Below are positions 1 through 64,000 of a stretch of DNA of 64,000 nucleotides, piece by piece. The stretch comes from Akkermansia massiliensis. Its GTDB lineage: Bacteria > Verrucomicrobiota > Verrucomicrobiia > Verrucomicrobiales > Akkermansiaceae. A model generated the notes under the pieces. It was not told the DNA's origin and did no database searches. It was given only the letters and a program-made list of their open reading frames with translations. Numbering within the stretch: the first letter of the stretch is position 1; each line of letters opens with the position of its first letter. Position numbers and translations under genes: made by a program. Where the stretch lies: positions 930,001-994,000 of the forward strand of contig NZ_JAMGSI010000002.1 of NCBI RefSeq assembly GCF_023516715.1, given 5' to 3'.

Positions 1-39
1 GCTTAAGGGTGACAAAATAGCCACCCGTCCCATTGAAGG

Positions 40-735
40 TTACACGGTAATGCGGAGCCATGCTTTGGCGGCCAGGGCGTCCGCGGCGGCGGCCACTTCC
101 GCCTTCCGCTTGCTGGCTCCATGGCCGGAACCGATGGCGTGTCCATGCCAGAAAACGCGGGAGTGAAAACGGTTTTCGGCGTCCCTCTGCCCTTTTTCTT
201 CCGTTTCATAGGAAGGAGTTTCGGGCAGGATGTCCTGAAGAATGGCCTGGAGTTCCCCCTTGGGGTTGATTTCCTTGGGGTGGGTGGCCGCGGAGTCCAG
301 CGCTTCATGAAGAACGCGCAGGGCCACGGCCTTGGCCGTTTCATAGTCGGAGTCCAGCGACATGGCCCCGAAGACGGATTCAAACGTGTTGGCGATGATG
401 GAGTTTTTTCCCCGTCCTCCGGCCCGTTCCTCCCCTTTTCCCAGGGCAATATATTTGTCCAGCCCCAGGATGAAGCCGTATTTGCCCAGATTGGCGCGGC
501 TGACGGTGCGGGCGCGCAGTTGGGTCAGCTCCCCTTCCGGAGACTGGGGCATGTGGCGGTAAAGGTACTGTGTGACGGCAAGCTGTAAAATGGCGTCGCC
601 CAGGAATTCCAGCCGTTCATATGTCCGGCGCGTTTCCGGCTTGCTGTCCGTGCTGGGGTGGGTGAGGGCCTGCACGAGCAGGTCCGGGTTTTTGAAACGG
701 TAACCCAGCTTGTCTTCCAGCGCGGTATAGTTCAT
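40..735 (-). CDS. rnc: Ribonuclease III
   Basis: Double-strand-specific endoribonuclease that processes rRNA precursors and structured mRNAs in the cytoplasm. The 231-residue product has the usual family length. The signature ERLEFLGDA is at residues 40-48, with the catalytic Glu and Asp inside it. The second metal-ligand helix is near residues 112-125 (IIANTFES), with the conserved Glu at 119. A double-stranded RNA-binding domain follows from about residue 155 (PKGELQAILQ... to a KRKAE motif). The ATG at 735 was chosen because family members begin a few residues before the LEDKLGYRFKNP segment; the open frame continues upstream to 807 without similarity. One oddity is Asn116 where E. coli RNase III has Asp114. 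A promoter lies immediately upstream, so the mRNA may have almost no leader. The identification is firm. Confidence 0.96.
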   Translation of the reverse strand: MNYTALEDKLGYRFKNPDLLVQALTHPSTDSKPETRRTYERLEFLGDAILQLAVTQYLYRHMPQSPEGELTQLRARTVSRANLGKYGFILGLDKYIALGKGEERAGGRGKNSIIANTFESVFGAMSLDSDYETAKAVALRVLHEALDSAATHPKEINPKGELQAILQDILPETPSYETEEKGQRDAENRFHSRVFWHGHAIGSGHGASKRKAEVAAAADALAAKAWLRITV

Positions 736-742
736 CCCGGAA

Positions 743-771
743 ATGCTAGGGCCGCTAATTAGGAAATGCAA
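743..771 (-). promoter_or_regulatory. Putative promoter of rnc, possibly leaderless
   Basis: On the minus strand a TTGCAT box (766-771) and a TAGCAT box (743-748) are separated by 17 nt. Transcription would start near 736, directly at the rnc start codon (735). It is a consensus-like sigma-70 promoter, read by eye. Confidence 0.45.
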
Positions 772-841
772 CTCCAAAGGAAGGGTGTTTCCGGCAGGGC
801 GGGGCACGCCTTTTCCGCGTCATCCCAGCCGCTCCGCGGCT

Positions 842-869
842 TTGACATATGGCTGGAGAGGTGTAGGAT
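842..869 (+). promoter_or_regulatory. Putative promoter of flavin reductase gene
   Basis: A perfect TTGACA (842-847) is followed after 16 nt by TAGGAT (864-869). The expected start near 876 leaves a leader of about 22 nt before the ATG at 898. It argues against the in-frame ATG at 868, which lies inside the -10 box. Confidence 0.5.
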
Positions 870-897
870 GGTACGCGAACGAACGTTAGAGACCGCG

Positions 898-1401
898 ATG
901 AAAAAGATTGATCCAAAGGAGATTCGGGATAACGCCATGCAGTTGATCGGGCACGACTGGATGCTGGTGACGGCTGGAACGCCGGAGCATTTCAATATGA
1001 TGACGGCCAGCTGGGGCGGCCTGGGCTTCATGTGGAAGAAGCCCGTGGCATTCGTGGTTATCCGTCCCCAGCGCCATACCTTCGGCTTCATTGAGGCCGG
1101 GGAGGAGTTCACGCTTTCCTTCTTCAGCCATGAGTACCACAAGGCGCTGACTGTTTGCGGCACCACGAGCGGACGGGATACGGACAAGGTGGCCGCCTCC
1201 GGACTGACGCCGTACGCAACGGAGAACGGCAACGTGAGTTTTATGGAAGCGCGCCTGGTGCTGGAATGCCGCAAACTGTATGCGGAGGCTCTCAGTCCGG
1301 AAGCCTTTCTGGACAAGACCATTGTACCGGAGTGGTACGCCGCGCGGGATTTCCACAAGATGTACATCGTGGAGATTCTGAACGTTTGGGTGAAGGAATA
1401 A
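898..1401 (+). CDS. Flavin reductase-like FMN-binding split-barrel protein
   Basis: A 167-residue protein of the flavin reductase-like / flavoredoxin family, small cytoplasmic FMN-binding split-barrel proteins that act as reductases or electron carriers. The sequence opens MKKIDPKEIRDN and then shows the family pattern: DWMLVTAG, MTASWGGLGFMWKKPVAFVVIRP, the FIEAGEEFTLSFF strand, and the HKALTVCGTTSGRD loop near residues 80-95. The start at 898 is preferred because a promoter -10 box covers the alternative ATG at 868, and because relatives start with this MK-x-IDP sequence. The gene is divergent from rnc and convergent with recF, with no operon partner. The substrate cannot be told from sequence. 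The family is clear; the physiological role is unknown. Confidence 0.86.
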   Translation: MKKIDPKEIRDNAMQLIGHDWMLVTAGTPEHFNMMTASWGGLGFMWKKPVAFVVIRPQRHTFGFIEAGEEFTLSFFSHEYHKALTVCGTTSGRDTDKVAASGLTPYATENGNVSFMEARLVLECRKLYAEALSPEAFLDKTIVPEWYAARDFHKMYIVEILNVWVKE

Positions 1402-1458
1402 CGTGCCGGAAATGCCGCCGGGGTGAATTCTTGTTTATCGTGATTCTCCTCAGTTTGT

Positions 1459-2514
1459 TTAGAGCGGTTTGAGCGTGGAATCCTCCAGCCGGAAGGACGG
1501 CAGGGGGCACGGGGTATCGTGCAGCCAGTCCAGATGGGTGGTGGTGATGAGGCTTTGCGCGTCCGCCGGGAGCGATTGCAGAAAGGCCACCCGGCGCGTG
1601 GGGTCCAGCTCCCCGAAGACGTCGTCAATCAGGTGGATGGGCGTATGCCCCGTTTCTTCCGTGAGCAGGGAGGATTGGGCCAGCTTCATGGAGATGGCGA
1701 TGGTGCGCTGCTGCCCTTCAGAGGCGAACTGTGCGGCGCTCCTGCCGTTCAGCGTGATGTCCAGGTCGTCCCGGTGGGGGCCGTTCTGGGTTTGCCCGTA
1801 CCGGATGTCCCGGTCCACGGCGGCGCACAGCCGTTCATACAGGTCCCCTTCCTCCGAGGCGCGGTAGGCCACGGCCACCTGTTCCTCCCGTTCGCCGATG
1901 CTGCGGTAGGCGAGGGTGATGTGGGGGGCCAGCAGCGTCAGCAGGCTGGCGCGCAGGCTTTTCAGTTCCGTGCCGTGCAGGGCCAGCTGGCGCGTGTAGG
2001 CGTCCAGCTGCAGCTTGTCCCTGTGCCTGTGCTTGAGCAGGTAGTTGCGCGTTTTCAGCGCCCTCCGGTAGCTGAACAGGGCCAGCCTGTAGCCGGGGTG
2101 CCACTGGCTGCCCAGAAAGTCCATGTATTTTCTGCGGGCGTCCGCTCCGGCCTGCACCAGGGAAAGATCGTCATTCCCCATCCATACCACGGGGTAGCTG
2201 TCAGCCAGATAGCTGCGCTGGTCCTTGCGCGGCTCTCCGTTGACGCGGAGGTCCGGAGCGTCCGGGGTCCACAGGATGCGCCGGGCCTGCCCCGGCAGCT
2301 CTCCGCGGATGCCGAAGGCCTGCTTTCCGTGGGCGGCCAGCGGGCCGGGCCGGGCGGTGCGCGGGGATTGCAGGCGCAGCAGGAAGCAGACGGCTTCCAG
2401 CAGGCTGGTTTTTCCCTGCGCGTTGTTTCCCAGGATGATGGCCCCCTGCTGCGGAATCTGCCAGGAGAAGCTTCCGTAGCAGCGGAAGTCCATTAATTTC
2501 AGCCTGGAGATCAT
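1459..2514 (-). CDS. recF: DNA replication and repair protein RecF
   Basis: SMC-like ATPase that binds single/double-strand DNA junctions and helps RecO and RecR load RecA at gaps. The 351 residues match the family length. Walker A is at residues 29-37 (GNNAQGKTS). The ABC-type signature SEGQQRT is near residue 264. Walker B is LIDDVFGELDPTRR near 295, and a TTTHLDWL switch segment follows. It is the last gene of a minus-strand run cmk-plsC-recF, starting 19 nt after plsC ends, so it is probably co-transcribed. This differs from the dnaA-dnaN-recF layout of many bacteria. It converges on the flavin reductase gene with a 57-nt gap that contains no clear terminator. Identification is firm. Confidence 0.96.
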   Translation of the reverse strand: MISRLKLMDFRCYGSFSWQIPQQGAIILGNNAQGKTSLLEAVCFLLRLQSPRTARPGPLAAHGKQAFGIRGELPGQARRILWTPDAPDLRVNGEPRKDQRSYLADSYPVVWMGNDDLSLVQAGADARRKYMDFLGSQWHPGYRLALFSYRRALKTRNYLLKHRHRDKLQLDAYTRQLALHGTELKSLRASLLTLLAPHITLAYRSIGEREEQVAVAYRASEEGDLYERLCAAVDRDIRYGQTQNGPHRDDLDITLNGRSAAQFASEGQQRTIAISMKLAQSSLLTEETGHTPIHLIDDVFGELDPTRRVAFLQSLPADAQSLITTTHLDWLHDTPCPLPSFRLEDSTLKPL

Positions 2515-2533
2515 GGGGCAGGGGAAGGAGGGA

Positions 2534-3145
2534 TTATTCCGCAGGGAGGGCGCGGATGGCGTCCATGATCCTGTCCGTCAAATGCTGGTACGCCTCTTTT
2601 CCCTTGGCGTTAAGTTCCGCCGGAGTAAAGGGGATGGGATCTCCCACCGTGACCGTGACGGGGTGGAGTTTGGGGAAGCGGGCGCCGATGGGGAAGGCTT
2701 CATACGCTCCGCTGATGCGCAGGGGCTGCACGGGAACCTTCGTCTTGCTCAGAATGAGGCCGATGCCCCCCATGCCGTCGTGGATTTCACCGTCCGGAGT
2801 GCGGGAACCTTCCGGGAAGACGAGCACGCGCTTGCCGGATTTCAGCAGGCGGATGACGTGCTTGAGGCTGGCGGCGTCCGGGTTTTCCTGGTCGATCGGG
2901 ATGGCCAGGCAAAGCGGAAGCGCCCATTTGAAAATGCCCCGGAACAGGGTCTTGCGGGCAAAGAAATAGATGCCGTCCTCATAGGAGATGCCCAGCATGG
3001 GCGGGTCCAGAAAGCTCTGGTGGTTGCTGACGATGAGCACGGGGCCGTCTTCAATGAGCTTTTCCCGGTTGACGACTTTCCAGGAAAAGAAGGCTTTGGA
3101 AATGCTTTTAAAGAGCGTGTAGAAAACCCAGTAGAAGGAGTTCAT
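2534..3145 (-). CDS. plsC: 1-acyl-sn-glycerol-3-phosphate acyltransferase (PlsC family)
   Basis: Membrane-associated acyltransferase that makes phosphatidic acid from lysophosphatidic acid in phospholipid synthesis. The 203-residue protein has the catalytic NHQSFLD motif (HX4D; His42, Asp47). The substrate-binding FPEGSRTPDG block is at about 110-119, and VPVQPLRISGAYEA is motif IV. An N-terminal hydrophobic, amphipathic segment fits membrane attachment. Its start overlaps the cmk stop by 4 nt (ATGA), which points to translational coupling, and recF follows 19 nt later. The pairing of cmk with plsC is common in bacteria. Acyl-donor preference cannot be read from sequence. Confidence 0.92.
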   Translation of the reverse strand: MNSFYWVFYTLFKSISKAFFSWKVVNREKLIEDGPVLIVSNHQSFLDPPMLGISYEDGIYFFARKTLFRGIFKWALPLCLAIPIDQENPDAASLKHVIRLLKSGKRVLVFPEGSRTPDGEIHDGMGGIGLILSKTKVPVQPLRISGAYEAFPIGARFPKLHPVTVTVGDPIPFTPAELNAKGKEAYQHLTDRIMDAIRALPAE

Positions 3146-3783
3146 CTGGCGGAGAGTTTTTGTTGAATGTTGTCGGTAATGAAACGGACGACCTGGTCGA
3201 TCGTCATGTCTGACGTATCCACCAGCAGGGCGTCCGGAGCCTGGGCCAGCGGGGCGGTGGCGCGGGAGGAGTCCTTGCGGTCCCGTTCCGCAATGGAGTC
3301 CGTCAGGCCTTCCGCGGCGCGGCGGGAGGCCCTCACTTCCTCGGAGGCGGTGACGAAGTACTTGAACGGCGTGTCCGGAAATACCACGGTGCCTATGTCC
3401 CTGCCTTCCATCACCACGGGTTCCCGGCGGTTGTATTCCCGCTGCCGTTCCACCAGCAGGGAGCGCACTTCCGGAATGGCCGCGATGGTGGAGACGTGGT
3501 CGTTAACCTGCGGGCGCGTGAGTTCTTCACCCAGCACGCGTTCCCCGCACAGGACCACGGAGCGGCTGCCGTCCTTTCCGAAGGAGAGGGGAACGGAGGA
3601 CAGCGCTTCCAGCACGGCGGCCGTGTCCGCAGGGTCGATGCCCTGTTCCAGCATATACCAGGTGACGGCCCGGTACATGGCCCCGGTGTTGATGAACGTG
3701 TAGCCGAGGCGGTCCGCGATGAGCTTGGCGACGGTGGATTTTCCGGATGCGGCGGGACCGTCAATGGCGATGGCTGGATGCAT
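3142..3783 (-). CDS. cmk: Cytidylate kinase
   Basis: Phosphorylates CMP and dCMP to the diphosphates in pyrimidine nucleotide salvage and supply. The 213-residue protein begins with the P-loop GPAASGKST at residues 9-17, followed by the family block LGYTFINTGAMYRA. The conserved MEGRDIGTVVFPD motif is near residues 125-137, and the R-D-x-x-D-S lid region near 167-172 is also family-typical. It heads a minus-strand run in which plsC overlaps it by 4 nt. The divergent neighbour is the bifunctional acyltransferase, 138 nt away, so the promoter should lie in that gap. Identification is firm. Confidence 0.96.
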   Translation of the reverse strand: MHPAIAIDGPAASGKSTVAKLIADRLGYTFINTGAMYRAVTWYMLEQGIDPADTAAVLEALSSVPLSFGKDGSRSVVLCGERVLGEELTRPQVNDHVSTIAAIPEVRSLLVERQREYNRREPVVMEGRDIGTVVFPDTPFKYFVTASEEVRASRRAAEGLTDSIAERDRKDSSRATAPLAQAPDALLVDTSDMTIDQVVRFITDNIQQKLSAR

Positions 3784-3921
3784 GAGTGTCTTCTATGTTG
3801 GAAATGGGGGCTAAAGCCGCTTGGATTGTAGCTTTGCGCCCCGTGGAAATCAAGACTGCGTTCCGGCGGCCCGTGCAAAAAGAGTTTCACTTTTTCCTGT
3901 AAATCCGTTATACAGCGGGGC

Positions 3922-5763
3922 ATGGCCCAACTCAAACACCCGAAGATGGTGGACATCAGAGACATTTTGGATGAGAATACGCGCCTTCCCGCCCTGGTGG
4001 CCGCGTCCGCCGAAAAGTTGCTGGGCCTGGAACGCTTGAACAAGGCGTACGACAAGATCGTGCGCGACAAGGAATCCGGTTCTCCGGAGAATTTCTTCCA
4101 GCTTGCTTCCAGACATTTGAACCTGAAGCTGCAACTGCGCCCGGGGGATCTGGAAAATATCCCCAAGAAAGGGCCGGTGGTCGTGGTCGCCAACCATCCG
4201 CACGGCCTGTCGGACGGCATCATGTTCGGAGAGCTGCTCACCCGCGTGAGGGAGGACGTCCGCATTCTGGCGAACGAACAGCTTTCCCTGTGCCAGGAGT
4301 TGGAACCCTGGCTGATCAAGGTGGACGTGTACGAGGATGAGAACGCCAAGCGCAAGAATCTCTCCGGCATGCGCAAGATGATCTCCTGGCTGCGGAAGGG
4401 CGGCGTGCTGGGCATTTTCCCCGCCGGCACGGCCTCCAGCTTTTCCCTGGCCCACAAGAGGGTGACGGACGATCCCTGGAACGCGAACATCGCCGCCATC
4501 ATCCGCATGACGAAGGCGACGGTGGTTCCCGTGCATTTTCCGGGGCGCAACAGTCTGCTGTTCCAGGGCGTTTCCCTCATCAACCGCAAGGCGCGCGTGG
4601 CTTTCCTTCCCCGTGAAGTGGGGCGTGACGGGCGCCGTACGCACCGCATCGTGGTGGGCAAGCCCATTCCGTTCAGCCAGCTTGGGCAGTATGATTCCGA
4701 TGAAGCCATGGTTTCCCATCTGCGCCTGCGCACCTACCTGCTGGGCAAGAGTTATGAAAAGAGCCGCCGTCCCCATGTGCACAGGAAGGACCGGAAGGCG
4801 AAGATGGCCGCACTGATTCCGCCCGTTTCCGTGCAGGACATGCAGGCGGAGATTGACGCACTGCCCGCGGAATGCCTGCATGCCCGCCAGGAGAACGGAG
4901 ACTGGGACGTGTACGTGGCGGACGCCCTGCAAATCCCCAATATCCTGATTGAAATAGGGCGCTTGAGGGAATACACCTTCCGCCAGGTGGGGGAGGGCTC
5001 CGGCAAGGCGTGCGACCTGGACACGTACGACAACCATTACAAGCACCTGTTCCTGTGGGACAGGACCCACCGGAAGATTGCAGGGGCCTACCGCATGGGG
5101 GAGACGGACAAGATCATCGCCCGCTACGGCGTGAAAGGGCTGTATAACGGGGAATATTTCTCCTTTACCCCCGCCGCCCTGAAGGTGCTGGACCGCTCCC
5201 TGGAAATGGGACGCGCCTTCATCGTGCCGGAATACCAGAAAAGGCCGCTGGCCCTCGGCTTCATCTGGGAGGGCATCGGCCAGTTCATGGCCCGCAACCA
5301 CCATTACCGCTACCTGTTCGGCACGGTAAGCATCTCCCGTGATTACACCAACCTTTCCCGTGCCCTCATCGTCTCCTACCTGAAGGCGCATGAAATGGAC
5401 TCCGTGCTGGTGCATGAGGTGAAAGCCTACAATCCGCCCCGCAAGGCGGACCTGAAAAGGTCGGAATCCTGTATCCTGCCCATTGGCCTGACGGACGCCC
5501 AGGGGCTCTCCCAGCTCGTGGCGGACATTGAGGAGGACGGCAAGGGAATTCCCGTGCTGCTGCGCCAGTACCTGAAGCTGAACGGAAAAATCCTGTCCTT
5601 CAGCGTGGACAAGCATTTCGGCGATGTGCTGGACTGCCTGATCCTGGTGGACATTTTCAAGTCTCCGGAGCGTTCCATCAAGCGCTACATGGGGAAGGAC
5701 ACGTACGAACAGCTGCTGCCCTATATGCAGCGGGAGAGGGAAGAGGAGAAGGCGGCGGAATAG
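3922..5763 (+). CDS. Fused lysophospholipid-type O-acyltransferase and GNAT N-acyltransferase, OlsF-like
   Basis: A 613-residue two-domain protein. The N-terminal third is a PlsC-like acyltransferase: NHPHGLSD with His92 and Asp98, the FPAGTASS block near residues 168-175, and the PVHFPG strand. The C-terminal part (about 330-570) looks like the hemolysin-type GNAT domain of N-acyltransferases such as OlsB, with GAYRMGETD, YFSFTPAALKVLDRSLEMGRAFI, and the FGTVSISRDYTNLSRALI region. In OlsF enzymes (Serratia, Flavobacterium) the same order of domains makes a diacylated amino acid (ornithine) lipid in one protein: the C-terminal half N-acylates the amino acid and the N-terminal half O-acylates the product. 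By inference this gene makes an aminolipid such as an ornithine or glycine lipid. It is a single gene, divergent from cmk. The head-group amino acid is unknown. Confidence 0.8.
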   Translation: MAQLKHPKMVDIRDILDENTRLPALVAASAEKLLGLERLNKAYDKIVRDKESGSPENFFQLASRHLNLKLQLRPGDLENIPKKGPVVVVANHPHGLSDGIMFGELLTRVREDVRILANEQLSLCQELEPWLIKVDVYEDENAKRKNLSGMRKMISWLRKGGVLGIFPAGTASSFSLAHKRVTDDPWNANIAAIIRMTKATVVPVHFPGRNSLLFQGVSLINRKARVAFLPREVGRDGRRTHRIVVGKPIPFSQLGQYDSDEAMVSHLRLRTYLLGKSYEKSRRPHVHRKDRKAKMAALIPPVSVQDMQAEIDALPAECLHARQENGDWDVYVADALQIPNILIEIGRLREYTFRQVGEGSGKACDLDTYDNHYKHLFLWDRTHRKIAGAYRMGETDKIIARYGVKGLYNGEYFSFTPAALKVLDRSLEMGRAFIVPEYQKRPLALGFIWEGIGQFMARNHHYRYLFGTVSISRDYTNLSRALIVSYLKAHEMDSVLVHEVKAYNPPRKADLKRSESCILPIGLTDAQGLSQLVADIEEDGKGIPVLLRQYLKLNGKILSFSVDKHFGDVLDCLILVDIFKSPERSIKRYMGKDTYEQLLPYMQREREEEKAAE

Positions 5764-5813
5764 TTCCGCAGGCGTTTTTTGCCGGTTTCCGGTCCGGTTT
5801 TTCCCTTATCCGG

Positions 5814-6710
5814 CTAGTTGAAATGCCTGTAGCCTGACGGAAGGGCGGAGGAGGGTTCCGTCGTCATTTCCCCGATAACGGTGAAGGGCGTTTCCGGGAA
5901 ATGCTCCGCGGCCAGCCGGGCAACCCGCTCCCGGTCGCCGGGACGGAACGTGACCAGCAGCTCGTAATCCTCCCCGTCTCCTGCGGCCTGCGCCGCGGTG
6001 AAGCCCGGGCGCACGGGAAGGAGTTCTGCATGAATGCGGAATCCCAGTCCGGAGGCCGCGGCCAGCCGTGGAAGGTCGGTTCCCAGACCGTCGGAAAGGT
6101 CCATCATGGCGGTGGCCAAGCCGGAGGCGGCCAGTACGCCGCCCTCCCTGACCCGTGGAATGAAGGAAAGATGGTGCCCCGTGGGAAAGCTGCCGCCGAG
6201 CACGCCCGTGACGGCGAGCAGGTCTCCCGCGCGCGCCGTGCTGCGCAGGACGGCTTTCCCTTCCGCAACCTCTCCGGTGAGGGCCACGCTGATGATGAGG
6301 CCGTCTTCCGGCAGTCCGGAGCTTTCCCCTCCGGCAATGCTGATGCCGAATTGCCGTGCCAGCCGTCCCATTCCCCGGTAAATTCCTTCCACCTGGGAGA
6401 CGGGGCGGTCCGCATGCACGAACAGGGTCACCAGCGCGTGAAGCGGTGTGCCGCCCATGGCCGCTATGTCTGAGACGGCCCTAGCCAGCGCCTTCCTGCC
6501 GATCAGTTCGGGATCCGTTCCAGGCAGGAAGTGCATGCCTTCCACCACGCAGTCCGTTTTCAGGAGCAATTGACGGTTTCCGGAGCTCCGGGTCACGGCG
6601 CAATCGTCCCCCGGTCCCGTGACCAGGAAGGCGTTGGAGGGCATCAGGGGCAGGAGCCGGGCCACCAGCGCGTCCTCCCCCGTCTGCCGGATGGTGGGAT
6701 CAGGTTCCAT
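5814..6710 (-). CDS. thiL: Thiamine-monophosphate kinase
   Basis: ATP-dependent kinase that makes thiamine pyrophosphate from thiamine monophosphate, the last step of cofactor synthesis. The 298-residue protein carries the AIRS/ThiL-family motifs: TGPGDDCAV near residues 31-39, LKTDCVVEGMHF, the GGxPLHALVTL block after the DIAAMG helix, IAGGESS, and MDLSDGLGTDLPRLA around 205-220. GDGEDYELLVTF closes the C-terminal domain. The ATG at 6710 lies 11 nt inside the end of the CPBP gene on the same strand, so the two are probably translationally coupled. Longer open frame upstream is only the overlap with the CPBP gene. Identification is firm. Confidence 0.94.
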   Translation of the reverse strand: MEPDPTIRQTGEDALVARLLPLMPSNAFLVTGPGDDCAVTRSSGNRQLLLKTDCVVEGMHFLPGTDPELIGRKALARAVSDIAAMGGTPLHALVTLFVHADRPVSQVEGIYRGMGRLARQFGISIAGGESSGLPEDGLIISVALTGEVAEGKAVLRSTARAGDLLAVTGVLGGSFPTGHHLSFIPRVREGGVLAASGLATAMMDLSDGLGTDLPRLAAASGLGFRIHAELLPVRPGFTAAQAAGDGEDYELLVTFRPGDRERVARLAAEHFPETPFTVIGEMTTEPSSALPSGYRHFN

Positions 6711-7563
6711 AGGGAAGGAGAACGCCGGGATACAGGATGTTGATGAGAGTGGCGGTGTTAAAAATGCAGTGGGCGATGATGGGCGTCCAGATGGAGCCCG
6801 TGTATTCGTACAGCAGCACCAGCATGGCCCCGAAGATTGCCAGCGGAATGAAGGGCACCAGGCTGACGTGGATGATGCCGAAGAGCAGGGACGTGGTGAC
6901 CAGCGCAAACCAGGCGCCCGTGTACTTTTTCATGATTGGGTACAGGTAGCCGCGGAAGATGAGTTCCTCCACCAGCGGGGCCGCGATGGCGGCGCTGAAG
7001 CAGATGACCACAACCAGGGGAATATCGCTGGAATGCCGCAGCACGGAGACGATGGACTGCTCCGCCGGAGCGTGCGTGACCTGTTCAATCCACTGGAACA
7101 GGCCCGCCCTGTCCAGCAGGAAGTGGATGACCAGCACCAGCAGATAGCCCGCCACGGGGGCATAAAGAAGGGCTTTCAGGGAATGTTTTTTCAGCCCTAG
7201 CGCCTCCATTCTGCCTGTGTGGAACATGCGCACCAGCAGGACGAAGGCCAGGATGAGGTTCAGGCAGGTGCCGTTGAAAATCTTGTAGCCGTCCAGCTCC
7301 ATGTTTGTAGTGGTGGGCGGAGCGGAGGCTCCCGGAGGCGTGGCCGCAGCCATCAGGGCGCCCAGGCTGAAGTACAGGACGATGATGCCGCACATGGCGA
7401 TGTCCAGCATGTCCAGATGGTCCACGGGGATGTGCCATTTCAGGGGGCGCTGGATGTTCGGCGCATGGGCCTGGCGGAAGATGCCCACCGCCACGGCGAT
7501 GAACATGACGGCAATCAGGGCGGAGGAGAACAGGGTAATAAGCTGGTCCGTTAATTCATTCAT
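6700..7563 (-). CDS. CPBP family intramembrane metalloprotease
   Basis: Polytopic membrane protein of the CAAX protease / bacteriocin-processing (CPBP, Abi) family. The 287 residues contain about eight hydrophobic segments. The three family motifs are present: EELIFRG (EExxxR, residues about 199-205), FGIIH (FxxxH, about 226-230) and HCIFN (HxxxN, about 263-267). Together these form the proposed metal and catalytic site. The start at 7563 was chosen because the hydrophobic N-terminus begins there; upstream codons encode a non-conserved arginine-rich stretch. Its end overlaps thiL by 11 nt, though no functional link is known. Many bacterial CPBP proteins have no known substrate, and this is one of them. 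Confidence 0.85.
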   Translation of the reverse strand: MNELTDQLITLFSSALIAVMFIAVAVGIFRQAHAPNIQRPLKWHIPVDHLDMLDIAMCGIIVLYFSLGALMAAATPPGASAPPTTTNMELDGYKIFNGTCLNLILAFVLLVRMFHTGRMEALGLKKHSLKALLYAPVAGYLLVLVIHFLLDRAGLFQWIEQVTHAPAEQSIVSVLRHSSDIPLVVVICFSAAIAAPLVEELIFRGYLYPIMKKYTGAWFALVTTSLLFGIIHVSLVPFIPLAIFGAMLVLLYEYTGSIWTPIIAHCIFNTATLINILYPGVLLPYGT

Positions 7564-7763
7564 GAAACAGGTATGCGTGGAATAGGCCGCCCTTCCGGAG
7601 CGCCACGCCGGAATAAGGACACCTGCTTCTTTAGTGAAAACACGGTGATTTTCCAGCAGAAAGTGAGCTATCGCCCCGTACTCCGCAAAAAAAATCATGA
7701 AGGAAGGGAATGAATACTTTTCAAAGAAAAGCGGGTATGCTACATTTCCAACGGATTATTGCC

Positions 7764-9164
7764 ATGAATATTCAACCCAAAATCACGCCTGTGCTGGACC
7801 CCGGCTTCGTGCCGGCCGTTCTTTGGAATCAAGCCTTTGAGGCCAAAGCCGCCGCCGATCCCGCTTCTCATCAAGTGGACATCGCTCTGACCCGCAATGA
7901 CGGGACCTGCTTCCGCTGGTCCGGCAAGCTCCTTCCCCACACCGGAGAAAACGTTGCCCTGAATGAGACCTATGTGGAACGCATCGTGAAATTCCTGCTG
8001 TGGCAGAAGGGCGGCAATATCATCCTCGTCGCCGGGGATGACGCTATTGCGGACATGCTGGCCTCCCGCTACTGCAAGGGCGGCGCCCGCGAATTCGACT
8101 GGGATTTCATCGGCAAGAAGATTTACGGCTCCCCCATTGAAGTGAAGAAGGTGTCCGTGGAAGAACTGCCTGAGGAATATTCCGGCTCCATGACCCTGGG
8201 CCGCAACCTGGACGGCTACCGCATCGGCTTCGACCTGGGCGGTTCCGACCGCAAATGCGCCGCCGTGGTGAACGGAGAAGTGGTGTATTCCGAAGAAGTG
8301 GTGTATTCCGAAGAAGTGGTCTGGGACCCCTATTTCCAGAAGGATCCCCAGTACCACATTGAAGGCATCCAGGACTCCCTGGAACGCGCCGCAGCCCACC
8401 TTCCGCGGGTGGACGCCATCGGCGGTTCCTCCGCCGGCGTCATCATCAACAGCGAGGTGCGCACCTCCTCCCTGTTCCGCGGCGTCAGCCAGGAAGACAT
8501 TGAAAAGACCCTCGGCAAGGTGTTCCGCACCCTCCAGAAGGAAAAGTGGAACAACATCCCCTTTGAAGTGGTGAACGACGGTGAAGTCACCGCCCTCGCC
8601 GGAGCCATGGGCATGAACGACAACGCCGTGCTCGGCGTAGCCATGGGCACATCCGAAGCCGCCGGCTACGTGGACCCGGAAGGCCACATCAAGCCCTGGC
8701 TGAATGAACTGGCCTTCGCTCCCGTGGATTACTCGGAAGAAGGCGGCGTGGACGAATGGTCCAAGGACATGGGCGTAGGCGCCCTCTACTTCTCCCAGCA
8801 GGCCGTAGCCCGTCTGGCTCCCCGCGCCGGCTTCCAGTTTGAAGGCATGCCCTTCCCGGAACAGCTCAAAAAGGTTCAGGCCGCCATGGCGGAAGGCGAC
8901 GAACGCGCCCGCAAGATTTATGAAACCATCGGCGTGCACTTCGGCTATGCCATTGCCCACTACGCCAGGTTCTATGATATCCGCAACCTGCTCTTCCTGG
9001 GCCGTGTGGCTTCCGGAGACGGCGGCCAGATCATCATTGACAAGGCGGAGGAAGTGCTGCGCACCGAATTCCCCGAGCTGAAGATCCAGCTCCGCGTGCC
9101 GGATGAAAAGACCAAGCGCCACGGCCAGGCCGTAGCCGCCGCTTCCCTGCCGGCCCTCTCCTGA
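7764..9164 (+). CDS. ROK family protein (sugar kinase-like) with N-terminal extension
   Basis: A 466-residue protein with an ASKHA ATP-binding fold of the ROK type. The phosphate-1 loop is at about 156-164 (FDLGGSDRK), a VDAIGGSSAG strand follows, and NDGEVTALAGAMG near residue 270 holds the Asp expected to act as catalytic base in ROK kinases. GVAMGTSEAAGYVDPEG follows. The classical ROK zinc motif (HxxxGCxCGxxGCxE) is not visible. About 150 residues precede the fold, which is longer than usual ROK kinases of roughly 300 residues; that part has no family I recognise. An 18-bp in-frame tandem duplication sits at 8280-8315. The start at 7764 is preferred over 7710 because the sequence before it is low-quality. 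Sugar kinase or sensor are both possible. Confidence 0.78.
   Translation: MNIQPKITPVLDPGFVPAVLWNQAFEAKAAADPASHQVDIALTRNDGTCFRWSGKLLPHTGENVALNETYVERIVKFLLWQKGGNIILVAGDDAIADMLASRYCKGGAREFDWDFIGKKIYGSPIEVKKVSVEELPEEYSGSMTLGRNLDGYRIGFDLGGSDRKCAAVVNGEVVYSEEVVYSEEVVWDPYFQKDPQYHIEGIQDSLERAAAHLPRVDAIGGSSAGVIINSEVRTSSLFRGVSQEDIEKTLGKVFRTLQKEKWNNIPFEVVNDGEVTALAGAMGMNDNAVLGVAMGTSEAAGYVDPEGHIKPWLNELAFAPVDYSEEGGVDEWSKDMGVGALYFSQQAVARLAPRAGFQFEGMPFPEQLKKVQAAMAEGDERARKIYETIGVHFGYAIAHYARFYDIRNLLFLGRVASGDGGQIIIDKAEEVLRTEFPELKIQLRVPDEKTKRHGQAVAAASLPALS
8280..8315 (+). repeat. 18-bp in-frame tandem duplication inside the ROK gene
   Basis: The unit GTGGTGTATTCCGAAGAA occurs twice without mismatch (8280-8297 and 8298-8315), and a third partial GTGGT follows. 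It adds six residues (VVYSEE) to a beta-hairpin just after the phosphate-1 loop. It could expand or contract by slippage without breaking the frame. Confidence 0.9.
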
Positions 9165-9183
9165 CAGGAGGAATGAAATTTGC

Positions 9184-9211
9184 GGGAGGGACCCTGTATG
9201 GGGTCCCTCCC
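9184..9211 (+). terminator. Stem-loop after the ROK gene
   Basis: A perfect 11-bp GC-rich stem (9184-9194 with 9201-9211) and a 6-nt loop lie 20 nt after the ROK stop codon. It lacks a clear T-run, so it may stop transcription weakly or protect the mRNA 3' end. Confidence 0.5.
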
Positions 9212-9316
9212 TGCTCATATCCGGAGGGGGACTTTTGCCGGATGCGCTGAACAGCCTCTGCCGCGCCGGATTCCCGCCCCTCCTTTTTCCGATTCCCGCC
9301 CCGACGCCCTGCGTTC

Positions 9317-11905
9317 ATGAATCCCCAGCAAGACAACATTGTTCATTGCCCGGAATGCGGGCAGGCCATGGACGTTTCCCAACTGCCTCCGTATGCCAAC
9401 GCCATCTGTCCGGGCTGCCAGGCGCTGACGCGCGTGAAAACGCGCATGGGCCCCTACCGGATTACCGGAAAACTGGGAAAAGGCGGCATGAGCGTGGTAT
9501 ACCGGGCGGAAGATTCCGTGCTGGGGCGGGAGGTGGCCCTGAAGGTGCTGAATGACACCTATGCCGGGGATGCCCTGCGCAGTGAACGCTTTGAACGGGA
9601 GGCCCAGATCATGGCGCGGGTTTCCCATGAAAACCTAGTGCAGATTTATGCCGTGGGGCGCGACCAGGGCCTTTTTTACATTGCCATGGAACTGGTGGAG
9701 GGCAGCGGCCTGGATGCCCTGATTACCGCGGAAGAACGCGTGCCGGAGGACAAGGTGCTACGCCTGACGCTGGATATCGTGCGCGGCCTGGACGCCGCCT
9801 GGAACGCGGGCCTCATGCACAGGGACATCAAGCCCGCCAACGTTCTCCAGTCTCCTGACGGAGTCGCCAAGATCGTGGACTTCGGCCTCTCCCTGCTGCA
9901 CAGTGAATCCGACGTGGAGCGGGAAATATGGGTCACTCCCTATTACGCAGCTCCGGAAACGCTGCTGAGGGGAGAAGAAGACTTCCGGACGGACATGTAC
10001 GCGCTGGGAGCCACCATGTACCATTTGCTGGTGGGCGCTCCCCCCCGCGTGGACGCTTCCCAGTCTTCCGATGTCCTTCTGGAGACCAAGAAAAACCTTC
10101 CCCGCCTGGAACAGGTGGTCAATGACGTCTCCCCCATGACCTGCTTCATCGTGGACAGGCTGATGGCTTTTGACAGGGAAGACAGGTTCTCCTCCTATCC
10201 GGAATTGATGGATGCCGTGGAACAGGCCCTGGAGGAATACACCCTGGCCATGCAGGAATCCGGCCTCACCTGGTCGGAACGGCGCGCGGCGGAGGCGCGG
10301 CGCGTCCGCCGCAGGAAATGCCGCATTATCGTCATTTCCTCCGTTGCCTCCGTAGTGGCGCTGGGGTTGGGCATCTGGGGCTGGGCGGCATGGCAGAAGG
10401 GGAGGGGCGCTTCCCCGGGAACACCCCCTCCGGCGCTCACTCCTACGGCGGGAACGGGCACTACCCCGGAGGACACGGCTGCGGCGGAATCGCGGCTGGA
10501 GCGCAGCATCCGCTTCGGCAAGCTGTTCAATGAAGCCCAGGAATCCCTGAACCGGGGAGACCTGGTGAAAGCCGCCGCCATGTTCGGGGATCTGGCGGAC
10601 CAGCCGGACTGCCCCCTTTCCACCTCACTCTGGGCCGGTCTGAACCAGGTTCTGTGCATGTGGACGCGCGGCCAGTTCCCGGAAGGGGTGGAGCGCCTGG
10701 AAGAGCTGAGCAGGAAGGTGGAGGCCTGCAAGGACCCTGCGGAACTGGAACGCTCCAGGGACGTCGGCAACCTGGTCATGTACTTGAGTTCCGGGGACTG
10801 GTCTTCCCGAATGCCGGGTTTGCGTTCCAACTCCGATCTGGCCGTGCATTACTATGTGGGCATGGCGCTGAAATCCTGGTACTTTGCCGGTAAATGGCCG
10901 GAATACGGCGTTTTTCTGGACAAGGTGGCGGCCGATGCGGCGGACGACCGGGACAGGAACGTCCGTGAGCTGGCTTCCGCCTGGCTCAACAACCTCAAGA
11001 GATATACGGACCAGTACGAACGCCTGAAACGCCTTCAGGACATGCCGGAAAAGACGGTGGCGGAAGTGGAGGCCAAACGGTCCGCCGCAGACTTCCTGCG
11101 GGAACAGATGATGATCGGGGAAGTGTCCGCGATGCCTCCAGCCTATGCTGCGCTGGAAGGAATGCTGGACCATTTGAGAATGCAGTACCAGACAGCCCGT
11201 GACTGGGAGGCGGCGGAAGCCGTGAAGATGGCTGAGAGGAAAAAGGAGGAGGAAAGACAAAAAGCGCTGGAGGAGGAAAAGAAAAAGGAAACCCTGCTGG
11301 CCGCTCAGTCCAGAAGCTATGAAGACGTTTGCCGGGAAGCTGCGGACGTCATGAAAAAAACCGGGGACTTTGAAAAGGCCTCCGCCGTTTACGGCGGGGC
11401 GGAAAAGGTTATTTCCTCCCCCGCCGTCAAGGCCAGACTGTCCGTGCGCCGGGAAATGACGGATCAAATGCTGCCCCTGTTCACCCGCATGGAGAAAATT
11501 CTGCCCGCTCTCCTGGAAAAGAAACCTGGAAAACCCCTGGTGCTGAAAGACGGCTCCAAGGTGCGCCTGACAGGGATGAAGGGGCATCTGCTGACTGTGG
11601 AACCGCAGGACAGCCGGGAAGGCAGTGATGCGTACCAGGTCAGCTGGAACGAGCTACCGTTCAACTCCCTGTATGCCCTGGCGCGGGAATGCCGCCAGAA
11701 GCAGCCTGCGGAATTCTCCCCCCTGGCGGATGCGTATTCCAAGCCGCTGCTTATTTTCGGCAGTCTGACGGAGACCATTTCCCCCGCCCAGCAGGAAAAT
11801 GCGCTGCTCCAGATGGACCGCGCCTTCATTGAAAAATGGAACCTGTGGATGAGCGGTTTGGACGCGGAGGAGACGCCCCCGGAAGACGGTGAAGAATCGG
11901 ATTAA
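9317..11905 (+). CDS. Membrane-spanning serine/threonine protein kinase with N-terminal zinc ribbon
   Basis: An 862-residue Hanks-type kinase. A CPEC...CPGC zinc ribbon (Cys11, 14, 31, 34) comes first. The kinase domain follows: glycine loop GKGGMSVVY (54-62), Lys76 in VALKVL, catalytic loop HRDIKPAN near 168-175, VDFGLS near 187, and the PYYAAPE activation segment. One hydrophobic helix is at about 335-358, followed by a Pro/Thr linker and roughly 480 residues that should face the periplasm. That region is helical and lysine/glutamate-rich with a coiled coil near 635-660, and I do not recognise it. Kinases of this build phosphorylate cytoplasmic partners in response to envelope signals. No phosphatase or substrate gene is adjacent, so the target is unknown. 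The start ATG at 9317 directly precedes the zinc ribbon. Confidence 0.88.
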   Translation: MNPQQDNIVHCPECGQAMDVSQLPPYANAICPGCQALTRVKTRMGPYRITGKLGKGGMSVVYRAEDSVLGREVALKVLNDTYAGDALRSERFEREAQIMARVSHENLVQIYAVGRDQGLFYIAMELVEGSGLDALITAEERVPEDKVLRLTLDIVRGLDAAWNAGLMHRDIKPANVLQSPDGVAKIVDFGLSLLHSESDVEREIWVTPYYAAPETLLRGEEDFRTDMYALGATMYHLLVGAPPRVDASQSSDVLLETKKNLPRLEQVVNDVSPMTCFIVDRLMAFDREDRFSSYPELMDAVEQALEEYTLAMQESGLTWSERRAAEARRVRRRKCRIIVISSVASVVALGLGIWGWAAWQKGRGASPGTPPPALTPTAGTGTTPEDTAAAESRLERSIRFGKLFNEAQESLNRGDLVKAAAMFGDLADQPDCPLSTSLWAGLNQVLCMWTRGQFPEGVERLEELSRKVEACKDPAELERSRDVGNLVMYLSSGDWSSRMPGLRSNSDLAVHYYVGMALKSWYFAGKWPEYGVFLDKVAADAADDRDRNVRELASAWLNNLKRYTDQYERLKRLQDMPEKTVAEVEAKRSAADFLREQMMIGEVSAMPPAYAALEGMLDHLRMQYQTARDWEAAEAVKMAERKKEEERQKALEEEKKKETLLAAQSRSYEDVCREAADVMKKTGDFEKASAVYGGAEKVISSPAVKARLSVRREMTDQMLPLFTRMEKILPALLEKKPGKPLVLKDGSKVRLTGMKGHLLTVEPQDSREGSDAYQVSWNELPFNSLYALARECRQKQPAEFSPLADAYSKPLLIFGSLTETISPAQQENALLQMDRAFIEKWNLWMSGLDAEETPPEDGEESD

Positions 11906-12062
11906 TTCCGGCAGGCTCTTGGCCGGAGGAGGGCGGGAAGGCCGTGCCGACGGTGGAAAAGTCCCGTCTGGAAAAGGAACCCTGCGCCGGTTTTGCGGAA
12001 AAGTAGGCGTGATGAAGTAAAATTTGCTTGCCTAGGATACTCCGTACAGGTCTCATAGCCGC

Positions 12063-12194
12063 ATGAGACTGATCAGCTTTTTGACGCTGGCATGCGTGGC
12101 CGGCATCCTCTCTTCATGCGGTTGTGACTGTCACAAACACGCGGACTTCGCGCTGAAGGACTACCAGCCCACCTCCAGCAAGCAATTCCGTTAA
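12063..12194 (+). CDS. Small Cys/His-rich lipoprotein, unknown function
   Basis: A 43-residue open frame that looks like a lipoprotein. It begins MRLISFLTLACVAGIL, then has a lipobox LSSC with Cys19 as the predicted lipidation site. The mature peptide starts CGCDCHKH, so three cysteines and two histidines are packed into six residues, a possible metal-binding cluster. It ends 10 nt before the hflX start, on the same strand, and is probably co-transcribed with it. No Shine-Dalgarno sequence is obvious. The signal peptide, lipobox and tight spacing to hflX argue that it is real. The function is unknown, and its short length makes a chance frame possible. Confidence 0.62.
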   Translation: MRLISFLTLACVAGILSSCGCDCHKHADFALKDYQPTSSKQFR

Positions 12195-12204
12195 CTGCTT
12201 GAAT

Positions 12205-13518
12205 ATGTTTGAAATTCGTGAAAAGCCGGAAATGGTGGAGCGAGCCATGCTCGTTTCCATCTACTTCGACCCTTCCGAGGCCAGGGAAAAACAGGCCATG
12301 CTGGACGAGCTGGAAGACCTTGTCACCAACCTCGGCATCAGCATTGCAGGCAAGCACCTCATCAAGTCCCGGGACATGCACGCCAAATTCCTGTGCGGCA
12401 CCGGAAAAGCCCAGGAAGTAAAGCAATTGGCGCTGGACTGCCGGGCGGACTGCGTGGTGTTTGACAACATGCTTTCCCCCTCCCAGCAGCGCGAATGGGA
12501 ACGGCTGATTGACGAATGCGTGATTGACCGTGAAGAGGTCATTCTGGATATCTTTGCCCGGCGCGCACGCACGCGGGAGGCCACCCTCCAGGTGGAGCTG
12601 GCCCGCATGCAGTATTCCCTGCCGCGCATGGCCCGCATGTGGAACCACCTGGACCGCCAGGGCGGCGGTTCCGGAGGAGGCAAGGGCGGCGGCGGAGCCG
12701 CCAGGGGCGAGGGCGAAAAACAGATTGAAGTGGACCGCCGCCTGGCGCGCGCCAGGATTGAAGCCATTCAGAAGGAACTGGCCCTGGTGACCCGGCAGCG
12801 CGCCACGCAGCGCAAGGAACGGGAGCGCCAGGCCGTAGCCACGGCCGCCATCGTGGGCTATACCAATGCCGGGAAATCCTCCCTGCTTTCCCTGGTATCC
12901 GGTTCCGAAGTCATGGCGAAGGACATGCTTTTTGCCACGCTGGACACCACGACGCGGAAAATAGAACTTCCCCACGGGCAGCCCCTGCTGCTGACGGATA
13001 CCGTGGGCTTCATCCGCAACCTTCCCCACCGCCTGGTGGAGGCTTTCAAATCCACGCTGGAGGAAGCCGTGCTGGCGGATTTCCTGGTGCAGGTGGTGGA
13101 CGCCTCCGATCCGGAAGCCGTGCGCCATTATGAAACCACGCTGGAAGTGCTCGGCGAGCTGGGCGCGGGCGACAAGCCCATGATCGTGGTCCTGAACAAG
13201 GTGGACCTTGTGCCGGAAGAAGAGCGCCACACGCTGGAAACCCTGTTGAAGCCCCACTTCAACGGCAGGGTGGTGCCCATGTCCGTGCAGGAGGGGCATG
13301 GCGCGGAAGACCTGCTGAACGCCTGCGTGGAGATGCTGGAAAGCCGCGTCCGGCGCGCGCGGTTCCTGATTCCCTATACCCGGAGCGACCTGGCGGCCGC
13401 CATGCATAGTGAAGGGAAGGTTCTCTCCACGGAATACGTGGAGGAAGGCACCCTGATAGAAGCCGTGCTCCCTGTGGCGTTTTATAACAAATTCAGCCGT
13501 TTTCTGGCGGAAAAATGA
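12205..13518 (+). CDS. hflX: Ribosome-associated GTPase HflX
   Basis: GTPase that binds the ribosome and splits stalled or hibernating 70S particles, chiefly under stress. The 437-residue protein has the N-terminal HflX domain (GTGKAQEV, FDNMLSPSQQREWER). A helical segment then carries a glycine-rich loop near residues 152-165, unusually long here with runs of GGG. The G domain follows: GYTNAGKSS P-loop near 217-226, the ATLDTTTR switch, DTVGFIRNLP, NKVDL near 330, and the C-terminal domain. ATG 12205 is preferred to the TTG two codons earlier. It sits 10 nt after the small lipoprotein. Identification is firm. Confidence 0.95.
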   Translation: MFEIREKPEMVERAMLVSIYFDPSEAREKQAMLDELEDLVTNLGISIAGKHLIKSRDMHAKFLCGTGKAQEVKQLALDCRADCVVFDNMLSPSQQREWERLIDECVIDREEVILDIFARRARTREATLQVELARMQYSLPRMARMWNHLDRQGGGSGGGKGGGGAARGEGEKQIEVDRRLARARIEAIQKELALVTRQRATQRKERERQAVATAAIVGYTNAGKSSLLSLVSGSEVMAKDMLFATLDTTTRKIELPHGQPLLLTDTVGFIRNLPHRLVEAFKSTLEEAVLADFLVQVVDASDPEAVRHYETTLEVLGELGAGDKPMIVVLNKVDLVPEEERHTLETLLKPHFNGRVVPMSVQEGHGAEDLLNACVEMLESRVRRARFLIPYTRSDLAAAMHSEGKVLSTEYVEEGTLIEAVLPVAFYNKFSRFLAEK

Positions 13519-13573
13519 TTTCCTCTTGATTGCGGAGAAACCGCATCCTCGGCAGGGAAATCATTCTTTTTTC

Positions 13574-13605
13574 TTGAATTTTTGTATGTTGGATATATTA
13601 TATCC
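13574..13605 (+). promoter_or_regulatory. Putative promoter with overlapping palindrome
   Basis: TTGAAT (13574-13579) and TATTAT (13596-13601) are spaced by 16 nt. The -10 region lies inside a perfect 7-1-7 palindrome, GGATATATTATATCC (13591-13605). Such a palindrome over a -10 box is the usual place for a repressor site. The ATG at 13616 follows closely, so the leader would be only about 8 nt. Confidence 0.4.
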
Positions 13606-13615
13606 AGCATCTATA

Positions 13616-14374
13616 ATGAATAAGTTGTGCTGTATTATTTTGTGCGGAATAATTTCCTGGGCCACTGTAAGCGCCCAATCCCTGCCTCCGGATGCCCGGA
13701 AATTGAAGGAACAATATGAGAACATCCTTTCTTCCATTAATCAGAAATATGAGGCGTCCAAATTGAAAGCCTATCGGGATTCCATGAACAAATATGCCGC
13801 GAAGAATGACTTCGCTTCTGCGGCGGAACTGCAGAAAGTCGTGGAATATTTGGAGAACCGCTTGTCCGCCAAAGAACTTGTTGGGAGGGATGAACTGTCC
13901 CGGATGGAAAAAGTTTCTCCTAAAGTAGGCGTACAGATGAAGGAAATTCAAGAAGATGTGGCGTCTAAAAGAATGAAGGAAAGGAAAAAGACGGACAAGG
14001 CCTACTTGGATGCCCTTCTTAAAATTCAGAAAAAGTACGCCAATCTCGGTAAAATAAATGAAGCGCTGGCCATTCAAAAGGAACTCTCTGCAGTTCGTGT
14101 TATTGCCTCTTTTATTGGGCGGTGGAAAACGGTTAAAGGGGATACCGCCGCGAATGAAATTCTTTATTTGAATGATGATTGCTCCGTCTTTTTGGGCAAG
14201 GACGGAAAAGAGGTTACTTGGTTGGGCCACAAATCATTCAGGGTATCTCCCCAGGCAGAGAAAACCATTGAGCTGTTGAACGACAAAGGGAACCACAGCG
14301 GATCCCTCAAGATGCTTTCCAATTTTGAAATCCAGTCGCCGTCTGGCTGGAAACTGCGCAAAATGAATCCCTGA
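13616..14374 (+). CDS. Secreted helical protein of unknown function
   Basis: A 252-residue product with a signal peptide (MNKLCCIILCGIISWATVSA, cleavage before QS). A long charged helical region rich in Lys and Glu follows, with two repeats of the form Y-x-x-(x)-K-N-D-F-A-x-A-A-E-L-Q-K and Y-A-N-L-G-K-I-N-E-A-L-A-I-Q-K, suggestive of paired alpha-hairpins. A small C-terminal beta domain (about 190-252) begins IGRWK and resembles a lipocalin-like or 'GxW' strand set. Base composition is lower in GC than the neighbours. It starts at ATG 13616, just after a promoter-like element; upstream codons do not look like protein. It converges on maf. I do not recognise a family. Confidence 0.72.
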   Translation: MNKLCCIILCGIISWATVSAQSLPPDARKLKEQYENILSSINQKYEASKLKAYRDSMNKYAAKNDFASAAELQKVVEYLENRLSAKELVGRDELSRMEKVSPKVGVQMKEIQEDVASKRMKERKKTDKAYLDALLKIQKKYANLGKINEALAIQKELSAVRVIASFIGRWKTVKGDTAANEILYLNDDCSVFLGKDGKEVTWLGHKSFRVSPQAEKTIELLNDKGNHSGSLKMLSNFEIQSPSGWKLRKMNP

Positions 14375-14410
14375 TGAAGAAGGCAGGAACGTTAAACGTA
14401 CATTTAATGC

Positions 14411-14974
14411 TCAGTAACCCAAGCTCCGCAGGCATTCCACCACCTCCCTGACGGGCAGCCCGATTACGTTGTCCGTATCTCCGCGCACGGAGGAAATGAT
14501 CATCTCCCCGTGTTCCTGGAACGCGTAGGAGCCGGCCTTGTCCATCACATTCACCAGCTCCATGTAGCGGCGGATGTCCTCTTCCTTCAGCTCCCGGAAC
14601 GTCACTTCCGTCAGCACGGCCAAGTCTTTCACTCCCAGGGGGGACCGGATGGAAACCGCCGTGCACACGTGGTGCGTCCGTGCAGAGAGCATCCGGAGCA
14701 TGGAACGGGCCTCTTCCCCGTCTTCCGGTTTGCCAAGAGGAAGGCCGTCCAGAAAAACGAGCGTATCCGCGCCGATGACGGTGGAATCCGGATGTTCCCG
14801 GAATACGGCTTGCGCCTTTGCCCGCGCATTGTGCAGGCAGAGTTCCTGCGGAGGCATGGCGGCGTCCTTCAGCTCCTCCGTATCCCGTACGACGAGGGAG
14901 AAAGGCACGCCGGCCTTCGCCAGAAGCTCGCGCCGCCGGGGGGACTGGGAGGCCAGGATGATGGGGGGAAGCAT
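14411..14974 (-). CDS. maf: Maf-type nucleoside triphosphate pyrophosphatase
   Basis: House-cleaning pyrophosphatase of the Maf/YhdE family, which hydrolyses dTTP, UTP or modified pyrimidine nucleotides to the monophosphate. The 187-residue protein has the N-terminal ASQSPRRRELL motif (residues 8-18), the catalytic ADTLV segment with the conserved Asp near residue 70, and the GKP loop. DKAGSYAFQEHGEMII lies in the C-terminal half, and SSVRGDTDNVIGLP with the family GLP motif near 165-175. It is 52 nt downstream of ilvA on the same strand, with an AT-rich inverted repeat between them. dTTP/UTP preference (YhdE versus YceF type) was not resolved. Confidence 0.93.
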   Translation of the reverse strand: MLPPIILASQSPRRRELLAKAGVPFSLVVRDTEELKDAAMPPQELCLHNARAKAQAVFREHPDSTVIGADTLVFLDGLPLGKPEDGEEARSMLRMLSARTHHVCTAVSIRSPLGVKDLAVLTEVTFRELKEEDIRRYMELVNVMDKAGSYAFQEHGEMIISSVRGDTDNVIGLPVREVVECLRSLGY

Positions 14975-14986
14975 GGAAGGAGAGCC

Positions 14987-15010
14987 AATAGTTAATATCT
15001 ATTAACTATT
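14987..15010. repeat. AT-rich inverted repeat between maf and ilvA
   Basis: A perfect 11-bp inverted repeat with a 2-nt centre lies 12 nt upstream of the maf start: arms AATAGTTAATA (14987-14997) and TATTAACTATT (15000-15010). Further TTAAC/GTTAA words continue to 15026. It could be an operator for maf; there is no GC stem of the terminator kind. Confidence 0.6.
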
Positions 15011-15026
15011 ACCTGTTAATTGTTAA

Positions 15027-16568
15027 CTATCTGCTTCCCATAATCCGGTGGAAGGCCTCCGGAGAAATTTCCCGGATGGCCCGGATGATGTTCCTGGAGA
15101 ATCCGGCCATGCGCTTCCGTACCGTTTCCCGGTCTTCCGCGGATTCAAACTCCATGCCCACCAGGGCGCGGCCCACGCGTTCCCCGGTATAGGTGTAATT
15201 GAAGTAGCAGAGGGATGCCAGGTCCGCGATGCGTTCCATGAAGTCAAGAAAGGCTCCGGCGCGTTCCGGAAATTCGATGTGGACGAACAGGGGATGCTGG
15301 CACAGCTCCGCCTGGTAGTGAATCATGCGGAAGCGCACGTCGTCGTCCTCGCTGATGTCTTCAAACTCAATGCCCTTCTTCTTCAGCGTCGTGCGGATGG
15401 TGTCCAGGTCTTCGTCAGAGGCGGCGATGCCGAACACGGGGTACTGGGTGTTGCCCTCCGTCTTGCCGTACTGCACGTCCACCAGCGTGGTATCCTGCGG
15501 GATATGGCGCAGATACTTGAGCACCTGGCCGCGCTTGGAATCCATGGAGATGCGCAGGTAGCGCGTTTCATGGTTGCCGATGCCCGCCTGGCGGGCGATC
15601 TGGGTGAGGTGGGTGAAATCCATGTTGGCTCCGGAAATGACCACGAAGCTCTTTTCCTCCGGCTTCACTTCACCTTCGTTCCATTGTTTCAGGAATCCGG
15701 CCAGGCTCATGGCCCCGGAGGGCTCCGGCACTACGCGGGAAGATTCCCACATGGCGCGGATGGCCTGGCAGACTTCGTTATTGGTGACGGTCACGAACTC
15801 GTCGATCAGTTCCCGGCAAAGGGGATAGGTCAATTCTCCGGGGATATGGACGGCGGTTCCGTCGCAAAAAACGTCCACGTAATCCAGGTTCACCCGGTGT
15901 CCCTGCTCAATGGAGGTTTTCATGGAGGCCTGGTCCACGCCTTCCACGCCGATGACCTTGATGTGGGGCCAGAACTTTTTCAGCCAGCAGGCTACGGAGG
16001 CGGCCAGTCCGCCGCCGCCGATGGCGACGTACGCGCGGTCAAAAGGGCCTTCCCCGCTCATCACCACTTCATCCGCCAGCGTTCCCTGTCCGGCCATGGT
16101 CACCAGATCGTCATAGGGATGGACAAAAGTGCTTCCGTGGGTTTCCGCGTACTCGTGGGCGGCTGCGGCCGTCTCGTCATAGCAGTCTCCATGAAGCATG
16201 ATCTTCACGTGCCTGCCGCCGTGGCGGCGTACTTCCGTCTGCTTCACTTCCGGCGTGGAGCGGGGCATGAAAATGGTGGCGTGGCAGTTCAGGACGCTGG
16301 CCGCCAGGGCCACGCCCTGGGCATGGTTGCCGGCGGAGGCGGCCACAATGCCCTTGTCCCGCGCCTCCTGGCTCAGTGCGGCCATGCAATTGAACGCTCC
16401 GCGCCATTTATAGGCCCGGATGGGGCCCAGGTCCTCCCTTTTGGCGTATACCGGGGCCTTGATGCCCGGCAGATTCAATCGTTGAAGAGGAGTCGGTTCG
16501 CCAACCGTGTAAACGCGCTGGCGGGCTTGCAGTATTTCCTCGGAAAGACGGTCCGAAAGTATGCTCAT
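15027..16568 (-). CDS. ilvA: Threonine ammonia-lyase (biosynthetic threonine deaminase)
   Basis: PLP enzyme that converts threonine to 2-oxobutanoate and ammonia, the entry step of isoleucine synthesis. The 513-residue protein has the PLP lysine in RAYKWRGAFN (Lys54), the SAGNHAQGVALAA cofactor-binding loop, and a GGGGLAASVA glycine loop near residues 185-195. Its C-terminal third holds two ACT-like regulatory segments: one from LRISMDSKRGQVLKYL, and one with HIEFPERAGAFLDFM near 440. In biosynthetic enzymes these allow feedback inhibition by isoleucine, so this is IlvA rather than catabolic TdcB. The ATG at 16568 starts MSILSDRL. No ilv partners are adjacent. Identification is firm. Confidence 0.95.
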   Translation of the reverse strand: MSILSDRLSEEILQARQRVYTVGEPTPLQRLNLPGIKAPVYAKREDLGPIRAYKWRGAFNCMAALSQEARDKGIVAASAGNHAQGVALAASVLNCHATIFMPRSTPEVKQTEVRRHGGRHVKIMLHGDCYDETAAAAHEYAETHGSTFVHPYDDLVTMAGQGTLADEVVMSGEGPFDRAYVAIGGGGLAASVACWLKKFWPHIKVIGVEGVDQASMKTSIEQGHRVNLDYVDVFCDGTAVHIPGELTYPLCRELIDEFVTVTNNEVCQAIRAMWESSRVVPEPSGAMSLAGFLKQWNEGEVKPEEKSFVVISGANMDFTHLTQIARQAGIGNHETRYLRISMDSKRGQVLKYLRHIPQDTTLVDVQYGKTEGNTQYPVFGIAASDEDLDTIRTTLKKKGIEFEDISEDDDVRFRMIHYQAELCQHPLFVHIEFPERAGAFLDFMERIADLASLCYFNYTYTGERVGRALVGMEFESAEDRETVRKRMAGFSRNIIRAIREISPEAFHRIMGSR

Positions 16569-16670
16569 GATTGTAATGCTGGCTCCCATTCTACCGGGTT
16601 CCGGCCCTCTTTTCCAGTAAAACATTGCCACCGGACTGCCTGTTTCCCAGGTCCTGGACTTTCCGGGCAC

Positions 16671-16693
16671 AAAAAAACCGCCCGGAGGCGGTT
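16671..16693 (-). terminator. Intrinsic terminator after tRNA-Asp
   Basis: Read on the minus strand, a 7-bp GC-rich stem with a TCCG tetraloop (arms 16676-16682 and 16687-16693) is followed by a run of T (A-run 16671-16677 on the plus strand). It lies 17 nt past the tRNA CCA end. Confidence 0.85.
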
Positions 16694-16710
16694 GTTTCTT
16701 TGAAGCAAGG

Positions 16711-16788
16711 TGGCGAAGCGGACGGGGCTCGAACCCGCGACCTCCAGCGTGACAGGCTGGCGCTCTAACCGAACTGAGCTACCGCTCC
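16711..16788 (-). tRNA. tRNA-Asp (anticodon GTC)
   Basis: On the minus strand the sequence folds as a full cloverleaf: acceptor GGAGCGG with CCGCTTC, D arm GCTC/GAGC, anticodon stem CCAGC/GCTGG around loop CTGTCAC (anticodon GTC), and T arm with TTCGAGC loop. The discriminator is G and the 3' CCA is encoded. A promoter lies about 40 nt upstream and an intrinsic terminator just downstream, so it is a single-gene transcript. Confidence 0.96.
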
Positions 16789-16834
16789 GTGACCTTGGAT
16801 GCTGTGTTCCTGCCTTGCGGCGGGGACGTGGAGG

Positions 16835-16863
16835 CTTATACAGGCACTCCCATGGGAATGCAA
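16835..16863 (-). promoter_or_regulatory. Promoter of tRNA-Asp
   Basis: On the minus strand TTGCAT (16858-16863) and TATAAG (16835-16840) are 17 nt apart. Transcription would start near 16828, about 40 nt before the tRNA. Confidence 0.6.
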
Positions 16864-16929
16864 GACAAGAAATCACTTTTTCCTGCATGCAGGCCGCGCT
16901 TGCTGGAAGAAGCGGGAGAAATACCCGTG

Positions 16930-16944
16930 CGGATTTAAAATCCG
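16930..16944. repeat. Palindrome CGGATT family, copy 1
   Basis: A perfect 7-1-7 palindrome, CGGATTTAAAATCCG, in the 300-nt gap between tRNA-Asp and the giant autotransporter gene. The same motif recurs at 17091, 28507 and 28790. No -35 box adjoins this copy. Confidence 0.8.
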
Positions 16945-17083
16945 GAAATGTTCCTTAATGAGACCAGATATATAATAAAATATTGATAATGCCCGTACTT
17001 GGCGCCGGTATTCCCACTCTTCTTCCCTTCCTACGCATCAAGCCGTTCAATTGTCCTAAAGCGCTTGGCATTAAAAATTGTCA

Positions 17084-17140
17084 TTGACTCCGGATTTTAA
17101 ATCCGTTAATTATTACTAACGATATAGTCTGGTATATAAT
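17084..17140 (+). promoter_or_regulatory. Promoter region of the giant autotransporter, with palindrome copy 2
   Basis: A TTGACT box (17084-17089) is followed at once by the palindrome CGGATTTTAAATCCG (17091-17105) and then AATTAT (17108-17113), an 18-nt spacer. A second possibility is the perfect TATAAT at 17135-17140, which lacks a good -35; in that case the palindrome lies upstream of the promoter. Either way the motif is placed to control transcription of the gene starting at 17172. Confidence 0.5.
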
Positions 17141-17171
17141 TTATTATTAATTATCAACACGTTACAAAATT

Positions 17172-20100
17172 ATGCGTCCGCATTTGCCCCTCCCTCTCCT
17201 GTCCGCTCTTCTGGCCTGTTTCATTTCTCCGTCATGGGCTGCCTATACGTTGACGGGCAACGGAGAAACGACGATATCCTTTGCCGACGACCAGTATACG
17301 ATTACGCCGCCGGCGGGGGATCCAGTGACTCAGGCGGATTCCCCCGGTGACATCTATTTGACGGATATTACGGAAAGCGGGACCTATGAAGACGGCTATA
17401 ACCGGGTTCTCAATCTGGAAGGAGGAATTTATACGAAGCTGCAGTTATGGAATGTTGCGGGTACCGCCGGAGGCGTCACCTTGGGAGGGACCAATTCCTT
17501 TGTAATCAATATCGGGGCGGGAACGTCCCTGCTGAATACAAATCCTCAATTGATGGGGTGGAGCAATCAGGACCGGATCGTGGCTGCCGACATCACGCTC
17601 AATGTGGACCAGAATGCAGGGACGATCAATGGATTCTGCCTGGTGGGGGATGGCAACAAGACGGATGCGTTCCAGACGACAGGGACATACATTGTCAATA
17701 TCCATGGGGGGGAATGGGCCGGAACTTCGGTTAGCTCGCCTAACGCCAGGTGGTGCATAGGGCTGGGGCAGGAATCCTTCCGCCATACGGGAGACGTCAC
17801 ATTCACCATTGACGGCGGAACCTTCGCGCAACTGGTAACGGCCGGAACGACACGTGGTGCGGGTCAAAAATCAACCATTCTCGGGAACGTTGCCCTGAAT
17901 CTGGACGGAGGGACTTTTAACGGCTCCGTGGCCCTTCTGGGAAGAGGCCTCGTCCAGTTGGGAGACGGAACGAATGCGTATACGGCCAAATTGAGAATTG
18001 CGGGAGGCCAGTATAATGCGAATGTGTATGGCTTGTCCGATGCGACCGCAGCAGGTTCCGCAGCAAATATTGCAGCCAATTCGTCCGCTTCCATGGAAAT
18101 CACGGGAGGATCCTTTGCGCAAAGTTTGTTTGCGCAGGGAGTGACGACGACTATCACGGGAGCTACTTTTTCCGGAGACGGAACCAAGAAAATTTTTGCG
18201 GGCGCCCGTTTAAGCACGTCAGCCTGGAGCCTTACTGATACCAATATGACGCTGGACCTGGGCAGTGGCACGGTAGCGGCCATGATTGCGGGGGGAAGCT
18301 GGGTGGAAACCGGGGAAAGCACGTTCAATATCACAGGTTCCACCAACCTGACCTTCAAGTCCGGGACGTATACAGGCCAGATCTGGGGCGGTTCCTACAT
18401 TAATGGAACCGCTACGGCTGCCCTTACCGGAAATATTGGTTCCACCAATATCACGATTACAGGGGGTACATTTGACGGAGCGCAAATATCCCTGGGCACG
18501 TATGTGGAACGCAACAACACCAGTTCCGCATTGACGATCGGGGAAGCCAACCTTTCCATCAGCGGAGGCACGTTCAACAATGCCGCCATTTATGCGGGCG
18601 GCCAGAAGGTCAACGGCACTTCCCTGACCACGGCGCTGGCCAACGTGACCATTACGGGTAATGACGCCGTCTTCACCGGGACGACAACTCTTTCCGGCCA
18701 GGGGCGCGGGGATGTGGTCACCAAAAGCGTGCTGAACCTGAACGGCGTGACGAAAGCGGACATGTTCGCCAACGCGACCGTTACCGGGTTTGACGAGATA
18801 TCCGCCGGAGCGGGCACGGATGCAATCATTGCCAATGCCACGGTTCTGGATGGGCGGAGCGCCTTCACCAAGAGCGGCACGGGCAAGCTTACGCTCAGTT
18901 CCTCCGCCGGGTTTGCGAACGCCCTGACGGTTTCCGGGGGAGAACTCAGCTTCGGGCTCGCCGGCGGAGTGGCCTTCGGCAATTCCATCACGATGGGAGC
19001 CGGGGCCCGTCTTACCTCTGCGGGTGATATGGCTCTTTCCCCGGCTTCCGGCCTGACGCTGGACCTGACGGGGCTGAATTCCTCCAGCGCTTCCATCATC
19101 CAGTCCGGCGGCACGCTTTCCTTCAATTCGGAAGGTACGCTGACCCTGACGATCAGCGGGGTGGACCAGACGATGGAAAACGACTACAAGCTGATTACGG
19201 CAGACAGCTTCGGCACGCTGACGGCCAGCAACTTTTCCTTTGATCCCAGCGGTCTTTCCGGCGATTACACTTATGCCCTGGAACTGTCCGGAAACACCCT
19301 TTACCTGCGCGTCAAGGCGCTGGGTGAAGCCCTCAACTGGAACGGAGGAGCCGCGGGTACGTGGACGGCAGCGGGAGGCGCAGCCATCTGGCTGGACAAG
19401 GATGGGACGGCGGTCGTTTATGATGCCGCCAAATCCGCCAACTTTGAAGACCTGGCAGGCGTGGCCCTCTCCGCCGTCACTATTGACGGGGATGTTTCCT
19501 CCGCCCGCCTTACGGTCAACAATGGGGAAACGGCCTATACGTTCACGGGCACGGGAGCCCTTGTAGACGGCGCGAATCCGATGTCCCTCGTTAAACGGGG
19601 GGAAGGGGAGATGACCATTGAAAATACCGGGACCAATACGTTCTCCGGCGGCACGACCATCATGGCCGGCACCCTCAACCTGAATGCCGTCCAGGGCCTG
19701 GGCACCGGCACGGTGACGCTGAACGGAGGGGAACTGGTGCTGAACACGGCGGGAACGACGGAAGGAACGCTGGGGCTGGTAGCGACCAACAAGCTCATTT
19801 TTGCAGGTGGCATTTTCACGTACGGCACGGGGGCCACGCAGGATATTTCCGGCCTCATTGACGCCGCCGCCAGTACCAGGGCCATCCAGGTGAATACGAA
19901 CGGCAATAATATTGCGTGGGCCACCTATACCCAGGAACTGGGGAACAAGGACATCGTCAAGCTCGGGGACGGCCTGCTGACCGTTAACACGACCCTGGGA
20001 GGCGCCTTCACCGGCGCCATCACCGTCAGCGGCGGCACGCTTTTCTATGATATCGGGGCCAACAGCGCCACCCGGACCTGGAGCGGAAACATCTCCATCG

Positions 20101-23100
20101 CGCAGGATGCCACTCTTCAAATCAGGGACAACCGCGCCCATGCCAGCACCATGACGGATACGCTGTCCGGCCGCATTTCCGGGGCCGGTTCCCTGGTGCT
20201 GGGGCACAAGGAGGGAGGAGGATTCCCCGGAGGAGGCCGTTATTCCATCAGCGGAGACAACAGCGGTTTTACGGGCACGTTCAAGTTGGTGGGCAACGGC
20301 ACCAACGCCGCGTGGAATGAAGTGGCCTTTGCGAATGCGGCCGCCTTTGGCAGCGCCAGCCTGGAGCTGGACGGACGCGGCTTTTTTGTCAGTGATTCCA
20401 CCAATTCCGTCAATGCCGACATTCATGTGAGGGCGGCGGGAAGCTGGCTGAACGGCAATTCCAACCAGACCGTGACGTTCGGGGGCGACTTGACGAGTGA
20501 CGCCGGGGCCAACCTGGGAACGACGGCTGCAGGCAACCCGACGCTGACCACCATCTTCACCGGAAACCTCACCGGTTTTGTGGGAACCATGCACTCCGGG
20601 CAGGGGAATGTGGTTCTTGCCTTTGGCAACGGCGGTGCGGCCGCCACGCTGGGAACGGGCGAATTCATCAAGGCCGTTTCTATGGGAGGGGCCGGAACCT
20701 ACCGCGTCAACTACACAGGCACGGGCAGTGACCTGCTTTATACCGGCAATGTGATTGATACGGCGGCTCTGGACGTCCAGGGCGGCGACAAACTGGTTCT
20801 TACCGGGGCGAACACGTCCACAGGGGAATTGAAGATTGCCCGGAACTCCTCCGTCCAGCTGGGCGACGGGACCGGGGATAACGCCGCCTGGGCCGGAACT
20901 GTCACCGGAGCGGGGAGCCTCACCGTCAACACCACGGGCACCTTTGCGGTGGGAGACCGCGCCAACGGCCTGACGGGAACGCTCACGCTGGCCAAGGGTA
21001 CGCTGGACCTTTCCGACGCGGCGGCCACTACCAACATCCTCATTCAATCCGGTTCGCTGGCGAACGCCGGGAACTATGCGGGAACGGCTGCGAACAAGGT
21101 CCATGTCAATGCGGTTGCCGGTTCCGGCAATATCGCCCTGGGCGGCCTGGATGCCGCCGGGCTGGGAACGGTCGTCACCGCCACTGCCGGGACGCAGCTC
21201 ACCGGGCTCAAGCAGGGTTCCACCTGGACCGTGACCGGCACGGGCAGCAGCCTTGCGGTAGGTGCGGGGAACATTTCCGGAGACCCCTTCACGGGGACGG
21301 ATTCCCTGATTCAGTTTGAAGGCGCGGGGGACAACCTGGGCAGCATCTCCTTTGGAGACGGCTCCACCCTCACCCTGGACCTCACCAGCGTCATGGATGC
21401 CATGAAAACGGCGGGCGGCAATCTGGAAATCCTGCTGACGAACGGCGGCTTTGCGCAGGACCTTGAAACGCTCAAGGGCCACATTGCGGCCAATCCGCTT
21501 TTTGCCGCGCTGGGCTTCGGCATTGTAGACGTCAACGGGGGCAGCATCGTCCTCTCCGGTGATACGGACCTGGTTTACGTCTCCTCCGTGGACGGCACGG
21601 GCAGTGCGGACAATCCGGTTACGAACCAGTCCCTCAACTTCTACCAGGCCGTGATCGTGGACCAGGACCTTTACGTCCAGTCGGACGGCTCCATGGTGAT
21701 CAAGAACCTGACCGCGCCGGGAACCAATCCGGGCCAGACGGGAACGGGCAACCTCATTGTCACCAACACGGCGGACAACAAGGGCAGCATCGAATTGCAG
21801 AACAACCTTTTCCATGAAGGAACGGGAGTGGACACCGTTTTTGCCGGGAACATCAGCGGCCTGGACGGTGCCGCGGCCAATACGGACCTGGTCAAGACGG
21901 GAGCCAACAAGCTCACCCTGTCCGGGAATGTGACGCTGGCCGGAGACATCATTGCGGAACAGGGAACGCTTCAGCTTAACGGCACGGCCAATGTGGAAGC
22001 CCTGCGCCTTGATTCCACGGACGCGGGCTCCCTTGCGGTAATCGGCATGGGAGGCCACACGACGGCCCAGACGCTGGCGTCCGGCGCCAACGGCGGAAAG
22101 CTGGATATCGGTTCTTCCGGAACATTGACGCTGACGGGAGCTACCGATGGCCTTTCCCGCACGGAAATCGGCGGAACAGGTACGCTGAACATTGCGGAAG
22201 GCGCTTCCCTGGGACTGGCGGCGGACAGCGCGCTTTCCGGCGTGGTGCTGGACCTGGACGGCTCCCTGAGCCTGGCGGCGGACGGCTCTGCCGGTGGCCT
22301 GAACGGCGCCGGAGACCTGGAGCTGAACGGGCAGACCCTGCATATTCAGGCGGCTTCCGGCCAAACGCATACGTATGATGGAACGCTGGGGGCCGGAACA
22401 CTGGATGTTTCCGGCGCAGGCACCCAAGTCCTGCGCAGCTCCGGCGCGGATACCGATCTGACGGTCAGCGGAGGAAACCTGGTTCTCCAGGGCAAGGCGG
22501 ATGTAGACGGCGCCCATCTCAGCTACGGTAATCTGGTGAACAACGGCAAGCTGGCCATCCAGGCCAGCGACAACGTCCTGACGGCGGTCAACACCACCCT
22601 GAGCGTGGAAAACGCCACCTTCGGCAGCGGTTCCACCACCACCTTCACCCTGAATACCGATGCCGACATGACCGCCAGCTTCATCAAGGCTTCCGGAGAC
22701 ATTGTCATTGAAAACGGAGCCGCCTTCCACGTCACGTCAATTCCGGGCGTCAACATCACCTGGAAATCGGGCAATCCGATGGAACTCACGCTGATGGAGC
22801 TCACCGGAGCCGGAACGATTGACCTGGGAGAAAATACGCTGACGGTAGGCGGTCTTTTCCTCACCTATTACAAGAATGCCCATCTGGTGCAGGAAGGGGA
22901 CAAGGTCGTTCTGAAAGCGGAGGAACAAACGGACAATATTTATGCCGGCGTCGCTGATACGGCCAACTCCATGGCGGGCGCCAATCTGATTTGGGAAGCC
23001 GCCAGGCACGGTTCCGTGGACCAGGCCGTTACGGACTTCCTGGCCGCCCTCAATGACGACATGGTTAACAATCCCTCCGCCGCCAGGCGTTCCCTGGCCG

Positions 23101-24080
23101 CCGCCGCGGGCAGCACGGTCACCAGCCTGGGCATCGCCCAGCGGGACGCCCTGCGCGACCAGATGAACTGGATACGCAACCGCACCAACCAGATGGGCGT
23201 GAACCCCGCCTACGTCAATGCGGACCTCCCCTACTTCCACATGTGGATGCAGGGCACGGGCTCCTATGCCAAGCTGGACACCAGGGGGGATGAAAGCGGC
23301 TACCAGCTCACCACCTGGGGCGGCACCGTGGGCATGGACGTGGACCTCAGCGACCACTTCACCATGGGAGCGGCCTTCACGGCCAACTACGGCGACCTGA
23401 CGGCCAGCGCGGCGGACTCTGCGGACGGTCACCTGGACAGCTACTACGCCAACCTCTTCGGCCGCTACCAGAGCAAGCGCTGGGCGCACACGCTCATCCT
23501 GACGGGGGGGTGGAACGACGCGAAGCTCAACCGCACGGTCAACTACGGAGCGGGCAGCTACGGCACGCAGGGCAACACCAACGGGTGGGGCTTTGGAGCG
23601 ATGTATGAACTGACCTACGACGTGTACCTCAATGAAGACAGGAGCAGCATCCTGCAGCCCCTGGTCAACGCCTCGGTAGTAACCACGAGAATGGACGGCT
23701 ACACGGAAACGGGAGCCGGCAACATGGGCCTGAACGTCGCCAAACAGGAGTTGACGACGGGAACGGTTGCGCTGGGCGGCCGCTGGATGGGCCTTGTAGG
23801 CAGCAACATCTTCGGTCGAGAAGCGCTGGCTGAGTTCCGTGTCAACGCGGCCCAGGACATGGGAGACCGCCGCGGAGAAGCCAATGTGGCGCTGCTGGGC
23901 AACCCCGGCTTCACGCAGAGAGTCAGAGGAGCGAAGGTGGGAATGACGGCTCTGCAAATCGGAGCAGGGCTGAGCGTGCCGGTAGGAACGCAGGGAACGA
24001 TCTTCGTGGACGGCAATGCCGACTTCCGGGACGGAGCGAACTCGGTGAACGGAAGTATCGGCTACCGGTATGACTTCTAA
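17172..24080 (+). CDS. Giant autotransporter with beta-strand-repeat passenger and C-terminal barrel
   Basis: A 2302-residue type V secretion protein. It has a signal peptide at residues 1-24 (cleavage after PSWA), a passenger of about 2000 residues, and a C-terminal beta-barrel. The passenger is Gly/Thr/Asn-rich beta-helix sequence with autotransporter-associated repeats, for example LVKRGEGEMTIENTG...FSGGTTIMAGTLNLN near 806-835 and IVKLGDGLLTV near 925. Aromatic residues are few. The barrel begins near 2020 (PYFHMWMQGTGSYAKLD) and ends in GYRYDF, with the terminal Phe needed for BAM-dependent insertion. No protease, lipase or adhesin motif is visible. It is a single gene, with a palindrome-containing promoter before it and stem-loops after it. 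It may act as a surface adhesin or mucin-binding protein, but that is a guess. Confidence 0.9.
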   Translation: MRPHLPLPLLSALLACFISPSWAAYTLTGNGETTISFADDQYTITPPAGDPVTQADSPGDIYLTDITESGTYEDGYNRVLNLEGGIYTKLQLWNVAGTAGGVTLGGTNSFVINIGAGTSLLNTNPQLMGWSNQDRIVAADITLNVDQNAGTINGFCLVGDGNKTDAFQTTGTYIVNIHGGEWAGTSVSSPNARWCIGLGQESFRHTGDVTFTIDGGTFAQLVTAGTTRGAGQKSTILGNVALNLDGGTFNGSVALLGRGLVQLGDGTNAYTAKLRIAGGQYNANVYGLSDATAAGSAANIAANSSASMEITGGSFAQSLFAQGVTTTITGATFSGDGTKKIFAGARLSTSAWSLTDTNMTLDLGSGTVAAMIAGGSWVETGESTFNITGSTNLTFKSGTYTGQIWGGSYINGTATAALTGNIGSTNITITGGTFDGAQISLGTYVERNNTSSALTIGEANLSISGGTFNNAAIYAGGQKVNGTSLTTALANVTITGNDAVFTGTTTLSGQGRGDVVTKSVLNLNGVTKADMFANATVTGFDEISAGAGTDAIIANATVLDGRSAFTKSGTGKLTLSSSAGFANALTVSGGELSFGLAGGVAFGNSITMGAGARLTSAGDMALSPASGLTLDLTGLNSSSASIIQSGGTLSFNSEGTLTLTISGVDQTMENDYKLITADSFGTLTASNFSFDPSGLSGDYTYALELSGNTLYLRVKALGEALNWNGGAAGTWTAAGGAAIWLDKDGTAVVYDAAKSANFEDLAGVALSAVTIDGDVSSARLTVNNGETAYTFTGTGALVDGANPMSLVKRGEGEMTIENTGTNTFSGGTTIMAGTLNLNAVQGLGTGTVTLNGGELVLNTAGTTEGTLGLVATNKLIFAGGIFTYGTGATQDISGLIDAAASTRAIQVNTNGNNIAWATYTQELGNKDIVKLGDGLLTVNTTLGGAFTGAITVSGGTLFYDIGANSATRTWSGNISIAQDATLQIRDNRAHASTMTDTLSGRISGAGSLVLGHKEGGGFPGGGRYSISGDNSGFTGTFKLVGNGTNAAWNEVAFANAAAFGSASLELDGRGFFVSDSTNSVNADIHVRAAGSWLNGNSNQTVTFGGDLTSDAGANLGTTAAGNPTLTTIFTGNLTGFVGTMHSGQGNVVLAFGNGGAAATLGTGEFIKAVSMGGAGTYRVNYTGTGSDLLYTGNVIDTAALDVQGGDKLVLTGANTSTGELKIARNSSVQLGDGTGDNAAWAGTVTGAGSLTVNTTGTFAVGDRANGLTGTLTLAKGTLDLSDAAATTNILIQSGSLANAGNYAGTAANKVHVNAVAGSGNIALGGLDAAGLGTVVTATAGTQLTGLKQGSTWTVTGTGSSLAVGAGNISGDPFTGTDSLIQFEGAGDNLGSISFGDGSTLTLDLTSVMDAMKTAGGNLEILLTNGGFAQDLETLKGHIAANPLFAALGFGIVDVNGGSIVLSGDTDLVYVSSVDGTGSADNPVTNQSLNFYQAVIVDQDLYVQSDGSMVIKNLTAPGTNPGQTGTGNLIVTNTADNKGSIELQNNLFHEGTGVDTVFAGNISGLDGAAANTDLVKTGANKLTLSGNVTLAGDIIAEQGTLQLNGTANVEALRLDSTDAGSLAVIGMGGHTTAQTLASGANGGKLDIGSSGTLTLTGATDGLSRTEIGGTGTLNIAEGASLGLAADSALSGVVLDLDGSLSLAADGSAGGLNGAGDLELNGQTLHIQAASGQTHTYDGTLGAGTLDVSGAGTQVLRSSGADTDLTVSGGNLVLQGKADVDGAHLSYGNLVNNGKLAIQASDNVLTAVNTTLSVENATFGSGSTTTFTLNTDADMTASFIKASGDIVIENGAAFHVTSIPGVNITWKSGNPMELTLMELTGAGTIDLGENTLTVGGLFLTYYKNAHLVQEGDKVVLKAEEQTDNIYAGVADTANSMAGANLIWEAARHGSVDQAVTDFLAALNDDMVNNPSAARRSLAAAAGSTVTSLGIAQRDALRDQMNWIRNRTNQMGVNPAYVNADLPYFHMWMQGTGSYAKLDTRGDESGYQLTTWGGTVGMDVDLSDHFTMGAAFTANYGDLTASAADSADGHLDSYYANLFGRYQSKRWAHTLILTGGWNDAKLNRTVNYGAGSYGTQGNTNGWGFGAMYELTYDVYLNEDRSSILQPLVNASVVTTRMDGYTETGAGNMGLNVAKQELTTGTVALGGRWMGLVGSNIFGREALAEFRVNAAQDMGDRRGEANVALLGNPGFTQRVRGAKVGMTALQIGAGLSVPVGTQGTIFVDGNADFRDGANSVNGSIGYRYDF

Positions 24081-24140
24081 GGAGAGTTGAAGTTTGAGAG
24101 TGGAGAGTGGAGCGGAGACGCTCTGCTCTCCCGGACCCGC

Positions 24141-24208
24141 AGGGCCGTTCCGGCATTGTCCGGAACGGCCCTGTTGCGTAAGGAGCGCGGCTTACAGCCG
24201 CGTTTTCG
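24141..24208 (+). terminator. Tandem stem-loops after the autotransporter
   Basis: A perfect 13-bp stem with a 6-nt loop (24141-24153 with 24160-24172) is followed by a second 7-bp stem with a 3-nt loop (24186-24192 with 24196-24202) and TTTTCGTTT. The second one has the form of an intrinsic terminator. Confidence 0.75.
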
Positions 24209-24272
24209 TTTAGTTGCCGCATCGGCATGCGGCGTTCCGGCGTCTGTTGGGAAAATACGGGAAGCTCCGTTT

Positions 24273-24842
24273 TCACTCTTCCAGTAGCCGGCCTCCGTCA
24301 TGCCATTCTCCAAACATCCTGTTTTCCCGGGTATTCTTCAGGAACTTTTCCAGGCGGCTATGGAACAGCTCCGGCTGGTTTTTCTTAATCTGGATGGTAT
24401 CCAGGCGCACGTGGCGGTACAGGCGGGGAAAGGCCAGGAAGTTGGAATAAACGCGCGGGTCCTTCTGAAGGGCTTCTAAAATATCCGGATCAATCCGGAA
24501 CGCCTCCGGGTCCATTTCCGGCAGGCATTTTTCTCCATAGGGGGTCATCAGCCCCAGCCTGGTCAGGCGGCGTACGCGTTCCTTGTTCAGCTCGGACCAT
24601 TTGCTTTTCCTGGAACGTGGGGTGAGGCGCTGGGCCAGAAAGCCGGAGGCTGTCTTCTTGCGGGTGCTGTCAATCCAGCCGAAGCACAGGGCTTCTTCCA
24701 CGGCGTCCAGGTAAGGAATGGCATGGGGGGAAGGCTTTCTCGTCGTGAGAACCCAGCAGCAGGAGGAGGAACGGTGGTTCTGTTCCAGCCACGTTCTTAA
24801 TTCCTGCCGTGTGGTGATGGGGAGAAGGTGGTCTATTTCCAT
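24273..24842 (-). CDS. YdeI/OmpD-associated family protein
   Basis: A 189-residue protein of the YdeI/OmpD-associated (bacteriocin-protection-like) family, with unknown biochemical activity. Visible family features are the opening helix (EIDHLLPITTRQELRTWLEQNH), YLDAVEEALCFGWIDSTRKK near residues 50-70, the QRLTPRSRKSKWSELNKERVRRL block, and the C-terminal ALQKDPRVYSNFLAFPRLYRHVRLDTIQ. The start at 24842 is chosen because the conserved N-terminus begins there. It converges on the autotransporter gene, with the tandem stem-loops between. The 501-nt gap upstream holds short frames without family features, so its promoter is likely there. Confidence 0.82.
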   Translation of the reverse strand: MEIDHLLPITTRQELRTWLEQNHRSSSCCWVLTTRKPSPHAIPYLDAVEEALCFGWIDSTRKKTASGFLAQRLTPRSRKSKWSELNKERVRRLTRLGLMTPYGEKCLPEMDPEAFRIDPDILEALQKDPRVYSNFLAFPRLYRHVRLDTIQIKKNQPELFHSRLEKFLKNTRENRMFGEWHDGGRLLEE

Positions 24843-25309
24843 GGCGGTTCGGTGGATGCCGCTTCTTTCTGCGGCAGCGCGCAAAAAGAGAAGGTGCGCA
24901 GGCCGTTTTTACGAAAGGGCCTTCCGTTGATGCGCCGCGTGCCGGGATGGAGCGGCTAACGGGGTGAGGATACCTTCCCGGAGGCTGCATTTCCAGTACA
25001 GGCATGTTTTTCTATTCCATGGCATATTTCCCGGCAGGGGGCCTGCCCTTCCTCCAAGTCCGGGAATCCCTTCACGGCGTCTTTTTTTCTTTCTGCGGAC
25101 ATCCTTTCCCCTCTTTTGCGTAAGGAAGGGCCGGAGACGGTCCCGCGCATGATGGAGTACGGCACCTGCCCATCCTTTCCCCGGAAGAACGGGGAACTGG
25201 CCTTCCATGCCGGCGGCTTTTCACCGGAAAGGTTATTGTTCCCGGAGTGGAGGGGCAGGCCGTTCCCGACGTTCTTTTCACTTCCGGCAAAGGGCGGCGG
25301 GTTTTGTCC
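24843..25309. other. Intergenic stretch, nothing recognised
   Basis: A gap of about 470 nt between the divergent YdeI-like and L,D-transpeptidase genes. Several short frames exist (one at 24956-25101 minus, from an internal ATG, would start MSAERKKDAVKGF and contain a few Cys), but none has a signal peptide, clear ribosome site or known family. I see no RNA fold I can name. Confidence 0.5.
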
Positions 25310-25337
25310 TTGTCAAAACGAATGCCGCCATTATACA
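25310..25337 (+). promoter_or_regulatory. Putative promoter of the L,D-transpeptidase gene, possibly leaderless
   Basis: TTGTCA (25310-25315) and TATACA (25332-25337) are 16 nt apart. The expected start falls at or next to the ATG at 25344, so the mRNA may be leaderless. Confidence 0.45.
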
Positions 25338-25343
25338 TGATTT

Positions 25344-26078
25344 ATGAAGAAAAGCGTGTTGCTGGCCGGGCTGGGATTGGTTCTGCTGGCCTCCGTGGTG
25401 GTGACTCTTAAAATGGCGTGTGCCGAGGATTCCGTCAACCGTGCCGATGCCGCGCGGGAACGGGTAACGCCCGTGCTGAATTCCTTCCTGGGCCTCTGCG
25501 GGGCCAAAGTGGGGGATCCTGTATTCCTGCGTGCCGTGAAGGAAGACTCCGTGCTGGAACTGTGGGTGAAGCCGGATAAGGCGGAACGCTACGTGCTTGC
25601 CAAGCGTTACCCCATTGCCGCGTGGTCCGGAAAGCTGGGGCCCAAGGAAAAGGAGGGGGACAAGCAGACCCCGGAGGGTTTTTACGAAGTGGAGCCGTCC
25701 GGCCTGAATCCCCGCAGCAACTACCATCTGGCTTTCAACATCGGCTATCCGAATGCCTATGACCGCTCCCTGAACCGGACGGGAAGCTTCATCATGGTGC
25801 ATGGCCGGGACGTTTCCATTGGCTGCCTGGCGATGACCGATCCGGGGATTGAGGAAATTTACACCATGGTGGAACAGGCCCTGATTCATGGGCAGCAGCG
25901 CGTTCCCGTGCAGATTTATCCCTTCGTGCCCACTCCGGCGCGTTTATTGAAGGAAAAGAATTCCCCCCACGCCGCTTTTTGGGCGGACATGGCACGCGCG
26001 TGGGACTGGACGGAACGGACCCACACCCCGGCCCGGGTGAATGCCGTGGATGGCAGGCTGGTGGTTGTGGAACAATAA
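25344..26078 (+). CDS. YafK-type L,D-transpeptidase family protein (YkuD fold)
   Basis: A 244-residue envelope protein with an N-terminal signal or anchor helix (residues 5-27). The YkuD catalytic region near 110-170 ends in VHGRDVSIGCLAMTD, with His153 and Cys161 as the likely catalytic pair. The block KQTPEGFYEVE upstream, and SIGCLAMTDPGIEEIY rather than the usual SHGCIR, match the YafK/DpaA subgroup. E. coli DpaA removes Lpp from meso-diaminopimelate in peptidoglycan. By family, this protein should act on diaminopimelate-containing peptides. The convergent neighbour ddh makes meso-diaminopimelate, so both concern the same cell-wall residue. Hydrolase versus transpeptidase action cannot be decided here. 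Confidence 0.87.
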   Translation: MKKSVLLAGLGLVLLASVVVTLKMACAEDSVNRADAARERVTPVLNSFLGLCGAKVGDPVFLRAVKEDSVLELWVKPDKAERYVLAKRYPIAAWSGKLGPKEKEGDKQTPEGFYEVEPSGLNPRSNYHLAFNIGYPNAYDRSLNRTGSFIMVHGRDVSIGCLAMTDPGIEEIYTMVEQALIHGQQRVPVQIYPFVPTPARLLKEKNSPHAAFWADMARAWDWTERTHTPARVNAVDGRLVVVEQ

Positions 26079-26105
26079 AAATCCTCCGGCCGGGGGCCGG
26101 AGGAT
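26076..26105. terminator. Convergent terminator between L,D-transpeptidase and ddh
   Basis: A perfect 11-bp stem (26081-26091 with 26095-26105) with a 3-nt loop. On the minus strand it is followed by TTTTATT, so it best terminates ddh; it starts directly at the plus-strand stop and may serve both genes. Confidence 0.8.
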
Positions 26106-26178
26106 GGGAAAGGTGCGGAAGGAAAGGGGAACGGTTGCCCCTGTTGCCGCGCGTCCGGGAAAGACGTGCCGGAACGCT

Positions 26179-27060
26179 CTAGACGAGCTGGGCAATCAAC
26201 TCTTCGCGGTCGCCCGGCAGGAAGTCCATCGGGGCGATTTCCGGCAGCGTGTAGCAGCCGGAGGCCAGTTTCATGCTGGCTCGGGCGCAAGCCACCATGA
26301 CCTGGGCGGTCAGGGCCGGATTATTGATGCGCATTTCAAACGTGAACATCTGGTTCTGCGTGGAGCCGGAAACGCCCTTGCGTTCCATCAGCACGCCGTG
26401 GCCCATGTCCTTCAGCGCGTCGATGTCGGGCACCTGCTGCACGCGGGTGTCGTCATGGCTGAAATAGGAATCGGACTTGATGGCGAACTCCACGTCGGAG
26501 AACTTGGCTCCTTCCTTCAGCACCACGTAAACCATGCGGCGGTGCACGCCGGAACCGGTGGGAATGGTGAGGGAAAGGGCGTCCGCCACTCCTTCCTTGG
26601 AGCGGGCGACTACGCTGTGGCCCATGCTCATGCCGGGACCGAAGTTGGTGTACGTAATGCCTTTGGGAGCCATCGCCAGCATCAGGGTGCGGATGACGGA
26701 GTCCGTGCCCGGGTCCCAGCCGGCGGAGATGATGGAGACGGCGTCATGCTTGATCGCCTGTGCTCCCAGGGAGCGCCGCAGGTTCACGATGTCCCCGTGG
26801 ATGTCAAAGCTGTCCACCGTGTTGATGCCGCGGGCGAGCAGGGGCAGAGCCGTTTCTTCCACGCTGCGGGTGGGGGTGCAGAGCAGGGCCGCGTCCACAT
26901 GGCCCAGGTCCTCCATGCTGCTTGCGGTCTTGATGCCGTGCACGGGTTCGCTGCCGGGGCGGCGGACGATGCCCGCCAGTTCCATATCGGGCGCGGCGCG
27001 CAAGGCGTCCACGGCGTATTTCCCGATGTTGCCGTATCCTACAATGGCTACTTTGATCAT
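26179..27060 (-). CDS. ddh: meso-Diaminopimelate D-dehydrogenase
   Basis: NADPH-dependent enzyme that makes meso-diaminopimelate in one step from tetrahydrodipicolinate and ammonia, bypassing the succinylase or acetylase branches of the lysine pathway. The 293-residue product has the nucleotide-binding VAIVGYGNIGKYAVDAL at 4-20. The family blocks VDSFDIHGDIVNLR, ISAGWDPGTDSVIR near 110-124, and FGPGMSMGHSVVARS near 140-154 follow. Verrucomicrobial relatives often use the DapL route, so a Ddh here is of interest, but only this window was seen. It is a single gene, convergent with the YafK-type protein. Identification is firm. Confidence 0.95.
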   Translation of the reverse strand: MIKVAIVGYGNIGKYAVDALRAAPDMELAGIVRRPGSEPVHGIKTASSMEDLGHVDAALLCTPTRSVEETALPLLARGINTVDSFDIHGDIVNLRRSLGAQAIKHDAVSIISAGWDPGTDSVIRTLMLAMAPKGITYTNFGPGMSMGHSVVARSKEGVADALSLTIPTGSGVHRRMVYVVLKEGAKFSDVEFAIKSDSYFSHDDTRVQQVPDIDALKDMGHGVLMERKGVSGSTQNQMFTFEMRINNPALTAQVMVACARASMKLASGCYTLPEIAPMDFLPGDREELIAQLV

Positions 27061-27266
27061 CTTGGTAGTAAATAGTAATGATTCCGGGAGCGGGGACGGA
27101 ATGTCCTCCGGATGTTTTCTCCCGTTGACGCATGTTTTTTAAGCGTTGCGGGTGCGCATGGCAAGAACGGAGAATGACAGGAGCGCCTGTGCGGCATCAT
27201 GAAGGGTTCTTTGAACGGAGTCCGGAGAAATGGAGTCTGACCACTCGGAACTCTTCCAATAAAACG

Positions 27267-27410
27267 ATGAAAAGCAAATTGATTATTCTGAGTATCGCCA
27301 CCCTTCTTGGGTGTGTTTCCTGCCATACGATCGGCGGAGTAGGCAAGGACGTGGAAGCCGTCGGCAGTGACATTAATTCCGCCGCCCGCTCCACCAGCCG
27401 TTCCATGTAA
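27267..27410 (+). CDS. Entericidin-like small lipoprotein, copy 1
   Basis: A 47-residue lipoprotein of the entericidin A/B family. The signal sequence MKSKLIILSIATLLG leads to a lipobox VSC with Cys19 as the lipid site, followed by the family core TIGGVGKDVEAVGSDI. Entericidins are small membrane lipoproteins linked to stationary-phase lysis or simply to envelope stress; their function is unsettled. An intrinsic terminator follows 25 nt after the stop. A paralogue lies at 28925-29071 on the other strand, with the PEP-CTERM gene between them. The ATG at 27267 is chosen from the signal peptide. Confidence 0.85.
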   Translation: MKSKLIILSIATLLGCVSCHTIGGVGKDVEAVGSDINSAARSTSRSM

Positions 27411-27434
27411 AAAGACTGTGTGTGACCATGGACG

Positions 27435-27472
27435 AAAACCGCTTCATCCGGATGGATGAAGCGGTTTTCTTT
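27435..27472 (+). terminator. Intrinsic terminator of entericidin copy 1
   Basis: A 15-bp stem (27435-27449 with 27454-27468) with a 4-nt loop; the T-run TTTTCTTT follows. Confidence 0.85.
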
Positions 27473-27572
27473 GATGGGCGTGACGCCTTCTTTCCAGCCT
27501 CCGGTTTTCCGGCCCCACGGAATGTTCCCGCTCCCTGTAAAAAGGTTTTTTTACGATGTGTGACGGAAGCAA

Positions 27573-27607
27573 TAAAAAGGGCATGCCGTATGTCCGGCAT
27601 GCCCTTT
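27573..27607 (-). terminator. Intrinsic terminator of the PEP-CTERM gene
   Basis: A 13-bp stem (27576-27588 with 27595-27607) with a 6-nt loop. Read on the minus strand it ends in a TTTTTATT run, 24 nt past the PEP-CTERM stop. Confidence 0.85.
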
Positions 27608-27630
27608 GAAAAGAAATTAACCTTCCGTTT

Positions 27631-28449
27631 TTAACGGCGGCGGCGCAGCATCAGGGCCGCCAGGCCCAGAAGGCTCAGGGAGACAGTGGCCGGTTCCGGC
27701 ACGCCGTTGATGTAGGAGACGTAAATCTTGCCGTCCTTCGTGAACACCTGGTACTTGCCTACGTTTTCAGCGGTAAGTGCCTCGGCGGCGATGTCGTCGC
27801 TCTGCGTTCCGCCCGTGATGGTCGTGTTGCTGGTTGCGGCGCTTCCCACTCCGTTGACGAGTTCACGCGTCACGAGCTCAAATGTAGTTCCTTCCGTAAT
27901 CAGGTCGCCCAGGGAGGCGGAGAAGGCGAAACGGCCCAGATCGGTCTGGTTCGTAAGATTCAGGATGCCGGTCGTGCCCAGGTCCACGAACAAGTTGTTG
28001 CTGTTGGCGTTCCAGGTGAGTGCGGCGGTGAGGTTCAGCGTGCCGTATACCGTCCAGTTCATGTTCTGGTCGCAGTTGGCTACGATGGAACCGCTCGTTT
28101 TGCCGACGGTCAGCGTGGAGCCTTCACCCACGGAGACGGTCGTGCGCTGGAATTTGGTGAAATTCTGAAGGGACACATTGGCTCCGTTGGAAACATTGAT
28201 GGTGGAGGTCCATCCTTCCACGGTGGTACCGGGTCCGCATACCACGGTATGGTTGCCGGATACGTTGACCGTGCCCCAGTTGGGATTGACCAGCGGAACA
28301 TCGGCGCTGGCGCCGGTTTCCGTCTGCCAGTTGGAGGCCTGGCTCCAGTCGGTAGAACCGTCAATGGGAGTCCATGTATAAATAGCGGCCTGCGCCGTCA
28401 TGCAGGAAAAAGCCAGCAGGGAGGAAAGCAGGATCAGAGTTTTCTTCAT
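27631..28449 (-). CDS. PEP-CTERM sorting-signal surface protein
   Basis: A 272-residue exported protein. The signal peptide is MKKTLILLSSLLAFSCMTAQA; a beta-rich, Asn/Thr-rich body follows (YTWTPIDGSTDWSQASNWQT at the start of the mature protein). The C-terminus is a PEP-CTERM tail: VPEP at about residue 250, a hydrophobic segment SLSLLGLAALML, and a terminal RRRR. Such tails are recognised by an exosortase, which cleaves and anchors or releases the protein; no exosortase gene is in this window. The start at 28449 is chosen from the signal peptide. Upstream lie a 5' stem-loop and a promoter whose spacer is a perfect palindrome. Its function is unknown; the beta-sandwich look suggests a structural or glycan-related surface protein. 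Confidence 0.85.
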   Translation of the reverse strand: MKKTLILLSSLLAFSCMTAQAAIYTWTPIDGSTDWSQASNWQTETGASADVPLVNPNWGTVNVSGNHTVVCGPGTTVEGWTSTINVSNGANVSLQNFTKFQRTTVSVGEGSTLTVGKTSGSIVANCDQNMNWTVYGTLNLTAALTWNANSNNLFVDLGTTGILNLTNQTDLGRFAFSASLGDLITEGTTFELVTRELVNGVGSAATSNTTITGGTQSDDIAAEALTAENVGKYQVFTKDGKIYVSYINGVPEPATVSLSLLGLAALMLRRRR

Positions 28450-28470
28450 ATGAATGCGATGTGAATTAGA

Positions 28471-28493
28471 GCTTGAAAGGGAAACTTTCAAGC
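28471..28493 (-). promoter_or_regulatory. 5'-terminal stem-loop in the PEP-CTERM leader
   Basis: A perfect 9-bp stem (28471-28479 with 28485-28493) and a 5-nt loop. The predicted transcription start is near 28494, so the mRNA would begin with this hairpin. Stems at the extreme 5' end, as in ompA mRNA, are known to slow RNase E decay; this role is inferred. Confidence 0.55.
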
Positions 28494-28500
28494 CCGCGGG

Positions 28501-28529
28501 AATATGCCGGATTACAAATCCGGGGTCAA
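28501..28529 (-). promoter_or_regulatory. PEP-CTERM promoter with palindrome (copy 3) filling the spacer
   Basis: On the minus strand the -35 box TTGACC (28524-28529) and -10 box CATATT (28501-28506) flank a 17-nt spacer that is exactly the palindrome CCGGATTTGTAATCCGG (28507-28523). The exact fit suggests that a regulator binds between the boxes. Confidence 0.6.
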
Positions 28530-28924
28530 GGGCCGATTTTCATATCAAGGAACTTATGCTGCCTGACCGTTGCACCATGGGAGACCGTTTCCGTGTGGGA
28601 AGCCTTCCGGAATGAGGAAGCCGGCTCTTGGAACGCCGCAAGCCTTTGCGGCCGTTGAAATATACGTATCCTGCCAGGACGCACTGATTTTCAGGGAAAA
28701 GGATTCGCTGCCGCTCGGGTTAAATACGGATGCCCCAAGGACTTGCAGCGCTTCATAAGGCATCGGGACCATTCCATGTTAATCTGTAACGGATTTGTAA
28801 TCCGCGGGCGGCAGAGCACTCCATGGAGAACCGCCATCCATGAAACGATGGGGGAAACTTTAAATCTTTGCCTCTTTTGAATTAAAAAGAGGCTCCAGGC
28901 TGGTGGCCGGATGCTTCTTCCGCT
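28530..28924. other. Intergenic stretch with palindrome copy 4
   Basis: About 395 nt between the PEP-CTERM promoter and entericidin copy 2. It contains the palindrome copy at 28790-28804. Two short frames on opposite strands (28570-28758 plus, 28554-28772 minus) overlap each other and show no domain or signal peptide; I do not call them genes. Confidence 0.5.
28790..28804. repeat. Palindrome CGGATT family, copy 4
   Basis: CGGATTTGTAATCCG: 6-bp arms and a 3-nt centre, the same core as the copy at 28507. No -35 or -10 box fits around it on either strand. Confidence 0.75.
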
Positions 28925-29071
28925 TTACTGCATGGACTCCCTGGTGGCCTGGGAGGCGTTGTCAATTTTGCTGCCCATGGCTTCCACGTCTTTTCCGATT
29001 CCGCTGATGGTGTTGCAGGAGGCAAGGCCGAGGGCGGCGGCGAGCGTCAGAAGGGCGAGTTTGGTATTCAT
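28925..29071 (-). CDS. Entericidin-like small lipoprotein, copy 2
   Basis: A 48-residue lipoprotein. The signal sequence MNTKLALLTLAAALG leads to a lipobox LASC with lipid-carrying Cys19, then NTISGIGKDVEAMGSKI, matching copy 1 at 27267-27410 (GKDVEA core and acidic/Ser-rich tail). It is on the opposite strand to copy 1, so a simple tandem duplication does not explain the pair. The start at 29071 is set by the signal peptide. The open frame runs further upstream, but its sequence is arginine/proline-rich and not protein-like. Function as for other entericidins: envelope lipoprotein of uncertain role. Confidence 0.85.
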   Translation of the reverse strand: MNTKLALLTLAAALGLASCNTISGIGKDVEAMGSKIDNASQATRESMQ

Positions 29072-29338
29072 CGGTGGAAGAGAGGTTGAAAGCCGCATCC
29101 TACCCTGCTTCCGGTTCCTTGTCAATGAGCCGAATGCTTGCCGGAACGCCTCTTTTTCCGGGCATGGGGCTTTCCGGCGGGGAAGAAAGTGGCTGTGCCG
29201 AGCCCGGATTCGGAAGTTATGTAAAAAATCTTCGCCGGGGACCTGGCGGCGGGTTATTGATGAAGGCCGCGGGGCCTTCATTCACGGGGGAATCGCTGCG
29301 TGGACGGCTGCCGGGAGAAGGGGGTTTTTTCCCCTTGG

Positions 29339-29935
29339 CTAGATTTCTCCCTCCGGACCGCCTGGAGAACGGCGCAGTTTCCTTTTCAGCACCAGCCCCG
29401 TGCGGACCAGGAAGTAAATGGCCGCGGCGGCCAGCAGAACGGCCGCGACGGGAAGAACGCAGGCCAGCACGGCGACGATAGAGGCGGAAGCCGTTTCCGC
29501 CGTGGTGACGACGGAGTTGCCCAGTCCGCCCGTAGCGGCGGAGGCCGCTCCCCGGATGGCGGCCATGCCTCCGTGGATGATGCCTGCCGCTCCGCCTCCG
29601 GCAATGGCGGCCAGCCCCCATTTAAGCATGGGGTCCATGCTGCCGATGAAGCCGGCGGCCAGGATGGTTCCCGCAACGATGGCGGCGGGAGCTCCCAGCA
29701 CGTCCAGCGTGTGGTCGATGACCGGGATGTAGTACGCCGCTATTTCCAGCAGCGTGGCTACGGAGAGGGTGACCAGCGCGGCCGTGCCGCCCAGCCATGC
29801 GAATTCCGGCGTCACCGTCAGGAAGCCTCCCCGGATGGCGATGGCGGCTACCAGCAGAGGCACAAAGATGCGGAAGCCGCAGGCCGCTCCCAGCCCGATG
29901 CCGAGCAAAACGCCCATGACGGCTTCCATATTCAT
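29339..29935 (-). CDS. DUF4126 family membrane protein
   Basis: A 198-residue polytopic membrane protein with about five hydrophobic segments. It matches the DUF4126 pattern: GLGAACGFRIFVPLLVAAIAIRGGF near residues 14-38, EFAWLGGTAALVTLSVATLLEIAAYYIP, and APAAIVAGTILAAGF. The family's function is unknown. The gene lies 7 nt downstream of the flotillin gene on the same strand and is almost certainly in its operon, following NfeD and flotillin. This suggests a role in the same membrane microdomain, but that is inference. The C-terminus is basic (KRKLRRS). Confidence 0.82.
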   Translation of the reverse strand: MNMEAVMGVLLGIGLGAACGFRIFVPLLVAAIAIRGGFLTVTPEFAWLGGTAALVTLSVATLLEIAAYYIPVIDHTLDVLGAPAAIVAGTILAAGFIGSMDPMLKWGLAAIAGGGAAGIIHGGMAAIRGAASAATGGLGNSVVTTAETASASIVAVLACVLPVAAVLLAAAAIYFLVRTGLVLKRKLRRSPGGPEGEI

Positions 29936-29942
29936 CTGCGGA

Positions 29943-31445
29943 TCAGTTCAGTTTAACGGTGGTTGCAGTCGTGGCCGCCTGGGTGGCGGCTGCGGGAGCG
30001 GCTGCGGCAGGGGCCTTTTTCTCTTCCGTGGATTTTCCCAGGAAGGAGGGCAGTTCCAGCCCCACGCTCTTGCCGAGCTCGTGGAGAGGCAGGGTGTCTT
30101 TCACCAGATTCTGCACGAATCCGCCCACGGAGGAATCCCCTCCGTTGCCCATGACGACTACCTTGTCAAATTTCAGGCCCTTGATGGCGCCGGACTGGAG
30201 TTCCACGATCTTGGTGAGCTGTTCGGTAATCAGGAGGCTGGAAGCGGCGTCGGACGAGCCTGCCGCCTGTACGATCTGCTGGAAGCCGCGGGCCTTGCCT
30301 TCCAGTACGGCTTCAATGGCGGCGGCTTCACCGCGGCCCACCATTTCCATGCCTTCCCCTTCCGCCTTTTTCTTCAGAAGGGTGGCCTGGGCTTCGCCTT
30401 CCGCCAGTTGCCGGATGGCTTCCGCTTCCGCCCTGCGCTGGATGAGCAGGGCCTGCGCCTTGCCTTCCTGTTCCAGCTTGAGCACTTCCGCCGTGGCCTG
30501 GGCCTGCACTTCGCGCTGGCTCTTTTCAATGCGGGCCGTCACCAGGATGTTGGCCTCCTGCGTGGCGCGTTCGCGTTCGGCGCGCTTTATTTCCGCTTCC
30601 TTTTCCGCCTCGTAGGCTTCTTCCAGGGTCTTGGCTTCCTGCACCTTCTGGGCCACTTCCGCCAGCTTCTTGGCCTCCGCCTGCTTCACCTGCAGCTTGG
30701 CGGCGGATTCCGCAATCTTGATCTGGGCTTCGTTCTGGCCCTCAATGGCAATGGCGCGGGCGTTCGCCACCTGGACGGTCTGGTCCTTTTCCGCTTCCGC
30801 CTTGCCGATTTCCCCGCGGCGCGTTTCTTCCGCCACCTTGATGGTGGCGTCATTGATGGCGCGCGCGGCTGCTTCCTTGCCCAGGGCGCTGATGTAGCCG
30901 GAGGCGTCCTGAATGTCCGTGATATTGGCGTTAATGAGGTGGAGGCCCACCTTGTGCAGCTCCACGTCCACGCCTTCCGTAATGCCCTTGATGAGTTTTT
31001 CGCGGTCGGAGTTGATTTCCTCAATGGTCATGGAGGCGATCACCACGCGCATCTGGCCCATGATGATTTCCGCAGCCAGGTTGCGGATTTCCTCCCGGGA
31101 GCGGCCCAGCAGGCGCGCGGCGGCGTTCTGCATGATTTCCGGCAGGGTGGAGATGCCCACGATGAAGGAGGAGGGGACGTCCACGCGGATGTTCTGGGAG
31201 GAGAGGGCGCCCTGGAGGGGCACGTCAATGTTGATGGGGTTCAGGTCCAGGTAGCTGTAGGACTGGAGGACCGGAAGCACGAAGGTGGAACCGCCGTGGT
31301 AGCATTTGGCGGGCTGGCCCGTGCCCACCTTGCCGAAGACGATGAGGATTTTGTCCGGCGGGCACATGCGGTAGCGGCTGAACAGCCAGGAGGCCGTCAG
31401 GATGATGAAGAGAACCAGAATGGCGATAGGGATGATTTGGTCCAT
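29943..31445 (-). CDS. Flotillin-like SPFH-domain protein
   Basis: A 500-residue membrane scaffold protein. It has an N-terminal helix (residues 5-24), then an SPFH/band-7 domain (about 30-200, with ILIVFGKVG, the GGSTFVLPVLQSYSYLDL strand and DVELHKVGLHLINANITDI). A long Ala/Glu/Lys-rich coiled coil (about 200-400) and the C-terminal flotillin region follow (GFQQIVQAAGSSDAASSLLITEQLTKIVELQSGAI). The last 35 residues are an Ala/Pro/Thr-rich tail. Flotillins form large cage- or raft-like assemblies that organise membrane lipids and proteins. Upstream lies its usual NfeD partner, 34 nt away, and downstream the DUF4126 gene. Identification is firm; what it scaffolds here is unknown. Confidence 0.92.
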   Translation of the reverse strand: MDQIIPIAILVLFIILTASWLFSRYRMCPPDKILIVFGKVGTGQPAKCYHGGSTFVLPVLQSYSYLDLNPINIDVPLQGALSSQNIRVDVPSSFIVGISTLPEIMQNAAARLLGRSREEIRNLAAEIIMGQMRVVIASMTIEEINSDREKLIKGITEGVDVELHKVGLHLINANITDIQDASGYISALGKEAAARAINDATIKVAEETRRGEIGKAEAEKDQTVQVANARAIAIEGQNEAQIKIAESAAKLQVKQAEAKKLAEVAQKVQEAKTLEEAYEAEKEAEIKRAERERATQEANILVTARIEKSQREVQAQATAEVLKLEQEGKAQALLIQRRAEAEAIRQLAEGEAQATLLKKKAEGEGMEMVGRGEAAAIEAVLEGKARGFQQIVQAAGSSDAASSLLITEQLTKIVELQSGAIKGLKFDKVVVMGNGGDSSVGGFVQNLVKDTLPLHELGKSVGLELPSFLGKSTEEKKAPAAAAPAAATQAATTATTVKLN

Positions 31446-31479
31446 GGTATTGGATGGGGTGTATGGTTGGGTTTATTGG

Positions 31480-32013
31480 TTAATGAAGAGGTTTGACGGT
31501 GACGACGCCTGCCGTGACGGCGACTACTTCCACCGGGGTTCCTGCGGGCAGGGATTCCTCCCCTTCCTGAACGGCGGGGAGGTACAGAAGCTGGCTGGGA
31601 TGGGCGATCGTCACCTGTCCGCCGCGTTCAAGCCTGCCGGGAATGCTGATGTAAACGGTGCCGTGCATGCCCTTGAGGGTTTCATAGTTCAGGGTGCCGT
31701 CTGATTTGAGGCTCATGATGAAGCGCATGGAGATGCCGATGATCAGGAACATCAGCACGCCGGTGAAGAAGGCCGCTGCCAGGGAGGCGGCCATTCCCCA
31801 GCCCAGGCCCTGGGCGAGCACGCCGCCCCAGCCGAAGCCCAGGAAGAAGCCGATGCCGGATTTAATGGACAGCAGGCCCACGTCCGCGCCGCCGGCGTCC
31901 GCGTCAAAGTCCAGGTCATGTTCCCCCAGCCCGAACAGGGACAGGAGAAACAGAAGCGCTCCCACGCCCGTCGCGGCCACGGCGATGATGAAGAAAATGG
32001 AGTAATCAGTCAT
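31480..32013 (-). CDS. NfeD-like membrane protein, flotillin partner
   Basis: A 177-residue protein with an N-terminal hydrophobic hairpin (residues 5-27), an acidic loop (EHDLDFDADAGGAD), two more membrane helices (about 50-100), and a C-terminal OB-fold-like NfeD domain (GMHGTVYISIPGRLERGGQVTIA...AGTPVEVVAVTAGVVTVKPL). It is the short NfeD1b-type protein without the ClpP-like protease domain. Such proteins are encoded next to flotillins and interact with them. It is first in the NfeD-flotillin-DUF4126 run. The promoter should lie in the 80 nt before it, which holds no obvious box. Confidence 0.87.
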   Translation of the reverse strand: MTDYSIFFIIAVAATGVGALLFLLSLFGLGEHDLDFDADAGGADVGLLSIKSGIGFFLGFGWGGVLAQGLGWGMAASLAAAFFTGVLMFLIIGISMRFIMSLKSDGTLNYETLKGMHGTVYISIPGRLERGGQVTIAHPSQLLYLPAVQEGEESLPAGTPVEVVAVTAGVVTVKPLH

Positions 32014-32094
32014 AGGGTAGATTGATTGCCGGGAGTATCCATGTTTGGAGCCCGCTTGTCTATGGAAAAAGGAACGGCGGCCGGATATTCCGGC

Positions 32095-35000
32095 CTATTT
32101 CATTTCCACCACGGCTTTTTCCCCCTTCTTGAGCTCCAGTTCCCGGAGCAGGAGGAAGTCGTTGGTCAGCAGGCCGGCCTTCTCCACGGGAGTGGCGGTT
32201 TCTCCAATGGTGACGGTGGCCTTTTTGGCGGTGATCCTGTTGGGGAACCAGACGCCCAGGCGCGCCTTGGCGTCCTTGTTGGCCGTGACGGTGAAGCCCT
32301 TGGCGGCGTCCGCGGGGTCGTTCCACTCAATATGCCACGGGGACGGAGCGCGGGATTCGTCCAGGCGCGCCGTCCAGGCGGGATCCCCGTAAAAAGCCAC
32401 GGTATCCCGGTCATGGATGAGGCCCATCTGGTCCTTGCCCATGCCGTAGCCGGCGGAGTTCATGCCCTTGGCAAAGTCCGGGTCGTCCTTGATGCCGTTG
32501 ATGTCCGGCGCGTTAAAGTTGACGTTCATGAGCTTGGGGAAGCGGGTCATGGTTTCGTCCAGAATGAACTGGTTGTTCAGGTACCAGGCTTCCGCCAGGC
32601 TGGAGGCGTCATGGTTGCTGAACAGGAGTCCCAGCGTTCCCCAGCCGCCCTTGCCGTACCAGGAGGGGACGGTGTAGCCCACCAGCTGGTTGAAGCCGTA
32701 GTGGCTCAGGGCGGTGACGGCCATGGAATTCTTCGTTTTTTTAGTATCCCCTACCAGGCAGTTCCCCGCGGCTACCCAGACGGCGGGAACCGGCTTGATT
32801 TCAATCTCCGGAGCCTTGATTCTCTCAAGGAAGGAGAGCAGGTCGTCCTCCTTCCCGTTGAAGATCGCGCCGCGCAGGAAGGTGGTGAATTCCTTGAACT
32901 GCTTTTTGTCCAGCACGTGGAACCGGTTGTTGCCGGAGACGATGATCCCCTTGCCGAAAGGCATTTCCAGATTGAACTGGGTGGCGTGGGAGGCCGTGAC
33001 GAAGAGCTGGGGAGCGTAAAGTTCCCAGTATTCCACGAGCTTGGGCGTCACGCCCAGCGTGGTTTCATCCCCGCGGTCCTGTTCCTTCAGGCCCTTCACG
33101 TAAAAAGCGGGCGTTACCTTGCCCTTGGAATTGTGCTGTTCCAGGTACTGGAAGGGCTGCCAGTCCGTGATGCTCATGCTGTCGGTGAAACGGGAGGCGT
33201 CCACGTTGGTGGTTCCCATGGAGCGGCTGATCACGAGCGGCTGCGTTTCAGAGGCTATCCTCATGGCGTCCTGCGGGGTGTAGCCCGTGACGATGCCCCA
33301 GATGCAGTCCCCGTACGGGTCGTCGTCCAGGCGGCGGGTCAGGCGGTGCAGGTCATTGACCAGCACCCGGTCTATTTCCTCCGGTCGCGCGACCACGGCC
33401 ATGAAGCGGGGAGCCATTTTCTTGAGCGTGTCCAGCTTGGCGAACATGGAGTCCTTCACGGTGACGATGGAGCCTCCGTGCTTTTCAGCCAGCTTGTCCG
33501 CCACGGCCTTCCATTCCGGCATGGCGGCGGTTTCCTCGGAGATGATGATGGCGTAGTCATTCTTGCCGGAGTCTTTTTTTATGGTTTTCACGGCAGTGGC
33601 GTGAATGCAAAAAGCCGCCGTGGAGACGGCGGCCTGGGTGGCATCGGGTTTGTCCGCCTGCTTTTCAGCAGGCGGAGCTTCCGCGGCCGGATGGTCCGGC
33701 AGGATGTTCAGGTTGAGATGTTCTCCCTTGCCGAAGATGTCTTTGGCAAGCTTGTTGACCTCTTCCACGGTGATGGCTTTCACGTCCGGAATGCTTTCCC
33801 TCTGCTGGGCCAGCCGTTCCGGTTTGGCCTGGGAATCCCTCAGCACGGAGGTCCAGTAGCCGTTGTCGCGCTGGGCGCGGTCCATGGAGTTGAGAATGGG
33901 GTTGCGGGCGCGGTCCAGTTCCTCCTGGGTGACGTTCCCCTTGCCGAGGTCGTCCGCAATCCTGGCAATCGCATTCCGCACGGCATCCTTGTTGCGCATC
34001 ACGCCGGAGCTGAGGGTGATGATGTAGCCGTCGTCCGGGTAGGTTTCACTGATGTTGAGCCCGGTGGAGGGGGAGTAGGTTTCCCCCATGTCTTCGCGCA
34101 GGCCCTTGAACACGCGGTCATAGAAGACGGCCTTGAGCATGTTCAGCCTGCGGGCCAGCTTCTTGTCTTCTCCGCCGGGCGTTTTCCAGAAGAGGCAGAC
34201 CAGCGTCTTGTCAATGGAGGAATCATAGGTCAGGTCCTTGGAGAAGTTGAAGTCCGCCATGGCAGGGTGGCGCAGTTTTTCATCCAGCTTCGCAGGGGCG
34301 TCCGCACGTTTGGGCACCGCGCCTACGGTGCGTTCCAGCAGGGGAATGATGTCTTCCGTCTTGAAGTCCCCCGTGACGGTCACTTCCATGTAATTGTTCT
34401 TCAGGGGGGCGTCCACCCAGTCCTGCACGTCCTTGACCTCATAGGAAGCCAGTTGTTCCTGCGCGGGGAAGGTGAAGCGGGGATTGTTCTTGTACAGGAT
34501 GGCGGGCACCTGCATCTTCATGGCTCCCTGAACCTCATGGTTCAGCTTGTTGTAAAGCATGGGGATGGCGCGGCGGAGCAGGGTGACGCCGTCCTGGCGG
34601 TAGCCGGGGTACATCAGGTAGGCCGTCTGGAGCTGGAGCTGCGTTTCCAGGTCTTCCTTGCTGGTATTTCCGGAGAGCAGGAAGGAGCGGTCCGTCATGG
34701 AGAAGCCCACGCCGACTTTCTTGCCTGCCATGATGGCGGCCAGTTCGTCGTTGGAGTGGTCCTTCAAGCCGCCGCCGTTCATCACGGCGCCCGCAAAGAG
34801 TTCCAGCCCGGAGGCTTTTTCCGGCCTGCTCAGTTCCCCGCCGTCCACGGCAAAGGTGATGTTGATGGAATCCTTGTCGAACTCCGTGGGCTTCAGGTTG
34901 ACGCGCACGCCGTTGGAAAGGGTGAGCTGGGTGACTCCCAGGTCAGCGGCTTCCGCGCGGGCCGTCACCTTGCCGGGTTCCCCGAATTTGTAGGAGAAGT

Positions 35001-36525
35001 CCTTCCGGCTGTCCGCCTGGTAGGGCTCCACCTTGGAGGCCCGGGCGTCCTGGTACGTCTTCATGATTTCAGCGCTTCCCTGGGCGTTTTCCTTGTTGGA
35101 GGTGACGATCACGCGGGGGAAGGCTCCGGTCCAGGCTTCCTTCAGAGCGGCCTGGCATTGTTCGGGCGTCAGGTTTTCCACGACTTCCCTGGAGATGGCC
35201 CAGTCTTCCTGCGGCGTGGTGAAGACCTTGTCCTGCGCGGCGCTCTGGGCGATGGCGGAGGCCACGTCTTCCGACTTGACGGTGGGCCAGGACTTGATGG
35301 CGTTTTCCGCGGCGGCAGTGATGTTGCTGCGGGCTTCCGCCAGCTCCTCCTTGTTGAAGCCGAATTCGATGGCCCGGCGCAGCTCCTGTTCAATGGCGGT
35401 CAGGGCCGGCTTCCAGTTCTTGTAGTCCGCCTGGGTCTGGATGGCGTCCACTTGCGCCGCTTCCATCACGTCCATGCGTCCGCCTTCCGCGGAAATGAAG
35501 GGGCAGTCCGCATTCTTCGCCATCTTTTCCAGACGGCGGTTCAGCATGGCGTAAGCCACGTTGAGGGGAATGTCCTCGTTGCGGTTGGCGACCGTGTCCG
35601 GCTTCTTCACGTAGGGACGGGCGATGTTGACGCTGACTTCCGTGCTGGTGGCCTCCTTGTTGGTGATCCAGTGGGCGGTGGTTTCCGTGGCCGTCTTGAG
35701 CGCGCCCCGGTCCGTCTGGAAGGAGTAATTGTCCTTCTTCATGGAGCCGAAGTATTTTTCCACCCAGGCCTTGCCCTGTTCCGGCGTGATGTCTCCGGCG
35801 ATGACGAGCTGCATCTGGCTGGGGACGTAATGGGTCTGATAGTAGTTTACAAATTTTTCCCGCGGCGCGGTACGGATTACTTCCAGCGTGCCGATGGGGT
35901 AGCGGTCGGGAATCCTGGTGCCGTCAAGCATGATGGAGAAGACCTCCTTCATGACCCGGTAGCCGGCGGAATCCCGCGCCTTGTATTCACTGGTGATGAT
36001 GCCGCGTTCCGCGTCAATGGCGCTTTCCTCCAGCAGGGCGCCGTCCGCAAAATCCCTCATGATGGTGAAGGCCAGGTTCACGGTGGACTCCTTCATGCTG
36101 GGCACGTCCATCATGTACACGGTTTCGTCAAAGGCGGTGTAGGCGTTCGCGTCCCCGCCCAGGCCCAGGCCTTCCTTCTGCATGGCGGGAATCATTTCCC
36201 CGCGCTTGAAATGCGTGCTTCCGTTGAAAACCATGTGTTCCAGGAAGTGGGAGATGCCCTGGATGTCGTCCGTTTCATTCAGGGAACCCGTATTGACGCG
36301 CAGGCGGATGCTGAACCGGCCCTTGGGCTCTGCGTTCGGGCGGATGAAGTAGGTCAGCCCGTTGGGGAGCTTTCCCTTGATAAGCCGGGGATCCTGCTTG
36401 GGAATGCCTGCCGCCGGTTGGACAGCGGCGGCCTGGGTCTTGTTTTCTGCTGCGGCTTCGGCCAGCGAATGGGCCGGGAGTAGGCACGCGGCAGCCAGAA
36501 TGGAGGTGATGGTAAATGCCTTCAT
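32095..36525 (-). CDS. Secreted M16 zinc protease fused to a caspase-fold (C25-like) domain
   Basis: A 1476-residue exported protein with a signal peptide at 1-22. The M16 (insulinase/pitrilysin) part has the zinc motif HFLEH (His93, Glu96, His97) with third ligand Glu173, and a second, inactive M16 half (about 520-940). After about residue 970 comes a domain unrelated to M16. It has alternating beta/alpha pattern with SHATQ near 1177 and a hydrophobic strand ending in AAGNCLVGD near 1253. This resembles the His and Cys positions of the gingipain/C25 caspase fold. The extreme C-terminus (about 1395-1476) is a small beta domain as found after C25 proteases. The protein is probably periplasmic or surface-exposed and degrades peptides. 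The M16 call is firm; the C25-like call is by motif pattern only. Confidence 0.85.
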   Translation of the reverse strand: MKAFTITSILAAACLLPAHSLAEAAAENKTQAAAVQPAAGIPKQDPRLIKGKLPNGLTYFIRPNAEPKGRFSIRLRVNTGSLNETDDIQGISHFLEHMVFNGSTHFKRGEMIPAMQKEGLGLGGDANAYTAFDETVYMMDVPSMKESTVNLAFTIMRDFADGALLEESAIDAERGIITSEYKARDSAGYRVMKEVFSIMLDGTRIPDRYPIGTLEVIRTAPREKFVNYYQTHYVPSQMQLVIAGDITPEQGKAWVEKYFGSMKKDNYSFQTDRGALKTATETTAHWITNKEATSTEVSVNIARPYVKKPDTVANRNEDIPLNVAYAMLNRRLEKMAKNADCPFISAEGGRMDVMEAAQVDAIQTQADYKNWKPALTAIEQELRRAIEFGFNKEELAEARSNITAAAENAIKSWPTVKSEDVASAIAQSAAQDKVFTTPQEDWAISREVVENLTPEQCQAALKEAWTGAFPRVIVTSNKENAQGSAEIMKTYQDARASKVEPYQADSRKDFSYKFGEPGKVTARAEAADLGVTQLTLSNGVRVNLKPTEFDKDSINITFAVDGGELSRPEKASGLELFAGAVMNGGGLKDHSNDELAAIMAGKKVGVGFSMTDRSFLLSGNTSKEDLETQLQLQTAYLMYPGYRQDGVTLLRRAIPMLYNKLNHEVQGAMKMQVPAILYKNNPRFTFPAQEQLASYEVKDVQDWVDAPLKNNYMEVTVTGDFKTEDIIPLLERTVGAVPKRADAPAKLDEKLRHPAMADFNFSKDLTYDSSIDKTLVCLFWKTPGGEDKKLARRLNMLKAVFYDRVFKGLREDMGETYSPSTGLNISETYPDDGYIITLSSGVMRNKDAVRNAIARIADDLGKGNVTQEELDRARNPILNSMDRAQRDNGYWTSVLRDSQAKPERLAQQRESIPDVKAITVEEVNKLAKDIFGKGEHLNLNILPDHPAAEAPPAEKQADKPDATQAAVSTAAFCIHATAVKTIKKDSGKNDYAIIISEETAAMPEWKAVADKLAEKHGGSIVTVKDSMFAKLDTLKKMAPRFMAVVARPEEIDRVLVNDLHRLTRRLDDDPYGDCIWGIVTGYTPQDAMRIASETQPLVISRSMGTTNVDASRFTDSMSITDWQPFQYLEQHNSKGKVTPAFYVKGLKEQDRGDETTLGVTPKLVEYWELYAPQLFVTASHATQFNLEMPFGKGIIVSGNNRFHVLDKKQFKEFTTFLRGAIFNGKEDDLLSFLERIKAPEIEIKPVPAVWVAAGNCLVGDTKKTKNSMAVTALSHYGFNQLVGYTVPSWYGKGGWGTLGLLFSNHDASSLAEAWYLNNQFILDETMTRFPKLMNVNFNAPDINGIKDDPDFAKGMNSAGYGMGKDQMGLIHDRDTVAFYGDPAWTARLDESRAPSPWHIEWNDPADAAKGFTVTANKDAKARLGVWFPNRITAKKATVTIGETATPVEKAGLLTNDFLLLRELELKKGEKAVVEMK

Positions 36526-36632
36526 GGAAAAATACTGCCCTCTTGTTTCACACGATTTTCCGGGCAAGTCAAGCGGCCTTCTCTGCATAAAAGAGGTGAA
36601 TTTCCGGAGAACCTCCGGAAACGGAAGCCATA

Positions 36633-37838
36633 TCAAAAGGATGAGGAAGGCATCCATTCATCCCGCGGGCGCGGCTCTGAAATTCCGCAGATGCGGTCCA
36701 CGCAGCGCTCCCACGCCTCCCGGCCCTGGTAGATCTCCACCTCAATGCGCAGGAAGTAAATGGGAACCTCCGGGTCTTCCTCCGGTTTTTCCAGCCGCAC
36801 GGCGTCCTTCTCCGTGGTCACGATCATGTCCATGGCCCGGTCCGCGCAGCGGTCGTAGAACTCCTGCAATTCCGCTTGTTCAAACCAGTGGTGGTCCGGG
36901 AACCTGCGGCAGATTTCCACGTGGGCGCCCAGGGAGCGCAGGGAATCTTCAAAGCTTTCCGGGCGCGCGATGCCGCTGAGGCACGCCACCCATTTCCCCT
37001 GGAGGGCCTCCAGGGGAAGCCGTTCCCCCGTGAACACGTTTTCTAGGTACCGGGGGCCGTGGTCGCTCACGATGATGTCCGCCACGGGATTGTACTTCCT
37101 GATGGCGGCGATCAGATCATCCTGGGGCTTGCCGCCGCATTTGGTCAGAACGATGTAGCTGGCGCGCGCCAGGCTGCCCCTGGGCTCCCGCAGGGTGCCG
37201 CGCGGGAGCATGGCCCCGGTGCCGAAGGGCGCGCCGCAGTCCACCAGCACGATGTCCAGTTCATGAGCCAGTTTCAGGTATTGCATGCCGTCGTCCAGCA
37301 GCAGGGTGTCGCACCCCAGGTGTTCAATGGCGAAGATGCCGGACTTGATGCGGTTCTTGTCCACCAGAACCGCCACGCCGTCCAGGTTCTTGGCAAGCAT
37401 GAAGGGTTCGTCTCCGGAATGCAGGGGGCCCAGGTAGCGCGTTTCCCCGTCGCTGGCGATCTTGGGCAGGTTTTCCGGCTGGCGGCCGTCCTTGTCCTTC
37501 CACTCCTGGGGCTTGTCCAGGTCCGCGCTCTTGTAGCCGCGGGTCAGGATGGCTACCTTGCGGCCGCGCTGGGTGAGGGTGCGGGCCAGCAGTTCCACCA
37601 CCGGAGTCTTTCCGGTGCCCCCCACGGTGATGTTCCCCACGCTGACCACCAGCGTTCCCAGCCTGGCCTGCTTCGCGATGCTGGAGTGGAACAGGTACAG
37701 CCGCGCCAGCACCACCAGCCTGAACAGCCAGGAGGCCCCGCGCAGGACCATGCGCATCATGGAGGCGCGGAACCCCTTGGCCCGGCCGAAGATGACTTCC
37801 GTCCCCCACTCTTCAAACTCTTCCGATCTGGATTTCAT
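36633..37838 (-). CDS. lpxK: Tetraacyldisaccharide 4'-kinase
   Basis: Inner-membrane kinase that phosphorylates the 4' position of the lipid A precursor, giving lipid IVA. The 401-residue protein has an N-terminal membrane helix (about 30-50), then the P-loop within [14 protein letters not shown] near residues 66-79 and the TRGYKS motif. Further on are [24 protein letters not shown] and [18 protein letters not shown], all typical of LpxK. Its presence shows that the organism makes lipid A and so has an outer membrane with lipopolysaccharide. A zinc-ribbon protein gene lies 31 nt upstream on the same strand and is probably co-transcribed. Identification is firm. Confidence 0.95.
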
Positions 37839-37869
37839 GATAAGCCCGGCGGCGCGCCTGGAAACTCCG

Positions 37870-38571
37870 TCAGTGGAGGATGCGGTGGCAGCTGTCGCAG
37901 TAAACGGTTTCGTGGCCGCCCAGCACCTTCATGCGGGCGTTGTCCGTAATGACCATGTGGCAGCCGCCGCAGTGGCCTTTTTCATCCATCGGCACAATGA
38001 CCGGGACTCCCTTGCTTTTGGTCATCCGTTCGTATTCCCCCAGGGAATCCTCCGGAACGGCGGCGGCCAGGTCCGCGCGTTCCGCATTCAAGTGGTCCAG
38101 AAGCTCCTTGTCCGTTTCCGCCGTCCGGTCAAAGCGGGCCAGCGTTTCCTCCATCTCGCGCTGGGCGTCCCGCGCGCGCCGGATTTTCTGCTCCATATCC
38201 GTTTTCGCGGCTTCCAGACGTTCCATCAGCTCCAGCTCGGAGGTTTCCAGGGCGTCAATGGCGGCTTCCGTCTTCTCCACCTCCTGAATGCACATCTGGT
38301 ATTCCTCGTTTTTCCGGGTGTTGGACTGGAGGGTTTTCATCTTGCCGACGTAGGCGCGCTTGGTTTCAACGGCGGCTTCCACGTCCCGTATGCTCTTCTC
38401 AACGCTCGCGACTTCCTGCTTGGCGGCCAGGGCCTTCTGCTTGATGGCCTCCATCTGGCGCAGGAGGCGCGTTCTCTGTTCCGGCAGAGAGGCCAGCTCC
38501 TTCCGGAGTTTGGAGATCCGCACGTCCTTTTCCTGAAGGATCAGCAACTGGTCTAAATCGGCATGATTCAT
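37870..38571 (-). CDS. Coiled-coil protein with C4 zinc ribbon
   Basis: A 233-residue protein. Residues 5-175 are a long charged coiled coil beginning [22 protein letters not shown]. The C-terminus is a zinc ribbon with two CxxC pairs, CGGC near residue 200 and CDSC near 225. This is the architecture of the C4-type zinc-ribbon (zf-RING_7) family found in many bacteria; some members are annotated as nucleic-acid-binding, but function is not settled. It starts at ATG 38571, where the conserved N-terminus begins; the upstream frame is not protein-like. It lies 31 nt before lpxK on the same strand. Confidence 0.85.
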
Positions 38572-38917
38572 CGCCTGCCACCCTAGCATGCCCCGGCGGG
38601 GTGGAAAAGATTTTTTCTCGGCTCCGGGGCGGCGGCCCTTCCGTCTTTTTACGGTGCAGGGGAGCGGCGTCCCGTGTTTCGGGGAAAAGGAGGTTTTCCT
38701 GAGAAACGGCCTCCCGTTTCCCGCTGAGTATTTCAAGCAGGGCCTTCTGCTGCGCCGGAGTGCCGCCCTGTGCGGGCGGCGGCATGGAAAGTTCCGCGTA
38801 CTGCCGCGCCAGTTTGTTTTTCTTCTGCCGGTTCTGCCAGAAAAGGAAGGCGCACACGGCAAGCACGCAGGCGCAGGCGGCTGCCAGGACCGTGTATGAA
38901 TGGCGGTTGGAGGGCAT
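38399..38917 (-). CDS. Possible small single-pass membrane protein, doubtful
   Basis: A 172-codon frame starting [11 protein letters not shown], with one strong membrane helix (about residues 7-28) and then a charged, helical stretch ([15 protein letters not shown]...[14 protein letters not shown]). The first 110 codons fall in a gap with no other gene and look protein-like. The last 57 overlap the start of the zinc-ribbon gene in another frame, which is unusual and lowers confidence. A gene that truly ends earlier but has lost its stop by mutation is also possible. No family recognised. Confidence 0.35.
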
Positions 38918-39037
38918 GACGGGAGAGACTAGCCGTGCATTGTAGAGAAAGACGCTCCCCTGTTCCAGGTAAATCAACAACGGGGAAAAGAGAGCCGCCA
39001 TGGGGGCGGAAGCCTTCCGCGGCTGTTCCGGCGGCTC

Positions 39038-40345
39038 TTAAAACGTCAGGATGGTTTGGAGCCGGAAGACGCTGGCGTTTCCGGTGTCGTCCCGGCCCGC
39101 GGGGTTGGAAATCCACAGCAGGGAGGGCTGGATCAGGAACCAGGGAGTCACGGAAATGTTATAGTGGCATTCCATCACCACTTCCTTTTTGCTTCTGGAA
39201 CGGCCTTCCGCCATGCTCCCGTCGTCCGGGCGGGTCACGGCCAGGGCAATGCCGAACTGGTTGGCTTCCCCCTCCTCGCAGACGCCCAGGTGCTGGAGAG
39301 GCTGGCTGCAAACGAAGCCGCCGGACCATTGGACGGCGGCGCCGCAGAAGTTGTCCCGCGTGGAATCGCTCCAGCCCGCGCGGCAGAAGGCCTTCCACGG
39401 GCTGCCGCCAAGCTGCTGCTCCACGTTCAGGGCGATCCCGGCCACGGTGTGGAGGTTCTTCCTTTCCTCCCCGTCCGGCAGTTCGTTGATGCGGGCCATG
39501 AAGGGGGTGAGCTTGACGGCCCCGGAATCATGCACCCACGCCAGTTCCGCCAGGACGTTGAAATTCTTGCCGTCCGTGTGTTTCAGCGGGGAGGCGTTCT
39601 GGGGGCAGCTGGTGAAGTTGCCGCCCAGCATGGCGTACCACTGTTCGTGGAACTGGTGCTGGAAGATGACGCCCAGGTTGGAATCCGCCATGGGAATCAC
39701 CTGGTTGTTGACGAAGGGGGAGGCGCAGAACTGGCCGAAGGAGGAATTGGCGTAGCTGTTGGTGTCAAAATAATTCGTCTGGTTCACCACGCCCGCGACG
39801 ATGGCGCTTTTTCCCCGGTTGAAGGTTTGCAGGAGCGCTATTTCCGGCAGGAAGAAGATTCTTTCCCCGAAGATGTCCGTATGCGTGTCTCCCGTCAGGC
39901 CGATGGCGTCATTCATGTTGCCGCCCCTCCACGTCTTTCCGGTCAGCGCAGTGGAGCCTGAAAGCTCCAGTTTCAGCCACGTTTCCCGGTTGCTGGGCGC
40001 CTGGATGAGGCGGTAATTGGCGTGGGCGTGCAGCAGGTACCAGAGCTGGGTGCCGGGCTTGTCCGGAGCCGGGTGGTGGATGGAGTTGTAGGAAAAGGCG
40101 TTTTCCACCAGGAATTCCAGTCCCGCGCGGTGCGCTTTGGAGTGGAGGCCGGTCAGGGCCTGCGTAAGGGAATCGTTGGGGATGGGGGCCGTTTCGTCCC
40201 CGTAATCCCCGCCCAGCAAATTGATGTCCGCCAGCAGGTGGGCCGGAGGTTCCGGCTGGTCCGGGCGGAGCATTTCGGTTCCTGCCTGTCTGCCCTGGGC
40301 GGCGAAGGCTCCCAGAAGGCCGAGGATGATGAGGGGACGGTACAT
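39038..40345 (-). CDS. OprB-type carbohydrate-selective porin
   Basis: A 435-residue outer-membrane protein with a signal peptide (MYRPLIILGLLGAFAAQG). OprB-family features are the GDYGDETAP loop early on, alternating amphipathic strands, and the C-terminal run YNISVTPWFLIQPSLLWISNPAGRDD...FRLQTILTF. The terminal Phe is as expected for BAM substrates. OprB porins pass sugars across the outer membrane. In a mucin-degrading organism it may import released sugars, but substrate specificity cannot be read from sequence. It is a single gene on the minus strand between RNase D and the doubtful small membrane protein. Confidence 0.87.
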   Translation of the reverse strand: MYRPLIILGLLGAFAAQGRQAGTEMLRPDQPEPPAHLLADINLLGGDYGDETAPIPNDSLTQALTGLHSKAHRAGLEFLVENAFSYNSIHHPAPDKPGTQLWYLLHAHANYRLIQAPSNRETWLKLELSGSTALTGKTWRGGNMNDAIGLTGDTHTDIFGERIFFLPEIALLQTFNRGKSAIVAGVVNQTNYFDTNSYANSSFGQFCASPFVNNQVIPMADSNLGVIFQHQFHEQWYAMLGGNFTSCPQNASPLKHTDGKNFNVLAELAWVHDSGAVKLTPFMARINELPDGEERKNLHTVAGIALNVEQQLGGSPWKAFCRAGWSDSTRDNFCGAAVQWSGGFVCSQPLQHLGVCEEGEANQFGIALAVTRPDDGSMAEGRSRSKKEVVMECHYNISVTPWFLIQPSLLWISNPAGRDDTGNASVFRLQTILTF

Positions 40346-40528
40346 GTTGTCAGGTGAATAGGTAAGTGGTGCAGGGGGAGGAGGGGCCCTATCCTAAGGG
40401 ATGGGGCAGGAGGAGGAAAAGCGGCAAATCACCCCCGTTGAGTCATGACGCAGCCGGCGGGGCATTTCTGCCGCGGAAGGTCCGGTTCAGGGGGAAATGC
40501 CGGAAGCGCGCCGGAAAGACGGGGCCGG

Positions 40529-41587
40529 TTAAAAGCCCAGGGCTTCCTTCTGCCAGTTCAGCAGGGTGGAGACGCCTTTTTCCCTGTCTTCCGCAATGGC
40601 TTCCAGGGAGGCCCGGGTAATCAGGAAGGAGCCTTCCATGCCCAGTTCTTCAGCCTTTTCATCCCTGAGCTTGCACAGGCGCGCCAGATTGGCCTCAAAC
40701 TGGTCGGAATGCTGGCGGCGCTGGATGCGCGGGCGGCAGGGATAGTCGTCTTCATCCAGCAGGTAAAATTTCTGGAGGGCGTCCATGAACCGGCTGCGCC
40801 TGTGGGAGTGGAAGCGGGGCGGAGGAGTCACGGTGCGCTGTTCCTGAAGGGCCAGGCTCCACTGGATGAGGTCCGCGTTGGAGCAGACCATGAACGCGGG
40901 CTTGTCCCACGCTTTAGCCTCCGCATCGCGCCATGTCCACAGTTCCCGGAGGGCGGCCAGCCCTTTCCTGTTCAGCTTGCCGCAGCCCTGGATGCGCCAG
41001 GGGTCCTGATGGCCGGCCAGATGGCGTTCCCGGGCTCGGTCCATGGAGTGCCTGCAAATCTCTTCAAACCAGCCCATGCGTCCTTTTTCCCGGAGGGCGG
41101 CCGTCAGTTTGTCCGCCATGTCCAGCATGTAATTCACGTCGTTCAGGGCATAGGTGACCATGGTCGGGGAAAGGGGGCGCCGCGCCCAGTCCGCCTTTTG
41201 GGAGGACTTGCTCAGGGCTACGCCGTGGAAATGTTCCACCAGGGCGGCCAGCCCGAACTGGCGGAAGCCCAGCAGGCGCGCCGCCGTCTGGGTATCCCAG
41301 ATCATGGCGGGCAGCGTTTCCCAGGCGTTCTGGAAGAGGCTCATGTCATAATCCGCCCCGTGCATCCAGACTTCCGTTTCCTTCAGCCAGTTGTAAAACG
41401 GCCCCATGTCTTCAATGGAGAGAGGGTCGATCAGGCAGGAGCCCGTTTCATCCGCGTACTGGATCAGGCAGATCTTTTCCTGATAGCGGTGCAGGCTGTC
41501 TGCCTCCAGGTCCAGGACTACCCGTCCCGTGGGCTGTGCGGTGGCGCGCTTGCGCCATTCCAGTAATTCCTCTTTCTCGCTAATCAT
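40529..41587 (-). CDS. rnd: Ribonuclease D
   Basis: 3'-to-5' exoribonuclease of the DEDD family, which trims tRNA and other small RNA precursors. The 352-residue protein shows Exo I (VVLDLEADS with the Asp-x-Glu pair, residues 23-31), Exo II (WMHGADYDMSLFQ near 78-90), Exo III (ALNDVNYMLDMADKL near 144-158), and an HRDC domain (about 195-270, KGLAALRELWTWRDAEAKAWDKPAF). The start ATG at 41587 (MISEKEELLEW) is preferred; the longer frame upstream is not similar to known RNase D. It is divergent from the small HTH-like gene at 41713. Identification is firm. Confidence 0.9.
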   Translation of the reverse strand: MISEKEELLEWRKRATAQPTGRVVLDLEADSLHRYQEKICLIQYADETGSCLIDPLSIEDMGPFYNWLKETEVWMHGADYDMSLFQNAWETLPAMIWDTQTAARLLGFRQFGLAALVEHFHGVALSKSSQKADWARRPLSPTMVTYALNDVNYMLDMADKLTAALREKGRMGWFEEICRHSMDRARERHLAGHQDPWRIQGCGKLNRKGLAALRELWTWRDAEAKAWDKPAFMVCSNADLIQWSLALQEQRTVTPPPRFHSHRRSRFMDALQKFYLLDEDDYPCRPRIQRRQHSDQFEANLARLCKLRDEKAEELGMEGSFLITRASLEAIAEDREKGVSTLLNWQKEALGF

Positions 41588-41712
41588 CTTATTGCAACAG
41601 AGCGGGATTGAACCATGTATCAGCACGCCGGGCAACTGGAAATGCAAAAAAAGTGCTGATGGGGCAATCATGTATTGCCTATTTCCCGGAAATAGGGCAC
41701 GAAGAAAGGCGC

Positions 41713-42042
41713 ATGGAAGAGGAAGCTACAGAAACCGGACGCAACCACGGAGAACAGCCTTTGGACGAATTGATGAAGCGCTGGCATCTGACCAACCACG
41801 ACCTGGTGGAGATTTCCCCGGAACAGCTTACCCACAAGCAGGTTCAAAAGGCCCGGCAGGGACGCCAGCTTACCTTGAAAATGATGCAGAAGGTGTGCCG
41901 CGCCTTGAACGTGGCCATCTGGGAGCGGCTTACCCCCATGCAGAAGGAGCAGTATTTTGAATACATGCACAAGCATGTGTTCAGCTATGCCAAGGGGTAT
42001 GACCCGGCCTGGAAGGATCCGAACATGGACATGATGGCCTGA
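41713..42042 (+). CDS. Small conserved helix-turn-helix-like protein
   Basis: A 109-residue cytoplasmic protein. The central part (about 20-75, ELMKRWHLTNHDLVEIS...QLTHKQVQKARQGRQLTLKMMQKVCRALN) has the spacing of a helix-turn-helix. It resembles short proteins of environmental and verrucomicrobial genomes with the phrase TNHDLV...EQLTHK. A C-terminal aromatic segment (YMHKHVFSYAKGYDPAW) follows. It is divergent from RNase D. The ATG at 41713 was chosen because the region before it is neither conserved nor protein-like. DNA-binding is inferred; no target is known. Confidence 0.68.
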   Translation: MEEEATETGRNHGEQPLDELMKRWHLTNHDLVEISPEQLTHKQVQKARQGRQLTLKMMQKVCRALNVAIWERLTPMQKEQYFEYMHKHVFSYAKGYDPAWKDPNMDMMA

Positions 42043-42264
42043 TTCCGGACCTCTTTTCCGCCGCGGAGGCACGCGTTCCCTTTTCCGTTTCTTGTTTCAC
42101 GCTTCCGGGGGAAACCGGGCTGCGGCAGGGAATTTTTTTACAAGGCTGGCGGTTTTTATGAAGCGCCCTGATGCCCCGTTTTTTCCCGTTTTTACGGGAG
42201 ATGGGCAGATCGTCCCGGGTATGGTATTGTGTTCCAGCAGGATGGAAAAAAACAGACATTCCAT

Positions 42265-42293
42265 TTGACAGCCAGAAAACCAGGGTGTATACG
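42265..42293 (+). promoter_or_regulatory. Promoter of the second giant surface protein
   Basis: A perfect TTGACA (42265-42270) and TATACG (42288-42293) are 17 nt apart, with a predicted start near 42300. It is one of the best sigma-70 matches in the window and lacks the CGGATT palindrome. Confidence 0.65.
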
Positions 42294-42317
42294 CCGCGCT
42301 CCTTTTTATCCGTCATC

Positions 42318-42899
42318 ATGATGAATATTGCTTTTATTACCTGTTTCGCCGGTGTTCTGGGGATGTGTGCGGGAGCGTCCCTGGCCGAGGGCAAGCCGTG
42401 GTCCGGAGAAAAAGTTCCGCTGGCGGAGGACGGCGCGGTAGTTCTGGATGACAATGAATACCTGCTGAACCTGGCGGATTATGAAAAACTGGAGCAGGGA
42501 GGCGGTTTGCTGGTGCGGTATGCAGCCGGAAAGAACGGGCTCCGGGAAGACTCCGGCGCGTTCTATTTTGAAAACAGCCATGGAAAAATGGTGAGCGCCG
42601 CCATGGAGCCGGTATCCGGAAATGCCGGAAAAACGGAACCGGAGCGTCTGGCTCTGGTCAGTCCCGCTTTCCCGCTGAATCCGGAAGGTAAGTGGAGCCT
42701 CAAGCGGAAGAGCAGGCCAGCCGAACTTTACCGGAAGAAGGTGGCCGTCTCCCACATGGATCAGGAATACACGTTCCAGAGCCACGAAGATGCTCAGGTG
42801 AAACTGGTGCACGGCGTGCTGGCAAATGCCCTGGTATCGGGAAATAACCGCTCCAAGAGTTATAACTCTTTCAAGGTAAGCCGTCCTACCCCTTCCTGA
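42318..42899 (+). CDS. N-terminal fragment of giant PEP-CTERM surface protein, before frame break
   Basis: A 193-codon open frame with a signal peptide (MMNIAFITCFAGVLGMCAGASLAEG) and an acidic, beta-rich start. It ends ...KVSRPTPS and a TGA at 42897. The reading frame downstream, open from 42866 in the -1 frame, continues with the same kind of sequence, so this piece and the next form one gene. The break is at the CCCC run 42889-42892. Restoring one C gives a continuous frame through SRPTPFLTRWNRFLDGEEEA. As it stands the translated product would be exported but have no C-terminal sorting signal. Confidence 0.7.
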   Translation: MMNIAFITCFAGVLGMCAGASLAEGKPWSGEKVPLAEDGAVVLDDNEYLLNLADYEKLEQGGGLLVRYAAGKNGLREDSGAFYFENSHGKMVSAAMEPVSGNAGKTEPERLALVSPAFPLNPEGKWSLKRKSRPAELYRKKVAVSHMDQEYTFQSHEDAQVKLVHGVLANALVSGNNRSKSYNSFKVSRPTPS

Positions 42900-43075
42900 C
42901 TCGCTGGAATCGGTTCTTAGACGGGGAGGAAGAGGCAAGGGAGGAAGACGGACAGGCGGAAAGCCATGGGGACCGGGAGAAGCCGGAATCCGGGCTGCAT
43001 CTTGCAGAGAATGCCGTTGCGGTTTCCGGCCCCGGCAGCCTTGCCGCGGTCCCGCGCGCGGGGCAGGACATCACC

Positions 43076-46000
43076 GTGACCGGAGGTGGAAGCGTTGCCC
43101 TGGAGGAAGGATTTGACGGAACGGTGCGGATGGAAGGTTCCGGAGATATTTTCCTGGACAGCGTCAATGTCAGCGACGGCGGCAACAAGGAAAAGCATTA
43201 CGGCCTGAATATCCGGATGGACGGCGGCCCCGGCTCCAAGGTGTATCTGGGCTTCACGAGCTCTACGGCGCGCACGGCTTTTTTAGAGGGTACCGTTTCC
43301 GGTACGGGGACGCTGGTGTTTGAGAACACCAGCCGCAGCCGGGTAAGCATTTTTGACCTGACGGGCGTGGACATGAGCGGTTTCAGCGGCGTGGTCCAGG
43401 CGGCGGCGCCGCGTTCCAGCCTCTCCTCAGAAGGGTATAATACGCCCGTCCAGCTTCAGGCGGCGGGGAATATGAACGCCACGGTCATGGACCTGTCCGT
43501 GATCCGCCAGGGCGGCAAGGACCCCGCCGGGCTGGGAGGCTGGCTGACGGGCAGTGCAGGGACCCCCTCCATGGTGATTCTGAAGCTGGAGGGGGATTTG
43601 ACCGTCTCAGGCCTGGAAGGGGCCACGGCCGGTTCCTCCTCCCGCGTGACGGTGGGCAATGGGACTGCCGCTACCCTGACCATTGACGGTGCGGAGAACC
43701 ATGAATTCAAGGGAATGATCGGCGCCGCGGGCGCGGACGGCGGCTACTACGTGGGGACAGAGAAGAATGAGAGCTACAAGAATACCCAGCTTGTGGAGGC
43801 GGACGGCACCGGAGTCATCAATCTGGTCAAGAAGGGAAGCGGGGAGCAAACCGTTTATTCTGGCCGGCTGGGCAGTCTGGACATTCAGGGCGGCGTTTTC
43901 CGCCTGGGGGCGGATGGGGCCCTGACCGTAGGGAATTCCTTTTCCACTTCCTCCGGCGGCTTGCTGGACATTGCGGCAGGGGCCGCCCTCGCGCTGGATT
44001 ACCATGAAGCGGCTTCCCGGCTGGGGGGAATGAACTGGCGGTCCGCCGGAACGCTTGTCTTCAACAAGGGGCTGGTTCTGGATGTGGACGGAACGTTTCA
44101 ACTGGATTCTTCCGTGCAATTTGCGGAGGGCAGCCTGCTGACGGTAATCATGCCCGCATCCGGCATTCAGTCCGGAGACTCCCGCAAACTGGTTTCCGTG
44201 ACGGAGGGGAACACCCTCTCCTTTGCGGATGCCGTGCAGCGGGAAAAGGTCAGGTACGCCACGGGCAGGGATGCCGACGGCAGCTGGATTTACCGGGAGC
44301 TGGACGTTTACAGCGGACTGACCCTGAATGTGCAGGGGGGAGGCCAATGGCAGATGCTCGTAACCGGGCTGGATTCCACTTCCCTGGAAGGCACCTATTT
44401 TGACGCGGACAAGTTCAATTACTACGTCTGGCAGGGGAACGGGTCCAAGGTTCCGGACGGCAGCGTGTGGTCCGACGGGGCGGCGGGCTCCAGCCCGTGG
44501 GAAGGCGGCCTGACGTTCCGCAACGGGGAGCGTGAAGTCTTCTTCGGCATGCAGGATTTATCCGGCCACGCCGTGGACGGCTTTGACGTCATCCTTGACG
44601 GAACGGTGCGCGTCTCCAGCCTGACGGTCTCCGTGGACAAGGAGGCGAACGGCGGCATGGGCTATGTCTTCCACGCCGCGGACGGCGGCGCAGGCAGCAT
44701 TGCGGACGCCGGACCGGACCACGCGGGCGAGCTGGTCAAGGAGGGCGCAGGCATGCTTACCCTGGCTACCGGCAATACTTTTTCCGGCGGAACGGAAATC
44801 CGGGAGGGCAGTATTCTGGCCGCCCGTGAAGGAGCCCTGGGCGCCGGGGACATCCGCATGGCGGACGGAACGGAACTGTATGTCAACTACCCCTTTGCCA
44901 CGGAGCTGGATTCCTCTTACCGCAACCCCTCCATTGCCAACAACATCCGGATCGGGACGTCCTCCAAGGACACGGCGAAGGTGGTCATCGGCTACTCCCC
45001 CCTTTCCCTGGCGGAGAAGGAAGACCTGCCCGGCGCAGGTTCCTCCGGCTACCAGTGGGATTACCTGACTTCCCGCCACTGGCGCACGCTGTCCCTGACC
45101 GGCAGGCTGGACGGCTATGGGGAACTGACGCTGATGGGCTATACCTCCACGACGGCGGGCGGCCAGGACAAGTGGGTAAGCATGTTCCACATCTGCGATG
45201 AAAGCCTGGCCCCGGGGGAAAAGTCCAATTTCACCGGCACGGTCAAGCTGGACAACTACATTCTGTATTCCGAGGCGGACTCCCCCGCCAATGCGGATGC
45301 CAACAACGACATCCTGGCCATCCGGAAGCCCGGCGCCGTACAGCTCATCGTGGAAGACGATGCGCTGCGGAACGCCAAGGTGGACCTGACGCGCGCCCAT
45401 ACCGTGAACGCGGCGGACAACGGCACCGTTTTTGAAGGAAAGGAACGCATGGACCTTTACCACATCCTGCTGGTGCAGAAGGATGCCGTTCTGGCGGGGC
45501 TGCAAGGGGATTTGATCGGGAAAACGCAGGACAGCGAGTATTACGGCAAGACTTGCACCGTGGGGAGCGAAGTGGATACGCTGCGCGTGCTGACCAACTC
45601 CAACAGTACGCTGACGCTGGACGTGAACGGTACGGAAAAGCTGTATTTTGCCGGTGTCTTCGGGACGGCATCCACGTATGGTTCCGCTACCTCCGGCAAG
45701 GTGACGGCCGCAAGCAGGGAAACCCTTTCCCTGACCAAGACGGGCGCGGGAGCACAGTACATCCATACGGCCGCGGTCAACCGCCTGGTGCTCCAGGAGG
45801 GGACGCTGGGCTTCAACAGCCTCAACGTGAAAACGAGCGCCGTCCTGTACGGAGGAACCAACTTGAATCTGGGAGTGACGCGGGGCATCGCCTCCGACGG
45901 CACGGCGCAGGAGTGGGGCGCCGCGGGGGGAGGCATGACCATCAATCCCGGTTATGCGCTCCACATCGTGACGGACAGGACCGTAAACGCCGGTACGGGG

Positions 46001-48979
46001 GCAGGGGCCGTTGCGGTTCCTGAAACGGCGGTGGTGAACGGTTCCGTGACGGTATCTGATTCCTCCTTCCTGTATTTTGACTGCTCCATCCTGCCCTCCG
46101 AGCTGCAGGAGCATCCCCTGCTGGCCGTCAAGGGGCTGGAGGACATCGCTGATTCCGGCAGGTTGAACCTGAACGGCGATATTCTGGTGCGTTTCGGGGG
46201 ATACGATTTTGGAGAAGCGGACACGGTTGACAAAAAATACTACCTGGCGACGACGGAAAGCGGCATTTACGTGGACGGGGCGCTGGGCGGCTTTCAAACC
46301 CGCACGATTTCCATCGGGAACGGGTGGTTCGGCATCATCAAGGTTTCCGGGGACAACATGAACCTGGTCATGACGGTGACCAATACGCCCATCCGCACCT
46401 GGTACAACGGAGAAAACCGGAGCGAGGGGGAATACGTGGCCGCCACGGACAACGTCTGGTTTGCCAATGAATTGCCCGAAGGGGAGGGGACCGACCGCAA
46501 CCACTGGCTGGAGGGCCTGGACAAAAATCTGGGCCTTAACGGCTTTTACCGGGATACCTACCATGTGGCCTTCGGCGCGGAAGGAGCCGGGAAAACAGGA
46601 ATGGTGGAAAGGGAGGAAGGAAAGGATTACAACGTGGTGCTCATCAGGGGGGAAGTGCGCCCCGCCTCCATCCGCGTGAAGGATGACGTCAACTACATCT
46701 TCCGCGCCCATGCGGACGGGGGCCTGATTGCGGACGGGGAGCTTCCGGATGACTATGAAACCAGCAACTGGAAAACCATTCTGACCAAGGACGGAGCCGG
46801 AACCCTGGTGATGGAGACGGCCAACACGTATTCCGGCGGAACGGAAATCAACGGCGGCAGGGTAGTCATGAGGGATGCCGGAGCCCTGGGGACCGGGGAA
46901 ATCCGGATGTTTGACGGCACCTCCCTGGCGCTGGACTACCAGAGCGGGGGCTTTATCCAGAAGGTGGCTCTGCTGAATAACCTGCTGACGGTGGCGGAGG
47001 ATTCCGTGGTGACGGTGTCCCATACGGACAGGGTGATCGGTGGCGTCATTTCCACGGTCCGGGGGGATTCCACCGCCAACCTTGTCCTGCAGCATGCCAA
47101 CGGCAGCGGCCAGACCGTTTTCCAGCTGGATGACGGCTCCAAATTCCATGGAAAGATCAGCATGAGCGGGACGCAGGACGGCCAGGGAACGGTGCAGGCC
47201 TGTCTGGACCGGAACACGTGGGAAGAAGCCGGTTTTGATTTAAGCCTGAATGGTGTGCAGAGCACGATACTGCATCTTGATTCCGTGGAGGACGTCCATC
47301 ACATCACCTTGGCCGGCATCATGGGGCAGGATGAGGCTTCCTTCGTGACCACGGAAGCCAGCGCGGGGCGCGATTCCTCCACCACCCTTTTCCTGGCGGT
47401 GGGGACGCAGGACCGGATTTATTGCGGCAATGTGGGCTTTGGGCAGTACATCGACATGTATGATACGGGCCTGCGCCATGATTCCGGCTACATCAGCCTG
47501 GTGAAGACGGGCATCTTTTCCCAGACGGTGGGGAATGCGCGCCTGGCTTCCCTGCAAATTGACGCGGGTTCCCTCAAGGTGGTAAACACTCTTCTGCTGG
47601 CCGGGGAATTGAGCGTGGCGCAGGATGGCAACCTGGTGGTGGGCCATGACGAATGGCAGGGGCTGTACGATTATGACGTGCAGGTCAACGACGGCGGCGT
47701 TCTGCGCCTGGGCTCCGGCTTTGGTTCCCTGACCGGGACTCCCTACACGGAAGACGGAGTTCAGAAAACCGGCAATACGATTCTTCTGAACGGCGGAGGC
47801 GTGCTGGGCATGCTGGACGCGGACTGGAGCAATGAGAATGAAATGGTGGTGAACGCCGGAGGGAAGGCCTTTGTGCTGGATACGACGGGTTACGATCCGG
47901 ACTCCATGACGGCCTCCGGAAACAGCCATGTCATGACGCTCAACGGAACCGTCAAGCCCGGCGGCGCCTCCGGAACCATCATCGTCAAGAACGGCAATGC
48001 GGGCAAAAACGGCCGCGTGGTGCTGGGCGCGGCCAACACCTGGGACGGGGTCTACCAGGTAACGGACCATGCCGCGCTGGAGCTGGCGCATGCGGGCGCG
48101 CTCAATACGAAAGCCGGAGTCGAACTCCAGGGAGCGGCTTCCCGCCTGGACGTGAAGGCCGGAACGGTTTCCTACGCCGCTTCCGTGAAGCTGGCGGGAG
48201 CGGGAGCCTCCGTCAATACGCTGAATTCTTCCTCCCTCTCCGATATTTCCGTGGCGGTGACGGCCCGCACCGGGGCCGCCTCCTCCACGGTGGAGAGGGC
48301 TTTTCTAGGTTCTTCCGCCGGAGCGGGAATCGTGCAGGGAGCAGGCTCCGCGGCCCGCGCCCTGTTCAACGGCGTCAACGTGAACGTCAGGACGGGAGCG
48401 GCGCTGGCCCATACGGAATTCTCCGGCTCCGTGCTGGAGGTGGCCGCAGGGCAGGAGGCCCGCGTGACGGACATGCTCATTCATGCGGCGGATTCCGGCA
48501 TCAGGCTGGGCGCGTTTTCCTCCCTGGCCGTCACTGGCGTTTCCACAACGGATGCCGTGCCGAACCTGAACATCAGCTATGCGGACGGCAACTTTTCCAT
48601 GACAGCTCCCGATGCGTGGACGACCAATGCGCTGATTACCGGGGCCGGGCAGGCCTCCGTGGACTTCTCCGGCGGCGTGAACCTGCTGCTGACGGAGTGC
48701 TCCGGCAGCCTGATTGAAAAACTGGTGGAAGCCCGTGTGAGCACCATCAACTTTGTGCTGTATGACGGCTCCCTCACCAATGCCTTCAGCGGGGATTACT
48801 CCCTGGCCTCCGTCCTTTATGACGCCGCCCTGAAAAACGCCGGCTTCATCCTGGCAAACGGGGACTCCTGGATGCGCGACGGCGTGGTGACGCTGGTGCG
48901 CACGGTTCCCGAACCCGGCACGGCCTCCGTGGCCTTGCTGGGCCTGGGCGCGCTGCTGCTGCGCCGCCGCAGGAGCTGA
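43076..48979 (+). CDS. Main body of giant PEP-CTERM protein, after frame break
   Basis: The downstream frame is open from 42866. It has no ATG before about 43129, and GTG 43076 is the first start-like codon, in a stretch that lacks a ribosome site. The 1967 codons lack a signal peptide. This fits a piece cut off from its upstream part and not a separate gene. The sequence has several repeats of the autotransporter-associated type and a C-terminal PEP-CTERM tail (VPEP near residue 1943, hydrophobic LLGLGALLL, RRRR). Without export it could not be sorted, so the fragment alone is probably non-functional. Confidence 0.75.
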   Translation: MTGGGSVALEEGFDGTVRMEGSGDIFLDSVNVSDGGNKEKHYGLNIRMDGGPGSKVYLGFTSSTARTAFLEGTVSGTGTLVFENTSRSRVSIFDLTGVDMSGFSGVVQAAAPRSSLSSEGYNTPVQLQAAGNMNATVMDLSVIRQGGKDPAGLGGWLTGSAGTPSMVILKLEGDLTVSGLEGATAGSSSRVTVGNGTAATLTIDGAENHEFKGMIGAAGADGGYYVGTEKNESYKNTQLVEADGTGVINLVKKGSGEQTVYSGRLGSLDIQGGVFRLGADGALTVGNSFSTSSGGLLDIAAGAALALDYHEAASRLGGMNWRSAGTLVFNKGLVLDVDGTFQLDSSVQFAEGSLLTVIMPASGIQSGDSRKLVSVTEGNTLSFADAVQREKVRYATGRDADGSWIYRELDVYSGLTLNVQGGGQWQMLVTGLDSTSLEGTYFDADKFNYYVWQGNGSKVPDGSVWSDGAAGSSPWEGGLTFRNGEREVFFGMQDLSGHAVDGFDVILDGTVRVSSLTVSVDKEANGGMGYVFHAADGGAGSIADAGPDHAGELVKEGAGMLTLATGNTFSGGTEIREGSILAAREGALGAGDIRMADGTELYVNYPFATELDSSYRNPSIANNIRIGTSSKDTAKVVIGYSPLSLAEKEDLPGAGSSGYQWDYLTSRHWRTLSLTGRLDGYGELTLMGYTSTTAGGQDKWVSMFHICDESLAPGEKSNFTGTVKLDNYILYSEADSPANADANNDILAIRKPGAVQLIVEDDALRNAKVDLTRAHTVNAADNGTVFEGKERMDLYHILLVQKDAVLAGLQGDLIGKTQDSEYYGKTCTVGSEVDTLRVLTNSNSTLTLDVNGTEKLYFAGVFGTASTYGSATSGKVTAASRETLSLTKTGAGAQYIHTAAVNRLVLQEGTLGFNSLNVKTSAVLYGGTNLNLGVTRGIASDGTAQEWGAAGGGMTINPGYALHIVTDRTVNAGTGAGAVAVPETAVVNGSVTVSDSSFLYFDCSILPSELQEHPLLAVKGLEDIADSGRLNLNGDILVRFGGYDFGEADTVDKKYYLATTESGIYVDGALGGFQTRTISIGNGWFGIIKVSGDNMNLVMTVTNTPIRTWYNGENRSEGEYVAATDNVWFANELPEGEGTDRNHWLEGLDKNLGLNGFYRDTYHVAFGAEGAGKTGMVEREEGKDYNVVLIRGEVRPASIRVKDDVNYIFRAHADGGLIADGELPDDYETSNWKTILTKDGAGTLVMETANTYSGGTEINGGRVVMRDAGALGTGEIRMFDGTSLALDYQSGGFIQKVALLNNLLTVAEDSVVTVSHTDRVIGGVISTVRGDSTANLVLQHANGSGQTVFQLDDGSKFHGKISMSGTQDGQGTVQACLDRNTWEEAGFDLSLNGVQSTILHLDSVEDVHHITLAGIMGQDEASFVTTEASAGRDSSTTLFLAVGTQDRIYCGNVGFGQYIDMYDTGLRHDSGYISLVKTGIFSQTVGNARLASLQIDAGSLKVVNTLLLAGELSVAQDGNLVVGHDEWQGLYDYDVQVNDGGVLRLGSGFGSLTGTPYTEDGVQKTGNTILLNGGGVLGMLDADWSNENEMVVNAGGKAFVLDTTGYDPDSMTASGNSHVMTLNGTVKPGGASGTIIVKNGNAGKNGRVVLGAANTWDGVYQVTDHAALELAHAGALNTKAGVELQGAASRLDVKAGTVSYAASVKLAGAGASVNTLNSSSLSDISVAVTARTGAASSTVERAFLGSSAGAGIVQGAGSAARALFNGVNVNVRTGAALAHTEFSGSVLEVAAGQEARVTDMLIHAADSGIRLGAFSSLAVTGVSTTDAVPNLNISYADGNFSMTAPDAWTTNALITGAGQASVDFSGGVNLLLTECSGSLIEKLVEARVSTINFVLYDGSLTNAFSGDYSLASVLYDAALKNAGFILANGDSWMRDGVVTLVRTVPEPGTASVALLGLGALLLRRRRS

Positions 48980-48993
48980 ACTCCTGAAAAACA

Positions 48994-49034
48994 TTCCGGC
49001 GCCGCGCGCATGAATCATGCAGACGGCGCCGGAA
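48994..49034. terminator. Convergent stem-loop between the giant gene and mazG
   Basis: A perfect 11-bp stem (48994-49004 with 49024-49034) with a 19-nt loop that has a small inner stem. On the minus strand it is followed by TGTTTTTC, so it suits mazG; it may also stop the plus-strand giant gene. Confidence 0.7.
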
Positions 49035-49085
49035 AAGGCAAAGCGGAGAACCGGAACAAGGCCCGGTCCGGGAAATGGAAATACT

Positions 49086-49895
49086 TTATTGGGCGGACTT
49101 CGCCTGCTGCCAGCGTTCCTCCATGGCGTCCAGGGAGGCTTCTTCCAGGGAAAGGCCGTCTTTGGCAAGCAGGCGTTCCATTTCATTGAAACGCCGTTCA
49201 AACTTCCTGTTCGCCCCGGCCATGGCCGTTTCCGGGTCTATTCCCTTCTTCCGGCACAGGTTGACTACGGAAAACAGGAGGTCCCCCAGTTCCTCCGTGA
49301 CGTGCGGATCTTCCTCCGGCACGGGAAGGATTTCCTCACACTCCGCGGTTTCCTCCTTCACTTTATCCAGGGCGCCCTGGGCGTCCGGCCAGTCAAACCC
49401 CGCTTTGGCGGCTTTTTTCTGGAGCTTCCAGGCGCGGAGCATGGGAGGCAGTCCCTTGCCCGTTCCATGAAGGTACGGGGTGGTCTCCGCGCCTTTTTCC
49501 TGGCGTTTGATCTTGTCCCACTGGGTCAGCACGGCATCCGTCGTGTCCGCCGTGGACTGGGCAAACACGTGGGGATGGCGGCGGACGAGCTTTTCACTCA
49601 CTTCCGCGGCCACATCGTTGAAATTGAAACGTCCGGCTTCCTGGGCGATCTCCGCATGAAAAACCACTTGAAGCAGAACGTCGCCCAGCTCCTCCCGCAT
49701 CTGCTCCCAGTCATCCCTCTGGATGGTGTCCACCACCTCGTAGGCTTCCTCAATCATGTTGGAAATCAGGGAGTGGTGGGTCTGTTCCGCATCCCAGGGA
49801 CAGCCCTGGGGAGCGCGCAGGCGTTTCATGATGGCGATGAGGCGCTGCATTTGAAGGGCAGGCTCGCGGCATTCGATCATTTCAGTGTCGTTCAT
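49086..49895 (-). CDS. mazG: Nucleoside triphosphate pyrophosphohydrolase MazG
   Basis: Hydrolyses (d)NTPs to monophosphates and pyrophosphate, cleaning up abnormal nucleotides and affecting ppGpp level. The 269-residue protein has two MazG halves. The N-terminal half has CPWDAEQTHHSLISNMIEEAYEVVD near residues 32-56 and EELGDVLLQVVFHAEIA with the metal-binding EExxE...EexxD helices. The C-terminal half has EETAECEEILP...VTEELGDLLFSVVNLCRK. Both keep the acidic residues. It is a single gene, convergent with the giant PEP-CTERM gene. Identification is firm. Confidence 0.95.
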   Translation of the reverse strand: MNDTEMIECREPALQMQRLIAIMKRLRAPQGCPWDAEQTHHSLISNMIEEAYEVVDTIQRDDWEQMREELGDVLLQVVFHAEIAQEAGRFNFNDVAAEVSEKLVRRHPHVFAQSTADTTDAVLTQWDKIKRQEKGAETTPYLHGTGKGLPPMLRAWKLQKKAAKAGFDWPDAQGALDKVKEETAECEEILPVPEEDPHVTEELGDLLFSVVNLCRKKGIDPETAMAGANRKFERRFNEMERLLAKDGLSLEEASLDAMEERWQQAKSAQ

Positions 49896-49980
49896 GACGG
49901 AGCCATACTAATCGCGCAAGGGCGGATGACTAGCAAAAATTCCTCTTTACCCGGAACGGTTCTTCCCTACACTCGCCCCC

Positions 49981-50283
49981 ATGGAAGTTCACACGTGGAA
50001 AGAACGCACGGAAGAAGGTACCCTGGTATACAGGGCATGCCACCACGCCAGCAAATGGAAGCTGGAATGCGCCCCCAAGGTGGGCCGTGCGGAACGTGAC
50101 GATGTGGAGTGGGAACACGTGGAATTCACGCGGGCGCACTGGGTGACCCTGCGCGACGTGCTCTGGCGCAAGTACCAGCGCAAACGCTGCCCGTGGCGTT
50201 TTATTGAAGCCATAGACAAGCTTCTGGAAGACATGCCGGAAGAGGAGGAAACCGGTTCTCCCGATGGGGAGGACGGGCGGTAG
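49981..50283 (+). CDS. Small conserved protein of unknown function
   Basis: A 100-residue, highly charged protein starting MEVHTWKERTEEGTLVYRACHH. It is rich in Trp (five), His and Lys/Arg and ends in an acidic tail (PEEEETGSPDGEDGR). No signal peptide or membrane helix. The phrase LRDVLWRKYQRKRCPW is the most distinctive part. It precedes comF by 30 nt on the same strand and is probably co-transcribed. The start is the first ATG after the divergent mazG gene. I do not recognise a named family. Confidence 0.68.
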   Translation: MEVHTWKERTEEGTLVYRACHHASKWKLECAPKVGRAERDDVEWEHVEFTRAHWVTLRDVLWRKYQRKRCPWRFIEAIDKLLEDMPEEEETGSPDGEDGR

Positions 50284-50313
50284 GAACGCCCTTCAACTTC
50301 TGCCGTGCCGGGG

Positions 50314-51063
50314 ATGCTGGGAGCGGTTTTCAGGGAATGGCTCTCCTGGGTGTACCCTTTCGTCTGCGAGTTGTGCGGACGGGGCGGACTGGACGGCTGT
50401 CATGTTTGTCCGGAATGCCGGGAGCGTTTCGTGCCCATTGAACCACCCTGCTGCGCCGTCTGCGGAGAACCTGCGGAAGGTTCCTTCATCCCGTCCGGGT
50501 TATGCGCCCGCTGTGCGGAAACGGCTCCGTCCTTTGAGGAAGCCCGCGCCGCATACGTGAACGAAGGGGCATTGAGGGAGCTTCTGCTGGCCTTCAAATA
50601 TGCGGGGGCCGTTCATCTGGCCGGAACCTTCGCGCGGATGATGGCGGAGGCCGTGCGCGGAAATCCCCACTGGTTCGGAGGAAAAAAGCGCCTGCTCGTT
50701 CCCGTGCCCATGCACCGCCGCAAGCTGGTGCGGAGGGGGTACAACCAGGCGCAGGAACTGGCGGCGCTGCTGGGGAGAGAACTGGGCTGGCCCTGTGCCG
50801 GGGTGCTGAAACGCCTGCCTGACCGGCTGCCCCAGGCCAGCCTGGCGCGGAAGCAGCGGCTCAGGCACGCCCGCAGGATTTATGCCGCGGATGAAAAAAG
50901 AATCAAACGTCATCCCGTCGCGGGAAGGGACGTGCTGCTGGTGGATGACGTTTTTACGACCGGGGCCACGGCGGACGCCTGCGCGCATCTGCTGCTCCGG
51001 GCCGGGGCGGCTTCCGTTTGCGTGCTGACGCTGGCGCGGACGCACCATGCATGGCATGGCTGA
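50314..51063 (+). CDS. comF: ComF family protein
   Basis: A 249-residue protein of the ComF/GntX family. The N-terminal part has zinc-binding cysteines (CELCG, CPECRERF, CCAVCGEP, CARC; about residues 18-70). The C-terminal part is a phosphoribosyltransferase-type domain with VPVPMHRRKLVRRGYNQAQELA near 130-149 and the PRPP loop VLLVDDVFTTGAT near 207-219. ComF takes part in DNA uptake during natural transformation in some bacteria; elsewhere its role is unknown. The ATG at 50314 is taken; a GTG at 50305 is possible. It follows the small conserved gene by 30 nt. No other competence gene is nearby, though a pseudopilin gene lies at 55863. Confidence 0.88.
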   Translation: MLGAVFREWLSWVYPFVCELCGRGGLDGCHVCPECRERFVPIEPPCCAVCGEPAEGSFIPSGLCARCAETAPSFEEARAAYVNEGALRELLLAFKYAGAVHLAGTFARMMAEAVRGNPHWFGGKKRLLVPVPMHRRKLVRRGYNQAQELAALLGRELGWPCAGVLKRLPDRLPQASLARKQRLRHARRIYAADEKRIKRHPVAGRDVLLVDDVFTTGATADACAHLLLRAGAASVCVLTLARTHHAWHG

Positions 51064-51102
51064 ACCGGAATTTCCTTTCAGCTTCACCGTTTCCTTCCTA
51101 CA

Positions 51103-51534
51103 ATGGCAGTCATGAATCCGGAGCTGATGTTTCATACGGAAGACGAAGTCATGTTTTATGATACGGACTGCGGCGGAGTGGTTCATAACCTGGCCTACCT
51201 GCGCATGATTGAAGCCTGCCGCACCAAGCTGGGAGCCAAATTGGGCATGGATTACAAAACCATGAGCGATTTGCAGCAGTTCGCCGTGGTGGTCCGCCAT
51301 GAAATCGACTACGTACGCCCCGCCGTGCTGGGGGACACCATTCTGACGACGGGATGGCTGCAATCCGTGGAACGGGCCCGGTTCTGGTGCGATTTTGAAA
51401 TGCGCCGCGCCTCCAACAACGATCTTCTGGTGAGGGCCCATCAACAGCTGGCCCTGGTCCGGATGCCCCAGGGGCGCCCCGCGCGCATTCCAGCTGAATG
51501 GCGTGCGCGGTGGCAGGAATACATGGAATCCTGA
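51103..51534 (+). CDS. Acyl-CoA thioesterase, YbgC/4-hydroxybenzoyl-CoA type
   Basis: A 143-residue hot-dog-fold protein. The family pattern FYDTDCGGVVHNLAYLRMIEACR (residues 18-40) includes the catalytic Asp of the 4-hydroxybenzoyl-CoA thioesterase (YbgC) group. VRHEIDYVRPAVLGDTILTTGW with the RHEIDYVRP motif is near 65-86. The family hydrolyses acyl-CoA or acyl-ACP; YbgC itself is associated with the Tol-Pal system. No tol-pal genes are here, so this is a stand-alone thioesterase. It follows comF by 39 nt. An ATG three codons later is an equally possible start. Confidence 0.85.
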   Translation: MAVMNPELMFHTEDEVMFYDTDCGGVVHNLAYLRMIEACRTKLGAKLGMDYKTMSDLQQFAVVVRHEIDYVRPAVLGDTILTTGWLQSVERARFWCDFEMRRASNNDLLVRAHQQLALVRMPQGRPARIPAEWRARWQEYMES

Positions 51535-51563
51535 TCTTTTTTTGTCCGTCTTCCATTTTGCGC

Positions 51564-51592
51564 TTGCCATGAAAGGGGGCGTGGTGTTTACT
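51564..51592 (+). promoter_or_regulatory. Promoter of tRNA-Lys
   Basis: TTGCCA (51564-51569) and TTTACT (51587-51592) are 17 nt apart, with a predicted start near 51599, about 20 nt before the tRNA. Confidence 0.5.
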
Positions 51593-51619
51593 GCCTCCGC
51601 CCTTCCAGCAAGGGTAAGT

Positions 51620-51695
51620 GCTTGGGTAGCTCAGTTGGTAGAGCAGTAGACTTTTAATCTATTGGTCCCGGGTTCGAGTCCCGGTCCAAGTACCA
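51620..51695 (+). tRNA. tRNA-Lys (anticodon TTT)
   Basis: A complete cloverleaf: acceptor GCTTGGG with TCCAAGT (two G-U pairs), D arm with AGTTGGTA loop, anticodon loop CTTTTAA (anticodon TTT), T arm CCGGG/CCCGG with TTCGAGT loop, discriminator A and an encoded CCA end. A terminator follows 17 nt later, so it is a single-gene transcript. Confidence 0.96.
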
Positions 51696-51711
51696 TTCCC
51701 TTTCATACGTT

Positions 51712-51752
51712 GAAACTCCGCAGGAAGTATTTCCGGGCGGAGTTTCTTTTTT
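51712..51752 (+). terminator. Intrinsic terminator after tRNA-Lys
   Basis: A 10-bp stem (51712-51721 with 51737-51746) with a small inner hairpin, followed by a run of six T. Confidence 0.85.
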
Positions 51753-51882
51753 GAGGTAGCCGGAAAACGGGCGGGAACGTGGTGTTCCACCATCCAATGA
51801 GCATGGGAATGGGTATTGCCGTGCTGCCCGGTCCGTGAGGCCGCCGGCGGAACGGAAAGACGGAACCGGGCGGGGATGTCCA

Positions 51883-52773
51883 TCAGGGCAAATCATGCCG
51901 GACGGCGCGTTCTATTTCATGGAACAGCAGGAAATGGTCTTTCAAATGGTACAGCCATGATCGGATGTCGGCCAGTTCGTGGGTTTCCAGCATGACCACC
52001 GGGAAGATGAACGGATTTTTTTTAACGGAGACTTCAATGAGGCCGATGATTTCATTCCTCCTGCTCAGGACGGGGATGGCGAGGTATTGCATGTATTTTT
52101 CCTCCGGGGGCTGGTTGCGCTTCCGGAAGAAGCTGCGCCGCACTTCCGCCGGGCCGGAGAGGACTACGGGGCTGAGATGGCGTTCAGCGAACAATTGTTC
52201 ATCCAGCATGGAGGGAGTTCCCGTCACGGGCCGCGGAGGCTGGGCCAGCAGGGACGGGATGTCGTTATTGTGTTCTCCCTGCGCGTAGCCTGTGACGCGC
52301 AGGAAGGTCTGGCCCTGCTGCCGCTCCGCCTGGATGTAAAGCACTTCAAAGATGAGGGAGCTTTTATATTCGGCCAGGGCTGCGGCGATGGTGGAACACA
52401 GGAACAGGCAGGCGGAGTTGAAGCTTTCCGTCGTTGCGCGGGAGCCGTCCGCTTTTTTCTCCCGGCGGTCTTCTCCATTCAGCTTGTTGGCGAAGTTTTC
52501 ATATTCCCCGCTGAGGGCGGCGTAGGTTTTTTTGTAAAGAGCCGCACTGCGGTTTTTCAGGGTGCAGGCCTGTTTCTTCATCTCCCGGTTCCTGTTGATC
52601 AGCCTCTGGCATTCCACGTGCCACACGATGAAAGCGGCGCCCAGGATAACCAGCAGGACGATTTTTCCCGTGTTGGCGCCTTCCATGGGCGTCCCTCCGA
52701 TGATGGAGATCACAACGACCAGGATGGGCTGGAACAGGTTTGCTTTTTTGAGGAAGGAGGGCTCTTTGAACAT
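51883..52773 (-). CDS. Membrane protein with GAF-like cytoplasmic domain, unknown function
   Basis: A 296-residue protein. Two membrane helices (about residues 12-27 and 36-55) form a hairpin; then a helical segment (about 60-100) leads to a GAF-like domain (about 120-290). The GAF-like impression comes from the pattern FNSACLFLCSTIAAALAEYKSS, LYIQAERQQGQTFLRVTGY, YLAIPVLSRRNEIIGLIEVSVKK (a typical GAF strand) and a final amphipathic helix. No histidine kinase, GGDEF or HTH output follows, so if it senses something, the partner is elsewhere. No neighbour gives a clue. It starts at the ATG at 52773, after a long AT-rich gap. Confidence 0.65.
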   Translation of the reverse strand: MFKEPSFLKKANLFQPILVVVISIIGGTPMEGANTGKIVLLVILGAAFIVWHVECQRLINRNREMKKQACTLKNRSAALYKKTYAALSGEYENFANKLNGEDRREKKADGSRATTESFNSACLFLCSTIAAALAEYKSSLIFEVLYIQAERQQGQTFLRVTGYAQGEHNNDIPSLLAQPPRPVTGTPSMLDEQLFAERHLSPVVLSGPAEVRRSFFRKRNQPPEEKYMQYLAIPVLSRRNEIIGLIEVSVKKNPFIFPVVMLETHELADIRSWLYHLKDHFLLFHEIERAVRHDLP

Positions 52774-53383
52774 AAGAAAGATGCGGGAGAAAGGTTGGTT
52801 GAAAAGAAGGTGATGCTGTACAAGTCTTGTTAAAGGTGTGTTATTTGTTGATTATCAAAAATATTCCATATTGAAGGTTGAAATGGTGCGGAATGAAAGC
52901 AGGAAGCGGAGAGGTTTTTTCTTATGCCATCTTAAATTAAGTTTATTTATAATCAATGAGTTTTTTGTTAATTTAGAAGCATTCTAATACGATATTTCTT
53001 TGAATGATAAGGCTTCCTTTGTTCCAATAATTGTTAGGAAAAAATAAGAGTTTTCCATTTGGGAAACGATTTGTTAAATCGCAGTGTTTTGATGTGTTTT
53101 ATTTTGATTCATGGAATATCTTTGTTTACAGGGTAAAAGCATGGAGAGCCGGAGCAAGCTCCGTCCGGAGGGCCGGACTCCTTGCGGAATTGTCCGTCAA
53201 TATCCGGATGGGGAAAAGGAATGGTGAATGGGCCCCCGGATATCAAGGGGGGAACAAATATTCTTCCGGCTTTTTCCCGGAAATGATGCGGGTTACGGCT
53301 CCGGTGGCTGCGGTGCCGGAACGTCAGGGCTTGCCCCTGGGTAATGTTCCGTGCGCGCCTGCCAGGCTACCCGCCGTGCCGCA
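52774..53383. other. AT-rich intergenic island
   Basis: About 610 nt without a convincing gene. From about 52,840 to 53,120 the GC content is far lower than in the flanking DNA (runs such as TTTATTTATAATC). The part after about 53,130 is GC-rich again, with GGAGCC/GGCCGGACTCC inverted words. A frame of 193 codons starting at 53031 runs into the sulfatase in antisense and is not credible. Promoters of the membrane protein (minus) may lie here. No RNA family is recognisable by eye. Confidence 0.6.
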
Positions 53384-54955
53384 TTATTCGGCATGGTTTT
53401 CTTCTGCCCACTTCCTGTACTGTGCGGACAGTTGTTCAATAAGCGGCTGGTGCCTGGAAGCGAGGTTTTTTTGTTCCGTCCTGTCCCTGATGTCGTATAC
53501 CTGCCAGGGGCCGCGGTTGGGAGCCACCAGTTTGAATTGGCTGGTCAGGGCCGCGCGGTTCCTCTGGTGCTCCCAGAAAATGGTGCGGGAAGGGCAGGTG
53601 CCGGGAATGTAGTCCCATACCCTGGACGGAGGAAGCTTTCCGGGATTGGCCCAGTAGGCGTTGAGCGGTTTGCCGTCCATGTGGACGGGAACCGGAAGCT
53701 GCGCCCACGCCAGGCAGGTGGGGGCGAGATCCTGAAGCAGGAAGGGGGAGTGATAGCGCGCGCCGGGACGGATTCTGGAAGGGTAGCGGATGATGAAAGG
53801 CGCGGACAAGCCGCCGTCAAAGGTCTCAATCTTATACTGGCGGTAGGGGGTGTTGGACACGGCCGCCCACATGGGGCCGTACCCGTCCCGGCAGCCGGCT
53901 TCCCCCAGCGGACCGATGGGAAGAACGGTTTTCTTGTTCCTGTTGTTCTGGGGCATTTCCGCCGTTGCGCCGTTGTCTGACAGGAACATGACGATCGTGT
54001 TGCCGCTGAGGCGGTGGCGGTCCAGGGACGCAAGGATGCGGCCTATGCCGCGGTCCATGATGGAGATTTGGGCGGCGTAGGTGGCCATGCACCTGGAAAG
54101 GTAGTCCTTACGCTCTGCTGTGGCCTTTTCATAGCCGGAAGGATTGAATTTTCCGGCCATGCCCAGCTTGGCGGAGGGAGGGACGATTCCGAGCTGTTTT
54201 TGTTTTTCCAGCCTCTTGGAGGCGATGGCATGCGGAGATTTTCCGCGGTAGGACGGCAGCATTTTTTCTATTTCCTCCCGGGGGGCCTGAAGGGGGGTGT
54301 GCGGGGCCGTGTAAGCCACGTAGAGGAAGAAGGGTTTTTTGCTTTTGGCGGCGTCGTCAATGTAGGCCAGGGCCGTTTGGGTGATGTCTTCCGTCATGTA
54401 GAAATCCTCCGGCAGGTCCTCCGGCCGGAGCAATTTTCCGTCTTCTCCGAAGGGGCGGTCCGGCATGGGCTTGTAGTAATCCGCCGCGCCTCCCAGCAGG
54501 CCGCGGGAACGGTCGAAGCCGCGGTCCCAGGGGTAGGTTCCGCGGACTTTCCCCAGATGCCATTTTCCGGAAAGGTAGGTACGGTATCCCGCTTTTTTCA
54601 GGAGTTCAGGGAGGGTGGGGATATCCGGATTCAGCCGCCCGCGGTAGCCGGGGCGTCCGCTGTCGTCGTCCAGCAGCCCTACATCCACCTTGTGGGGCTC
54701 GCAACCGGTCATGATGGAGGCGCGGGAGGGGGAGCAGCGGGAAGCCGTGTAGCACCGTGTAGCCAGCATGCCCTGTGCGGCGAGGGAGTCCAGATGGGGG
54801 GTGGGGATTTCCGAGCCGTAGCAGCCCAGGTCGGACCATCCCATGTCGTCAGCCAGGATGAGGACGATGTTGGGCTTGTCCGCCGGGGAGGGAACAGGGG
54901 AGAGCAGCCAGAGGGCCATGCAGGCCAGGAGGGGGAAACTTGGAATGAAACGCAT
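53384..54955 (-). CDS. Secreted sulfatase (alkaline phosphatase superfamily), CSPSR type
   Basis: A 523-residue exported sulfatase with a signal peptide (MRFIPSFPLLACMALWLLSPVPSPA). Metal-binding DD at residues 36-37 (ILADDMGWSDLGCYG) is followed by the modification motif CSPSRAS with Cys74, which needs conversion to formylglycine by a maturase. GKWHLG near 130 and NGATAEMPQ with LSDNGA near 340 complete the active-site set. In gut bacteria such enzymes remove sulfate from mucin or glycosaminoglycan sugars. The sugar and position specificity are not readable here. The start is set by the signal peptide. No maturase (anSME) gene is in this window. Confidence 0.92.
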   Translation of the reverse strand: MRFIPSFPLLACMALWLLSPVPSPADKPNIVLILADDMGWSDLGCYGSEIPTPHLDSLAAQGMLATRCYTASRCSPSRASIMTGCEPHKVDVGLLDDDSGRPGYRGRLNPDIPTLPELLKKAGYRTYLSGKWHLGKVRGTYPWDRGFDRSRGLLGGAADYYKPMPDRPFGEDGKLLRPEDLPEDFYMTEDITQTALAYIDDAAKSKKPFFLYVAYTAPHTPLQAPREEIEKMLPSYRGKSPHAIASKRLEKQKQLGIVPPSAKLGMAGKFNPSGYEKATAERKDYLSRCMATYAAQISIMDRGIGRILASLDRHRLSGNTIVMFLSDNGATAEMPQNNRNKKTVLPIGPLGEAGCRDGYGPMWAAVSNTPYRQYKIETFDGGLSAPFIIRYPSRIRPGARYHSPFLLQDLAPTCLAWAQLPVPVHMDGKPLNAYWANPGKLPPSRVWDYIPGTCPSRTIFWEHQRNRAALTSQFKLVAPNRGPWQVYDIRDRTEQKNLASRHQPLIEQLSAQYRKWAEENHAE

Positions 54956-55122
54956 GGGAGGAACGGGGTGTATGATAAAGCAGGCAGGCCCGCGGACGGA
55001 TCCTGCCCGGAGGCTGGAAAAGGAAAGCTGTCTTCCCTGTTGGCCCGGACAGCTTGCGCGACCGGGAATTCCTCCGGAAAAAGCCGGGTGGGCGGATATG
55101 GTGCGCCGGAAAAATGCGTCTG

Positions 55123-55734
55123 CTACCACCACAGGACGGCGCAGAGCAGAATGGCGGCTCCGTAGGCCATGCCGCCCAGGCAGAGGGGCGTCCACCAGGC
55201 CGGTTTGGAGCATATCTTGTTCACCATGTCACGGTACAGGTAGGGCTTGCCTATCCAGAGGAGGGAAAGGAAAATGACAATGTAGCACCAGATGGGGATG
55301 AGCAGCCTGGTGACCGGATCCTGGAGGAAGGCCGCGCTGAGAAGAGGGGCCGCCACCATCAGGCCGAAGATGCCGAGCGCCCGCGGAAAGAGCAGGTTTT
55401 TCACCTGGGTGACCATCAGCACCAGGAAAACGGGACACGCAAGCTGGAGCAGCCAGCGGATGCCTTCAAACTCCGCCAGCCCTACCCGGAAATAACTCAG
55501 CACGCCCAGCCCTTCCGGAGCCACCAGCAGGAAGAACCAGAACAGGCCGATGGCCAGCAGAACCTGGGCCAGCAGGTGGTTGCGCGGGGAAGCCAGCAGA
55601 AAGGCCTGCACCTGCTGCCTTTTTACCAGTGCGTAAAGGTGAACCAGCAGCAGAACGGCGCCCAGGACATATCCCGCCACGGGCAGCGGTATCATTCCAT
55701 CATACGGATGCAGGAAGGGAGCGTGCTGGTTCAT
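55123..55734 (-). CDS. Polytopic membrane protein of unknown function
   Basis: A 203-residue protein with six or seven hydrophobic helices (for example GYVLGAVLLLVHLYALV near residues 21-37 and LLAQVLLAIGLFWFFLLVA near 54-72) and few charged loops. The C-terminus is AILLCAVLWW. No family motif recognised. It lies on the same strand as the sulfatase at 53384-54955, 167 nt upstream of it, but the gap is wide enough for a separate promoter. It is downstream of the pseudopilin gene by 128 nt. Confidence 0.65.
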   Translation of the reverse strand: MNQHAPFLHPYDGMIPLPVAGYVLGAVLLLVHLYALVKRQQVQAFLLASPRNHLLAQVLLAIGLFWFFLLVAPEGLGVLSYFRVGLAEFEGIRWLLQLACPVFLVLMVTQVKNLLFPRALGIFGLMVAAPLLSAAFLQDPVTRLLIPIWCYIVIFLSLLWIGKPYLYRDMVNKICSKPAWWTPLCLGGMAYGAAILLCAVLWW

Positions 55735-55862
55735 CTGAACGCTAACCTTAATGATTATCCCGGCTTCGTAAAGGCGAATCAGCGGGAGAGAGAAGAAAAT
55801 TCCATCGGATTCCTGGCGTCAGGCCGCTGGAATTCCCCCGCAGCCGGCGGAGGAACGCAGGC

Positions 55863-56546
55863 TCAGGAGCCTTGGGTGACTTTTTCAAACGTGGGATCCT
55901 CCACAGGGGTGATTTTCCCGTCCGCGTAAAGCACCATGATGCCTCCCTGATGGCGTTCCAGGGCCGGGACCACGATTTCCTCAAAGTCCTGTTCCGTGAT
56001 GACGCTGCGCCCGTCAAGCGGAATGCCGTCGCTGATCCAGGGCTTGCCGCGCAGGGCCTGCCCGCGCGCCACGTTCATGGGGCGTCCCTTCCGGTTGTCC
56101 AGCCAGCTAGTGTAGGAAATGGTGTCCGGGCTGGCGGGAAGGATGGAATCTTCCGCCGCGAGGATTTCCGGCCGGTTGTCATTCTTGCAGCGGAAGGTGT
56201 CCGGAAGCATGTTCGGCTCCTTGTCGTTCCGGGCGATCAGGTCGGGCTGTTCTGCGTTCACGATGGGGGCCAGGGCGTCCCACCAGTTCCGGCACTCCCT
56301 GGCGGTCAGAAGGCTGTCCTTCATGCCGCTGGAGGGCAGCTTCCCGCCGTTCTGGCCTGCGAATTCCTTGCCCCAGTCGCTGATGCGGCGCAGGTTGTCC
56401 GTGCAGCGCGTTCTGGCCGCAGTCTCCGTAGCATGGGAATAAATACTGTAGGATACGCCAGCCAGCAGGGCGATGATGGCGATGACCACGAGAACTTCAA
56501 TAAGCGTGAAACCTTTGCTGCGTGAGGGGAGTAAGCGGGCTTTCAT
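55863..56546 (-). CDS. Type II secretion/type IV pilin-like protein (pseudopilin)
   Basis: A 227-residue prepilin-like protein. The class III leader MKARLLPSRSKG ends in the peptidase site G-FTLIE (Gly12 before Phe13, Glu at +5), followed by the hydrophobic helix LVVIAIIALLAGVSYSIY. The C-terminal domain has the pattern of secreted verrucomicrobial pseudopilins, with YADGKITPVEDPTF near the end and a disulfide-capable Cys pair (TRCTDN and FRCKND). No prepilin peptidase, ATPase or secretin gene is nearby, so it is an orphan minor pilin or pseudopilin. It may belong to a machine encoded elsewhere. Confidence 0.85.
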   Translation of the reverse strand: MKARLLPSRSKGFTLIEVLVVIAIIALLAGVSYSIYSHATETAARTRCTDNLRRISDWGKEFAGQNGGKLPSSGMKDSLLTARECRNWWDALAPIVNAEQPDLIARNDKEPNMLPDTFRCKNDNRPEILAAEDSILPASPDTISYTSWLDNRKGRPMNVARGQALRGKPWISDGIPLDGRSVITEQDFEEIVVPALERHQGGIMVLYADGKITPVEDPTFEKVTQGS

Positions 56547-56636
56547 GATTTCCCGCCATTATGCACGATTGCCGCCGCTTGAAAAGGCAGAAACTGCGCC
56601 CTGGGGCGGAAAAGCGCCGGACGGAGCTCCGGAAAC

Positions 56637-56667
56637 GAAAAGGGCCGGTCCCGTGAAGGACCGGCCC
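56637..56667 (-). terminator. Intrinsic terminator of tpiA
   Basis: A 10-bp GC-rich stem (56642-56651 with 56658-56667), 6-nt loop, followed on the minus strand by TTTTCG. It lies 28 nt past the tpiA stop. Confidence 0.75.
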
Positions 56668-56694
56668 GCAGGAAAGGAAATGGCTGGATTGCGC

Positions 56695-57459
56695 TTACTT
56701 GGCGGAAGTGACCAGCGCGGCGAAGGATTCCGGCTTCAGGGAAGCGCCGCCCACCAGGGCGCCGTCAATGTCCGGCTGGGCCATGAGCTCCACCACGTTT
56801 TCCGGCTTTACGGAACCGCCGTACTGGATGCGCACCCTGGCGGCGGTGTCCGCGCCGAAGACGTCGGAAATGACCTTGCGGATGAAGGCGTGGGCTTCCT
56901 GCGCTTCCTTGGAGGTGGCGGTCAGGCCGGTGCCGATGGCCCAGACGGGTTCATAGGCGATGACCAGGCTGGCCACTTGTTCCGGGGTGATGTCCTTGAG
57001 ACCGCCCTTGAGCTGGATTTCCAGCACGGGTTCCAGAATGCCGCCCAGGCGTTCATCCTTCGTTTCACCGATGCAGAAAATCGGGGTGATGCCGGCGGCG
57101 ATGGCCTTCTTGATCTTGGCGTTGATGATGGCGTCCGTTTCTCCGAAGTACTGGCGGCGTTCGCTGTGGCCGAGCACGACGTACTTGAGACCCAGTTCAT
57201 TCAGCATGCTGGTGGAGATTTCCCCGGTGTAGGCTCCGTTGTCATACTGGGAGACGTTCTGGGCGCCTACGGCAGTGCAGGAGCAGCCGTTCAGGGCGTT
57301 CAGCACGGAGGGGATGGTGGTGAAGGGGGGAATGACGACCACGTCGCATGCGACGTCTTTTCCCTTAACGAGGTTTTTGAAGCTTTCGATGAATTGGGCG
57401 CCTTCGGCGGGGCCGATGTTCATCTTCCAGTTGGCGGCAATGATGGGTTTGCGGGACAT
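56695..57459 (-). CDS. tpiA: Triosephosphate isomerase
   Basis: Interconverts dihydroxyacetone phosphate and glyceraldehyde 3-phosphate in glycolysis. The 254-residue protein has the N-terminal RKPIIAANWKMN (with the conserved Asn and Lys, residues 11 and 13). The catalytic His is in VLGHSERRQYFGE near residues 95-100, and the catalytic Glu is in AYEPVWAIGTG near 168-178. The phosphate-binding IQYGGSVKPENV is near 210-221. It is a single gene, 53 nt downstream of rsmB on the same strand, ending in an intrinsic terminator. Identification is firm. Confidence 0.97.
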   Translation of the reverse strand: MSRKPIIAANWKMNIGPAEGAQFIESFKNLVKGKDVACDVVVIPPFTTIPSVLNALNGCSCTAVGAQNVSQYDNGAYTGEISTSMLNELGLKYVVLGHSERRQYFGETDAIINAKIKKAIAAGITPIFCIGETKDERLGGILEPVLEIQLKGGLKDITPEQVASLVIAYEPVWAIGTGLTATSKEAQEAHAFIRKVISDVFGADTAARVRIQYGGSVKPENVVELMAQPDIDGALVGGASLKPESFAALVTSAK

Positions 57460-57511
57460 AGTGGAATGAGATTAATCAGGAGCACGCATTGTTGCCAAAT
57501 TGGGGCCGAGG

Positions 57512-58750
57512 TCAAGCACAGATCAAAAGGGCCGCATACGCGCCGTCCGATTTTTCCTCATGGGGAAGGATGAGTTTTTCCTCCTTCAGGGTCCATTCCG
57601 GGTGGTTTTGCAGAAAATCCCTGACCACCAGGCCGTCTTCCTCCGCGTCAATGGAACAGGTGGAATAAACCAGCCTGCCGCCCGGCTTGACGGCCTGGGA
57701 GGCGTTTTCAAGAATGCTCCTCTGGAGGGCGGCCAGGCGGCGGATTTCCTGCGGGGTCAGGCGCCAGCGCACGTCCACGCGGCGCTGGATGACCCCGGTG
57801 TTGGAACAGGGCACGTCCAGAAGCACGGCGTCAAAACGGCGTTCCCATTCCGGAGGGCAGGGGAGGGACCAGTCCGCCTGCGCCGTCCGGACGGAGGAGG
57901 AACCCTGCCTGTCCAGGTTTTCCTTCAAGGTGGGCAGACGGTGTTCATGGAGGTCCGTGGCGGTCAGGCGCGCCTTGCCTCCGGTAGCGGCGATGATGGC
58001 GGCGGATTTGCCGCCGGGGGCGGCGCAGGCGTCCAGGATTTCCTCGCCGGGCCGGGGAGCCAGCAGGTCGATGGCGTAGCGGGTGGAGGGGTCCGCCACG
58101 TAAAGGGAGCCCGCTTTGATCTCTTCCAGCGGCAGGGCGCCGTCTACGGAGAACCAGCCGGGAGCGCGGTCCAGCGGAGCCAGGGAGGCTGGCATGCCGT
58201 TCACGGGGACCAGCGGATTGGCGCGGACGTACAGGCGCGGCGTGGTGTTGTTCCAGTGGAGCAGGGCGCGGACCGTTTGCGGCTCCATCTGCTGCGTCCA
58301 CCGCTGCACCAGCCACGCCGGGGTGGAATAAAGAACGGGAAGCGGCAGTTTTTCCCGTTCCTCCAGGATGGCTTTCTCCCGCCGAAGCGCGTTGCGCAGG
58401 ATGGCGTTGACAAGCCCCCGCAGGCGTGCGGGCGCAAGATTGACGGTTTCATACACGGCGGCGTGGTCTGCCATCCCCAGCAGGAAAAGCTGGCACAGCC
58501 CCAGTTGGAGGATAAGGCGCATTTCCAGGTCCAGCCTGCCTTTCCGCAGGGAGTCGATCACATGGTCCAGCCAGGTCTGGTTGCGCAGCACGCCGAAGAC
58601 GAGGGCCTGCACCAGATGCCTGTCCGCCGTGGAAAGCGCAGCCCGCGAACATTCCCGGTCCACGAGGGTTTCCGCAAAGGAGCGGCCTTCATGCCAGCGC
58701 ATCAGGCAGGTCAGGGCTGTCTGGCGGGAGGTGGGGGGATTGTTCTTCAC
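57512..58750 (-). CDS. rsmB: 16S rRNA (cytosine-967-C5)-methyltransferase RsmB
   Basis: S-adenosylmethionine-dependent methyltransferase that modifies C967 of 16S rRNA. The 412-residue protein has the NusB-like N-terminal domain (about 1-135, RQTALTCLMRWHEG... YETVNLAPARLRGLVNAILRN). The catalytic domain shows DACAAPGGKS (SAM loop, near 235-244), DVPCSNTGVIQRRVDVRW (motif IV Cys, near 310) and VYSTCSIDAEED (catalytic motif VI Cys, near 365). It lies 53 nt upstream of tpiA on the same strand. Identification is firm. Confidence 0.93.
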   Translation of the reverse strand: MKNNPPTSRQTALTCLMRWHEGRSFAETLVDRECSRAALSTADRHLVQALVFGVLRNQTWLDHVIDSLRKGRLDLEMRLILQLGLCQLFLLGMADHAAVYETVNLAPARLRGLVNAILRNALRREKAILEEREKLPLPVLYSTPAWLVQRWTQQMEPQTVRALLHWNNTTPRLYVRANPLVPVNGMPASLAPLDRAPGWFSVDGALPLEEIKAGSLYVADPSTRYAIDLLAPRPGEEILDACAAPGGKSAAIIAATGGKARLTATDLHEHRLPTLKENLDRQGSSSVRTAQADWSLPCPPEWERRFDAVLLDVPCSNTGVIQRRVDVRWRLTPQEIRRLAALQRSILENASQAVKPGGRLVYSTCSIDAEEDGLVVRDFLQNHPEWTLKEEKLILPHEEKSDGAYAALLICA

Positions 58751-58781
58751 CGGGGAACTCTACATGCGGAACGTTCAAGTT

Positions 58782-60404
58782 TCAACCTGCAAAAGCAAGC
58801 GGCGGAAAAAGGGCGGTTTTCCGGGGTTGTTCCGGCTTTTGCCTGTCTTTTCTGGGGCTTCCCGCTTCCTTTCTGTAAATGGCCTGGAGCCTTTCCAACT
58901 GGTCTTTCCTTGTTTCCGCCAGATTGTGCCTTTCCTCCGGGTCGCTGCTGATTTGAAAAAGGAGCCACTTGTCCTGCTTGTGCGTGAGCTTCCAGCCGTC
59001 CCCCGTGATGACCGTGTGGTCCACCACTACGTAATCGCGCTGGCTGGAAGGTTTGCCGAAGAGCATGTTTTTATAGGAAACGGAATCCTTGCCTTCCGGC
59101 ATGCCCACTCCCGCCAGCTCGGCAAAGGTGGCCATATGGTCGTAGTTGGCTACCAGGCTGCGGCAAACCTTCCCGTGCGGCACGGTCCCGGGCCAGGAGA
59201 CGATGAGGGGAACGCGGATGCCCCCTTCATGGTTGGTCCATTTCAGCCCGGCCAGGTTGACCATGGCGTTCTTTTGGCCGATGAGCCCGCGGCTGCCGCG
59301 GAAAACGTCCAGCAGCTCCCCGGTGCCGTCCAGAACGCCGCCGTGGCAGTTGAGGCCGCGGCCCCGCTCCTTGTCCGTGCGGTAGTAAAGTTCATGCCCG
59401 TTGTCGGAGCTGAAAACGATGATGGTGCGCTTCTCCAGTCCCAGTTTGTGCACCTGGGCCAGGATGGCGCCCACCTGCCTGTCCAGCTTGTCCACCATGG
59501 AGGCGTATTCCTCCGCCGCCCCGGCGCATTCCCTGTTGCCGCCCGCGGCGCCCGCATAGGCCTGGCGGATGGCTGGATGACCGGCATACTTGTTCTCTGC
59601 GGGGGGAATATCCACCGGGCCGTGGGGCAGGTTGGTGGAGAAGAGGATGAACATGGGCCTGTTCCGGTTTTCCTCCATGAACTTGAGGGTCTCCGCCAGC
59701 ATGGCGTCCGGAGCGTACGTCACTTTTCCGTCCCGGTTTCCTCTCCGTTTTTCCGTGGCTCCCGGCCCGTAAATCTCCGGGGTCTTGCCGCCGTCGGCAT
59801 GCGTGTTGCCCGGAAGGGGAAGGCGTTCGCCGTCTTTCCAGAGGAAGGAGGGATAATAGCCGTGGGCCCGCTGATGGTCCATGTATCCCACGTAACGGTC
59901 CCATCCGTGCCTTTTCAGCTCTCCGTGCCAGGTGGTGAAGCCCCACTCCAGCTTTCCGAACTGGCCCGTGACGTATCCTGCCTTTTTCAGTAGTTCCGGA
60001 AGGAAAACCTCTCCCCCGGAAGGCTTGATGCGGGCCGCCCTGGCCGCTTTCTTTTCCAGTTCCTCGTTGGACCAGCCTTGTTGTTCCGCCGTGATGACCA
60101 GGCCGCCGTTTGTCTGGGTGTAGGAGCGGGAGTGGCTGTCATGCACGCCCATGAGCAGGGAGGCGCGCGCCGGGCAGCAGTATTGGCTGCTGTAGCACCG
60201 GGTGAACATGATGCCCTGTTTGGCCAGGCGGTCGATGTTGGGCGTTTTCACGATCTCCTGGCCGTAGCAGCCCAGCATGCCCATGCCCAGGTCATCCGCA
60301 TAAATCAGAATGATGTTGGGCCTGGAAGCGGCAGTGGCCGGGACCGGACAGAACGCCAGCGCTGAAACAACTGCCAGAAATGTGCATGAAATAAATCCCA
60401 TCAC
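58782..60404 (-). CDS. Secreted sulfatase (alkaline phosphatase superfamily), CCPAR type
   Basis: A 540-residue exported sulfatase with signal peptide MMGFISCTFLAVVSALAFCPVPATAA. Metal-binding DD is at residues 37-38 (IYADDLGMGMLGCYG), and the maturation motif CCPARAS (Cys76) has Ala instead of Ser at the third position, the form handled by anaerobic radical-SAM maturases. VFSSDNGHE near 335 and DPEERHNLAE near the C-terminus are family blocks. The usual GKWHLG loop reads GKLEWGF here, so the active-site histidine of that loop is missing or shifted. It lies just upstream of the rsmB-tpiA run. Probably it acts on a different sulfated sugar than the enzyme at 53384. Confidence 0.9.
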   Translation of the reverse strand: MMGFISCTFLAVVSALAFCPVPATAASRPNIILIYADDLGMGMLGCYGQEIVKTPNIDRLAKQGIMFTRCYSSQYCCPARASLLMGVHDSHSRSYTQTNGGLVITAEQQGWSNEELEKKAARAARIKPSGGEVFLPELLKKAGYVTGQFGKLEWGFTTWHGELKRHGWDRYVGYMDHQRAHGYYPSFLWKDGERLPLPGNTHADGGKTPEIYGPGATEKRRGNRDGKVTYAPDAMLAETLKFMEENRNRPMFILFSTNLPHGPVDIPPAENKYAGHPAIRQAYAGAAGGNRECAGAAEEYASMVDKLDRQVGAILAQVHKLGLEKRTIIVFSSDNGHELYYRTDKERGRGLNCHGGVLDGTGELLDVFRGSRGLIGQKNAMVNLAGLKWTNHEGGIRVPLIVSWPGTVPHGKVCRSLVANYDHMATFAELAGVGMPEGKDSVSYKNMLFGKPSSQRDYVVVDHTVITGDGWKLTHKQDKWLLFQISSDPEERHNLAETRKDQLERLQAIYRKEAGSPRKDRQKPEQPRKTALFPPLAFAG

Positions 60405-60440
60405 GGGCAGTACGTGGAAAAGGAAAGGATTGTTGCAAAG

Positions 60441-60474
60441 AAAAAACCGTCCGGAACTGGTATTCCGGACGGTT
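60441..60474 (-). terminator. Intrinsic terminator of argG
   Basis: A 12-bp stem (60445-60456 with 60463-60474) and a 6-nt loop; on the minus strand TTTTTTC follows. It lies 26 nt past the argG stop. Confidence 0.85.
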
Positions 60475-60500
60475 GATTGAAAACGTTGTGTTGCGGGGGG

Positions 60501-61793
60501 TTAGTTGCCGTAGGGCTTGTTGACGCGGCTGAACTGCTTCAGGCGCAATCCATTGAGGTGGATGAAGCCTTCCGCGTCGTCCTGGTTGTACAGTTCCTCA
60601 TGGCCGCCTTCCATCGTGGCGATTTCTTCGGAATACAGGGACTGCGGGGAACGGCGTCCGGCGTACATGACGTTGCCCTTGTAAAGCTTTAGGCGCACTT
60701 CCCCGTTGACGGTTTCCTGGGACTTGGTCACCAGAGCCTGGATGGCTTCACGTTCCGGCGCAAACCAGAAGCCGTTGTAAACCAGCGTGGCGTATTCCGG
60801 AATGAGGGAATCGCGCACCTTCTGCACTTCACGGTCAATGGTGATGGTTTCAATGTCGCGGTGGGCCGCCAGCAGGATGGTGCCGCCGGGGGTTTCATAA
60901 ATGCCGCGGCTCTTCATGCCGACGAAGCGGTTTTCCACAATGTCCACACGGCCGATGCCGTGCTTGCCGCCCAGGGCGTTCAGCACGTACATGACGCCCA
61001 GCGGGCTGAGCAGGGTATAGCCGTCGCGTTCACCCTTCGGGGTGACGTTCAGTTCTTTCAGCAGCGTGTCAAGGCCGTCGTACTTGATGCCGATGGCATC
61101 GCCCTTTTCATACAGGATCTGAATGTATTCGGCCTGGTCCGGAGCGTCTTCCGGGGAAACGGAAAGCTTGTACATCTCACGGTCGGCGGGGGTGGTGCCG
61201 TCGTACCAGGTATCTTCCAGCATCCCTGCTTCAAAGGAAATGTGGAGCAGGTTGCGGTCCATGGAATAAGGCTTTTTCAGCGACTGGCGGATCGGGATGC
61301 CGTGGGATTCCGCGTAGGCGATCATTTCCGTACGGCCCGGGAACTGCTTGCGGAATTCGGGGTCGCGCCAGGGAGCGATGACCTTGATGTTCGGGGCCAG
61401 GGCATTGACGGCCAGTTCAAAGCGCACCTGGTCGTTCCCCTTGCCGGTGGCGCCGTGGGCGATGGCGTCCGCTCCTTCACGGATGGCCAGGTCCACCATG
61501 TCCTTGGAAATGCAGGGGCGCGCGATGGAGGTGCCCAGCAGGTAGCGGCCTTCGTAAAGGGCGTTGGCCTGCATCATGGGGAAGATGTAGTTGGCGGCGA
61601 AGTCTTCCTTGAGGTCGCCGATGAAGCACTTGGAGGCTCCCGTAGCCAGGGCCTTGGCTTCCAGGCCGTCCAGTTCTTCCGCCTGGCCTACGTCTGCGCA
61701 GTAGGCGATGATTTCGGCATTGTATTTTTCCTTGAGCCACTTCAGAAGAACAGAGGTGTCAAGGCCGCCAGAGTATGCAACTACGATTTTCAT
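60501..61793 (-). CDS. argG: Argininosuccinate synthase
   Basis: Condenses citrulline and aspartate to argininosuccinate using ATP, in arginine synthesis. The 430-residue protein has the ATP pyrophosphatase P-loop AYSGGLDTS (residues 6-14), the [14 protein letters not shown] motif near 115-128, APWRDPEF near 145-152, and [16 protein letters not shown] near 295-310. The ATG at 61793 is the family start; a TTG three codons earlier is also possible. It is a single gene with a strong terminator; no other arg genes are in the window. Identification is firm. Confidence 0.96.
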
Positions 61794-61980
61794 GTACGTC
61801 AATGATTAGTGTGCGGCGGCATGATGCCCCATTCCCTCTCCGGAGGAAAGGACAAAATCATGTTTAACCATGGGCTTTTTCCCGGAACTGCCCGGAGCGG
61901 CTTCCCCGGGATGGTTCCTGAACAAAAACAAGTGGAGGTTCGTCAGGATTCGTTCACCGCATAAGCCCGGAAAGCTGCTT

Positions 61981-62904
61981 TTAATTCTTTTTCTTGCCTC
62001 CTCTATACAGAAACTCCGTTTCCTTGGCACGTCCCAAGGTCCGGTCCACCAGTCCGTTGATCTCCTTGTCTTCGTATCCCGCCATCCGGATGTACTGGCG
62101 CGCTTCCGCCGCACGGCCGGGAAAGTATCCCACCAGGATGCGAATTAAATCTTCCTCCAGCCATTCTTCTATCTCATATTTCATATCATCATTTCTGCCC
62201 TGGGCCACGATGAACTGGTCTTCCCAGCCAAAAACACGTCCCTCCCGGTGCACCTTCCACGTGTTCTTTTCCCCTTCCTTCCATCGCTTCCTCAGCTTTT
62301 CTTCGGAAGTCGCCTGGTGCTCCTTCCGGAATCCTTTTAAAATTACCGCTGTATATAACGCGCTGAACTTTCCGATCTCCTTCTGGTTCACGTTCATGCG
62401 TCCGGCAGATTCTTTTTTTATAATACGGCTTAGGCATGAAACGGCTACCCTCTTCGTATCCATATCTCCCGTCCTTCTTCCGTATTCCCACGGATGCTCT
62501 CCGCTGAAGTCCACCTGGTAGAACGGCGCTGCCGTCACCAGACCGCACAAGTGGTACAGTTCTCGGCATTGTCTTCCCCTCAGGTCATCAATATGGATCA
62601 CACAATAGATTTGGAACAGACGGGCTGTGCACAGGTAGAACAGTTCCAGCTCGTTCTTTTTGAGCATTTCCTGCAGGTGCCAGAGCGGAGGATACGGTTC
62701 CTTCACCGGCAGGTACATCCATCCCATCTCCGCCAGCATGCGGTAGCCCGGATACGCGCGGGGCTGGGCCGTTTCCGGATAAGCCAGGGGAAGGCGAGAC
62801 CCCGGGAGCGTGGCGGCTCCCTGCACCCGGGGCGTGATGCCGGAGCAAAGAAGGATGAGCGGGAGGACGAGGTGGAATGTTTTCATCATTATTGTGGGGA
62901 TCAT
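61981..62904 (-). CDS. Secreted protein of unknown function, translationally coupled
   Basis: A 307-residue exported protein. The signal peptide begins MIPTIMMKTFHLVLPLILLCSG. The ATG at 62904 overlaps the stop of the preceding gene (TAATG on the minus strand), so translation is probably coupled; starts at 62889 or 62886 are alternatives. The mature part has no recognised domain. It contains several Cys (YLCTARLFQIYC, HLCGLV), a Lys/Arg-rich middle and an acidic, Trp-containing region (KYEIEEWLEEDLIRI) followed by a basic end (GGKKKN). It is a partner of the 62904-63941 gene, probably in the same operon and pathway. I do not recognise a family. Confidence 0.65.
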   Translation of the reverse strand: MIPTIMMKTFHLVLPLILLCSGITPRVQGAATLPGSRLPLAYPETAQPRAYPGYRMLAEMGWMYLPVKEPYPPLWHLQEMLKKNELELFYLCTARLFQIYCVIHIDDLRGRQCRELYHLCGLVTAAPFYQVDFSGEHPWEYGRRTGDMDTKRVAVSCLSRIIKKESAGRMNVNQKEIGKFSALYTAVILKGFRKEHQATSEEKLRKRWKEGEKNTWKVHREGRVFGWEDQFIVAQGRNDDMKYEIEEWLEEDLIRILVGYFPGRAAEARQYIRMAGYEDKEINGLVDRTLGRAKETEFLYRGGKKKN

Positions 62905-63941
62905 TATTTGTTGTCTTGCGGGGAAAACGCATGGGTTCCCTGCTGGGAGTCGCGTTCCACCTGGCATTCAAATTTGGAAATCCATGCATGGACGGCTTTT
63001 CTGGTCCTGGGGTCCGTCCACCGGACCTTGAAGCTTTGCGTCACGGTATTGAGCATGTAAACATCCCGGTGCAGAATAGACTGCACGTAACGTTTACATG
63101 CCCAATCCCATTTCTGTTCCGGGGCATCCGGACTCAATCCGGCTTTCACCTCATTCATCGTCTTTTTCCATGCTATGGTGTCAATGACCCTGTTGCCGGG
63201 ATCAATCTGGGACCATGTTTCTCCGGGCCGGTGCCTGCCTCCCAGGGGAGGAAAAGTTTTGTCGCTGGCGTCCGCGTCTTTTTCAATCACATGGATATTC
63301 TGGAAATTGACTTTCGTGGGATGGATCGTCAATTCCAGCTGGGCGGAAGCTCCGGGTTTGCCCCGGTCCTGTGCCTCATCCGTGGGAAAACCGGGAAATT
63401 TTTCAGCGTCCGCAATCATTCCCCTGCCGCCTCCTTCCTTTTTCCTGTGCTTCCCGGTGATGTGGGTAGGGATGCACACTTCCAGTTTGAGCGGTTTATC
63501 GGGCATCTGCTGCGTTTTTGAACCATATGCCCAGACTTTGATCGTATGGTTGTTTCCGACGGTCTTCGGACCCAAATCCTCATTGATGGACAATGTTACT
63601 TTACGCTTTCCATCAGTTATTCCCTCAAAGCTGCCCAAATGCGCCCCGTCCGCCAGGCTCCACCTGATGTCCTCATCTTCTCCAATGAGCGCCTTCTTTC
63701 CCGTCAACGTCAAGGTAACCTTCTCGCCCATGCCCACGCAGGTCCTTTTTTTATCCTCGTCCTCGTCCGGATTCTGTCCTTCTTCCTTGGCGATGTGGTA
63801 ATCCGCGGAATACTTATGCGTTTTCGATTCAATCTTCAGACCTTGCATGGGTCCCTCCTCTTCCGCCGTCACACGGCAGGGGCATGCAAGAAGTGCGCCA
63901 AAGACGCAGATCTTCATAACAACCTTGTTTTTCAACAACAT
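62904..63941 (-). CDS. Secreted protein of unknown function, first gene of a coupled pair
   Basis: A 345-residue exported protein with signal peptide MLLKNKVVMKICVFGALLACPCRVTAEE. The N-terminal half is beta-rich with Gly/Asp-rich loops (CVGMGEKVTLTLTGKKAL, IRWSLADGAHLGSFEG, HTIKVWAYGSKT), the rhythm of an Ig-like or fibronectin-type domain. A basic linker (GKHRKKEGGGRG) leads to a second half with WKKTMNEVKAGLSPDAPEQKWDWACKRYVQSILHRDVYMLNTV. No catalytic motif seen. Its stop overlaps the ATG of the next gene by one base. The start may instead be the ATG at 63917. No named family recognised. Confidence 0.65.
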   Translation of the reverse strand: MLLKNKVVMKICVFGALLACPCRVTAEEEGPMQGLKIESKTHKYSADYHIAKEEGQNPDEDEDKKRTCVGMGEKVTLTLTGKKALIGEDEDIRWSLADGAHLGSFEGITDGKRKVTLSINEDLGPKTVGNNHTIKVWAYGSKTQQMPDKPLKLEVCIPTHITGKHRKKEGGGRGMIADAEKFPGFPTDEAQDRGKPGASAQLELTIHPTKVNFQNIHVIEKDADASDKTFPPLGGRHRPGETWSQIDPGNRVIDTIAWKKTMNEVKAGLSPDAPEQKWDWACKRYVQSILHRDVYMLNTVTQSFKVRWTDPRTRKAVHAWISKFECQVERDSQQGTHAFSPQDNK

Positions 63942-64000
63942 TCTTGAAAAAGTTTTCCAAAAATACGATTGAAGTCAAGGGAATTCCCATTTTATGCTGA

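Follow-up and report, generated by a model that had tools for sequence, protein, structure and literature searches.

Families C25, which holds the gingipains, and C14 both belong to peptidase clan CD. In gingipain R we take residues 211 and 244 to be the catalytic pair; the third catalytic acid is Glu152. PorU, a C25 relative that belongs to the type IX system, has a sortase-like or processing role. M16 enzymes, which are metallopeptidases, enclose unfolded or short chains. Akkermansia muciniphila is a much-studied mucus-living gut bacterium, and how it digests the protein component of mucus is only partially understood. According to the accessible parts of two reports, gingipains cleave proteins after Arg or Lys (PMC13271334) and a dockerin-bearing C25 peptidase occurs in another phylum (PMC8542988). 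Neither an M16-C25 fusion nor a C25 relative in Akkermansia is named in the literature searched, which took in few subscription papers and many sources only in part, and the portions of PMC6793856 and PMC12731061 within reach make no mention of Akkermansia, C25, a fusion or a cysteine protease.

Here we describe a gene in a 64,000-nucleotide stretch of Akkermansia DNA (the window; all positions are counted within it) from a genome of 3.28 Mb in 3 contigs. Residues from about 990 to 1476 of its product probably form a divergent gingipain-like cysteine peptidase followed by a beta domain, linked to a PqqL-type M16 enzyme in one exported two-protease polypeptide. An earlier note on this DNA had proposed that a single protein carries a metallo- and a cysteine-protease unit. 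Our comparisons support that proposal, since they confirm the M16 unit and profile alignments suggest that the second unit is C25-like. A conserved fusion of two proteases would be a testable candidate for mucus protein digestion; the Pfam and NCBIfam models applied here recognise only its M16 half. The family would also extend the gingipain group by Verrucomicrobiota members that these models miss.

Gene layout and the M16 half

The gene is a 1476-aa minus-strand frame whose Met start opens a signal-peptide-like stretch (Table 1), and the same frame remains open further upstream to an ATG at 36657 (1520 aa). A plus-strand frame of 1485 aa (32026-36483) lies open antisense to it, probably through codon bias; this frame was dropped as coding because the minus-strand product is clearly an M16 peptidase. 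Downstream of the fusion gene and on the same strand are NfeD-like and SPFH/flotillin-like genes (29943-32013, named by eye); of the 13 loci checked, only five (L031-L035) had them. The genome has 15 sulfatase matches, two of which fall within the window (53699-54874 and 59106-60320).

Table 1. Positions of the fusion gene and its parts within the window
Feature	Position	Strand	Basis
Whole gene, exported M16 - C25-like fusion protein (predicted), 1476 aa + stop	32095..36525	-	open frame, PDB and Pfam matches
Probable Sec signal peptide, residues 1-20, MKAFTITSILAAACLLPAHS	36466..36525	-	sequence by eye
M16 metallopeptidase, PqqL-like, residues 44-933	33727..36396	-	Pfam and PDB matches
Zinc motif HFLEH, residues 93-97	36235..36249	-	HxxEH in 37/37 M16 rows
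Glu173	36007..36009	-	Glu in 37/37 M16 rows
Ala/Pro-rich linker, residues 941-989	33559..33705	-	sequence
C25-like (clan CD) cysteine peptidase domain (predicted), residues 990-1386	32368..33558	-	profile-profile comparison, conservation
Proposed catalytic His1180 (in SHATQ)	32986..32988	-	conservation; aligned to C25 His
Proposed nucleophile Cys1256 (in AAGNC)	32758..32760	-	conservation; aligned to C25 Cys
GDP motif, residues 1380-1382, counterpart of the C25 C-terminal GDP	32380..32388	-	52/52 rows; profile register
C-terminal beta domain (predicted), residues 1395-1476	32098..32343	-	last part of AlphaFold2 model, pLDDT blocks 60-90

The first part of the protein is a two-part M16 peptidase, as Pfam and PDB matches confirmed, and it has the HFLEH motif and Glu173 named in the earlier note. 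PF00675 matches residues 64-188 (E 4.8e-25) and PF05193 matches in two stretches (E 5.5e-32). These domains, together with HxxEH and a downstream Glu, place the protein in family M16; Glu173 is presumably the third zinc ligand. PDB matches span about residues 42-933 and include the M16 peptidase 9ldy, PqqL (6ofs) and further chains labelled 'putative zinc protease', which we take to be FusC. Residues from about 42 to 930 align across nearly the whole of PqqL (E 1.6e-66), with the zinc motif in common. The solved PqqL chain (913 aa) stops at the M16 end, however, whereas the Akkermansia protein has 490 further residues that carry a second peptidase-like domain. We asked 38 M16 rows, near-copies included, for the zinc site; 37 could be aligned, and HxxEH with a downstream Glu was present in all 37, proteins without the cysteine of the second domain included. 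The one row that gave no match at E 1e-20 (L225) comes from a genome of the genus (G095) that is without the extra domain and has only a distant M16 (E 9.1e-11).

The extra domain is a Verrucomicrobiota family

Taken alone, the C-terminal segment of about 490 residues gave no Pfam match above cut-off, no NCBIfam match and no meaningful PDB match. A Pumilio entry in the PDB (E 0.004) was rejected as a chance match, with no stretch above 9.4 bits. A profile of the family searched against the PDB gave one irrelevant match, at E 1.5.

The domain is carried by 38 of the 59 genomes searched. Besides the source genome, these are 33 of 36 further genomes from the genus and 4 of 22 from elsewhere in the order. 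Among the 33 other carriers in the genus, 30 have it fused, in a frame of 1287-1558 aa; the exceptions are G006, G009 and G022. In G006 the fusion gene (L097) is broken into overlapping frames at 6096-8690 (865 aa) and 4276-6147 (624 aa), by a frameshift that may be real or may be an assembly error. Two genomes that are 84% and 76% complete (G007 and G034) have a long M16 frame without the extra domain. A wider search within the order found the domain in 48 of 189 genomes, 25 of them of the same genus, and within the phylum in 56 of 288. Members of the order outside the genus are free-standing frames of 457-562 aa, and the six free-standing proteins inspected have signal-like N-termini as judged by eye. 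The domain is thus a conserved family in Verrucomicrobiota that stands alone in other genera and is fused behind M16 in Akkermansia. Among viral contigs, 24 pattern matches included no relative, and a single plasmid query with one free-standing member gave no match.

The two parts can also be neighbours. At L036 an M16 protein (956 aa) and a C25-like protein (555 aa) are encoded by neighbouring genes, at L100 the corresponding frames are neighbouring and overlap, and in G148 the two lie about 0.7 Mb apart on one contig. Ten longer or divergent members (a non-random choice) were scanned for partner domains: four carry a transglutaminase-like domain, one a GH127 and five no Pfam domain above cut-off. 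The transglutaminase-like fusions are in one frame, with the family domain behind the partner in L102, L109 and L105 and before it in L111. In L103 (828-4670, a 1281-aa frame) it lies behind the GH127 catalytic and middle domains. On contig 40 of G261 (98150-101483) a match to C11, the clostripain-like family, ends about 1.2 kb before a family member (L177), so that two clan-CD-like genes adjoin.

Relation to the C25 peptidases

The family was compared with known peptidases as profiles. The family profile had 52 nonredundant rows, thinned at 80% best-segment identity with no coverage condition from 116 of 117 candidates (the window protein and 116 frames; one was too short). The C25 profile was built from 23 Verrucomicrobiota domains at loci matching PF01364 (23 of 30 loci), and the comparison profiles from 24 of 30 loci for C14, 9 of 11 for C11 and 14 of 15 for sulfatase, short or broken pieces being dropped. 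Searched against the PDB, the C25 profile found gingipain R (1cvr, E 3.7e-70), PorU (6za2, E 3e-37) and Lys-gingipain; a count along the alignment places the C25 His and Cys at residues 211 and 244 of gingipain R.

Aligned with hhalign, the family matched the C25 profile locally at 61% (P 7.9e-5) and globally at 92.8% (P 5.6e-8). A 17-row profile without rows from the Akkermansia-like half of the tree gave 47% (P 2e-4) and 96.7% (P 5.5e-10), respectively. None of 150 column-shuffled C25 profiles reached the observed score, locally or globally, and in the same mode the controls stayed low (sulfatase 0.9%, M16 0.5%, five reversed profiles at most 1.8%). As a yardstick, C25 against C14 scored 59% locally and 76% globally, and C25 against C11 34% locally. 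In the alignment His1180, Cys1256 and the GDP motif pair with the C25 His (23/23), Cys (23/23) and GDP. The motifs SHATQ and AAGNC singled out in the earlier note are present, with residue numbers off by three (1177 and 1253 had been given as approximate), and the view of them as a C25-type pair gains support from this pairing with the invariant C25 residues.

Conservation was high at these positions. His1180 is kept in 41 of 43 rows (the window protein, L001, and L044, cut by a contig end, are omitted from this count) and in 49 of the 52 nonredundant rows; for Cys1256 the counts are 37 of 43 and 46 of 52, and GDP is present in all 52. Because they are conserved across a phylum-wide family, these motifs are not chance. 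The His precedes the Cys and each follows a hydrophobic strand, as in FVTASHAT and VWVAAGNC (strands taken from the sequence), which is the clan CD arrangement.

At E <= 1, PF01364 failed to match the window domain, and likewise 12 of 12 members of set A3 and 10 of 10 further members; two family members gave no match even at E <= 10. Profile similarity to C14 (PF00656) was 0.7% locally and 0.1% globally, so that C14 was rejected as the nearest relative. C11 (PF03415) was also rejected. Its match is local only (13%, P 0.0022); that alignment sets the His and Cys stretches of the family on those of clostripain, and no global match was found. None of 150 shuffled C11 profiles did as well locally, and 36 of 150 scored as high globally.

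The C25 match is sensitive to how the profiles are built. With context-specific pseudocounts off it fell to 4.6% (P 0.0087; in another run, 5.9%, P 0.0064), level with C11 (5.2%, P 0.0075), while sulfatase, M16 and reversed controls lay at 0.0-1.8%. Masking the three motif stretches weakened the local match to P 0.0063 and abolished the global one. The His-then-Cys order in a C25 context is thus found by profile register and conservation and is weak without context pseudocounts. Homology beyond the motifs being weakly supported, clan CD is a safer assignment than C25 in particular. The alignment is also too uncertain in the stretch of the third catalytic acid of C25.

The family resembles C25 in the order of its elements, in a hydrophobic stretch before both His and Cys, in C-x2-G after the Cys and in the terminal GDP; many of its free-standing members also share GH-x5-W around the His with gingipain R. 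It differs in being missed by the Pfam model, in usually having HAT where C25 has HG, in GW and DRD motifs of its own, in the M16 fusion and, in Akkermansia, in a longer His-Cys spacing. We call the domain C25-like because it agrees with C25 in register and dyad but gives no PF01364 match; it is probably a divergent branch, or a sister family, in clan CD rather than a member of C25.

Gingipains combine a caspase-like core with an Ig-like domain. Structure prediction contributed little to this assignment. Both AlphaFold2 models were built from 7 close sequences (the window protein and L031-L036) and had low mean pLDDT values (46.8 and 43.9). An N-terminal beta-alpha-beta stretch was moderately confident, as were the final 82 residues of the first model, but nothing else; in this otherwise poor first model, residues 1395-1476 (pLDDT 60-90) suggest the beta domain that had been expected after the peptidase part. 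With the low-confidence core model Foldseek found no match at E <= 0.001, the top matches being receiver and flavodoxin-like folds. No gingipain was among the best 50 fold matches of either low-confidence model. Caspase-6 appeared in one fold list for a low-confidence model, at Z 6.2 and rank 42 among unrelated alpha/beta folds; most matches in that list fall on the beta domain.

The His and Cys motifs might instead sit in another fold, the profile match being a convergence of short motifs. The weakness of the match without context pseudocounts and after motif masking would fit this, as would AlphaFold2 models that are unusable. We nevertheless regard convergence as unlikely, given the His-then-Cys order, the full-length global alignment with its terminal GDP and the failure of all 150 shuffles.

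Proposed working of the fusion protein

We infer three-dimensional fold, export, peptidase activity, division of labour and substrate as follows. In the C25-like domain His1180 and Cys1256 would form the catalytic dyad. As an endopeptidase, the cysteine unit may nick larger proteins, and the M16 clam-shell would take up unfolded or short chains and finish the fragments. In Akkermansia the substrates might be mucus glycoproteins, a guess made because of the GH127 fusion and the mucus habitat.

A C25-like domain with a working dyad could also work on proteins that the cell itself exports, as a sortase-like or processing enzyme, rather than in digestion. PorU is matched by the same C25 profile, and the residue set of the family is unusually fixed (GW, DRD and GDP). 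Against this, no conserved partner system was seen beside the gene, the NfeD-like and SPFH genes being limited to the loci given above, and the fusion partners known for the domain act on peptides or glycans or are transglutaminase-like. A processing role therefore appears improbable beside the digestive one. Still less probable is a role in autoprocessing, with the domain cleaving the linker so that the M16 enzyme is released once exported, as has been proposed for caspase-like domains in some bacterial toxins (PMC3482391, in the part available): the domain does lie behind a linker in one polypeptide, and the two parts are already separate genes at L036 and L100, but most members outside the genus are free-standing and have nothing to release.

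A lineage without the proposed nucleophile

Six of the nonredundant rows are without the Cys, and all six are also without GW (1294-1295) and Asp1372; the other 46 all keep both. The three rows without the His are a subset of these six. On the tree the six form one clade (support 100/100) adjoining L007, which keeps the Cys. Cys, GW and Asp1372 were lost together in this one clade, with HxxEH kept in the M16 rows examined, so the parts of the cysteine unit decayed jointly in a single lineage that retained the M16 zinc motif.

That this clade of the genus still keeps the domain fused would suit a domain whose main role in the M16 enzyme is binding or structural rather than catalytic, yet for the family at large such a role is very doubtful, as His and Cys are both present in all 46 other rows, free-standing proteins included, and the loss is a single event on the tree. 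For the predicted cysteine peptidase the clade is a natural experiment, with Cys, GW and Asp1372 gone together and the zinc site kept.

A broader reading is plausible and stops short of being probable. The family, as a new clan-CD family, may serve in Verrucomicrobiota as an interchangeable exported cutting module, free-standing or fused to M16, transglutaminase-like or GH127 arabinofuranosidase partners, in single-chain machines that would degrade glycoproteins (gut mucins; plant or algal glycoproteins elsewhere). The Cys-less lineage would then be a secondary pseudo-peptidase clade whose cysteine unit now serves the M16 enzyme as a non-catalytic part.

Of the six named relatives found, three are recorded as Akkermansia muciniphila, one as Akkermansia sp. 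and two as Akkermansiaceae. Against five named relatives, dN/dS was 0.08-0.15 for the M16 part and 0.10-0.23 for the C25-like part.
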